Below, one piece after another: positions 1-36,001 of a stretch of 36,001 nucleotides of DNA. The position numbers were made by a program, and so were the translations under genes. This stretch comes from an uncultured Flavobacteriales bacterium (GTDB lineage: Bacteria > Bacteroidota > Bacteroidia > Flavobacteriales_D > Sanyastnellaceae), in the NCBI GenBank assembly GCA_913041135.1, contig CAJWIF010000010.1, forward strand, positions 1 through 36,001. The letters are read 5' to 3'. Every line of letters starts with the position of its first letter. Position 1 is the stretch's first letter. Under the pieces are notes generated by a model. That model was given only the letters and a program-made list of their open reading frames with translations. It was not told the origin of the DNA and did not search any database.

Positions 1-54
1 TAGAGGACCGTTCAATGTTTCGTGTCCCCATTCGCTAATCAGCACGATGCGCAT
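1..54 (-). CDS. possible 5' end of a divergent gene, cut by the window edge
   Basis: Reading leftward from an ATG at 54-52, the minus strand is open to the window edge for 18 codons and begins MRIVLISEWGHE. I do not recognise the family from so short a piece. The start codon lies inside the 8-bp palindrome ATGCGCAT (47-54), which also holds the start codon of aroK on the other strand, so the two genes would overlap by 8 bp at their 5' ends. No TAnnTTTG box is visible upstream of this start. The opening pattern (Met-Arg-Ile followed by a hydrophobic strand) is protein-like, but 18 codons cannot rule out a chance open frame. Confidence 0.3.
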   Translation of the reverse strand, partial: MRIVLISEWGHETLNGPL

Positions 55-550
55 TTTTTTTATCGGATACATGGGCGCTGGCAAGAGCCACACAGCAAAA
101 CAGCTCGAAGAAGCGACGGGACGAAAGTGCATTGACTTGGACGTTGCGATTGAAGAGCAGATGGGCCTCAGTATTGAAGTGGCGTTCGCGCAGCAAGGAG
201 AGGTGTTTTTCCGAAATCAAGAAGCACTCGTTTTGGATCGCGTCCTCAGTGATTCAACCATTGAAATCGTAGCGTGCGGTGGTGGCACTTCATGTGCGGA
301 AGGAGCGGGTGCTCTTTTGACAGGAGCGGGTCTTGTGGTGCATTTGGACCCTCCGTTCGAGGTTCTGGTCCCCCGATTGCGATCGAACCCGACTAGGCCG
401 CTTCTGATGCGCTCGGGAGCTGTGCTAACCGAACTGGAAATCAAAGCCCATTGGGAGGGCAGGAAGTCTTGCTATGCGTTTGCTCATGAGCGTTTGGTCC
501 ATCCCGTATCCCATCGCGATATCCAACGCTGGACAGCTCTCTTCGACTAA
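47..550 (+). CDS. aroK: shikimate kinase
   Basis: This 167-aa protein is expected to phosphorylate shikimate at the 3-hydroxyl using ATP, in the cytoplasmic pathway to chorismate and aromatic amino acids. The P-loop GYMGAGKS is at residues 7-14. The DLD near residue 33 matches the magnesium/shikimate-binding aspartate, FFRNQE near residue 55 carries the substrate-binding arginine, and GGGTSC near residue 78 is the family glycine motif. Length is normal for the family. The start is fixed because the P-loop begins only six residues in. It ends 2 bp before the convergent phosphoribosyltransferase gene, with no room for a terminator. Another shikimate-pathway gene, aroQ, lies about 4.4 kb downstream but in a different transcription unit. 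Confidence 0.93.
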   Translation: MRIFFIGYMGAGKSHTAKQLEEATGRKCIDLDVAIEEQMGLSIEVAFAQQGEVFFRNQEALVLDRVLSDSTIEIVACGGGTSCAEGAGALLTGAGLVVHLDPPFEVLVPRLRSNPTRPLLMRSGAVLTELEIKAHWEGRKSCYAFAHERLVHPVSHRDIQRWTALFD

Positions 551-552
551 GG

Positions 553-1065
553 TCAGTCCATTAAATCCGCAGTGTCCCGGTCAGAGGGCGTGGCGTGAAT
601 CTCAATGGCAATGTGCTCCTTGAGATTGGTGCTCAATGACAATCCACAAAAGTCGGCCCTCACGGGGAATTGTCGGTGAATTCGATCCGTCATAACCGCT
701 GTTGCGATGCGTTTGGGCCCTGCACTGAGCAAATGATTGACGCCATAGATGAGCGTCTTTCCGCTGTTTAGTACGTCATCAACGAGGACGATATGTTGGT
801 CCTTGAAATTCATGAGATCAACGCTACACGTGATGGGTACACTCAACGGATTGGCCTTGTGAAGGTACACTGTCGCTGTGTGCAGCGGCATGTCACAAAT
901 GGACTTTAGGATAAGCACAAGTCGCTGTCCCATCATCTCACCATTGCCAGCAATGCTAACAACATGAAGCGAAGGCGCCGTTAAAAATTCTTCAGCAATC
1001 TGTCGCGCGATGCGCTGCAACTTGCGTTCGATCTGGTTGGCGTTTAAAATTTGAGTACTTGCCAT
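553..1065 (-). CDS. PyrR-like phosphoribosyltransferase-domain protein
   Basis: This 170-aa cytoplasmic protein has a type I phosphoribosyltransferase fold. The PRPP-binding loop is VLVDDVLNSGKTL around residues 94-106, with the paired acidic residues followed by the T/S-G-K-T turn. The layout resembles PyrR, which is a uracil phosphoribosyltransferase and/or pyr-operon RNA-binding attenuator, and Bacteroidota carry a PyrR-like paralogue of unproven role. The start MASTQILNANQ at 1065 is preferred over a longer frame reaching 1164, because that extension runs inside the rlmD 3' end. Spacing to rlmD is only 4 bp on the same strand, so the two are probably co-transcribed. The nucleobase substrate cannot be read from the sequence. 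Confidence 0.82.
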   Translation of the reverse strand: MASTQILNANQIERKLQRIARQIAEEFLTAPSLHVVSIAGNGEMMGQRLVLILKSICDMPLHTATVYLHKANPLSVPITCSVDLMNFKDQHIVLVDDVLNSGKTLIYGVNHLLSAGPKRIATAVMTDRIHRQFPVRADFCGLSLSTNLKEHIAIEIHATPSDRDTADLMD

Positions 1066-1069
1066 GAGT

Positions 1070-2569
1070 TCAGTTGGGAGTGATGCTCTGAAAGTCGGAT
1101 CTAGCGGTCTTTTCAAATACAGCGACAGCTTCCACATGCGAGGTATGCGGAAATTGATCGACAAACTTCAAAGACGTCATTGTATAGCCAAATTCACGCA
1201 ACGTATTCACATCGCGTGCTTGCGTGGCAGGGTTGCAGGAAACATAAACCATTTTGGGAGCACCTAACCGGATCACCTTTCTCAACGTCTTGGGTGAAAT
1301 TCCGTTGCGAGGCGGGTCCAACACAATGGTTCGGATGCGGCCGACATACTCGGGGAACTCCAAAAGGAATTTACCGACATCTGCCGCATGAAATTGAACG
1401 CCAGTCGTTCCGTTTTTTTCGGCACTTATTTTCGCGTTTTCGATCGCATCGGCCACAATGTCGACGCCGATCACCTTCATTCCGGTATGCCGAACAAGGA
1501 GTTGTGCGATGGTTCCTGTACCACAGAACAAATCCATGATAACGTCTTGTTTTGCTTGCGTTGCTGTTCCAACATGAAGAGAGTCATTGGCTGGATCAAT
1601 CGCGGCGATGACTTCAGCATACAACCGTTCCGCACACGATGGATTTGTTTGGAAAAAGCTTGACATGCTGATGTCAAATTTCAAGCCGTGCATGGATTCG
1701 GTAATGATGCTCTTTCCAAAAATTAATTCACTGCTTCCTTCCCGAGACTCAACGCGCTCTCCAGTACTATCGTTTACACTGTGCAAAATCCCTGCAATTC
1801 GATTCCCAAACAGCTCGTGCATTTTATCGATAAAGGCCTCTCTTGAAAACTCTTTGATGCCAGTCGAACTGGTCACCAGGTTGAATAACAGGGTGTTGTC
1901 AGCGATGCTTTTTCGAACGACCAAAAAACGAAAAAAACCAACGCGCTGCGGTGGATGCCAAGGAGGGAGGCCGGTCGCTTCGAACCAGTCGCGTAAGAGG
2001 TGAAGTTGGTTTTCAACCGACTCATCAAATAATCCGGAGTCTCCGTCAAGGTTTTCCACTGCCCACCACGTTCCGCGTCTTTTGAATCCGAGACCGAAAC
2101 CGTCAATTTTTTCTCCGCTTTCAGGGTCATGAAGGATGGCTGAAAAGCTATACTCCATTTTATTCCGGTAGTGCCAGTGTTTGGGAGAATCCACAAATCC
2201 ACGGTAAACCGACTGAACATCCTCCACCGCTCCAATGCGACGATAGAGGTCCAAAGCCGTGTCTTCTTTGAGCTTTTTTTGAAGAGCAATGGGGACGTGC
2301 GTGTAAGGTGCGCCTGAGATGTCTTGGAAACCAGGTTCGATTTCCTCAGGTGCGCGCTCGAGAACCTCTTCTAGGCGGCACTCGGCATGTTTCGACTTGC
2401 ACTTGACCACCCTACAACGGACCAATTGTCCTGGGAAGGTGTTTTGGACAAATATGACGAAAGGCCCCTTTTCCGTGGGTATGCGCGCAATACCCTGTCC
2501 CCCAAAGGCGATGTCTTCTATCCGCAATTCCAGCGGATCGTTCTTTTTGAATCTTCGTTCACGTCCCAC
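1070..2569 (-). CDS. rlmD: 23S rRNA (uracil-5-)-methyltransferase, RlmD/RumA family
   Basis: A SAM-dependent RNA m5U methyltransferase of about 499 aa. An N-terminal TRAM domain (IEDIAFGGQGIARI) precedes the methyltransferase domain. That domain has the SAM loop DLFCGTGTIAQLL, the motif LDPPRNGIS and the catalytic cysteine in VYVSCNPATQARD near the C-terminus. The family modifies U1939 (RlmD), U747 (RlmC) or both (RlmCD) in 23S rRNA; which one applies is not visible. I place the start at a GTG (2569), giving MGRERRFKKNDP. It sits 5 nt downstream of a perfect TACATTTG box and leaves the divergent hydrolase start free. An ATG at 2611 would add 14 residues and overlap the divergent start codon. 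Confidence 0.9.
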   Translation of the reverse strand: MGRERRFKKNDPLELRIEDIAFGGQGIARIPTEKGPFVIFVQNTFPGQLVRCRVVKCKSKHAECRLEEVLERAPEEIEPGFQDISGAPYTHVPIALQKKLKEDTALDLYRRIGAVEDVQSVYRGFVDSPKHWHYRNKMEYSFSAILHDPESGEKIDGFGLGFKRRGTWWAVENLDGDSGLFDESVENQLHLLRDWFEATGLPPWHPPQRVGFFRFLVVRKSIADNTLLFNLVTSSTGIKEFSREAFIDKMHELFGNRIAGILHSVNDSTGERVESREGSSELIFGKSIITESMHGLKFDISMSSFFQTNPSCAERLYAEVIAAIDPANDSLHVGTATQAKQDVIMDLFCGTGTIAQLLVRHTGMKVIGVDIVADAIENAKISAEKNGTTGVQFHAADVGKFLLEFPEYVGRIRTIVLDPPRNGISPKTLRKVIRLGAPKMVYVSCNPATQARDVNTLREFGYTMTSLKFVDQFPHTSHVEAVAVFEKTARSDFQSITPN

Positions 2570-2574
2570 GATTG

Positions 2575-2582
2575 CAAATGTA
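2575..2582 (-). promoter_or_regulatory. TAnnTTTG -7 promoter box of rlmD
   Basis: The minus strand reads TACATTTG, a perfect match to the Bacteroidota -7 consensus, 5 nt before the GTG chosen as the rlmD start. Transcription would begin at or within a few bases of the start codon. No clear TTG is present at the usual -33 distance. Confidence 0.5.
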
Positions 2583-2597
2583 GTCCTCGACACGCGG

Positions 2598-2604
2598 TAT
2601 CTTG
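2598..2604 (+). promoter_or_regulatory. candidate -7 box of the secreted EEP hydrolase gene
   Basis: TATCTTG is the TAnnTTTG consensus lacking one T. It stands 5 nt before the ATG at 2610 and back-to-back with the rlmD box on the other strand. The position matches the pattern seen at many other starts here, but the motif is imperfect. Confidence 0.35.
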
Positions 2605-2609
2605 CGCTC

Positions 2610-3488
2610 ATGCTAAAATCAGCAGTAACTTTTTCATTTGTCCTCCGGTATGCCCCACTGATTGGATTTTGGCTCTTGGGTACAACGGTTTCCGCTCAGC
2701 TCTACCAGGAACTGAGTGTGGGGACATTCAATATCCGCTATGCCAACCCTGATGATACCTTGACGTGGGAGGACCGTCAGGATGAGGTGGCCGATGCAGT
2801 CCGGTATTTTGATGTCATCGGAATTCAAGAAGCACTGCCGCAACAGATGCAGGATTTGATTGATCGGATGCCACGCCATGGGTCTTTTGGAGAAGGCCGA
2901 GATCGTGACGGTGGAGGCGAGGCCTGTCCCGTGTTTTGGAATCAAAAGCGGTTTGATTTTTTACATGGAGAAGTGCGCTGGTTGTCTGAGACACCACTGA
3001 AACCAGGTAGCCTTGGCCCTGGAGCGGATTTGCCGCGTATTGCGACCATTGTATTGCTATATGATCATTTGTCTGATCGGACCATTCGCGTCTTGAATAC
3101 CCACTGGTCTCATGTTAGCGAGGAGGCTCGCTTGACTGCGAGCAGCATCTTGGCAGGATGGACCGGTTGGGCAGGTTCTGCTGACCTGACGGTGGTCTGT
3201 GGAGACTTCAATGCTGAACCTGAATCCCTTCCCATCACAGATTTGCTTGCTTCTTCAGCGTTAGAAGACACCTATGAAACGGCCAATTTTCGATGCCGAA
3301 AAAGCTTTGGCACCTATGCCACGTTCTATCCTATAAATGTCAACGGAGCGCCTAGAATTGATGCGATATTTTACCGAGGGGATGCCATCGTGGATTGGGT
3401 TTGTGCAGATGAATACATCAAATACGGAGTGTACATTTCAGATCACCTTCCCTACCATGCGGTCTTTAAAATCCCATTAAATCCATGA
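2610..3488 (+). CDS. secreted endonuclease/exonuclease/phosphatase (EEP) family hydrolase
   Basis: A 292-aa protein with a signal peptide (cleavage probably after TTVSA, residue 29), so it acts in the periplasm or outside the cell. The EEP (DNase I-like) fold is shown by FNIRYANPDD near 37, the metal-binding glutamate in IGIQEA near 74, the histidine in LNTHWSH near 165, GDFNAEPES near 198 and the terminal ISDHLPYHAVF. The family includes DNases, sphingomyelinases and sugar-phosphate or phospholipid phosphodiesterases. The substrate here is unknown. The start at 2610 is chosen because it begins the signal peptide; an upstream in-frame extension covers the rlmD 5' end. Its stop overlaps the next ATG by 4 bp, so it is translationally coupled to the SLC13 transporter. 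Confidence 0.85.
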   Translation: MLKSAVTFSFVLRYAPLIGFWLLGTTVSAQLYQELSVGTFNIRYANPDDTLTWEDRQDEVADAVRYFDVIGIQEALPQQMQDLIDRMPRHGSFGEGRDRDGGGEACPVFWNQKRFDFLHGEVRWLSETPLKPGSLGPGADLPRIATIVLLYDHLSDRTIRVLNTHWSHVSEEARLTASSILAGWTGWAGSADLTVVCGDFNAEPESLPITDLLASSALEDTYETANFRCRKSFGTYATFYPINVNGAPRIDAIFYRGDAIVDWVCADEYIKYGVYISDHLPYHAVFKIPLNP

Positions 3489-4906
3489 GTCGATTACGTC
3501 TTACGGCACAATTGGCTGGACCGTTGGGTGCAGGACTTGTTTTTCTCTTGGCTCCTTATTTTGGATGGTCCGATGCGGCGATTGCTGTGTTAGCGGCGAG
3601 CTGCTGGATGCTCATTTGGTGGGTGTCAGAGGCAGTGCCGATTGCGGTCACATCGGTATTGCCGATTGTCTTATTTCCATTGTTTGGCATTGCTTCTGTT
3701 GGAGAAGCCACCGCTCCGTATGGATCCCACTATGTGTTTCTCTTTATGGGAGGCTTTTTAATTGCCATAGCCTTAGAGAATTGGAGTTTACACCGCCGAT
3801 TTGCTTTGAATATATTGGCTGCAGCTGGCGGCAATCCCCGCCGATTGATTGGAGGTTTTATGTTGGCGACGGCGCTTTTGAGTATGTGGATTTCAAACAC
3901 GGCGACGACGCTGATGATGCTGCCGATTGCGCTTTCCGTGATCGCTAAATTGAACTTGAAACAGCATCCAAACTTTGCCGTAGCCCTGCTGTTGGGAACA
4001 GCTTATGCTGCCAACATTGGTGGGATGGCAACCTTGGTAGGAACCCCTCCCAATGTAGCACTCGCCGGCATTATGGAGGAACAGTATGAGGTGGTCATTC
4101 CTTTCATGGAATGGATGCTTCTCGCTTCTCCATTTTCAGCGCTCTTGCTTTTATTGGTATATGTCTTTTTGACGCGTGTTCTCCTTCCAATATCGAAAGA
4201 AGGACTAGGATCAGAGACGCAGCCCATTCGAGATGAATTGATGGCGTTGGGCGGATGGTCCAAAGCTGAAAGACGCGTCGGGACTATATTCGGATTGACA
4301 GCGTTTTTATGGATTTCTCGCCGCGCACTAGAAGATTTGACCGGATGGCCATTGAACGACACGACCATTGCCATGGCTGCGGGGATCAGTTTGTTCTTGA
4401 TCCCATCAGGAGAGGAGAATCGACCTTTGATGCGCTGGGAGGAGGCGCGACGCCTGCCTTGGGATATCTTATTGCTATTTGGCGGGGGGTTGACCCTTGC
4501 AGGCGCTCTGGGCCGTGCAGGCATTCTTGAGGTGATCGCCAATGTGCTTTCTAACCAAGGAGCGTGGCCACTGTGGCTCATGATCGGAGCGTTTGCCTTT
4601 GTTGCTCTGATGCTCACTGAAGTCATGAGCAATTTGGCGTTGACCGTTGTGATGGTGCCCGTTGTAGCCTTGGTGGGATTGCAATTGGGATTGAACCCCT
4701 TGATGTTGTCTATTCCGGTGGCTTTGGCGAGCAGCTGCGCCTTCATGCTGCCGATGGCGACTCCTCCCAATGCGATCATTTTTGGGAGCAATCAGATTCG
4801 AATGGGCCAAATGGCACGTGTCGGATTTGTACTGAATCTGATCGCGGCCATTCTTGTTGTGCTGTGGTCTGCATTTGTCCTTCCAGTATGGCTGGAGATG
4901 CTGTAA
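3485..4906 (+). CDS. SLC13/DASS-family sodium:anion symporter
   Basis: A 473-aa polytopic inner-membrane protein of the divalent anion:sodium symporter family (CitT/SdcS/NaDC type), which imports dicarboxylates, sulfate or phosphate with sodium. The two family SNT-type motifs are visible: ISNTATTLMM near residue 136 and MSNLALT near 381. Each is followed by a TPPN segment (VGTPPNVA near 195, ATPPNAI near 425), reflecting the inverted-repeat fold. About 11-12 hydrophobic segments cover the sequence. It overlaps the secreted hydrolase gene by ATGA and is followed by aroQ after 9 bp, so the three probably form one transcript. The transported anion cannot be assigned from sequence alone. Confidence 0.88.
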   Translation: MSRLRLTAQLAGPLGAGLVFLLAPYFGWSDAAIAVLAASCWMLIWWVSEAVPIAVTSVLPIVLFPLFGIASVGEATAPYGSHYVFLFMGGFLIAIALENWSLHRRFALNILAAAGGNPRRLIGGFMLATALLSMWISNTATTLMMLPIALSVIAKLNLKQHPNFAVALLLGTAYAANIGGMATLVGTPPNVALAGIMEEQYEVVIPFMEWMLLASPFSALLLLLVYVFLTRVLLPISKEGLGSETQPIRDELMALGGWSKAERRVGTIFGLTAFLWISRRALEDLTGWPLNDTTIAMAAGISLFLIPSGEENRPLMRWEEARRLPWDILLLFGGGLTLAGALGRAGILEVIANVLSNQGAWPLWLMIGAFAFVALMLTEVMSNLALTVVMVPVVALVGLQLGLNPLMLSIPVALASSCAFMLPMATPPNAIIFGSNQIRMGQMARVGFVLNLIAAILVVLWSAFVLPVWLEML

Positions 4907-4915
4907 ATTCGAGCC

Positions 4916-5350
4916 GTGAAGAAGATCCTTATCCTCCACGGCCCAAATCTGAACTTGCTGGGTGTGCGTGAGCCAGAAGTGTATGGAAGCATGACTCTTG
5001 CTGAGCTCAATGATGCCCTTCAAACGATTGCTTTCGAAAGTGGTTTCGAGTTGATTATCAGCCAAAGTAATGTCGAAGGTGAATTGGTAAATTCCTTGCA
5101 AGAACATGGCTTTTCGGCGCATGGTATCGTCTTCAATCCGGGTGGATACACCCATACGAGTGTCGCTTTACGCGATGCTGTCTCTGCCATAGCTTCTCCT
5201 GTTGTTGAGGTTCACCTTTCCCATCCGGACGCACGAGAGGATTTCCGAAAACCATCATTGCTTCGCGAGGCCTGTTTTGGAAGTATCAGTGGTTTAGGAG
5301 CCGAGAGCTACATCGCTGCCCTGCGCTTCTTTATGGAGAAGCGACCATGA
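4916..5350 (+). CDS. aroQ: 3-dehydroquinate dehydratase, type II
   Basis: A 144-aa cytosolic enzyme that converts 3-dehydroquinate to 3-dehydroshikimate. The type II signature is complete: LHGPNLNLLGVREPEVYG at the N-terminus, with the catalytic tyrosine in EVYG and the arginine in VREP. SNVEGELVN near 58, FNPGGYTHTSVALRDA near 80 and VEVHLSHP near 105 (catalytic histidine) complete it. Length is typical of the small dodecameric enzymes. It starts with GTG; no upstream ATG keeps the motif at the N-terminus. A near-consensus TAAATTCG lies 4 nt before it, although its first bases are the stop codon of the SLC13 gene. Its 3' end overlaps the convergent lipase-like gene by 20 bp. Confidence 0.93.
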   Translation: MKKILILHGPNLNLLGVREPEVYGSMTLAELNDALQTIAFESGFELIISQSNVEGELVNSLQEHGFSAHGIVFNPGGYTHTSVALRDAVSAIASPVVEVHLSHPDAREDFRKPSLLREACFGSISGLGAESYIAALRFFMEKRP

Positions 5351-8300
5351 TCTGGAGAGCATGAGCAACGCCATCATTGGTCTCTAACTGGAGAGTGTAT
5401 CGACCCGTGCTTAAAGTGCTAACGACACAAGAGAATGTGCCATCCGCCTGAACGGCTTCATACCGTGAATAGACCAGACGTCCTTTGGAATCAAAAAGCT
5501 TGAGATACACGTGATCTGGGCGAATTTCATTGGAAATCCAAAAGATGTTTAGGTCGTTCAAAACAGGATTGGGATAAACCATCCAAGGAGATGTGGGTTC
5601 AGGATGGTGTTCTCTTAAACCTTTCGATTCATCTTGAAATGGTTCAATTTCATCAACAGAGGACTCGTCGCAAGCCAGCAATAGTGGCGAGGAGTCTTTC
5701 AAAAAGATGGGCGTGGCATCGTTGTTGGTCTCCAAGAGTGTTGGGGTGATCATACAGGGGGTTGCTCCGGTGCAATGGCCCCAGTCATTCCCATTGCAAG
5801 GGATGAGGAGTGAGTTCTCATTAAAGGAGTCCATGCCCGCAACGGTTCCTTCAAAATATCGGTGTTCAGGCTCTGAAAATTCATTTCCTCCTTGAAGCAA
5901 TTCTGGCCAAATCCCGTGTGAAAATTTCACGTGGATGTGGTTGTGAAAGAACCGGTTTTTTCCAAATGGAGGAGCCATGTTCACGCTACTCATGGAATCA
6001 AGATGGATTGCGTTGTTGAGGTTTTCAAAGTTGTTACACGTGAGGTTGACTTCCTGTTGGAGCAACCTTATGCCAGTCGAATGATTCAAAAATCCCGTTG
6101 TTTCGATACGCAACGGATGTTGTCCAGAAGTAATTTGAAGTTGGGGCAGCTCGGTGATGCCTTCTTCAAAGGACGTGTTACGAATCCAGGAGTGCATGGG
6201 GCTCTCGTTCAGGGAAAAGGTGCTTTGATTCCAAGAGCAGTGTTCCATATGCAGGCCTGAAGTCGCGGCATTCCAGCGCGTATTGAAGGCTTGCAGCCCG
6301 GTCAGTTTCATGGCTGCTGCACTCGGGTGTTGATGTGAGATGGAAGCGTTGTGAAGGGTGCCTTGTTCCCATTGAAGTCGATTGAAAAAGGAGCATACAG
6401 AAGTTTCGTTGATGCTTTGCAGATTGACCTGATGAAAAGCTGACTTGGAATTCACCTCAAGTGTGCTGAATGGGGCCAACTCCAACTGAGCATGGGAAAG
6501 TTGAAACAACCCCGTGCCATGCACGCTCAAACCCGACTGGCTTTCTATACTGAGTGAAAGAAAAGCGTCAGGAGAGCCTTGGACTTGCCAACTTCCTTGG
6601 CTGCCAATGTGGACATACCCGGTAAGACCCTCAGTTTTGATCGCCCCAGCGATGTGATTCTCAGAAGCAGCAATGAGGAGGGTTTTTTCGCTGGAAATAA
6701 TGAGGTCTCCATCAAGTTGTAGCTCTCCATCCGGTCCGTTGCATGCTATGGTGCTGGTTTCATTGACCATGATCTGTCCATTCCCATGAATGTTCAGTGC
6801 GCCGCCAGGATGAACAATGACCTCGCCTCCGTTGAGCATCAATTGAGCTCCTTTCTCAATGTTGAGTTCACTCAAAGGTCCGATGTGAATGACCGAACCG
6901 GGTCCTAAGGTCAATACCGTGCCGTCGCGGATGCTTAGAATGCCGCTTCCAGTTCCGAGTGTGTCACCAACAATCAAGGTTCCAAATTGAGGGAGTTCAA
7001 TCAGATCAATGCACGGAGCACTCTCAACAAAAAAAGGCGGTTGCCATGTGTTGCCATTGCCGTCCGTTGTTCCGATGGTGACTTTGCCAGCAGGTGGAAT
7101 GGTACAAGAGCCAAGCCAATGGGAGTCGGCCTGATTCCACCCGAAATGATGCGCATATGCGATGGTGTCCACCGGCTGTCCACCGATGATCCAGTTGAGT
7201 AATTTTTCTACATGATCTCCGATGTCGGCATGCATGGCAATTGGATGTGTCAAGGGTTGGGTTGAGATTTGATCAAAAGGAATGGCCTCCATGGACCAGT
7301 CAGCCAACAAGGGAAGGTCGAACGCCGAATGAACGGGGATGAACATGGAGTTGTTCTGGTATGATTCAACCTCAATTCCGGCCGTTTCTAAAGCGTCTCG
7401 CAACAGGGTCAGATGTGCTGACGAGCTGCCCGGAATTTCTCCCCAAGCTTGAAATGCAGGGGCGCAATGTCCCTGAGACTCTAAGAAGATGCCCTCGCCC
7501 CATTCCCAGTCGGTGTTGATGAGTTCTCCATCAAAGACACACCAGTTGTTAGAATCTGAGGCTGGATATTGAGAATCTCCAGGTGCCGCATGCAACCACA
7601 AATGAACATACTCCCACCCAAGAAAACTCGAGACAGCATACAAAAGGGGGGAGTTTGGAGAAGGAAATTCGATTTCCGGATTCCCATTGGAAATCGCTGC
7701 GCAGAAGGGAATCTGAGGGAGCCCCCAGTCTGATTGCAACGCCTGGAGAGCCATAAAGTCGCTACTTGGTCCATCTGGCTTGTCAAAAAGCATTTGGCCC
7801 GCTGCAATAGAATTCAACGCTTCATTGAGGTTTGCGGCATCCACTGAGACTTCAGACAAAAAGTCAATGGCATGGTGCAGGGCAAAGGGAAGCCAGGCAC
7901 CGCGAAATGGACTGTCGATTGAAAGAAATAGTCGGGTGCAGTGATCGGTGCCTTCTAATTCCATTTTCCTCAATGCATGACGTGCTATGAGCCCGCCCAT
8001 GCTTGCGCCCACGACCACTAATGGAGATTTCAATTCGGGCTCTTGGTAGGCGTTGCACAAGCCAATGAGGTGTTCCAGCAAAGCGGCACTTTTTGCAACA
8101 GATTGGGTGCCATCGGTAAAATCGAGAAAGACAAAATCCATGCCTATGGCAGTCAAGGAGTCGATAAATGCCGGCATGGCCTCAAAGGCCTCAGAAGGAT
8201 TCGCGCTGCAATTCCAAAGGGTTTCCCAGTTCATGTCACCGTGACCGTAAAGAGGTATTTGTCCTCCAATTGCCGGGTCAAAGCCTTCACAGAGTATCAC

Positions 8301-8975
8301 AGGTTGATCGAAAATCCCGTCGTCACTTTTTTTAATGAGTGCTTGACCCGTGACGGCTTGCCCTTGGTGGAAGCATCCAATCCACCATGGATCGGTGTTT
8401 TCTGTGTCGATCCATGGTGGTAAGTCAGGTTCGGGGCATTCATCCATAATGAAGGTTGGAAACACGATGTGTTGTTCCCGCGATTCACCATTGATAGTCA
8501 GTTTCAGCCCGATGGATGTCAACGTGGTATTCTGCGGAATCTCAATGGATATCGGTTCGTCTAACGTGAGGTTGTAAGACAGTCCATCGTGAATAAGGGT
8601 CCAGTCACCTTGCAAATGCTCTTCAGCCACGGCAAGTGATGGCAGAAGAATTGAATTCAGCCCCCGCGGAAGATCTCGTCTGCTGGCGACGAGTAATGTT
8701 TCTTGGCTCAGGGAATCGAGACCTGTCGGGAGTAGGTCATTTTGTATCGGCTCTGTCCTGTGAATTAGGGCAAGGCAAATGGCTTGTTGTGCATGCGATG
8801 CTTGCCCAAAGACACGGCGAATCGAATCGCGTTGGAGGCCTTCAAATGAAACGCCTAACTTTTCCCAAATGAAGTGAGTTTGCCTACTTTGGTAAGGCGA
8901 CAAGGATTGAGAGAATAGGGCATTGGAATGACCTGCGACCCCCCAAACGAGGGCCGCTAACAGTATGTTTTTCAT
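5331..8975 (-). CDS. secreted lipase-like / beta-helix protein with type A T9SS sorting domain
   Basis: A 1214-aa exported protein. It has a signal peptide (MKNILLAALVWGVAGHSNAL at the N-terminus). Around residues 220-420 is an alpha/beta-hydrolase region with a nucleophile elbow, VVVGASMGGLIARHAL near 322 (GxSxG, preceded by VILCEGFDP near 220), resembling PGAP1/triacylglycerol-lipase-type esterases. Roughly residues 690-1110 consist of short glycine/asparagine-rich strands typical of a right-handed parallel beta-helix. The last ~75 residues, from VYPNPVLNDLNIFW to the end, form a type A T9SS C-terminal domain, so the protein is probably secreted through the outer membrane and anchored. The ATG at 8975 is chosen because it starts the signal peptide. 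It follows a lipoprotein gene by 10 bp. Substrate unknown; the catalytic Asp and His are not confidently placed. Confidence 0.8.
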   Translation of the reverse strand: MKNILLAALVWGVAGHSNALFSQSLSPYQSRQTHFIWEKLGVSFEGLQRDSIRRVFGQASHAQQAICLALIHRTEPIQNDLLPTGLDSLSQETLLVASRRDLPRGLNSILLPSLAVAEEHLQGDWTLIHDGLSYNLTLDEPISIEIPQNTTLTSIGLKLTINGESREQHIVFPTFIMDECPEPDLPPWIDTENTDPWWIGCFHQGQAVTGQALIKKSDDGIFDQPVILCEGFDPAIGGQIPLYGHGDMNWETLWNCSANPSEAFEAMPAFIDSLTAIGMDFVFLDFTDGTQSVAKSAALLEHLIGLCNAYQEPELKSPLVVVGASMGGLIARHALRKMELEGTDHCTRLFLSIDSPFRGAWLPFALHHAIDFLSEVSVDAANLNEALNSIAAGQMLFDKPDGPSSDFMALQALQSDWGLPQIPFCAAISNGNPEIEFPSPNSPLLYAVSSFLGWEYVHLWLHAAPGDSQYPASDSNNWCVFDGELINTDWEWGEGIFLESQGHCAPAFQAWGEIPGSSSAHLTLLRDALETAGIEVESYQNNSMFIPVHSAFDLPLLADWSMEAIPFDQISTQPLTHPIAMHADIGDHVEKLLNWIIGGQPVDTIAYAHHFGWNQADSHWLGSCTIPPAGKVTIGTTDGNGNTWQPPFFVESAPCIDLIELPQFGTLIVGDTLGTGSGILSIRDGTVLTLGPGSVIHIGPLSELNIEKGAQLMLNGGEVIVHPGGALNIHGNGQIMVNETSTIACNGPDGELQLDGDLIISSEKTLLIAASENHIAGAIKTEGLTGYVHIGSQGSWQVQGSPDAFLSLSIESQSGLSVHGTGLFQLSHAQLELAPFSTLEVNSKSAFHQVNLQSINETSVCSFFNRLQWEQGTLHNASISHQHPSAAAMKLTGLQAFNTRWNAATSGLHMEHCSWNQSTFSLNESPMHSWIRNTSFEEGITELPQLQITSGQHPLRIETTGFLNHSTGIRLLQQEVNLTCNNFENLNNAIHLDSMSSVNMAPPFGKNRFFHNHIHVKFSHGIWPELLQGGNEFSEPEHRYFEGTVAGMDSFNENSLLIPCNGNDWGHCTGATPCMITPTLLETNNDATPIFLKDSSPLLLACDESSVDEIEPFQDESKGLREHHPEPTSPWMVYPNPVLNDLNIFWISNEIRPDHVYLKLFDSKGRLVYSRYEAVQADGTFSCVVSTLSTGRYTLQLETNDGVAHALQIMVASP

Positions 8976-8985
8976 GAAAAAAGGA

Positions 8986-9693
8986 TTACCAGAATTGTTC
9001 GACGATCGCGGTGTCGATGAGGTTTGTTTGCTCAATTGAAACTGAGAAGGAAGGCAGCGTGTCGATTTGACCAGAGGAGGTGACTGCAGCTGCATGCCAT
9101 TGTCGAATTACAGGAAGCGCTTCATAGGGGTGGACGAATGAGGAGAGAAGGAGAGAGGGGGTGGGGCTAGAGCCGGGCGTGAATGAGTGCAATGAAGCGG
9201 GCAGTGATGGCCCGGGATCGTAACTGCTCCAAAGGAGAATTCTTTCGTAATCGGCGACATCCATTTCGTTCCGGCCCCCAACGCATCTGATCCAGAAGGG
9301 AGTTGGAAGTGTAATTGAAGCGGCATCATGAATGGGGAAGTCCCAAGTGTCTTGGTACAGGAGGTTGGCTTCTCCGGTTTCCTCATTGTGCGTTCCAATG
9401 TGCAATTGGTGTGGCCCTTCTAAACCGCTAATTGGTATCCAGCTATGACCAAATGGATCTGTGTATAGGGTGTCACTGACTGCTTCCAGGGTATACCCAT
9501 CTTGCCAATTGCCCGAATGTTGGGATTCTTTGAGAAGCACAAGCCAAGCCAAACCCACAGGGGTTCCTTCGATGTAATTGACTTGAATGGGCCAGCTTGT
9601 CGGCGATGCATCCGGTTTACAAGCCGCGAAAAAAATGGCCCACACAATGCCTGCAATCCTCAATAATCTTCTTCTTCTTCCTGACCGTCCCAT
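8986..9693 (-). CDS. hypothetical lipoprotein
   Basis: A 235-aa protein that I do not recognise. The N-terminus MGRSGRRRRLLRIAG is strongly basic, followed by a hydrophobic stretch and a lipobox-like FFAAC (Cys 25), so it is probably a lipoprotein. The rest is a beta-rich, Trp/Pro-containing soluble domain with no catalytic motif that I can name. The ATG at 9693 is preferred over a TTG seven codons upstream because it gives a normal lipoprotein signal. It lies 10 bp before the lipase/beta-helix cargo gene on the same strand, so the two are probably co-transcribed. It may serve as a surface partner, inhibitor or chaperone of that cargo, but this is context only. Confidence 0.65.
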   Translation of the reverse strand: MGRSGRRRRLLRIAGIVWAIFFAACKPDASPTSWPIQVNYIEGTPVGLAWLVLLKESQHSGNWQDGYTLEAVSDTLYTDPFGHSWIPISGLEGPHQLHIGTHNEETGEANLLYQDTWDFPIHDAASITLPTPFWIRCVGGRNEMDVADYERILLWSSYDPGPSLPASLHSFTPGSSPTPSLLLSSFVHPYEALPVIRQWHAAAVTSSGQIDTLPSFSVSIEQTNLIDTAIVEQFW

Positions 9694-9765
9694 GGTGCTA
9701 AACTCGACACGCAAAAGCTGCGTTGGAGCCGCAATGCATGGATGAATAGCCGTGCTTTGAGGACG

Positions 9766-10332
9766 TTAGCTAAATTTCCTGATGCCCTTATCGAGGAGCT
9801 TAGCCAGGGCTTGTGCGTCTTTCTCGCTCAGCTGTTTACCGAGAACGAAGGACTTCTTGTCGTGGGTAAAATGAATGGATTCACCGCCCATGATCCAAAA
9901 GCTCTGATCCAAATTGGCTAGAAATGCAGTAGGCTCTCTTCTCCGAATTTCCATTTTTTGAATGTGCGATAAACGGAATATTTGGGCTTTCCCAAGCGTG
10001 CCAAATGCATTTTTGATCGACATCCCTTCCGTGGTAATGCGGATGGTTTCGCTTCCTTTTCTGCGCCAAAGAATCACTTTACCGACGCGAAAGGCAAAGA
10101 AGGTCCAAAACGCTGATGAGATGCTATAAAACATGCGCTCTTCTCCTGTAGCATGCGTCAGACTCCAGAAGAATACGACACCTACGGCAATCCAGGCAAT
10201 CATCCATGCCTCCAGTGCCATCTGCTGACTTCTTGGGATTTTTTGATCGATAACGACAGTCAGCGCGTCATCGTGCCAGGCGAATGTGATGCGCTTTCCA
10301 ATGGTCTGGATGGGGGGTGTTTTTTTTTTCAT
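9766..10332 (-). CDS. membrane protein with a PH-like (bPH) domain
   Basis: A 188-aa protein of unknown function. Two adjacent hydrophobic segments around residues 40-85 (WMIAWIAVGVVFFW and SISSAFWTFFAFRVGKVILW) form a membrane hairpin. They are followed by a C-terminal domain of about 95 residues with alternating strands (IRITTEGMSIKNAFGTLG, IQKMEIRRRE) that looks like the bacterial PH-like fold. Its ATG overlaps the bshA stop (ATGA), so it is translationally coupled to bacillithiol synthesis. The codons after ATG form a run of ten A and then six C, which could be prone to slippage. No catalytic residues are visible and the assignment rests on hydropathy and strand pattern. Confidence 0.65.
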   Translation of the reverse strand: MKKKTPPIQTIGKRITFAWHDDALTVVIDQKIPRSQQMALEAWMIAWIAVGVVFFWSLTHATGEERMFYSISSAFWTFFAFRVGKVILWRRKGSETIRITTEGMSIKNAFGTLGKAQIFRLSHIQKMEIRRREPTAFLANLDQSFWIMGGESIHFTHDKKSFVLGKQLSEKDAQALAKLLDKGIRKFS

Positions 10333-11474
10333 GTTGGCAGTGCACCCTCTTCTGACACCAATCGGTTGTATAAACCTTCGTATTTCGGCAATACGGTATC
10401 GATGTGAAATGCTTCAGAGCGTGCTTTGGCTTGTTTCTGAAAAGCCTCCAATCGCAAAGGAGAACCGAGTATGTTTAAAGCACTCTTCGCCATCGCTTGA
10501 GTATCTCCAACTTCGTGAAGAAATCCACTGACTCCATGTTCGATTACTTCTGGCAGGCCTCCTGTATTGGATGCAATGACCGGCACGCCGCTGGCCATAG
10601 CTTCCAAAGCTGCCAATCCGAAACTTTCCGTTTCGGATGGAAGAAGAAAGAGGTCGCTGATTCGCAATGGCTCAATGGGATTCTTGATCTTCCCAATGCA
10701 GATTACGTCGTCCCGGTAACCCAATTCTTCGGCTCTTTTTTCAATGCGAGACCGGTCTGGACCGTCTCCAACTAGGAGCAGTTTTGCCGGGATATTTTTT
10801 CGGACCTCAATGAATGTGGCGAGGACATCATCCACTCGTTTGACTGGTCGAAAATTTGAAATGTGCGTGAGGATGGGCTGTCCTTCTGGAGCAATGTGCT
10901 TGCGCAATTCTTCATCCGGAGAGCCTGTGTATTGCTTGGGGCAGATGAAGTTGGGAATGCACTCAATCGATTTGCCGTCGCAGCCAAACAAGTTAAGTGT
11001 ATCGGATTTCAAACTCTTGGAAACCGTGGTAACCGCATCCGATTCATTGATCGCATACGAAATGACCGGCTCAAATGCAGGGTCCTTGCCCAGCAGCGTG
11101 ATGTCGGTACCATGCAATGTGGTCACGATTGGGAGATTCAATCCTTTGGTAGCTAGAATGGCCCGAGCCATAACAGCTGCACTTGCGTGAGGTATGGCAT
11201 AGTGGACATGCAACAAGTCCAGCCGGTGTTGCATCGCAATTTCCACCATTTTACTCGTCAAAATCAGTTCGTAGGGTTGAAAATCAAACAAGGGGTAATT
11301 TGAAAGCCGAACCTCGTGATAATACATATTACTTTTCAGGCTTCCCATTCTTGCAGGCTCACTATACGTGATGAAGTGCAGCTCATGGCCTTTAGCCGCG
11401 AGCGCCTTCCCCAATTCCGTTGCAACAACTCCTGAACCTCCAAATGTTGGGTAACAAACAAATCCTATACGCAT
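10329..11474 (-). CDS. bshA: N-acetyl-alpha-D-glucosaminyl L-malate synthase
   Basis: A 381-aa GT4-family (GT-B fold) glycosyltransferase that joins GlcNAc from UDP-GlcNAc to L-malate, the first step of bacillithiol synthesis. The N-terminal [20 protein letters not shown], with the glycine loop, and the [11 protein letters not shown] segment near residue 93 are characteristic of BshA. The GT4 donor-site motif is seen as [20 protein letters not shown] near residues 283-302. Length is normal. It is 18 bp downstream of the GH3/beta-lactamase gene and overlaps the PH-like gene by 4 bp. A near-consensus AAACTTTG lies 5 nt before the ATG. The other bsh genes (bshB, bshC) are not in the window. Confidence 0.92.
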
Positions 11475-11479
11475 GGAGT

Positions 11480-11487
11480 CAAAGTTT
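11480..11487 (-). promoter_or_regulatory. candidate -7 box upstream of bshA
   Basis: The minus strand reads AAACTTTG, one mismatch from TAnnTTTG, 5 nt before the bshA ATG. It lies in an 18-bp gap inside a minus-strand gene run, so it would be an internal promoter. Confidence 0.3.
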
Positions 11488-11492
11488 TATGT

Positions 11493-14465
11493 TCAGTCTC
11501 TATTCGTCCTAAATCGATCGGAGATGCCAAATGATTTGTAGACGATCTGCTGGAGTTCGGTCCTAACATTCCATTGAATGAGTTTTCGATTTTCCGCATC
11601 TGGATGGATTCGGTTGCTCAAAAAGACAAAGACCAAATCGTGATCTGGATCAGCCCATGCCAGTGTCCCTGTGAATCCAGAGTGTCCGAAACTTGACCAA
11701 CTGGCTTGGTCGCATGTCGGGCCTTCTCCGCGCTCCGAATCAGGCCGGTCAAATCCCAATGCTTTCCTGTATTTGGGGTCGTCGTCAAACCGAGACGTCC
11801 ATTGATAAACCGTCTCGGATTGCAATAGTTCAGAGCGTCCGTAGATGCCTCCCATGCGGAAGCAATACATCAAACGGACGAGGTCATAGGCATTGCTAAA
11901 CAAACCAGCGTGCCCTGCGACTCCACCAAGCATAGCTGCTCCTGGGTCATGGACGTGTCCATGCACGATCGTCTTTCGAAAAACGGTATCTAACTCAGTG
12001 GGAGCAATGAGGTTCAAAGGAAATTGTGAAAGGGGATGATAGCCCATACTTGACAAGCCTAGCGGGCCATAAACTGTCGTTTGCAACCAGCGGTCGAGCG
12101 GCGCGTCGGTGAGCTTTTCGATGATGCGTGCAAGCGCGTAATATCCCATGTCACTGTAGCGGTGCGTTCCAACAGGGTCAAGCGGTTCTTCCGTAACGCG
12201 TCTCCAAACCGAATCTTGCCAAGCAGGGCGCATGAAGCATTGCTCTGAAAGGAAAACGGAATGCTCCTCTGTTGCAATTGGCGAGAAAGCAGTGGAATCC
12301 TCCAAAGCATACAGATAAAATGGAATCCATGCTTTTAAGCCTGAACGATGTGACAAGATGTCCTCGATGATCCGATCACCAATGGGCAGGGTGTCCAATT
12401 CTGGCAAGTAATGGCTGAGCGGTTTGGACCGGTCAAAAAGCCCCTGCTCTTCAAGATGCATCAAAGCCAGCGTTGTCGCTGCAATTTTCGTGATACTGGC
12501 AAGATCATAAACGGTTGCTTTTGTCACAGGCTCGGTGCCGTCAAGCGTCCCATATGCGCCGTCATGAATGACCTTTCCCTTGTGCGCAACGACCAAACGG
12601 CAGCCGGGCATAGCTCCCCCTTCGATGGCATTCAATACAACACTGTCAAGTTGGGCTTTGCGATTGAAATCAATGGGGGAAAAGCTCAGACGCTGTCGTC
12701 CCATCCAAGGGTGACCCGTTCCAGCGGGGAAAACGCCCGATGAGACCGGGAGGACGCCGCCGGCAGCACCAGCACCGGTTATGGCCTCAGCGACCTGTTC
12801 AATGGTTCTGAAATCATCCTGATACGCAACAATTAGGGCGTCGGATAATGCGGCAACCGTTTCCAACCGCTCCAGTAAATAGGGGCTCCCGTAAACGATG
12901 ACGACCAAAGGGATGTGCGCTTCGGATGCCCGCGCTGCACAGCGTTCCAATTGACGAATGACGTCGTTGCTGATACCGTGTTGCTTACTTGCTGAGTGGC
13001 TCGTTCCTCCGATGTGGATGGCCATCCACTGAGGTTTCGGAGCTATGAGCGAACGAAAAATAGCCGCACCTTCGGAAATGAATTGGCCCGCACCGACGGC
13101 TTGGCTAGACACGTCCATGGACGTTCCCATGATGTTCTCAATTACCGCATTGAACCTCGCATCAGGATGCCCATCCCACCCAATAAATAGGGATGATAGC
13201 GATTGAATGTCTGCCTTGAAGGGCAATCCGTTTTCTGCATTTTTGACAGCTGTCAGGCTCGATGATAGAATGGAACGGTGATTGATTTCGGCTTCGGGGG
13301 TATCGACATAACCCGTGGGTTTTTCGTCTACATGACACCACGATTTGGCTTGCAAGACCCGTTTGCACTTCTCTGCAATAAAGAGTGAATCAATCCTGCC
13401 GTCATTGATCGCTTGCTCCAGTTCAGCCAAAACACGTTGCGGATCTCCGGGAAATAGTAAAATATCATTTCCTGCTAACAACGCGTCGGCATGCGGGCTA
13501 GACGTGGTCGCAAATGAAGTAAACCCTTTCATGGTCATGGCATCCGTAAAGACAAGTCCTTGGAATCCGATGTCCTGACGGAGCAAGGTGTCGATGATGC
13601 GTGGAGAGAGGGTGGACGGTTGGCCTAAAGTCGAGTCCAAAGCGGGGATGTATAGATGGGCTGCCATCATAGCGCCTACACCGGCATTTGTGAGCTGACG
13701 GAAAGGGGCTAGCTCAATCTTATTGAGCCTAGCGGTGTCATGCAGAATGGAAGGTAGGGTCAAGTGAGAATCCGAATCGGAGTCGCCGTGACCGGGGAAG
13801 TGTTTGGCTGTTGCCAATACACCAACATCCTGCAAGCCCAATGCATAAGCTGTACCGAGTCGCCCAACCCACTCGGGGTCTTCTCCAAATGATCGGCTGC
13901 CAATAACAGGGTTTTTGGCATTGCTATTGACATCGACAACAGGTGCGAAATTCACATGCACCCCTGCTGATCGCAACATGGCGCCTACTTCCTGTCCGAA
14001 ACTTCGCGTTAAATCCAAGTCGCGGGATCCGCCGAGGGTCAGTGCACGTGGCCAAGATCGCGTAGAGTCTAAGCGCATTCCCAATCCCCATTCTCCATCT
14101 GTAGAAACCAATAGTGGCACGTCAGAACGCTCCTGCAATCGACGCAATCGTTGGATTTGACCTGCAGGCGTTCCTTGCATGCAAATGACACCGCCAATTC
14201 CAAATTCAGTCACCCATTTTTCGGCTTCAGACCACCCCGTTGTATCGGCATGGGAGTAAACGGGGGGCATCAGTAATTGTGCCATTTGCGCCTTCAGACT
14301 CATCTGTTCCATTACAGAGTCAGCCCACGCCTCATGAACTTCTGTGAGAAAAGGGGGGAGTTTAGCCGAAGATTCAATGTTATCCTGTTGCCCTTGGACA
14401 TCGGTCAAGGCCAAAAACGCCCAAAGCAAGCTCCAGATTCTTAAAATCACGAAGGGAGCCTTCAT
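11493..14465 (-). CDS. GH3 (NagZ-like) N-terminal domain fused to a serine beta-lactamase-fold domain
   Basis: A 990-aa exported protein with a signal peptide ending near VQGQQ (residue ~26). Residues ~35-375 are a glycoside hydrolase family 3 domain. KHFPGHGDSDSDSH near 220 gives the NagZ-type Asp/His loop, and FTDAMTMKGF near 307 holds the likely nucleophile Asp. After a GH3 C-terminal-like linker region (~430-580), residues ~600-985 form a class C/esterase-like penicillin-recognition domain. This domain has SITK (SxxK) near 655, YSD near 770 in place of YxN, and HSG near 928 in place of KTG. The fusion suggests periplasmic cell-wall recycling: beta-N-acetylglucosaminidase plus peptidase or esterase activity. 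It overlaps cmk by 4 bp. Activity of either half is inferred, not shown. Confidence 0.87.
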   Translation of the reverse strand: MKAPFVILRIWSLLWAFLALTDVQGQQDNIESSAKLPPFLTEVHEAWADSVMEQMSLKAQMAQLLMPPVYSHADTTGWSEAEKWVTEFGIGGVICMQGTPAGQIQRLRRLQERSDVPLLVSTDGEWGLGMRLDSTRSWPRALTLGGSRDLDLTRSFGQEVGAMLRSAGVHVNFAPVVDVNSNAKNPVIGSRSFGEDPEWVGRLGTAYALGLQDVGVLATAKHFPGHGDSDSDSHLTLPSILHDTARLNKIELAPFRQLTNAGVGAMMAAHLYIPALDSTLGQPSTLSPRIIDTLLRQDIGFQGLVFTDAMTMKGFTSFATTSSPHADALLAGNDILLFPGDPQRVLAELEQAINDGRIDSLFIAEKCKRVLQAKSWCHVDEKPTGYVDTPEAEINHRSILSSSLTAVKNAENGLPFKADIQSLSSLFIGWDGHPDARFNAVIENIMGTSMDVSSQAVGAGQFISEGAAIFRSLIAPKPQWMAIHIGGTSHSASKQHGISNDVIRQLERCAARASEAHIPLVVIVYGSPYLLERLETVAALSDALIVAYQDDFRTIEQVAEAITGAGAAGGVLPVSSGVFPAGTGHPWMGRQRLSFSPIDFNRKAQLDSVVLNAIEGGAMPGCRLVVAHKGKVIHDGAYGTLDGTEPVTKATVYDLASITKIAATTLALMHLEEQGLFDRSKPLSHYLPELDTLPIGDRIIEDILSHRSGLKAWIPFYLYALEDSTAFSPIATEEHSVFLSEQCFMRPAWQDSVWRRVTEEPLDPVGTHRYSDMGYYALARIIEKLTDAPLDRWLQTTVYGPLGLSSMGYHPLSQFPLNLIAPTELDTVFRKTIVHGHVHDPGAAMLGGVAGHAGLFSNAYDLVRLMYCFRMGGIYGRSELLQSETVYQWTSRFDDDPKYRKALGFDRPDSERGEGPTCDQASWSSFGHSGFTGTLAWADPDHDLVFVFLSNRIHPDAENRKLIQWNVRTELQQIVYKSFGISDRFRTNRD

Positions 14466-15163
14466 TGCTTGCTTGAAATGGTTTTTTTCGCGTGGGAAAG
14501 CAGGAACTGGAATTGTTCTTCAATCGAGAGGTTGCTGTTATCTAAAACAATGGAATCTTCCGCTTGACGCAATGGCGCCACTGCCCGGCTGGAGTCAATT
14601 CGGTCTCGTTCGATGATGTTGTTTCGCACCTCATCAAAAGAACTTGCAATGCCTTCACGCTGCAATTCATCCAATCTACGCTGGGCGCGGATATCAGGGT
14701 CAGAGGTGATGAAGAACTTCAGTTCCGCTTTGGGCAGGACAACCGTTCCAATGTCTCGTCCATCCATAACAACACCGCCTTTATCGGCCATGCGTTGCTG
14801 AAGACGAACCAGTTTGTGACGGACCGCAGGAATAGCGGCAATCAAGCTCACCTTCCGCGCAACATCCATAGAACGAATCTCTTTTTCCACGTTAACGCCC
14901 CCTAAATGGACATCTGACGTTTCACTTTTGTCATTGTACTTGAAGCTAATGAACATCCGATCCATGGATTGCTCAACGCGCGACTCCTCAATTTCATTTC
15001 CTTGTATCAGGCGCTCTCGCATGCAAAAAAGTGCAGCAGCTCTGTACATGGCACCGGTATCGACATAAACAAAGCTCAATTCCTTAGCCAAGGATTTGGC
15101 CATGGTGCTTTTTCCAGCGGAAGAATGGCCATCAATGGCTATGTTAATACGGCTTGCACTCAT
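14462..15163 (-). CDS. cmk: cytidylate kinase
   Basis: A 233-aa cytosolic (d)CMP kinase that makes (d)CDP from (d)CMP and ATP. The P-loop is DGHSSAGKSTMAK near residues 11-23. VDTGAMYRA near 33 is the family CMP-binding motif, MDGRDIGTVVLP near 133 is the second hallmark, and FFITSDPDIRAQRR near 150 belongs to the lid region. Length is typical. Its 3' end overlaps the GH3/beta-lactamase gene, and porQ lies 29 bp upstream on the same strand. A TATCTTG 7-mer lies 7 nt before the ATG. The porQ-cmk neighbourhood is also known from other Bacteroidota such as Porphyromonas. Confidence 0.94.
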   Translation of the reverse strand: MSASRINIAIDGHSSAGKSTMAKSLAKELSFVYVDTGAMYRAAALFCMRERLIQGNEIEESRVEQSMDRMFISFKYNDKSETSDVHLGGVNVEKEIRSMDVARKVSLIAAIPAVRHKLVRLQQRMADKGGVVMDGRDIGTVVLPKAELKFFITSDPDIRAQRRLDELQREGIASSFDEVRNNIIERDRIDSSRAVAPLRQAEDSIVLDNSNLSIEEQFQFLLSHAKKTISSKQ

Positions 15164-15170
15164 TGTACGG

Positions 15171-15177
15171 CAAGATA
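15171..15177 (-). promoter_or_regulatory. candidate -7 box upstream of cmk
   Basis: The minus strand reads TATCTTG (TAnnTTTG lacking one T), 7 nt before the cmk ATG, in the 29-bp gap after porQ. It fits the spacing pattern seen at other starts but is imperfect. Confidence 0.28.
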
Positions 15178-15192
15178 TAGCGAATGGAGGAT

Positions 15193-16248
15193 TTATTGTG
15201 CCCTAAATATGCTCGGGTTGAAAGCAATTCCAAAATGGGTTGTCGAGCCAGCAAAATGATAGGTGTTCCGAGTGATTCTGAAGCGAAAACGTTGAACAGA
15301 AAGGTCAAGTCCTAAGGCCAAGCCATTGGTGCCCAATCGGCCCGCCGCTTGCATTTCTTTGCGTCTTCTGTAATCAAAACCGGTCATCAAGGTCAGTGCA
15401 GGACCGAGGCTGATAGCAGCACCGATTCCGACATGCCGCATCAACTGGTCCCCCAATTTAAACGTCGGGTTTTTAATGAGGTCACCTGTCAAAGGGTTCA
15501 CGCTATCGTCATAGGTCCCGGGAGGTGCCAAATCCCATGTCTCCAAATGACCTGCACGCAGATAGAGCGTGAAGGGAGCATTTCGAAACCCTTTGGTTAT
15601 TCCTATTTGCACGTCTTTGGGCAGCGCGCCGCTGGGCTGTGTGCCTTCCAACCCGAATTGGTGGCCCAGACTTGTAACGCCTGCGCCAACGGCAATGTTT
15701 TTTTCTGGCCAAACCCCATGAATTGTGAGGTCTGCACCAAACATACCAGCGACTTCTCGATCCAGAGTGCGCATGCCAAAAAAGCCTTGTGCCCCAATAG
15801 ACCACGTTGAATCAATGCGGTAGGACCAACCGGAATAAAGGAGGTAGTCACCTCCATTGAACGTGCCCAAGGAGTTTCCTGCGGCATCCATTTCTTGGAA
15901 GGTTCCCATGTTCTGGAATCGCGCTCCAACCTGTCCATTAAATTGACCTCTAGGCTTCAATGCATAGTTCACAGTTGTGAGGCTCATTCCTGCGAAATAG
16001 TCCACAAAATCGATGGTCAATTTGCGGTCCATCGAAGAATCAAGTAGTGCCACATTGTTGGCTGCGCCATGACCATCAGGCTCCAAGTCCGCCATGATCC
16101 GCCCGCCAAGAGCCGCAGCCCGGGCGTCCGCTGGAATTTCAAAGACGAGTGATTCAGAGACTTGAGACCACCCCGTTGACTCCATGAGCCCAAGGATAAG
16201 AATGAGGCTTAAAAAGCGAATCAGGGAGCTATGATTGGTACAGTTCAT
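15193..16248 (-). CDS. porQ: type IX secretion system protein PorQ
   Basis: A 351-aa outer-membrane protein with a signal peptide (cleavage near STGWSQ, residue ~29), followed by EIPADARAAALGGRI, the N-terminal segment typical of the PorQ/PorV-like barrels. The remainder is a series of alternating amphipathic strands with many Tyr, Phe, Gly and Asn residues, consistent with a FadL-like beta-barrel, and ends with an aromatic-rich strand (HFGIAFNPSIFRA). PorQ is required for T9SS cargo handling at the cell surface. Two T9SS cargo genes lie in this window. It is 13 bp downstream of lon and 29 bp upstream of cmk. The PorQ call rests on the N-terminal motif, length and cmk synteny; another PorV-like barrel is the alternative. 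Confidence 0.8.
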   Translation of the reverse strand: MNCTNHSSLIRFLSLILILGLMESTGWSQVSESLVFEIPADARAAALGGRIMADLEPDGHGAANNVALLDSSMDRKLTIDFVDYFAGMSLTTVNYALKPRGQFNGQVGARFQNMGTFQEMDAAGNSLGTFNGGDYLLYSGWSYRIDSTWSIGAQGFFGMRTLDREVAGMFGADLTIHGVWPEKNIAVGAGVTSLGHQFGLEGTQPSGALPKDVQIGITKGFRNAPFTLYLRAGHLETWDLAPPGTYDDSVNPLTGDLIKNPTFKLGDQLMRHVGIGAAISLGPALTLMTGFDYRRRKEMQAAGRLGTNGLALGLDLSVQRFRFRITRNTYHFAGSTTHFGIAFNPSIFRAQ

Positions 16249-16261
16249 GGTTCAAGAAACG

Positions 16262-18691
16262 TTACTTCACTGCTTTTTCGTGTAGCAAAGCGCGTTCAAT
16301 AACTTCACGGATGTGCTTAACAAATGTAAAGGTGAGTCCTTTGATATACCGGTCGTCAATTTCATCAATGTCTTGACGGTTCCGTTCGCATAAAATGATC
16401 TCTTTAATGCCTGCTCTCTTTGCCGCCAAAATCTTCTCTTGGATTCCTCCGACAGGCAAAACTTGGCCTCGAAGTGTGATCTCCCCAGTCATGGCCAACG
16501 CCTTGCGAACCTTTCGTTGTGTAAATGCAGATACCATTGCTGTGATCATGGTGATGCCGGCACTGGGGCCATCCTTTGGAATGGCACCTTGCGGAACATG
16601 CAAGTGGACGTTGCGTTCGTTCAATTCAGCGGCATTGAGTCCGATTGATTCAGCGTTTGACTTGATCCACTCCAAGGCAATGATGGCGCTCTCTTTCATG
16701 ACGTCTCCGAGATTTCCAGTGAGGGTCAATTTACCTTTTCCAACCGTCAAAGAGGTTTCGATAAATAAAATATCGCCTCCGTTGGGTGTCCATGCCAATC
16801 CTGTCACGACCCCTGCGACGTCGTTGCCTTGGTACTGGTCCTTCTTTCGCGATGGGCCGAGTATTTTAGGTAAATCTTTCGCTTTTACTTCAGCTTCGAA
16901 AGCTTCATCCAGCGCAATTTCTTTCGCTCGATTTCGAATGATTTTGGTGATGCGTTTGTCCAAACCACGCACGCCACTTTCATTGGTGTACTGCTCCACA
17001 ATCGCCTCTAGAGTAGCGACTGGAATTTTAATTTGCTCCCGGGTCAGACCGGTTTCCTTGATGTGCTTTGGAGCTAAATGACGTTTCCCGATTTGCACTT
17101 TTTCCTCGACGGTGTATCCCGTGACCTCAATGATTTCCATGCGGTCCCGCAAAGCGGGTTGAACCGAAGCAAGATTGTTACACGTTGCGATGAACATGAC
17201 CCGACTGAGGTCATAATCTAAATCGAGGTAGTTGTCGTGGAATGTGCTGTTTTGTTCAGGGTCCAAGACTTCCAACATGGCACTGGAAGGATCGCCATGA
17301 TGATCGCGCCCTAACTTGTCAATTTCATCCAAGACGAACAATGGGTTTGAGGTCCCCGCTTTCTTCAAATTCTGAAGAATACGACCGGGCATAGCGCCGA
17401 TGTATGTTTTGCGATGTCCGCGAATTTCTGCTTCATCGCGCATGCCTCCCAAACTCATCCGGACGTATTCTCGGTCGAGGGCTTTGGCGATGCTTTTTCC
17501 TAACGAAGTCTTTCCAACCCCAGGAGGGCCATAGAGACAGATAATAGGAGCTTTTAAGTCTCCCTTTATTTTAAGAACTGCAAGATGCTCGATGATGCGT
17601 TCTTTGACTTTTTCCAGGCCATAGTGATCTTCATCCAGCGTCTTTTGGGCATGGTGGAGGTCAAAGTTATCTTGTGAATTGGCGTCCCACGGGAGGTCCA
17701 ACATCAAGTCTACATAATTGGCTTGAACACTGTACTCGGCTGACTGCGAGTTCATGCGCTCCAACTTCAAGATCTCTTTGCCAAAGGCTTCTTTGGCGTG
17801 GTCAGGCCATTGCATGCTTTCAGCGCGCAACTTCCGTTCGGCAACTTCTTGTGCCTGCGGGTTGCTGCCCAGTTCTTCTTGAATTTGCTTCAATTGCTGG
17901 TTCAAGAAGTATTCGCGTTGCTGTTGGTCCAATTCGCCTTTGACCTTGGTTTGAATGTCCCGCTTCAAGGAAAGCATTTGCTTTTCTTTATGCAGCAATT
18001 CCAGTACCCGACTTGCGCGCGATTTAATGCCGGCAACCTCTAAAAGCGCTTGTTTTTCCTCTACAGGCGCGTTCATATTTGATCCGATGAAGTTGACCAA
18101 AAATGTCAGGCTTTCGATGCTTTTGATGGCAAACCCTGCTTCAGAAGGAATGTTGGGGCTGAGTTGAATGATTTCCAACGCAAGCTCTTTCAGGCTGTCC
18201 ATAAGGGCCTTGTGCTGGTCGTCTTTTGGCGGGAGATTTTCGGCGTCGTATTCAACGACACGTGCCTTCATGTAAGGCTCTTCTTGAACGATTTCCGTCC
18301 ATTTAAATCGTTTTTGACCTTGAAGAATCACCGTGTTTGAACCGTCGGGCATCCGAAGCATCTTGATCACTTTCGCGACAGTGCCGACTTCATTGAGATC
18401 TGTTCCCACAGGGATTTCAATGTCGTCGTTCTTTTGACTGACAACACCAATGCGCTGCTCGTTTTTATGCGCCTCTTTTATGAGGCGGATTGACCGGTCT
18501 CTACCTACGGTGATGGGAATGACAACTCCCGGAAAAAGGACAGTGTTGCGCAGGGAAAGTATAGGCAAGGCCTCAGGCACTTCCTCCTTTTGCATGGCTT
18601 CTTCATCTTCTGGTGAAATCAGGGGTATGAATTCGTGGTCTGGGGACTCTGACAACATCCAGGTCTCATCTTCTTGCGCTTCTTCAAACAT
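16262..18691 (-). CDS. lon: ATP-dependent protease La (Lon)
   Basis: An 809-aa cytosolic AAA+ serine protease that degrades misfolded and regulatory proteins. The N-terminal LON substrate domain starts around residue 40 (LPILSLRNTVLFPGV). A coiled-coil region with YFLNQQLKQIQEELG follows near 265. The AAA+ module has the Walker A GPPGVGKTSLGKS near 389 and Walker B FVLDEIDKLG. The C-terminal protease domain carries the catalytic serine in PKDGPSAG near 707 and the lysine in AAKRAGIKEI near 753, forming the Lon Ser-Lys dyad. Length is normal. The acidic N-terminal extension (first ~38 residues) is common in Bacteroidota. No -7 box is obvious directly upstream. porQ follows after 13 bp. Confidence 0.96.
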   Translation of the reverse strand: MFEEAQEDETWMLSESPDHEFIPLISPEDEEAMQKEEVPEALPILSLRNTVLFPGVVIPITVGRDRSIRLIKEAHKNEQRIGVVSQKNDDIEIPVGTDLNEVGTVAKVIKMLRMPDGSNTVILQGQKRFKWTEIVQEEPYMKARVVEYDAENLPPKDDQHKALMDSLKELALEIIQLSPNIPSEAGFAIKSIESLTFLVNFIGSNMNAPVEEKQALLEVAGIKSRASRVLELLHKEKQMLSLKRDIQTKVKGELDQQQREYFLNQQLKQIQEELGSNPQAQEVAERKLRAESMQWPDHAKEAFGKEILKLERMNSQSAEYSVQANYVDLMLDLPWDANSQDNFDLHHAQKTLDEDHYGLEKVKERIIEHLAVLKIKGDLKAPIICLYGPPGVGKTSLGKSIAKALDREYVRMSLGGMRDEAEIRGHRKTYIGAMPGRILQNLKKAGTSNPLFVLDEIDKLGRDHHGDPSSAMLEVLDPEQNSTFHDNYLDLDYDLSRVMFIATCNNLASVQPALRDRMEIIEVTGYTVEEKVQIGKRHLAPKHIKETGLTREQIKIPVATLEAIVEQYTNESGVRGLDKRITKIIRNRAKEIALDEAFEAEVKAKDLPKILGPSRKKDQYQGNDVAGVVTGLAWTPNGGDILFIETSLTVGKGKLTLTGNLGDVMKESAIIALEWIKSNAESIGLNAAELNERNVHLHVPQGAIPKDGPSAGITMITAMVSAFTQRKVRKALAMTGEITLRGQVLPVGGIQEKILAAKRAGIKEIILCERNRQDIDEIDDRYIKGLTFTFVKHIREVIERALLHEKAVK

Positions 18692-18768
18692 CTTCTAATC
18701 GTTTCAGTACTCCCTTTCAGTCAAACCCCGTGCCACTCGCATTTCAGACAATGTGTCAGGCAATCGTG

Positions 18769-19941
18769 TCACTTGAGCTCCTTTCGCAAAAAACTGGAAT
18801 TTTGAAATTCAAACAGCCAGCGTTTTGTATCCTCATCCTTCCACGTATGATGTCGGCGCTCCAAGACCATGGTCGCTGTCTCAACGAATCGTTCAAATTG
18901 ATGTTCCGACCAACTTTCATCTCCGCCCCATGAGAAAGAAGGCACGTGTTTTGGGACGATCGAATGGCCGACTAGAACGCACCCATTGCCCACGATGGTT
19001 CCCGTATTGAACATGGTGTTGATGGCGCACTTGCTGTGATCGCCCATGATCAAACCGCAAAACTGAAGGCCGGTCGGCTGCATGGATGAGCTAGCGGCAT
19101 CCCAAAGACGCACATCACTGTAGTTATTCTTAAGATTGCTGGTGTTGGAGTCGGCTCCCAAATTGCACCAATGTCCGATAACAGAATTCCCCAGAAATCC
19201 ATCGTGCCCCTTGTTGCTGTATCCCAAAAGTACACTGTTTGAAACTTCACCTCCGATTCGACAATGCGGGCCAATCGCAGTAGGACCATAAACCCGGCTT
19301 CCCATTTTAATAACGCTCTTCTCATCGAGAAGAAACGGGCCTCGAATATGCGAGCCTTCTTGAATTTCTGCATTTGGGCCGATGAAAATGGGGCCGCCTT
19401 CCGTATTCAAAGTGCTCGCGATAACCCGCGACCCAGGTGCCATAAAGACCTGCGCGGTATCGCCAATAACGGTTGTGTGTGTACCGTGCAAAGCGGCATT
19501 CCAAGATTCCGTCTTCCAATGCGTTTGAATCAAGGATGCCTGGGACTTCAAAGTCTTTCCGCAGTCAATGAAAAAGTCAGTAGGACGGGCAATCAAATGT
19601 GCCTCGCTAAACTCCATTGAATCCATTCGGCCGTCGGGTTCAAGCGGTTGGAAAAGCACAACTTCACCGCAGGTTAGCGACTGGCCAGATTTCAATTTGG
19701 ACAAAGTGGTCCATGCAGCTATGTCCGGCACCCAACGATCGTTGACCGCTCCATGTGCCACTATTTGTTGAACATATTGTGCGTTCTCCTGTTCAATTAA
19801 GGACGAAGCGTTCGAGGCGATTTCTTTCCACAGTTGTTCTAGTGTGAAAGCTCCCCATCGCATGTGTCCTTTTTGATGAGGAAATGTAAAAGGGTACAAT
19901 TGGTTCCAATGCTTGTCAGAGAAAAAGGTACATTGCATCAT
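18769..19941 (-). CDS. GlmU-family putative sugar-nucleotidyltransferase/acetyltransferase
   Basis: A 390-aa protein resembling the alternative GlmU family of Bacteroidota, proposed to make UDP-GlcNAc for peptidoglycan and outer-membrane glycans. The N-terminal part (LYPFTFPHQKGHMRWGAFTL) follows that family and lacks the classical GxGTRM nucleotidyltransferase loop. The C-terminal half is a left-handed beta-helix of hexapeptide repeats (PIFIGPNAEIQEGSHIRG, IGPHCRIGGEVSNSV). It contains the conserved stretch SNKGHDGFLGNSVIGHWCNL near residue 245. The start lies 4 nt after a perfect TACTTTTG box. It is divergent from the MerR gene (61 bp) and 77 bp upstream of lon. The exact reaction is inferred from family resemblance. 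Confidence 0.83.
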   Translation of the reverse strand: MMQCTFFSDKHWNQLYPFTFPHQKGHMRWGAFTLEQLWKEIASNASSLIEQENAQYVQQIVAHGAVNDRWVPDIAAWTTLSKLKSGQSLTCGEVVLFQPLEPDGRMDSMEFSEAHLIARPTDFFIDCGKTLKSQASLIQTHWKTESWNAALHGTHTTVIGDTAQVFMAPGSRVIASTLNTEGGPIFIGPNAEIQEGSHIRGPFLLDEKSVIKMGSRVYGPTAIGPHCRIGGEVSNSVLLGYSNKGHDGFLGNSVIGHWCNLGADSNTSNLKNNYSDVRLWDAASSSMQPTGLQFCGLIMGDHSKCAINTMFNTGTIVGNGCVLVGHSIVPKHVPSFSWGGDESWSEHQFERFVETATMVLERRHHTWKDEDTKRWLFEFQNSSFLRKELK

Positions 19942-19945
19942 ACCT

Positions 19946-19953
19946 CAAAAGTA
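19946..19953 (-). promoter_or_regulatory. TAnnTTTG -7 box of the GlmU-family gene
   Basis: The minus strand reads TACTTTTG, a perfect consensus match, exactly 4 nt before the ATG at 19941. The transcript would be leaderless or nearly so. No TTG at the expected -33 position is clear. Confidence 0.5.
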
Positions 19954-20002
19954 TGAAGCAAAAGAATGTTGATTTGACTGAAGAACCCACAATTGCGAAC
20001 GC

Positions 20003-20899
20003 ATGAAGAACGGAGGTGCGGCCCAACAATTTTCCATCAAAGATTTGGAGCACTTCACGGGAGTGAAAGCCCATACCATTAGGGTGTGGGAACAGCGGTA
20101 TGAGCTGCTCGATCCGAAACGAACGTCGACCAACATTCGACATTACTCCGGCGAGGACTTGAAGAAGTTGTTGAATGTGAGGTTTTTGATGGAAAACGGG
20201 TTCAAAATATCCAAGATAGCTGAGATGAAAGGGGCTGATCTTATCAGTCAAGTGGACCGAACGCAAGAGAGTCAAGGGCTTCAATCATCTATTTTTCATT
20301 CGCTGAAGCTGAGCATGCTTCACTACGATGAGGCCTTGTATCGTTCTGTCGTAGACGCCTACTCGGAGGAGCATGGTTTGGACCGTACCGTTTTGGATGT
20401 TTTTCTTCCATTTCTAGCACAAATAGGTGTGCTGTGGTTGACCAACTCCATTTGTCCGGCACAGGAGCACTTCATTAGTAATTTAATGCGGCAATCGCTG
20501 CAAGCCGGTGTGGATCGCTTGTCCGTTCATTCTGACGAAGATCAAGCTGTTGTTGTGTTGTTTTTGCCTGAGCGAGAAACCCATGATATTTCTCTGCTCT
20601 TTGTTCACTACTTGTGCATACTGAACGGGTACCAATCGATTTTTCTTGGTGCGAATGTGCCGTTTGAAGATTTGCTCAACGTAGCTGCTCAATTTCCCCA
20701 AGCCAAATTTGTCAGCTATTGTACGACGCATCCCTCTCCGTCGAATGCCCAGGATTATGTGCAAAAAGTTGAACGGCAATTTGTAGGCTCGTCGAACGAG
20801 TTTTATTTAGGAGGCAGGATGTTTGATGGCATAAAATCCACAACCAACGTGAAACTAGCGAAAGACGGTGGCTCTTTGGTCGGATTGCTTTTCTCCTGA
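20003..20899 (+). CDS. MerR-family regulator with CarH/LitR-type cobalamin-binding domain
   Basis: A 298-aa transcription factor. The MerR winged helix-turn-helix is at residues ~8-78 (FSIKDLEHFTGVKAHTIRVW, then the wing NIRHYSGEDL). Residues ~85-175 form a helical bundle containing W145, E155 and H156, an exact Wx9EH match to the adenosylcobalamin pocket of CarH/LitR photoreceptors. Residues ~180-298 are a B12-binding Rossmann-like domain with E192-T-H194, matching ExHxxG except that Ser replaces the last Gly; His194 would be the lower cobalt ligand. A GG pair (FYLGGRMF) lies near 270. Family members repress genes in the dark and release DNA when light breaks the Co-C bond. An ECF sigma factor follows on the same strand. 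B12 binding and light response are predictions. Confidence 0.87.
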   Translation: MKNGGAAQQFSIKDLEHFTGVKAHTIRVWEQRYELLDPKRTSTNIRHYSGEDLKKLLNVRFLMENGFKISKIAEMKGADLISQVDRTQESQGLQSSIFHSLKLSMLHYDEALYRSVVDAYSEEHGLDRTVLDVFLPFLAQIGVLWLTNSICPAQEHFISNLMRQSLQAGVDRLSVHSDEDQAVVVLFLPERETHDISLLFVHYLCILNGYQSIFLGANVPFEDLLNVAAQFPQAKFVSYCTTHPSPSNAQDYVQKVERQFVGSSNEFYLGGRMFDGIKSTTNVKLAKDGGSLVGLLFS

Positions 20900-20964
20900 A
20901 CTCCTCGCCTGGAGCGAGAATGACATAAATGTTTAATCATTTTATAAAAAAGTTGAACAAATTC

Positions 20965-20995
20965 TTGGCTAGAGGGATATTTTGTTTAATCTTTG
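20965..20995 (+). promoter_or_regulatory. candidate promoter of the ECF sigma gene
   Basis: TTG at 20965-20967 is followed after 20 bp by AATCTTTG (20988-20995), one mismatch from TAnnTTTG. The leader to the ATG would be about 20 nt. An overlapping alternative pairs TTG at 20953 with TATTTTG at 20978. The 120-bp gap after the MerR gene makes a separate promoter likely, but which box is used is unclear. A MerR or CarH-type operator might also lie here; none was identified. Confidence 0.33.
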
Positions 20996-21019
20996 CGTCA
21001 TAACGCTAAACAAAACGTC

Positions 21020-21526
21020 ATGAGCTCAATCGAATTTAACTCGCTTTTAGTAGGAAATCGCGACTTCCTAAAAGGGTTTGCACTTGGATTCACGCGTGAC
21101 CTGCAAGATGCTGAAGATTTGATTCAGGATACCATGGTGAAGGCATTGCGTTACAAAAACAACTTTAAGGAGGGCACCAACATCAAAGGCTGGTTGTACA
21201 CCATCATGCGCAACATTTTCATCAACAACTACAAGCGCAAGAAATTTCAGAATACCATTGTAGATACGACTGACAATCAATTCTTCATCAATTCGAGTAC
21301 ACAAATGCAGGCGGATACCGTGACGACTGTCATCAACGAGCAAGATATTCGTGATTCAATTGACGGTCTCAAGGACGAGTTTCGGGTTCCTTTTAATATG
21401 TTCGTTGAGGGGTATCATTATGATGAAATTGCGGAGGAATTGGGGATACCGATGGGCACTGTGAAGAGCCGGATTTTTCATGCTCGCAAAAAATTGGGTG
21501 CGCAACTGTCGGAATTTAGAAGTTAA
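21020..21526 (+). CDS. ECF-subfamily RNA polymerase sigma factor
   Basis: A 168-aa sigma-70 family protein. Region 2 covers roughly residues 15-85, with the LQDAEDLIQDTMVKAL core and the -10-binding segment GTNIKGWLYTIMRNIFINNY. Region 4 covers roughly 110-165 (DEFRVPFNMFVEGYHYDEIA, then the helix-turn-helix LGIPMGTVKSRIFHARKKL). Length fits the ECF group without C-terminal extension. The ATG at 21020 is preferred over a TTG at 20993. No anti-sigma factor gene is adjacent, which suggests control at the transcriptional level, possibly by the MerR/B12 protein 120 bp upstream. In Bacteroidota such MerR-sigma pairs often precede carotenoid genes; here a surface-protein gene follows instead. Confidence 0.92.
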   Translation: MSSIEFNSLLVGNRDFLKGFALGFTRDLQDAEDLIQDTMVKALRYKNNFKEGTNIKGWLYTIMRNIFINNYKRKKFQNTIVDTTDNQFFINSSTQMQADTVTTVINEQDIRDSIDGLKDEFRVPFNMFVEGYHYDEIAEELGIPMGTVKSRIFHARKKLGAQLSEFRS

Positions 21527-21613
21527 GAATAGTCTGTTAGGGAAGAAGCAACCCTTTGGAGGGCAAGAAAGTTGTAGGATTGTGTTATTATCGCGTACTG
21601 CAGTTCTTCAACA

Positions 21614-24600
21614 ATGCTCATTTCCATGACTCCATCCTTTGGTCGTTCATTATTGGTTCTTGTCTCAGTTGTGTTTCTATCTCATACTGCTTCGGCGCAG
21701 TTGCAGGTTGAATCCGGGTTGACATTGGAGGAGTATGTCAATGACATCTTACTTGGAAACGGTATTCAAGCGTTTAATATCAGTTATACTGGGGGGTCAA
21801 ATCAGCTAGGATACCTGACCAATGGCGAAGATTCATTCTCCATCAATTCTGGTCTCGTCCTCAGTAGTGATGTTTCTGACAACCTGGGTTGTCCTGAAAA
21901 TTTTGTTGCCTGTGACGGTTGTTTGGGGAATGGGTTCAACGACCCTGACCTGCTTGAAATTGCCAATTCTGTTCCTGGAATGATTGGAGAAAACTTCAAT
22001 GTTTCTTCTGTAAACGATGGGTGCGTTTTGGAATTTGATTTCATTGCTGCTGGAGACACAGTAAGTTTTGATTACGTGTTTGGTTCCGACGAGTACGAAA
22101 CGTGGATCAACACACAGTATAACGATGTATTTGCGTTTTTCTTGAGCGGACCGGGAATCACAGGTCCTTATGATAGCCCTGCGGGTTTCCCAAATGGTTC
22201 AGTAAACATAGCCGGCGTGCCGGATACTGACCCCATTTTACCGATTACAATTTCTTCGGTGAATTCAGGAACAAACTCAGAATATTACATAGACAATCAG
22301 GGAGGCGATGATGTCTGTATCAATGGGTATACAGTGCCATTCACAGCCATGTACGAGGTTGAATGTGGTGAGACGTACCACATCAAATTGGCGATTGCTG
22401 ATGGTAGTGATACGGCCTTGGAGTCTGTGGTTGTGCTCGAAGAGGGCTCGTTCCAATCCAATGCAGTGGTGCAGATTGATTTATCGATTGATGTGGGAGG
22501 TCCCGATGCCAATACCATTTATGAGGATTGTGGTCAGGCCATTTTGACTTTTGAGCGCCCGATTGAAACCATCTTGGAAATGCAAGAAATGGTGTATATC
22601 AACTATGGTAGTAGCACAGCGACCAACGGTGTAGACTATGGACAACCTCAAATGGATGGTTCCCTTTTACCCTTGCCCGATTCTGTTGTTTTTGAACCAT
22701 TCGTTAGCATCGTCTCCTTTGTTTTGACAGCTGATATTGATATGATTGATGAAGGTCCTGAGTTGGTTGAAATGCAGATAGAAAATGTTGCGGCTTGCAA
22801 CGGGGGCGGTTTGACGACGTATTTCTCCTTTTATGTGGCGGAGAACCCGCCGCCTTTCATTGTAGAAGGGTATGAAACGGAGATGTGCATTGGAGATTTC
22901 TTAGAAATTGCTCCGATTGTGGAAGGTGGGTACGGTAACTATACGTTTGAATGGCTTTGCAGTGGGGAAACATATTCGCCATTGACCATCTCTCCTACGG
23001 AAGATTACAGTTGTGAAATCATTGTTGGTGATACGTGTGGAATGCCTTCTCAAAATGTCGTCATTGACGTGACGGTGTTGGATTTCCCGCCACTAATTGC
23101 CTCGATTGATCAAGATCTCATTACCCTTGAATGCAATGGCATTCAGGATGTCACAACATCTGTTGAAGGAGGTGATTCATTTTATATGTATGAGTGGGAA
23201 GATGAGGATGGGGGTAACTTATTTCCTTCGTGGTTTGACCCCAGCATACTAAGTTTAAGCACTTGGGCAGGAGCGGAGGAAGTCTTTCTTACGGTTACAG
23301 ATGGATGCGGATTTGAAGCGACAGATAGTGTAGATGTGGAGTACAACATTCCTGAAATTGTGGTGGATGTCCCTTTGACTTTTGATGTGTTGTGCAATGA
23401 TCCTTTCTCAATAACCGCCTCTGCAACCGGAAGCGGTCCGTTCAATTACAATTGGCTAAACGGCAATACGTGGTTGAATTGGGGGCAGACTTTGAATTGG
23501 ACGACCAGCAGTGATCTGAATCTCACGTTAGAAGTGTCCGACGGCTGCGGACAAATTGAAGATGTTGAAATCGCCGTCGTCGTTGAGGCTCCTGACGTAG
23601 AATTCACATTGCCTCAAGGACTCATTGGTCCGTGTACAGAAGTGTTTGACATCGATTCTGATGTGACCAGCGGTTCAGGTGGCTATGTCTACAATTGGAG
23701 TCAAGATGGTGTGGCCTTGCCCGACAACGGCAGCACCATTGATTTGCAATCATTCGACACAACAACCATTTCATTGACAGTCAATGATGGGTGCGGTCAA
23801 AGTGCATCAGCGAATACCGTTGTGGTGATTGACAATCCTCCTTTAATCATTGAATTGGGCGCGGATCTGTATGCTAGTTGCATCGATAACACCGCCATTC
23901 CTATCGAGATAATCAGTGGAGCAGGAGCGTATGAGTATGCTTGGTTTGTGAGCGGAGAAGCCTATGACTTGGGTTCAAACATCGTGTTGCAGTCGTTTGG
24001 AACTGTGCCTGTGTTTGTCAATGTAGAAGACGGTTGTGGGGGTGTTGCTTCCGATTCACTCACATATCATATTCCGGACATTCCTTTGGACATTTCTGTG
24101 ACCCCGTCGACCATCATTTGTGCGGGAGATGGAATCTCTTTGGAAGCCTTGGCTTTGGGAGGAGAGGATGGTTTTGTTTATTACTGGCCAACGTTGGATT
24201 CATACGGACCAACCCAGTATATCACACCCGCGCAGTCGGCTACATACCCGGTCGTAGCTACGGATATTTGCGGAGACGTGATTGACACGTATTCAACGAT
24301 TGAGGTCCAATACTTGTTCAGTGATTTCGTGGTCAGTGCTTTAGAGACGGATGAGAACGCATACCAATTTCGAGCAACACCAACTCCGGCTGAACCCTAC
24401 GAAGGGGCATATGCCTATGATTGGGATTTCGGAGATGGTGCTCATTCGGATGAAGCGATTGCAGAACATACGTTTGATGGATTAAGCGACTATACCGTCT
24501 CATTGGAAATTATGAGTTTTGCAGGATGTGTGAACGAATCATTTACGGTTGTTCGCGGTCCAGTGCTGCTCTATGTCCCGACGGCTTTCACTCCCAACAA

Positions 24601-24841
24601 CGATGGAATCAATGATGCCTTTCAGGTCATAGGTAGTCAAATCATGAACTACGAGATATGGATCATGAACCGATGGGGGGAAATGGTTTTCCATAGTGAA
24701 TCATTGGATGAGGTGTGGTTGGGAGACATGCAGGGAGGTACCCATTTTTCGGAAAATGGTATTTACAATTGGGTCATTCGACTGAAGGGATTCAATACCG
24801 ATGCTGAAGAATTTTCTGGGACATTGCAATTGATGCGCTGA
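21614..24841 (+). CDS. secreted choice-of-anchor-L / Ig-PKD-repeat protein with type B T9SS sorting domain
   Basis: A 1075-aa cell-surface protein. The signal peptide ends near HTASAQ (residue ~29). Residues ~30-280 match the choice-of-anchor L domain (GLTLEEYVNDILLGNG, FDYVFGSDEYETW). A Calx-beta-like segment follows (~290-400). Residues ~410-890 hold tandem modules of about 80 aa, most ending in a DGCG or DxCG turn, near 474 (DTCG), 563, 643, 725, 806 and 883. A PKD domain (YDWDFGDG) lies near 937. The last ~85 residues (VPTAFTPNNDGINDAF, then the NRWGEMVF segment) are a CHU_C type B T9SS sorting domain. The role is probably adhesion or matrix, with no enzyme motif. It lies 87 bp after the sigma gene; its promoter was not identified. 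Confidence 0.88.
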   Translation: MLISMTPSFGRSLLVLVSVVFLSHTASAQLQVESGLTLEEYVNDILLGNGIQAFNISYTGGSNQLGYLTNGEDSFSINSGLVLSSDVSDNLGCPENFVACDGCLGNGFNDPDLLEIANSVPGMIGENFNVSSVNDGCVLEFDFIAAGDTVSFDYVFGSDEYETWINTQYNDVFAFFLSGPGITGPYDSPAGFPNGSVNIAGVPDTDPILPITISSVNSGTNSEYYIDNQGGDDVCINGYTVPFTAMYEVECGETYHIKLAIADGSDTALESVVVLEEGSFQSNAVVQIDLSIDVGGPDANTIYEDCGQAILTFERPIETILEMQEMVYINYGSSTATNGVDYGQPQMDGSLLPLPDSVVFEPFVSIVSFVLTADIDMIDEGPELVEMQIENVAACNGGGLTTYFSFYVAENPPPFIVEGYETEMCIGDFLEIAPIVEGGYGNYTFEWLCSGETYSPLTISPTEDYSCEIIVGDTCGMPSQNVVIDVTVLDFPPLIASIDQDLITLECNGIQDVTTSVEGGDSFYMYEWEDEDGGNLFPSWFDPSILSLSTWAGAEEVFLTVTDGCGFEATDSVDVEYNIPEIVVDVPLTFDVLCNDPFSITASATGSGPFNYNWLNGNTWLNWGQTLNWTTSSDLNLTLEVSDGCGQIEDVEIAVVVEAPDVEFTLPQGLIGPCTEVFDIDSDVTSGSGGYVYNWSQDGVALPDNGSTIDLQSFDTTTISLTVNDGCGQSASANTVVVIDNPPLIIELGADLYASCIDNTAIPIEIISGAGAYEYAWFVSGEAYDLGSNIVLQSFGTVPVFVNVEDGCGGVASDSLTYHIPDIPLDISVTPSTIICAGDGISLEALALGGEDGFVYYWPTLDSYGPTQYITPAQSATYPVVATDICGDVIDTYSTIEVQYLFSDFVVSALETDENAYQFRATPTPAEPYEGAYAYDWDFGDGAHSDEAIAEHTFDGLSDYTVSLEIMSFAGCVNESFTVVRGPVLLYVPTAFTPNNDGINDAFQVIGSQIMNYEIWIMNRWGEMVFHSESLDEVWLGDMQGGTHFSENGIYNWVIRLKGFNTDAEEFSGTLQLMR

Positions 24842-24935
24842 GCTGAAGACCTTTTTTGCAGTTTTGGAGCGGAAACCAAAGTCGATTGAGAGGAATTTGA
24901 CAGCGCTTGCTTAGCGATTGAAGCGTTCTTAAGTG

Positions 24936-24942
24936 TATTTTG
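24936..24942 (+). promoter_or_regulatory. candidate -7 box of the sugar transporter gene
   Basis: TATTTTG (TAnnTTTG lacking one T) stands 5 nt before the ATG at 24948. The 106-bp gap after the T9SS cargo gene holds no other clear signal; a short inverted pair (CGCTT/AAGCG) at 24904-24925 is too weak to call. Confidence 0.33.
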
Positions 24943-24947
24943 CACAC

Positions 24948-26273
24948 ATGAATGCACAGACCAAAGAATCGGGAGGTATTTCCTTAAGGGCTCCGTTTAT
25001 TATTGTAACCAGTTTGTTTTTTATGTGGGGATTCATCACTGTCATGGTGGATGCATTGATTCCCAGATTAAAAGATGTTTTTGAACTGACATTTCTGCAA
25101 GCAGGAATGGTTCAATTTGCATGGTTTGCAGCCTATGGCCTTATCAGCATTCCAGGAGGAAACCTCATCGAACGCATTGGCTACAAACGCGGAATTTTAA
25201 CCGGTTTGGGGCTTGCTTCTCTGGGCTGTTTGCTTTTTTCCCCCGCCGCTGCTACGAGAATGTATCCTTTGTTCCTGTTGGCGCTGTTCGTAGTAGCCGG
25301 AGGGATTACCATATTGCAAGTTGCTGCCAACCCGTACATCTCAGTATTGGGCTCCCCTGAAAAGGCGTCAAGTCGGTTGAATTTAGCACAGGCATTCAAT
25401 TCGTTGGGTACCACCATTGCTCCTATTGTAGCCGCGAGTTTCTTGTTGAGTGACAAGATCTTGAATTCAGACGAACAGAGTGCGCTAACGGAGTCAGCCT
25501 TGGACGCTTACCGTGCTGCTGAGGCTTCTGCTGTGCAAGGTCCATTCGTGGCTTTAGCAGTCGCTTTTGGTGTGCTGGCATTGCTGATGGGAATGAGTAA
25601 ACTGCCTCGTATTCTCGGGGGTTCTTCTCGAGGGGGATATGGAAAGGTTTTGCAAAACAAGCGCTTGGTATATGGAGCGATTGGCATCTTCGTTTATGTG
25701 GGAGCTGAGGTCGCTATCGGTTCGTACATGGTCAATTATGGTTTGGAGCTGGGAGTGGATCAAATCATCCGTGACAGTGCCGTGTTGTCATCCATGGCAT
25801 CACTTGCCGCGAGTATTGGAGGGAAGTCTTTGGCAGGAATGGACACCAAGGGGCTCATTGGAGCTTTGTTGACCTTCTATTGGGGAGGAGCCATGATTGG
25901 TCGATTCATAGGTTCAGCGGTCATGAACCGAATGGCGCCACAAAGGCTACTTGGATTTTTCGCTCTGTGTGCAGCAGCGATGACCATTCTGAGCGTCTCT
26001 AGCACGGGGGTAACAGCCTTGCTCGCACTTCTAAGTGTAGGGTTATTCAACAGCATTATGTTTCCGACCATTTTCACGTTGGGAATTAGTGAATTGGGAG
26101 ATTTGAAGCCGCTTGGAAGTGGGGTTCTGTGCACAGCAATCGTCGGGGGCGCCATCATTCCTCCAGCGGTGGGTGGGTTGGCTGATGAATTTGGCTTTTC
26201 GCTCGCTCTGATTTTACCCGTTTTATGCTACTTCTACATCCAGTATTACGCCATGCGCGTCGCACGGGACTGA
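24948..26273 (+). CDS. FucP-family (FHS) sugar:proton symporter, MFS
   Basis: A 441-aa, 12-helix inner-membrane transporter of the fucose/glucose/galactose:H+ symporter branch of the major facilitator superfamily. The first helix has FFMWGFITVMVDALIPRLKD, the typical FHS opening. LIERIGYKRGILTGL near residue 78 is the loop 2-3 MFS motif, and the central stretch ILQVAANPYISVLGSPEKAS near 127, with AQAFNSLGTTIAP, is characteristic of this family. The ATG at 24948 is preferred over a GTG 15 nt upstream because of the box spacing. It stands alone between the T9SS cargo and the small basic protein and is followed by an AT-rich hairpin. Which sugar it carries cannot be told; no sugar catabolic gene is adjacent. 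Confidence 0.88.
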   Translation: MNAQTKESGGISLRAPFIIVTSLFFMWGFITVMVDALIPRLKDVFELTFLQAGMVQFAWFAAYGLISIPGGNLIERIGYKRGILTGLGLASLGCLLFSPAAATRMYPLFLLALFVVAGGITILQVAANPYISVLGSPEKASSRLNLAQAFNSLGTTIAPIVAASFLLSDKILNSDEQSALTESALDAYRAAEASAVQGPFVALAVAFGVLALLMGMSKLPRILGGSSRGGYGKVLQNKRLVYGAIGIFVYVGAEVAIGSYMVNYGLELGVDQIIRDSAVLSSMASLAASIGGKSLAGMDTKGLIGALLTFYWGGAMIGRFIGSAVMNRMAPQRLLGFFALCAAAMTILSVSSTGVTALLALLSVGLFNSIMFPTIFTLGISELGDLKPLGSGVLCTAIVGGAIIPPAVGGLADEFGFSLALILPVLCYFYIQYYAMRVARD

Positions 26274-26293
26274 ATTTTGAGCCGATGTGCACA

Positions 26294-26325
26294 AATTTCC
26301 TTAAGAAAAGGAAATTCTTTTTGCA
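26294..26325 (+). terminator. candidate rho-independent terminator after the sugar transporter
   Basis: A 9-bp perfect stem (AATTTCCTT / AAGGAAATT, loop AAGAA) is followed by CTTTTTG, 20 bp after the transporter stop. The stem is AT-rich, so it is weaker than the terminator at 26598. The short flanking repeats TGCAC/GTGCA may extend the fold. Confidence 0.5.
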
Positions 26326-26410
26326 CTTAGTCAACAAATTAAACTGTTTTGGTGTTCTTTAGCCGAAGCAACTGAGTCGAATCCTCGATTCACGGAGAAT
26401 ATAGATTGTT

Positions 26411-26554
26411 ATGGCTCGAAAAAAGCGAGAGAAAGAATTGCAACCCAATATTAAAGTTCGTCTTGACCGACGAACGGTGATCACTGTGCGTGACCACGAT
26501 AAATTGGCGTTTTGGAAAGAGAAGTATCCTTTGTTGGAAATTATTGAAGAATAA
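26411..26554 (+). CDS. small basic protein, 47 aa, unknown
   Basis: An intact 47-codon reading frame begins MARKKREKELQPNIKVRLD and ends with an acidic tail KYPLLEIIEE. It has a lysine/arginine-rich N-terminal half, a short beta-like segment (RTVITVRD) and an aromatic FWKEKYP turn. I do not recognise the family. The case for a real gene is its position: it is isolated in a 373-bp gap, with one hairpin upstream and a strong terminator 43 bp downstream. Its composition looks like a nucleic-acid-binding small protein, but that is only a guess. No TAnnTTTG box sits close to its ATG, so it would have a conventional leader within 26330-26410. Confidence 0.55.
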   Translation: MARKKREKELQPNIKVRLDRRTVITVRDHDKLAFWKEKYPLLEIIEE

Positions 26555-26597
26555 TTAAAGCGTGTTGTAGCAACTGGTTTGCTATACTATTTCGCAT

Positions 26598-26629
26598 AAA
26601 AAAGCCGGCCTATATGGGCCGGCTTTTTT
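26598..26629. terminator. strong bidirectional rho-independent terminator
   Basis: A 13-bp perfect stem, AAAAAAGCCGGCC and its complement, encloses the 6-nt loop TATATG. The A-run on one side and T-run on the other let it work in both directions. It separates the plus-strand 47-aa gene from the minus-strand winged-helix-like gene, which ends 17 bp further on, so it can serve both convergent units. Confidence 0.9.
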
Positions 26630-26646
26630 GATGCCTTATGTTTTGG

Positions 26647-26916
26647 TTAGGCAACTTCCTCCTTTTTCCATGGTGCAAAAGCAAGTTGCTCGCGTCCTTT
26701 CTTCGTCAAGGCGTAGCCGTTCTTGTTTTGAACCATTCCATCGAGGTACAAATTGGTAATACGCTCACCGATTCGAGCTTGGCCAACGCTGAGGTCGGTG
26801 TCGGCTTCAATGCGCTTCCAAAAATTGCGTTCGAGCACGGCCAATCGGATGTGGGCTTGCTGCTCTTGCTTGTATGTATGGACAATGTCCAAAACCATAA
26901 AATCGTATTTATCCAT
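26647..26916 (-). CDS. small winged-helix-like protein, unknown
   Basis: An 89-aa protein starting MDKYDFMVLDIVHTYKQEQQ. Predicted helices are followed by VGQARIGERITNLYLDGMVQ and a strand-turn-strand NKNGYALTKKGREQL, which looks like the recognition helix and wing of a PadR/MarR-like winged helix. It could be a small DNA-binding regulator, but I cannot name the family. The ATG at 26916 is chosen because the in-frame sequence further upstream is of different composition and reads as non-coding. A TACTTTG box lies 39 nt upstream. The gene converges on the 47-aa gene across a strong terminator. Confidence 0.62.
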   Translation of the reverse strand: MDKYDFMVLDIVHTYKQEQQAHIRLAVLERNFWKRIEADTDLSVGQARIGERITNLYLDGMVQNKNGYALTKKGREQLAFAPWKKEEVA

Positions 26917-27176
26917 CTGAAAGGCTTGTAGGGTGATAGTTGATTGTCGTGTGTGCAAAGTACCCGACGGTTTCGACTTCTGGGCTACAATTGTTACATG
27001 AAATATGAACGAATTGTTAACGAGTGCACGGCCTTTGTTGGAAACTTGTGAATTGCGAATTCCTGAGGACTTTAATGGGATTGCAACCATCTTTAAACCA
27101 GCGGTGTAGCTGACTTTTAGTTTGCGTAGTCATTGCCACTTGGATTCGATCGATCTCCGATAAGAAGGGCCGACGC
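26917..27176. other. 260-bp intergenic region
   Basis: The gap between the winged-helix-like gene and the aat 3' end contains a candidate -7 box TACTTTG on the minus strand (26956-26962) for the downstream small gene. It also holds plus-strand TACAATTG at 26986-26993, 4 nt before an ATG that opens only 17 codons. A 34-codon plus-strand frame (27005-27109) is present without further support. No hairpin terminator or RNA gene was recognised. Confidence 0.4.
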
Positions 27177-27890
27177 CTACCCGATGGGATCGATTTCAGG
27201 ACTCCAGGTGCCCTTGATGGTTGCATGCTTCTTCAAGTAAATATCCAAAATTTCCATGTAATGTGTCCGCTCAATTTCCCGAGCTCCGAGTGTCGCCAAA
27301 TGTGGGTTCTGAACTTGACAATCGATGGGGCCAAAACCACGCTTTTTCGCCCACTGTACTAAATGAATAAATGCGACCTTCGAGGCGTTGTTCATGAGAG
27401 AAAACATACTTTCTCCGAAAAACATGCGCCCAATCGAAATGCCATAAAGCCCGCCGACAAGCTCGCCGTTGTGCCATGTTTCGACAGAATGAGCGAGGCC
27501 GAGTCGATGAAGCGCAACATAGGCTTCTGTAATTTCCTCTGAAATCCAGGTGCCTTCCCCTTCTCTGCGGATGTCTCCACACGCGCGCACGACCTGTTCG
27601 AAACACGTATCCATGCGGATTTCAAAAAGCCCGCGATTGAGAATGTTTCGCATGCTTTTTGAAACATTCAGTTCATCCAAATGAAGAATGGACCGTTTCT
27701 CTGGGGCCCACCAAAGAATCGGATCTTCTTCGCCGTACCAAGGGAATACGCCCGCTTCATACGCTGCAATCAGACGTGCTTCGGACAAATCTCCTCCGAC
27801 AGCCAGAAGTCCTTCCCACGATTCGTGAAGCGGGGGGAAGGAGAGGTCATCGGTCAAGAGAGCGATGCGAGGTTGGTTGGATTCAGTCAC
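27177..27890 (-). CDS. aat: leucyl/phenylalanyl-tRNA--protein transferase
   Basis: A 237-aa cytosolic enzyme that adds Leu or Phe from aminoacyl-tRNA to N-terminal Arg/Lys of proteins, marking them for ClpS/ClpAP degradation (N-degron pathway). Hallmarks are the N-terminal LSFPPLHESWEGLLAVGGDL, then AGVFPWYGEEDPILWW, GTWISEEITEAYVALHRLG, and the core VGGLYGISIGRMFFGESMFS near residue 160. I choose the GTG at 27890 (MTESNQPRIALL). It places the conserved FPP motif at the usual distance and leaves 59 bp to the divergent Nudix gene, whereas longer frames run into that gene. TGAATTTG, one mismatch from consensus, lies 6 nt upstream. Confidence 0.9.
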   Translation of the reverse strand: MTESNQPRIALLTDDLSFPPLHESWEGLLAVGGDLSEARLIAAYEAGVFPWYGEEDPILWWAPEKRSILHLDELNVSKSMRNILNRGLFEIRMDTCFEQVVRACGDIRREGEGTWISEEITEAYVALHRLGLAHSVETWHNGELVGGLYGISIGRMFFGESMFSLMNNASKVAFIHLVQWAKKRGFGPIDCQVQNPHLATLGAREIERTHYMEILDIYLKKHATIKGTWSPEIDPIG

Positions 27891-27896
27891 GCGGTA

Positions 27897-27904
27897 CAAA
27901 TTCA
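27897..27904 (-). promoter_or_regulatory. candidate -7 box of aat
   Basis: The minus strand reads TGAATTTG, one mismatch from TAnnTTTG, 6 nt before the GTG start at 27890. It faces away from the matching box of the divergent Nudix gene. Confidence 0.33.
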
Positions 27905-27937
27905 AAATCGAAGGTACCGCTAACAAGGGAATTGTGT

Positions 27938-27945
27938 GACCTTTG
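27938..27945 (+). promoter_or_regulatory. candidate -7 box of the Nudix gene
   Basis: GACCTTTG, one mismatch from TAnnTTTG, lies exactly 4 nt before the ATG at 27950, the spacing shown by the perfect boxes in this window. Confidence 0.35.
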
Positions 27946-27949
27946 TTGC

Positions 27950-28615
27950 ATGAAGGAGTTAGGGCATGATTTGCGGATCGCATTGCTTGAAAGTATTGAG
28001 GTGAATGGCCTGTTGGCGGCATCCAATGCCGAGCATGCCATGCCATTTACGAGGCCATCTCGTGCCATGGCTGAGCAAAAGGGGGTCGAAATACGACTTG
28101 CTGCGGTGCTTTTGACTATTTACCCCAGGCAGGGGTCGTGGCATGCTTTACTGATGCAGCGGACGAAATACCCCGGAGTGCACAGCGGTCAAGTTTCCAT
28201 TCCTGGTGGAGAACGAGAGGCGGTGGACGCAAACTTGATGGAGACGGCCAGAAGAGAATTCGAAGAGGAGGTGGGAATAGCCATCCCTTCAGAAATCATA
28301 TTTGGCCCACTATCCGAACGCTTCATTCCTCCCAGTCGTTTTGCCGTATCTCCTTATCTAGCCATTCTATCACAACGTCCACAGTGGAACATCGACCCCA
28401 TAGAAGTCGACTCAATTATTGAGTTTAAAGTGGATAGCTTATTGACTGACCTGGCCATGCGTCCCGTTAAAATGGAGGTGTCTCCAGGGCTGTTTCATCT
28501 CATGCCGGCTTATCCCATTCAAGGAAATGAAGTCTGGGGTGCGACGGCATTGATTTTAACGGAATTCATGGAACATTGGAAACAACTTCCAGAAGCGACG
28601 CGCAGCATGCAGTAA
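27950..28615 (+). CDS. Nudix hydrolase, CoA pyrophosphatase-like
   Basis: A 221-aa cytosolic protein. The Nudix box core TARREFEEEVGI near residues 104-115 gives the metal-binding REFEEE signature. Just before it, LLMQRTKYPGVHSGQVSIPG matches the segment that marks the CoA-pyrophosphatase (NudL/UPF0035) subfamily, with Ile in place of the usual Phe before PGG. Members hydrolyse CoA or acyl-CoA to 3',5'-ADP and (acyl-)phosphopantetheine. The ATG at 27950 is chosen by the 4-nt box spacing and because an upstream in-frame extension overlaps aat on the other strand. The HEAT-like gene follows 28 bp later with its own box. Confidence 0.86.
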   Translation: MKELGHDLRIALLESIEVNGLLAASNAEHAMPFTRPSRAMAEQKGVEIRLAAVLLTIYPRQGSWHALLMQRTKYPGVHSGQVSIPGGEREAVDANLMETARREFEEEVGIAIPSEIIFGPLSERFIPPSRFAVSPYLAILSQRPQWNIDPIEVDSIIEFKVDSLLTDLAMRPVKMEVSPGLFHLMPAYPIQGNEVWGATALILTEFMEHWKQLPEATRSMQ

Positions 28616-28631
28616 GCGTTATTCTCTACCT

Positions 28632-28639
28632 TAAATTTG
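28632..28639 (+). promoter_or_regulatory. TAnnTTTG -7 box of the HEAT-like gene
   Basis: TAAATTTG is a perfect consensus match, 4 nt before the ATG at 28644. It implies a separate, leaderless transcript despite the short 28-bp gap after the Nudix gene. No clear -33 TTG was found. Confidence 0.5.
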
Positions 28640-28643
28640 CGGC

Positions 28644-29150
28644 ATGAATGGCATTTCAGCACTTTTCTCAGCAAAGGAGTCCGAAGTTCTCGCAGCGCTT
28701 GAGGAAGCAAAAGAATCAGGGGATATCCAATGGGTGCGTCCTTTGATGGAAGTATTTCGGGATCATCCAGCAGATGCTGTTCGTAGCGAAGTGGCATCGA
28801 TGTTAAGTGCATTGAAAATCTCGGCGGCATCCGATGTCTTTGCCGATGCGCTGGAAGACCCTGAATTTCAAACAATTTATGCAGACATACTCGGATTCAT
28901 GTGGAGTTCTGGGTTTGTTCCCGAGGAGTCCTTACGAAGGGTTGCAAACTGCGCTGTAGATGGTGACTTTCGCACAGTTGTTGAAGCGCTCACATGGATT
29001 GAAGAATTGGAAAATGTGCACGATGAGAACCAATTGATGGACTCCATCCTGCTGATTCGAGGAGCCCTTGAAGACGGCAAAAATCCCGATGCGAAAGGGC
29101 TTTACGAAGCCATGCTTTCGACGCTGTTGTCTTTAGAGCGAGAGCAGTAG
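28644..29150 (+). CDS. HEAT-repeat-like protein, unknown function
   Basis: A 168-aa, almost entirely helical, acidic protein without signal peptide or membrane segment. Repeating helical pairs such as DIQWVRPLMEVFRDHPADAV followed by VRSEVASMLSAL resemble HEAT/armadillo repeats, which act as protein-binding scaffolds. No catalytic motif is visible and the partner is unknown. It ends 1 bp before the convergent carboxylase gene, leaving no room for a terminator between them. Confidence 0.65.
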   Translation: MNGISALFSAKESEVLAALEEAKESGDIQWVRPLMEVFRDHPADAVRSEVASMLSALKISAASDVFADALEDPEFQTIYADILGFMWSSGFVPEESLRRVANCAVDGDFRTVVEALTWIEELENVHDENQLMDSILLIRGALEDGKNPDAKGLYEAMLSTLLSLEREQ

Positions 29151-29151
29151 T

Positions 29152-30798
29152 TCACGTTTGCATCACACCGACGGTGAATGGCGTGTCTAAAGGGGCATGG
29201 TTGGCCGCTTCAATGCCTTGAGCGATCCACTCACGGGTCGTATTGGGGTCAATGACCGCATCGACCCAGAGTCGAGAAGCCGCATATACTGGTGATGTCT
29301 GTTCTGTATATCCTTTAGCGATCCGATCGTATAGCTCTTGTTGCGCAGTTTCATCCGGGGTTTTCCCCGTTTTTTTCAGTCGCGCTACTTCGATTTGTTG
29401 CAGCACTTTGGCAGCCTGTGCTCCACCCATAACAGCAATCTGAGCCGTGGGCCAAGCGACAATAAGTCTCGGGTCATAGGCTTTTCCACACATCGCGTAG
29501 TTTCCAGCACCATAGCTGTTTCCAACCACCACGGTAAACTTCGGAACGATGGAATTGGCGACGGCGTTAACCATTTTCGCTCCGTCTTTGATGATGCCTC
29601 CATGCTCGCTGCGCGATCCGACCATGAAACCAGAGACGTCCTGGAGAAAAACCAATGGCACCCCTTTTTGATTGCAATTCATGATGAAACGAGCCGCCTT
29701 GTCGGCACTGTCAGAATAGATGACGCCGCCAAACTGCATGCCATCCTTTTTGGATTTGACCAAATTGCGTTGGTTGGCTACAATGCCGACGCTCCACCCA
29801 TTGATTCGAGCGTATCCGGTGATCAGGGTTCTTCCGTACTCTTTCTTGTATTCTGTAAAGCTGCCGGCATCCACCAAGCCATCGATGAGATCCCGCCCTT
29901 CATAAGGCTGTGATCTCTCCGACGGAAGAATGGAACAAAGATTTCGTCCTGCGGGCTCTTCACTTCTCTCGCGACTGAATCCAGCAGTTACGCTAGGTGT
30001 TTTCAAATGAGAAACAAGTTGTCGAATCGTCTCCAAGGCCTCTTCATCGTTTTCACATTGGTAATCTGTAACACCGCTGATGGAGCTGTGTGTTTCGGAG
30101 CCACCCAGCGTCTCATTGTCCACGTCCTCACCGATGGCGGCTTTTACCAAATAACTTCCTGCTAAAAATATGGATCCTGTTCCTTTGACAATTAGCGACT
30201 CATCGCTCATAATTGGCAGATAAGCCCCACCTGCAACACACGACCCCATGACCGCTGCAATTTGAGGAATCCCCATGGCACTCAAGCGAGCGTTGTTCCG
30301 AAACATCCTTCCGAAATGTTCTTTGTCTGGGAAGATCTCATTTTGCATCGGCAAGAAAACGCCGGCACTATCCACTAAGTAAATGATGGGAATCCGGTTT
30401 TCCATGGCAATTTCTTGCGCTCTCAGATTCTTCTTTCCGGTAATAGGAAACCAGGCGCCGGCTTTGACAGTCGCATCATTGGCTACGGCGATTACGAGCC
30501 TTTTGTGTATCCGCCCAATTTGCACGATCACGCCTCCTGCAGGGCACCCTCCATGCTCCTCATACATGCCTTCTCCAGCCAGGGCCCCAATTTCCAAGGG
30601 CGTGGTGTTTGGATCAAAAAGCCCGCTCAGACGTTCCCTCGCGGTCAACTTTCCTTTGGCGTGCTCTTTTTCAATGCGTTTGATTCCACCGCCTTGGGCG
30701 GCCGTATCTGCTTTCTTTGAAATCTGAGCCCACAAGAGACGCATTGCGTCTTCATTCTGATTGTGCTCAACGGATTGGAGGTTGTCCGATTTTGCCAT
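29152..30798 (-). CDS. acyl-CoA carboxylase beta subunit (carboxyltransferase)
   Basis: A 548-aa biotin-dependent carboxyltransferase subunit, closest in pattern to methylcrotonoyl-CoA carboxylase beta, with propionyl-CoA carboxylase as the alternative. KLTARERLSGLFDP near residue 50 opens the crotonase-like N-domain. VDSAGVFLPMQNEIFPDKEH near 143 and GSCVAGGAYLPIMSDE near 184 are hallmarks, the latter forming an oxyanion-hole region. In the C-domain, FLQDVSGFMVGSRSEHGGI and VVGNSYGAGNYAMCGKAYDP form the second acyl-CoA/biotin site. The biotin carboxylase/carrier (alpha) subunit is not adjacent. The methylcrotonoyl assignment would point to leucine degradation. A perfect TACCTTTG box lies 4 nt upstream of the ATG, and the divergent ABC transporter operon starts 34 bp away. 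Confidence 0.9.
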   Translation of the reverse strand: MAKSDNLQSVEHNQNEDAMRLLWAQISKKADTAAQGGGIKRIEKEHAKGKLTARERLSGLFDPNTTPLEIGALAGEGMYEEHGGCPAGGVIVQIGRIHKRLVIAVANDATVKAGAWFPITGKKNLRAQEIAMENRIPIIYLVDSAGVFLPMQNEIFPDKEHFGRMFRNNARLSAMGIPQIAAVMGSCVAGGAYLPIMSDESLIVKGTGSIFLAGSYLVKAAIGEDVDNETLGGSETHSSISGVTDYQCENDEEALETIRQLVSHLKTPSVTAGFSRERSEEPAGRNLCSILPSERSQPYEGRDLIDGLVDAGSFTEYKKEYGRTLITGYARINGWSVGIVANQRNLVKSKKDGMQFGGVIYSDSADKAARFIMNCNQKGVPLVFLQDVSGFMVGSRSEHGGIIKDGAKMVNAVANSIVPKFTVVVGNSYGAGNYAMCGKAYDPRLIVAWPTAQIAVMGGAQAAKVLQQIEVARLKKTGKTPDETAQQELYDRIAKGYTEQTSPVYAASRLWVDAVIDPNTTREWIAQGIEAANHAPLDTPFTVGVMQT

Positions 30799-30802
30799 GT
30801 AT

Positions 30803-30810
30803 CAAAGGTA
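30803..30810 (-). promoter_or_regulatory. TAnnTTTG -7 box of the carboxylase gene
   Basis: The minus strand reads TACCTTTG, a perfect match, 4 nt before the ATG at 30798. It forms the left arm of a 9-bp inverted repeat whose right arm is the box of the divergent gene. Confidence 0.5.
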
Positions 30811-30820
30811 CGTTGAGAGG

Positions 30821-30828
30821 TACCTTTG
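30821..30828 (+). promoter_or_regulatory. TAnnTTTG -7 box of the ABC transporter operon
   Basis: TACCTTTG, a perfect match, lies 4 nt before the ATG at 30833. The transcript would start at or near the start codon. Confidence 0.5.
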
Positions 30829-30832
30829 TTGA

Positions 30833-32002
30833 ATGAAACCAAAGCTCCGAATCATTTCAGCAGCTGGAATCTTAGTCTGTATCAGCGCTATGTTCCTATT
30901 GTCAGGATGTGTGCGTCCAGCAAAATCGGATATGACGGGTGCGTTTGAAGTGGTGAAGGCTTCCTATGCTGATGGGTTTTATTGGAGAAGCTGGGAAGAT
31001 GGGGATGTCAAACGAACGTGTTTGGAAATTGTTTCCCCAGGTGATTCCGTGATTGTAGCGACGGTCTATCGAGACTCTATATCGTGGATGTCCGATGCAA
31101 GGCGGGGTATGACCGCAGTCGTCATTGGACCTATTGAACGGGGGGTAGCCACCTTGAGTACCACACATGTTGCCTTGATTTCTTCGTGGGATTCGGCCTG
31201 TATTCATTGGTCTGGTGGAGCTTATGTTGATTTTATCCGTTGGCAGCCTGCGCTCGATAAATTGGCCCGAGGAGATGCACATGATATCGGAGGAGAACCG
31301 GAAGTCGACAGGGAAAAATTGGTGTCCTTGGCCCCGGCTGTTTTGACAATCTATCCCTTTGGGGATCCACTGCAAGGAGTCAACTTAAGGCAGCGCGTAC
31401 CAGTCGTTCCGATCATGGAGTACTTGGAATCACAACCGTTAGGAAGGGCTGAGTGGATGCGGGCTATGGGGTGGATGATGGGGGATTCTGCGGCGAAACA
31501 ATCGGATTTGAAATTTTTGGAAATTGCGGGGACGTATGAGCGCTTGCGCAATGCAGTGGCTCAGAAGGCAGGAAAACCGAGAGTCTTTACAGGAAGTGTG
31601 CAACAAGGCACTTGGCATGCTCCTGGAAGCACGAGTTTCATCGCGACGTTGTTAGAGGATGCAGGGTTGACCTATATTTTGGATTCTGATTCTGGCCGGG
31701 AGAATGTCGAGGTTGCCTTGGAGAAAATGGTGGTTCTGAGTCAAACTGCTGATGCGTGGGGGATGGTAACGCATCACCCCGGTCAACTCAGCCGTTCGGC
31801 TTTTTTAGAGGCTGATGAGCGCCATGCCATGCTTCTACCTCCTACCCAACAGGTGTTTGTGGCCAATACCGCCAACTGTGATTATTTTGGAATGTGGGTG
31901 GCCCGACCTGATGCCATGCTCGAAAACTTAGTGGCTTTGTTTGATGAAGACTACACCTGGTCGCACGATTTTCAACCTTGCTTTGAATGGATTCCAGAAT
32001 GA
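30833..32002 (+). CDS. ABC transporter substrate-binding lipoprotein, BtuF/FecB-like
   Basis: A 389-aa lipoprotein: the signal peptide ends in FLLSGC (Cys 26), so it is anchored in the periplasm. The fold is the class III helical-backbone binding protein of cobalamin, heme or siderophore importers. The N-terminal ~100 residues (YADGFYWRSWEDG, VVIGPIERGVATLSTTHVAL) match the Bacteroidota version of the family. VSLAPAVLTIYPFG near 165 corresponds to the family segment that aligns with the binding cleft, and VPIMEYLESQPLGRAEWM is also family-like. It overlaps the permease gene by ATGA. The ligand is not identifiable from sequence; cobalamin is one candidate given the B12-type regulator elsewhere in the window, and iron chelates are the other. 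Confidence 0.84.
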   Translation: MKPKLRIISAAGILVCISAMFLLSGCVRPAKSDMTGAFEVVKASYADGFYWRSWEDGDVKRTCLEIVSPGDSVIVATVYRDSISWMSDARRGMTAVVIGPIERGVATLSTTHVALISSWDSACIHWSGGAYVDFIRWQPALDKLARGDAHDIGGEPEVDREKLVSLAPAVLTIYPFGDPLQGVNLRQRVPVVPIMEYLESQPLGRAEWMRAMGWMMGDSAAKQSDLKFLEIAGTYERLRNAVAQKAGKPRVFTGSVQQGTWHAPGSTSFIATLLEDAGLTYILDSDSGRENVEVALEKMVVLSQTADAWGMVTHHPGQLSRSAFLEADERHAMLLPPTQQVFVANTANCDYFGMWVARPDAMLENLVALFDEDYTWSHDFQPCFEWIPE

Positions 32003-32982
32003 CGGCGAAGCAACTTTGCATGGCAATTGGGGTGGGCATTTTGATTCAAGGTGCGTTGCACCTCGCATGGGGCCCCATTTCGATTCAATGGCTGAATGCC
32101 TTGAGTTCTTGGAGCAACCCGTCCACGACTGATTCTTTGGTTTTTTTTCATGTACGCTTGCCCAGAGTGTTGACAGCAATGGCTGCTGGAAGTGGTTTGG
32201 CGTTGTCGGGATTGCTGCTGCAAACGTGGTTTCACAATCCTTTAGCGGGGCCTTCTGTTCTTGGCATTAGCGCTGGATCAAGCTTGGGAGTTGCTGTGAT
32301 CATATTGACCGGATTGACCTGGGGCTGGTGGGGTGTGACATCTGCTGCTGTAGGAGGAGGCATGCTCACGTTGTTGCTGATATTATCGGTTTCGCGCAGA
32401 TTTCATGGGTCTGCTACACTGCTCATATTCGGCTTGATGTTGAGCTATGTAGTTGGTGCCGTGGTGACCGTGTTGCAGGCGGAGGCCGCTCAAGATGCTT
32501 TGCAACAGTTTGTATTTTGGGGAATGGGAACATTTGGTCAGGCCCCATTGCGTATATCAGGACTGATGCTGCTGATGGTGGCGATTGCTGGAAGAATGAT
32601 TTTCATGAGATCAAGAGACTTGGATGCTTGGACATTGGGGTCGATTACGGCGCAGAGCATGGGGGTTGATGCAAAGAAACTCAAGTATTCCGTCATTGGA
32701 ATCACAGGCGTTTTAGCCGGAATCATCACGGCTGTTTGTGGGCCGGTGGCTTTTTTAGGATTGGCCACGCCCCATTTGGTTCGTTTGGTCAGCGACGAAC
32801 GTAGCCACCGACGCCTGATTCCTTTGACCATTTTGATGGGGGCGTTTATCGCACTTCTGGCCGATTGGGGTGTTCGCGCTCCCGGTACTGACGGTGGGGG
32901 CTGGCCTCTTAACGCGGTACTGTCGCTATTGGGTGGTCCCATGGTAGTATGGGTTTTGCTCAGAAAAACATGGAACGCATGA
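31999..32982 (+). CDS. FecCD/BtuC-family ABC transporter permease
   Basis: A 327-aa inner-membrane permease with about ten hydrophobic segments. FHVRLPRVLTAMAAGSGLAL near residue 48 and HNPLAGPSVLGISAGSSLGV near 77 are the FecCD signature. LGSITAQSMGVD, then GPVAFLGLATPHLVRL near 250, is the cytoplasmic coupling region that contacts the ATPase. The ATG at 31999 gives a 4-bp overlap with the upstream stop; an ATG at 31987 would add four residues. It forms an importer with the flanking substrate-binding protein and ATPase. The TonB-dependent outer-membrane receptor such systems need is not in the window. Confidence 0.9.
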   Translation: MTAKQLCMAIGVGILIQGALHLAWGPISIQWLNALSSWSNPSTTDSLVFFHVRLPRVLTAMAAGSGLALSGLLLQTWFHNPLAGPSVLGISAGSSLGVAVIILTGLTWGWWGVTSAAVGGGMLTLLLILSVSRRFHGSATLLIFGLMLSYVVGAVVTVLQAEAAQDALQQFVFWGMGTFGQAPLRISGLMLLMVAIAGRMIFMRSRDLDAWTLGSITAQSMGVDAKKLKYSVIGITGVLAGIITAVCGPVAFLGLATPHLVRLVSDERSHRRLIPLTILMGAFIALLADWGVRAPGTDGGGWPLNAVLSLLGGPMVVWVLLRKTWNA

Positions 32983-33671
32983 GTTTGAATGCAACGCCTT
33001 TTTCCATTGAAATGGAGGAACTGGTCATTGGTTACCGCAATGTGCCTCCTTTAAACAGTCCGTTTTCAGGACGATTTGAAGGTGCGGGAATTCATCTTGT
33101 GGCGGGGCGTAACGGCTCAGGTAAAAGTACCCTGATCCGAACATTGGCCGGCTTGCAGCCTCCGGTATCTGGCAGCATTCTCTGGGGAGAGGATGATCTG
33201 TCTCAGATAGCGTCGAATGAACGGGGGGAAGGCATGGCTTTTATGGCGAGTACACCTCCTCGGACATCGGGATTGCGTGTGGAGGAAGTGTTGGAGTTGA
33301 TGCAGCCATCGCTTGAATTTCGGGATAGAACACTTCAGCAAGTGGGTGCACAAGAATGGCTCGATCGTCGGCTCTCGTCACTCAGTGATGGCCAAGCCCA
33401 ACGGGTGATGCTTGCCCGCGCTCTGCTTCAAAATACACCGTGGATTTCGCTTGACGAACCCACGGCATTTTTAGATGCTCCTTCGCGCACTGCGATGTGG
33501 AAAACATTGCTTCAGTTGAGCGAATCAGGAGTTGGCCTCATCTTGGCAAGTCACGATTTTCGTTTTCTCGAAGGCAAAACGGCTTTGAGCTCTGTTCACG
33601 CCATTGCTTCTTCGGGGTGGCTTTCGCTTGATCCTTTAGGACAGGCCTCAGATTGGGAAGCGTGTTTTTGA
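32979..33671 (+). CDS. ABC transporter ATP-binding protein, FecE/BtuD-like
   Basis: A 230-aa nucleotide-binding subunit. Walker A GRNGSGKST lies near residue 40, the Q-loop region is reduced (MASTPPRTSG), the signature is LSDGQAQRVMLARAL (Asp in place of the usual first Gly), Walker B is WISLDEPTAFLD and the H-loop is ASHDF. It is slightly shorter than typical family members. The ATG at 32979 overlaps the permease stop by ATGA; ATGs at 32949 and 32970 would overlap the permease further. It completes a three-gene importer operon starting at 30833. LSDGQ in place of LSGGQ occurs in some BtuD-like ATPases and does not imply inactivity. Confidence 0.88.
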   Translation: MSLNATPFSIEMEELVIGYRNVPPLNSPFSGRFEGAGIHLVAGRNGSGKSTLIRTLAGLQPPVSGSILWGEDDLSQIASNERGEGMAFMASTPPRTSGLRVEEVLELMQPSLEFRDRTLQQVGAQEWLDRRLSSLSDGQAQRVMLARALLQNTPWISLDEPTAFLDAPSRTAMWKTLLQLSESGVGLILASHDFRFLEGKTALSSVHAIASSGWLSLDPLGQASDWEACF

Positions 33672-33705
33672 TTTCTTTTTCTGAATGATTGGCGCCCCAT
33701 TATGC

Positions 33706-33734
33706 TTTGAGGTTTGCTGGGTGTCTTAATTTTG
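33706..33734 (+). promoter_or_regulatory. promoter of the metallophosphoesterase gene
   Basis: TTTG at 33706-33709 (-33 region), a 17-bp spacer, then TAATTTTG at 33727-33734 (-7 region) form the most complete Bacteroidota-type promoter in the window. The ATG follows 16 nt after the -7 box, giving a leader of only about 10 nt. Confidence 0.55.
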
Positions 33735-33750
33735 TGTTAAAATTATAGCT

Positions 33751-35007
33751 ATGCCCCCGTTGTCCAAAGTCCTCATTACGCTATTCTTTCTATCCTCCAT
33801 TTTGGGCGCCGTAGAATGGATGGCTTTTCGATTATTGAAACGAAAGTTTGAGTTGAATCACAATTGGGAGGCTTGGAGTCGTTTCTGGCTGGTGGCGATC
33901 GGGTTGATCTGGATTGCTTTTATGATCAACGCCTTTATGTGGCCCACATGGAGAGCGACCCACCCGCGTTTGTTGTCATTTCTATCGGTTCTGTTTTTTG
34001 TTGTCTTCCTTCCCAAGCTGGTCATGGCCTTTTTTCAGCTTGTTGATGACCTACGTTATTTGGTGCAATGGGGCGTGGTTCAAACCGGAACGAGCGATCG
34101 TCCCATTCCAAGGTCTTCTTTCATTGCGACTTTGGGTTTGGGGGCTGCGGGAGTCACATTTTCATCGTTTCTGTATGGAGTTGTTTGGGGGAAATATGCC
34201 TACCGTACAGAACGATTGAAAGTGGCCATTCCTGGATTGCACAAGGCTTTTCAAGGTTTGCGTGTGGTTCAAATTTCAGATGCGCATTTGGGCAGTTTTG
34301 CGGAAACGCCGGCACCCGTTTTGGAGGCGTTGGAGAGCATTGCATCGCTAAAGCCAGACTTGATTTTGTTCACGGGGGATCTGGTCAATACGGATGCCTC
34401 TGAAGCGGAAAAGTGGATTGGACCCTTTGCCGAACTTGCGGCTCCCATGGGCAAATTCTCGATTATGGGAAACCATGATTACGCTGACTATGGGCCGTTT
34501 ACGGACGAAGAGCGAGAAGCAAGTCGCCAGCGTTTGTATGAAATTCATGATGAGATGGGGTTCAACCTGTTGCTTAATGAGCACGTTCATCTGGAGCGTG
34601 AGGGCCAGCAAATGGTTTTGTTGGGCGTAGAGAATTGGGGGAAGGGATTTCGAACGAGTGGAGATTTGAAAAAAACTATGGCCGGGAGCAACTGTGAGGA
34701 GCTCCCCACCATCCTGATGAGTCATGACCCCACCCACTGGGCTGAAGAAGTTAGGGATGGCAAAGCACCTGTTGAATTGACATTGAGCGGACACACGCAC
34801 GGAATGCAATTCGGCATTGAAATCCCGTGGTTGGGTATCCAATGGTCTCCGAGTAAGTGGCGATATGAACACTGGGCGGGCTTGTATGAAGCAGCCGGGC
34901 AACAGCTATATGTGAATCGAGGATTTGGCGTTTTGGGTTTTCACGGACGCGTGGGTATGCCGCCAGAAATCACCTTGATTGAATTGGAATCTGCCGAACG
35001 GGCGTGA
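33751..35007 (+). CDS. membrane-anchored metallophosphoesterase
   Basis: A 418-aa protein with four hydrophobic segments in the first ~160 residues, then a calcineurin-like phosphoesterase domain. The five metal-ligand motifs are present in order: QISDAHLG near 177, FTGDLVN near 210, MGNHDY near 240, MSHDPTHW near 325 and SGHTHGMQFG near 347. Related bacterial proteins (YkuE/YaeI type) include phosphodiesterases acting on lipids or UDP-sugars, but the substrate here is unknown. The domain is predicted at the membrane; its side was not determined. It has its own promoter 79 bp after the ABC ATPase gene. Confidence 0.88.
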   Translation: MPPLSKVLITLFFLSSILGAVEWMAFRLLKRKFELNHNWEAWSRFWLVAIGLIWIAFMINAFMWPTWRATHPRLLSFLSVLFFVVFLPKLVMAFFQLVDDLRYLVQWGVVQTGTSDRPIPRSSFIATLGLGAAGVTFSSFLYGVVWGKYAYRTERLKVAIPGLHKAFQGLRVVQISDAHLGSFAETPAPVLEALESIASLKPDLILFTGDLVNTDASEAEKWIGPFAELAAPMGKFSIMGNHDYADYGPFTDEEREASRQRLYEIHDEMGFNLLLNEHVHLEREGQQMVLLGVENWGKGFRTSGDLKKTMAGSNCEELPTILMSHDPTHWAEEVRDGKAPVELTLSGHTHGMQFGIEIPWLGIQWSPSKWRYEHWAGLYEAAGQQLYVNRGFGVLGFHGRVGMPPEITLIELESAERA

Positions 35008-35012
35008 CGCAG

Positions 35013-35020
35013 TATCTTCG
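35013..35020 (+). promoter_or_regulatory. candidate -7 box upstream of ettA
   Basis: TATCTTCG is one mismatch from TAnnTTTG, 72 nt before the ettA ATG and just after the metallophosphoesterase stop. It would give a leader of roughly 65 nt, unlike the short leaders elsewhere. Weak. Confidence 0.25.
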
Positions 35021-35092
35021 CGTTCTGTAAGACGGGTTTAAAGATGAATCCGGCCTTTCACTGCAGTCTTTATCTCTAGAATCCTCGCTCCC

Positions 35093-36001
35093 ATGTCAGA
35101 CGACAAAAAAGTAATTTTCAGCATGCACAAAGTCAACAAGGTGACCCCGACAGGGAAGCACATCTTGCGTGACGTGACTTTGGGCTTTTATCATGGTGCG
35201 AAGATTGGTATTCTCGGCGCCAACGGTTCGGGAAAATCCACGGTCATGCGGATCATTGCCGGTTTGGATGATGCCTTCACGGGCGATGTGACTTGGTCTC
35301 CGGGTATCACGTTGGGGTACTTATCTCAAGAACCGGATTTAGACGAGGAAAAAACCGTTCGTGAAATCGTCGAAGAAGGCACCCAAGAAATTGTGGATGT
35401 TCTCAAAGAATATGAGGAGATCAATGCCCGGTTCATGGATGAGGAGATCTTGAATGATCCTGAAAAAATGGACGCATTGATTAACCGTCAAGCTGAAGTT
35501 CAAGATCAAATCGATGCATTGAATGCTTGGGAGCTGGATACTAAATTGAACATCGCCATGGACGCTTTGCGCTGTCCTCCTGACGATGCCAAGATCGGAT
35601 CCCTCTCAGGTGGTGAGCGTCGTCGCGTCGCGTTGTGTCGTCTTCTTTTGCAACAGCCAGACGTGCTTCTATTGGACGAGCCGACCAACCACTTGGATGC
35701 AGAGTCCATTGATTGGTTAGAGCAGCATTTGGAGCAGTACACAGGTACCGTATTGTCCGTAACGCACGATCGGTATTTCTTGGACAATGTGGCCAAGTGG
35801 ATTTTGGAATTGGATCGAGGAGAAGGCATTCCCTACGAAGGAAACTACCAGTCTTGGCTGGAGCAGAAAACCAAGCGTTTGGCGCAAGAAGAAAAGCACG
35901 AGTCGAAGCGCCGAAAGGAATTGGAACGGGAATTGGAGTGGGTGCGCCAATCGCCAAAAGGCCGACGTGTCAAGAACAAGGCCCGTGTCAACAACTACGA
36001 G
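35093..36001 (+). CDS. ettA: energy-dependent translational throttle protein EttA, 3' truncated by the window
   Basis: The first 303 codons of an ABC-F protein usually about 560 aa long; the frame is open at the window end. EttA binds the ribosomal E site and gates entry into elongation according to the ATP/ADP ratio. The first ABC domain has Walker A GANGSGKST near residue 44, the signature LSGGERRRVALCRLLL near 170, Walker B VLLLDEPTNHLD near 190 and the switch histidine in VTHDRYF. The EttA-type arm insertion (VREIVEEGTQEIVDVLKEYE) lies between Walker A and the signature. The interdomain linker (KTKRLAQEEKHESKRRKELE onward) is basic and helical as expected. The opening MSDDKKVIFSMHKVNK is typical of Bacteroidota EttA. 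Confidence 0.94.
   Translation, partial: MSDDKKVIFSMHKVNKVTPTGKHILRDVTLGFYHGAKIGILGANGSGKSTVMRIIAGLDDAFTGDVTWSPGITLGYLSQEPDLDEEKTVREIVEEGTQEIVDVLKEYEEINARFMDEEILNDPEKMDALINRQAEVQDQIDALNAWELDTKLNIAMDALRCPPDDAKIGSLSGGERRRVALCRLLLQQPDVLLLDEPTNHLDAESIDWLEQHLEQYTGTVLSVTHDRYFLDNVAKWILELDRGEGIPYEGNYQSWLEQKTKRLAQEEKHESKRRKELERELEWVRQSPKGRRVKNKARVNNYE

Follow-up and report, generated by a model that had tools for sequence, protein, structure and literature searches.

A CarH/LitR-type photoreceptor-repressor of the MerR family and a dedicated ECF sigma factor are encoded side by side in the window (the whole stretch of DNA that was analysed, 36,001 nucleotides from an uncultured Flavobacteriales bacterium), and together they probably constitute a light switch that acts in two steps on carotenoid genes at an unlinked site. 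In the dark, the MerR protein would bind adenosylcobalamin (AdoCbl), with His194 below the cobalt and the adenosyl group capped by Trp145, Glu155 and His156. The AdoCbl-bound protein would then oligomerise and occupy two 30-bp dyads that lie five helical turns apart; since the candidate -7 region of the sigma promoter lies within the proximal dyad, this would keep the sigma gene off in the dark. Light would break the Co-C bond, the MerR protein would leave the DNA, and the sigma factor would be made and would transcribe the cluster crtI-crtB-(unknown)-idi-crtD-cruF-crtZ-lycopene cyclase from the element TGAACA-N15-TTGTT upstream of crtI. This unlinked crt operon, controlled via the sigma factor, is most likely the regulated target. 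Support at the level of the sequence comes from the pocket, the predicted fold, the conserved double operator, which is nearly unique in the genome, the crt cluster, the conserved crtI element, and the reuse of the MerR dyad in front of crtI in several loci that lack the sigma gene. From these we infer AdoCbl binding, the light response, repression as the direction of control and recognition of the crtI element by the sigma factor.

The MerR gene (20003..20899, + strand) is an open reading frame with an ATG start that encodes 298 amino acids. The product consists of a winged helix-turn-helix (wHTH) domain (residues 10-75), a four-helix cap that carries W145 and E155-H156, and a Rossmann B12 domain containing E192-x-H194-x-x-S197, and it shows the domain order of CarH/LitR class I (MerR-type wHTH, four-helix, Rossmann B12 domain). 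Flavobacteriales metagenome-assembled genomes encode MerR proteins that are 98% and 94% identical to it. Comparison with Pfam placed MerR_1 (PF13411) and B12-binding_2 (PF02607) above the cut-off, whereas PF02310 was not reached by the Rossmann part. The best NCBIfam match was the CarH model NF052513, with 90.9 bits versus an equivalog cut-off of 400, so that the protein falls outside CarH as this model narrowly defines it. Among solved structures, the best sequence matches were the Thermus CarH/LitR chains 3whp_A (E 5e-17) and 5c8d_A (E 6e-17).

An AlphaFold2 model of the protein was built from 22 aligned sequences (pLDDT 87.5). CarH ranked first when the model was searched with Foldseek (E 1.5e-14), and the predicted B12 part overlays Thermus CarH chain 5c8a_C with 2.2 Å over 191 residues at approximately 20% identity (VIA Z 17-18). 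The rmsd was approximately 9 Å or more once the DNA-binding domain was included in the overlay, which probably reflects a different orientation of that domain in the model. A preliminary description, made from the letters of the DNA, had seen a CarH/LitR-type MerR protein at this position and had proposed structure prediction as a check; Pfam, the PDB sequence match and the CarH-like predicted fold all confirm it. That the protein belongs to a family acting in the manner of CarH/LitR is well supported, AdoCbl binding and the response to light being predicted properties.

The second gene of the pair (21020..21526, + strand) encodes an ECF sigma factor of 168 amino acids. The listed open reading frame starts with TTG at 20993; the start common to relatives is the ATG at 21020. 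Regions sigma-2 and sigma-4 are both present (PF04542 and PF08281, above cut-off), and no anti-sigma domain was found by Pfam among the nine proteins scanned (16262-29150), in agreement with the earlier reading of an ECF sigma factor on the same strand with no anti-sigma gene next to it. The sigma start lies less than 200 bp after the MerR end in 19 of the 20 family loci, the exception being L053 (approximately 620 bp).

Two candidate operator dyads, neither assigned to a strand, are situated between the genes: an upstream one, TGTTTA-N18-TGAACA (20930..20959; 11/12 consensus positions), and a promoter-proximal one, TGTTTA-N18-TAAACA (20983..21012; 12/12 consensus positions), which are 53 bp apart. 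Each measures 30 bp and is built from the inverted half-sites TGTTTA and TAAACA, 24 bp from start to start. All 47 MerR-ECF loci examined (unthinned, and thus including close relatives) contain at least one dyad scoring at least 10/12, and in 37 of the 47 there is a pair 52-55 bp apart (exactly 53 in 29 of these); the background was 36 sites of at least 10/12 in 571 kb outside MerR-sigma gaps. Within the organism's own genome, the dyad was found at seven places with at most one mismatch, two of them in the MerR-sigma gap; the other five are at the level of the reversed-pattern control (six), and only the two gap sites stand out. The preliminary description had recommended a search for operators upstream of both genes, which yielded these two sites upstream of 21020 and no dyad with at most one mismatch upstream of 20003.

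The trinucleotide TTG between the dyads (20965..20967, + strand), a candidate -33 element of the sigma promoter of the kind named for Bacteroidota promoters, is found in this phase in 27 of the 47 loci. The candidate -7 element, AATCTTTG (20988..20995, + strand), lies inside the proximal dyad and is strongly conserved there, as part of the sequence TAATCTTTG that is conserved in the proximal dyad over the 47 loci; it differs by one mismatch from the -7 consensus TAnnTTTG. A clean TAnnTTTG would be expected but was found within the first 16 nt of the proximal dyad in just one of the 47 loci, so that the sigma promoter stays a candidate. A sigma-70 promoter scan gave nothing useful. The location of the proximal dyad bears on the sign of the control. 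In Streptomyces, activated LitR is described as promoting transcription from the litS promoter, with sigma-LitS directing crtE (accessible part of PMC12705666), and MerR-family proteins either repress or activate (accessible part of PMC8156234); the light-activated MerR protein of the window could accordingly promote transcription of the sigma gene, the dyads helping the polymerase to bind. This opposite sign is unlikely, as the proximal dyad lies over the candidate -7 region and not over the spacer, which suits blocking, and as AdoCbl-CarH represses in Thermus, Bacillus and Myxococcus according to the same part of PMC8156234.

The cofactor pocket was examined by alignment to 3whp_A and 5c8d_A, in which W145, E155, H156, E192 and H194 fall on the W, EH and ExH positions of CarH. 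The protein has a single Wx9EH match (start 145) and a single ExHxxG/S match (start 192, with Ser at 197). Both motifs had been picked out in the preliminary description (W145, E155 and H156; E192 and H194), which named an alignment with His194 and Wx9EH off the pocket positions as evidence to the contrary; the alignment with Thermus CarH puts the residues on the pocket positions and so bears the motifs out. Conservation was determined in 89 relatives, obtained from 140 proteins by removal of five short ones and of duplicates (leaving 121) and thinning to less than 90% mutual identity. W145, E155 and H194 are present in all 89, H156 in 87 (two Arg) and E192 in 86 (three Asp). Part of this set was found with six search peptides, one of which (ICPAQEHF) contains EH, so that the set is biased toward proteins that keep EH; in a set of 60 sequences (the window protein and 59 loci), chosen by MerR match with no motif pattern, W145, E155 and H194 are each present in 60/60 and H156 in 58/60.

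Two features of the pocket region depart from the textbook motifs. The final Gly of ExHxxG is Ser197, as had been stated correctly before; Ser is normal at this position among the 89 relatives (Ser 47, Gly 40, Pro 2). Ser197 as a disabler of cobalt binding was considered and rejected, Ser being the commonest residue there. Measured against ExHx2G-x41-SxV/T-x22-27-GG, the ExH is present, Ser197 replaces the Gly, Ser238 comes one residue short of x41 and is followed by YC, and a GG is found at 270-271 with a spacing longer than the x22-27 of the B12-binding motif. The second feature concerns the residue after the Trp, the counterpart of His132 in Thermus thermophilus CarH (TtCarH), which is Leu146 in the alignment; none of the 89 relatives has a His there (0/89). 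In Thermus, His132 becomes the upper cobalt ligand after light (accessible part of PMC10442372).

The missing His is a point in favour of a MerR protein that senses B12 status, or is independent of B12 like CarA, and makes no response to light, the pocket serving cofactor sensing or oligomerisation. One study found TtCarH H132A to be mostly tetrameric after illumination and notes an earlier report of disassembly (accessible part of PMC10442372), and the first Gly of the GG motif is variable among the relatives (Gly in 15 of 89), although the window protein keeps its GG. We nevertheless regard this reading as quite unlikely: at least 87 of the 89 relatives, and at least 58 of the 60 sequences chosen with no motif pattern, retain the Wx9EH that caps the adenosyl group and the His that ligates the cobalt, CarA, which is B12-independent, has no Wx9EH according to the accessible part of PMC8156234, and the likely target is a photoprotection pathway. 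For the light switch, a supply of AdoCbl is plausible: the genome encodes a cobalamin adenosyltransferase-family protein (Cob_adeno_trans) and B12-binding proteins on contigs C14 and C51. A search of the genome for a cobalamin riboswitch found none.

A search for carotenoid genes, also advised in the preliminary description, located the crt cluster on contig C17 of the same genome, unlinked to the MerR-sigma pair and with the gene order given above. The crtI product matches NF058655 with 686 bits, over the cut-off, and those of idi and crtD are likewise over their NCBIfam cut-offs; the CruF-type protein was recognised by PF04240 and the lycopene cyclase by PF18916. The crtB product is a squalene/phytoene-synthase family protein (PF00494, over cut-off) that reaches no NCBIfam CrtB cut-off. 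The submitted crtZ frame has no Pfam match, and the gene was assigned from its histidine motifs and from homologues in other crt clusters. The element TGAACA-N15-TTGTT stands directly before crtI and ends 8 nt before its annotated start, so that the crtI message would be leaderless or nearly so. It is exact in all six genomes of the genus that yielded a crtI locus.

For scoring in the family, the genus sequence was used as an 11-position motif, which was fixed after the family sequences had been inspected by eye. The 50 crtI upstream regions scored represent 51 loci from 55 crtI-bearing genomes (without G119, G164, G221 and G275), less G215, which has too little upstream sequence. G092, in which the sigma gene runs off the contig (L057) and gave no match in the sigma search, was counted as sigma-bearing, and G083, which also has no MerR match, perhaps owing to an assembly gap, as sigma-less. 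Among the 44 sigma-bearing genomes, 21 have the element at a score of at least 10/11 and 30 at a score of at least 9, and it is absent at these thresholds in 23 and 14, respectively. With the six genus genomes removed, the values are 15/38 and 24/38; shuffles reached the two scores in just 0.4% and 4.3%, so that the candidate element is by this measure far above chance. Its tie to the presence of the sigma gene appears weak: sigma-bearing versus sigma-less genomes gave 21/44 versus 1/6 at a score of at least 10 (Fisher one-sided P 0.16) and 30/44 versus 1/6 (G083) at a score of at least 9 (P 0.024), both uncorrected for ancestry.

The MerR dyad itself (score of at least 10, reached by 2.1% of shuffles) was found at crtI in two of the six sigma-less genomes versus four of the 44 sigma-bearing ones, a difference without significance (P 0.15). 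The two sigma-less genomes, G086 (12/12) and G213 (11/12), carry it before crtI in place of the crtI element, and three of the six have neither. Inspection by eye of loci in which MerR adjoins crtI and the sigma gene is missing revealed the dyad before crtI in exact form in L060, L064 and L072 and with 11/12 positions in L059 and L086 (the latter also scored), and none in L056. The pattern may reflect a swap between direct MerR control and a sigma relay, which it fits without proving. The crtI element could itself be read as a MerR site with outward half-sites, in which case the MerR protein would control crt directly and the sigma factor would do something else; TGAACA and TGTT resemble the MerR half-site TnnACA and its complement, and the contrast between sigma-bearing and sigma-less genomes at a score of 10 is as weak as stated. 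That reading is decidedly unlikely, since it is the inward 30-bp dyad that is seen where MerR directly precedes crtI, since the element is rarer where no sigma gene was found (1/6 versus 30/44 at score 9), and since ECF promoters usually have a GAAC -35 box.

Over the whole genome, TGAACA-N15-TTGTT occurs at 67 places with at most one mismatch versus 40 for the reversed control, so that a few sigma targets beyond crtI are possible and crtI alone is claimed. Four places are exact, one of them being the crtI element; the other exact sequences that recur in the genus resemble conserved coding sequence as judged by eye (third-position changes), and 24 of the 28 places among the matches listed sit inside open frames of at least 80 amino acids. 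The genome also contains a rhodopsin gene (C79) and three PF03441 matches (C75, C106 and C118), which suggests that the organism deals with light. Photolyase and rhodopsin genes were considered as further targets and rejected, with neither operator nor crtI element at the starts on C75, C118 and C79; the piece on C106 begins at the contig end, which places its start outside this check. The scattered partial motif matches in these loci lie inside genes or on the other strand.

Gene order was compared in a sample of 20 loci, one (L057) from the same family and 19 from other families of the order. Seven of these 19 have the layout MerR-ECF-crt (L061, L062, L065, L067, L068, L069 and L075), which upholds the earlier remark that such MerR-sigma pairs precede carotenoid genes in other Bacteroidota; five have MerR-crtI with no sigma gene (L056, L059, L060, L064 and L072), one has MerR-ECF with no crt (L063), and six have neither neighbour. 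Given these layouts, the window locus probably arose by rearrangement of a carotenoid cluster common in Bacteroidota, its crt genes now lying at another site. The gene that follows the sigma gene in the window, at a distance of 87 bp (21614-24841, + strand), encodes a CHU_C (T9SS-signal) protein according to Pfam, in line with the T9SS surface protein noted before. The sigma-T9SS order is kept in the genus loci, and the two genes are approximately 270-920 bp apart in three of six loci from other genera. A simple scan found no terminator on this strand; no operator dyad with at most one mismatch was listed upstream of the T9SS gene in the genome scan, and no TGAACA-N15-TTGTT was seen by eye in the gap (21527-21613). 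Read-through of a light-induced sigma-T9SS operon, with the surface protein as its output, would agree with the short distance, the kept gene order and the missing terminator, but it is very improbable in view of the larger distances in other genera, the crt genes that follow in other families and the gap with neither operator nor crtI-type element. Output at the cell surface through this gene was accordingly rejected, and the gene is regarded as a conserved neighbour only. The preliminary description had offered the cell surface or an unlinked regulon as what light might control; the first half of this proposal falls, and the second stands, in that the crt cluster on C17 has a conserved sigma-type element before crtI.

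A MerR match with an E-value of 1e-10 or better was obtained in 250 of the 299 genomes sampled from the order, with the pocket residues checked in the sets of 60 and 89 sequences, which suggests that many members of this order may couple carotenoid synthesis to light through B12. In Chryseobacterium lacus, another species of the Bacteroidota, carotenoids and crt transcripts are reported to be induced by light (accessible part of PMC7064467). More tentatively, and with rather less confidence than the circuit itself, the locus might belong to a branch of B12 photoreceptors, widespread in Bacteroidota, that functions with no bis-histidine switch of the Thermus CarH kind and uses an 83-bp double-dyad operator with a fixed spacing of five turns in place of direct repeats. 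In part of the order, a dedicated ECF sigma factor would pass on the light signal, which would allow the crt operon to lie at another site of the genome. If this is true, sigma-bearing and some sigma-less genomes would be two interchangeable wirings of the same sensor. What was a guess from motifs has become a concrete circuit of two operators, one promoter element and a target at another site of the genome, open to laboratory tests, and the missing His132 counterpart in 89/89 relatives makes it testable whether the light-release mechanism of Thermus is general or special.

Among the closest known systems is LitR-LitS-crtE of Streptomyces, in which a B12-based MerR photoreceptor is coupled to an ECF sigma factor and the latter directs transcription from a carotenoid promoter (accessible part of PMC12705666; LitS is called an ECF factor in the title of one of the references). 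The likeness drawn in the preliminary description holds in layout, in that the ECF gene is adjacent and the dyads are present; for the relay, there is a conserved element at an unlinked crtI, with the weak sigma-less contrast described above. Unlike in Streptomyces, the crt genes are unlinked, the phylum is another one and the sign of control is a prediction. The operator described here is a pair of 30-bp dyads. CarH of Thermus thermophilus (5c8a, 5c8d and 5c8e) shares the domain order, the pocket residues and the fold of the B12 domain, and its operator shares the half-site core TnnACA (accessible parts of PMC8156234 and PMC9304148). The window protein differs from it in Leu146 for His132, in Ser197 for Gly and in having a sigma gene as its predicted target. 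The operators differ as well: according to the same sources, those of Thermus and Bacillus CarH consist of three (in Thermus) or four tandem 11-bp direct repeats with TnnACA, whereas the sites here are inverted pairs 53 bp apart, and no tandem 11-bp direct repeats were seen by eye in the dyad consensus. Myxococcus xanthus CarH/CarA is similar in the AdoCbl-dependent repression of carotenogenesis, there at a large multi-site operator (accessible part of PMC8156234), but its ECF factor, CarQ, acts together with the anti-sigma factor CarR in a different pathway, in contrast to the single MerR-sigma pair with no adjacent anti-sigma gene found here.

Within the Bacteroidota, the carotenoid clusters headed by a MerR gene in Nonlabens spongiae and Pedobacter contain homologous MerR and crt genes; the Nonlabens cluster is described in the accessible part of PMC11855829. 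In all 14 Pedobacter-type loci (L265-L273 and L275-L279), crtI or crtB follows MerR, and four of them (L267, L272, L273 and L275) have a 12/12 dyad 38-42 bp before the MerR match. No sigma gene was found between MerR and crt in the Pedobacter/Nonlabens type, in which control would act on the MerR-crt operon directly. The literature searched, which included few subscription papers, contained no description of a Bacteroidota CarH operator or of a MerR-ECF-crt arrangement, by which no claim is made that none has been published. Taken together, the relay resembles LitR-LitS of Streptomyces, and the departures from the Thermus model lie in how the operator is built and in the lack of the light-state His.

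The MerR dyad (TGTTTA-N18-TAAACA), the candidate operator of the predicted CarH/LitR-type B12 regulator, was found at crtI with a score of at least 10/12 in four genomes counted as sigma-bearing, namely at loci L283 (G182), L297 (G092), L288 (G193) and L128 (G027). Because the crtI element (TGAACA-N15-TTGTT) is present besides the dyad at L297, the sequence suggests that crtI of G092 may be under double control.

Four relatives from other families of the order (L066, L070, L071 and L074) possess a MerR gene in which the Trp, the EH pair and the cobalt-ligand His are kept; the position of Glu192 is occupied by Asp in L066 and L074. Neither a sigma gene nor a crt gene was seen near these four genes, and no MerR dyad was found within the 200-260 bp inspected on each side.

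The order Lon, GlmU-like gene, divergent MerR gene and sigma gene is conserved family-wide (window positions 16262-20899 and relatives L036-L055). Since GlmU-like identity across the family loci falls to approximately 35-40% where that of Lon is approximately 70%, the GlmU-type enzyme beside MerR is, judged by these identities, fast-evolving. In all genus loci compared, the sigma gene is followed by the gene of a large PKD surface protein with a T9SS signal (21614-24841 in the window); a gap of approximately 270-920 bp separates the two genes in three of six compared loci of other genera.

In the window's own genome (G000), photolyase fragments at the ends of contigs C106 (L163) and C75 (L164) are, by eye, closely similar yet distinct, from which a strain mixture in the assembly is possible. 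At locus L166 on contig C118, a photolyase-family ORF adjoins a second photolyase-like frame; neither the MerR dyad nor the crtI element was found at this locus. A frame close to the pair presumably encodes a SulP-like transporter, and we take the ORF to be cry-DASH-like and the adjoining frame to be FeS-BCP-like.
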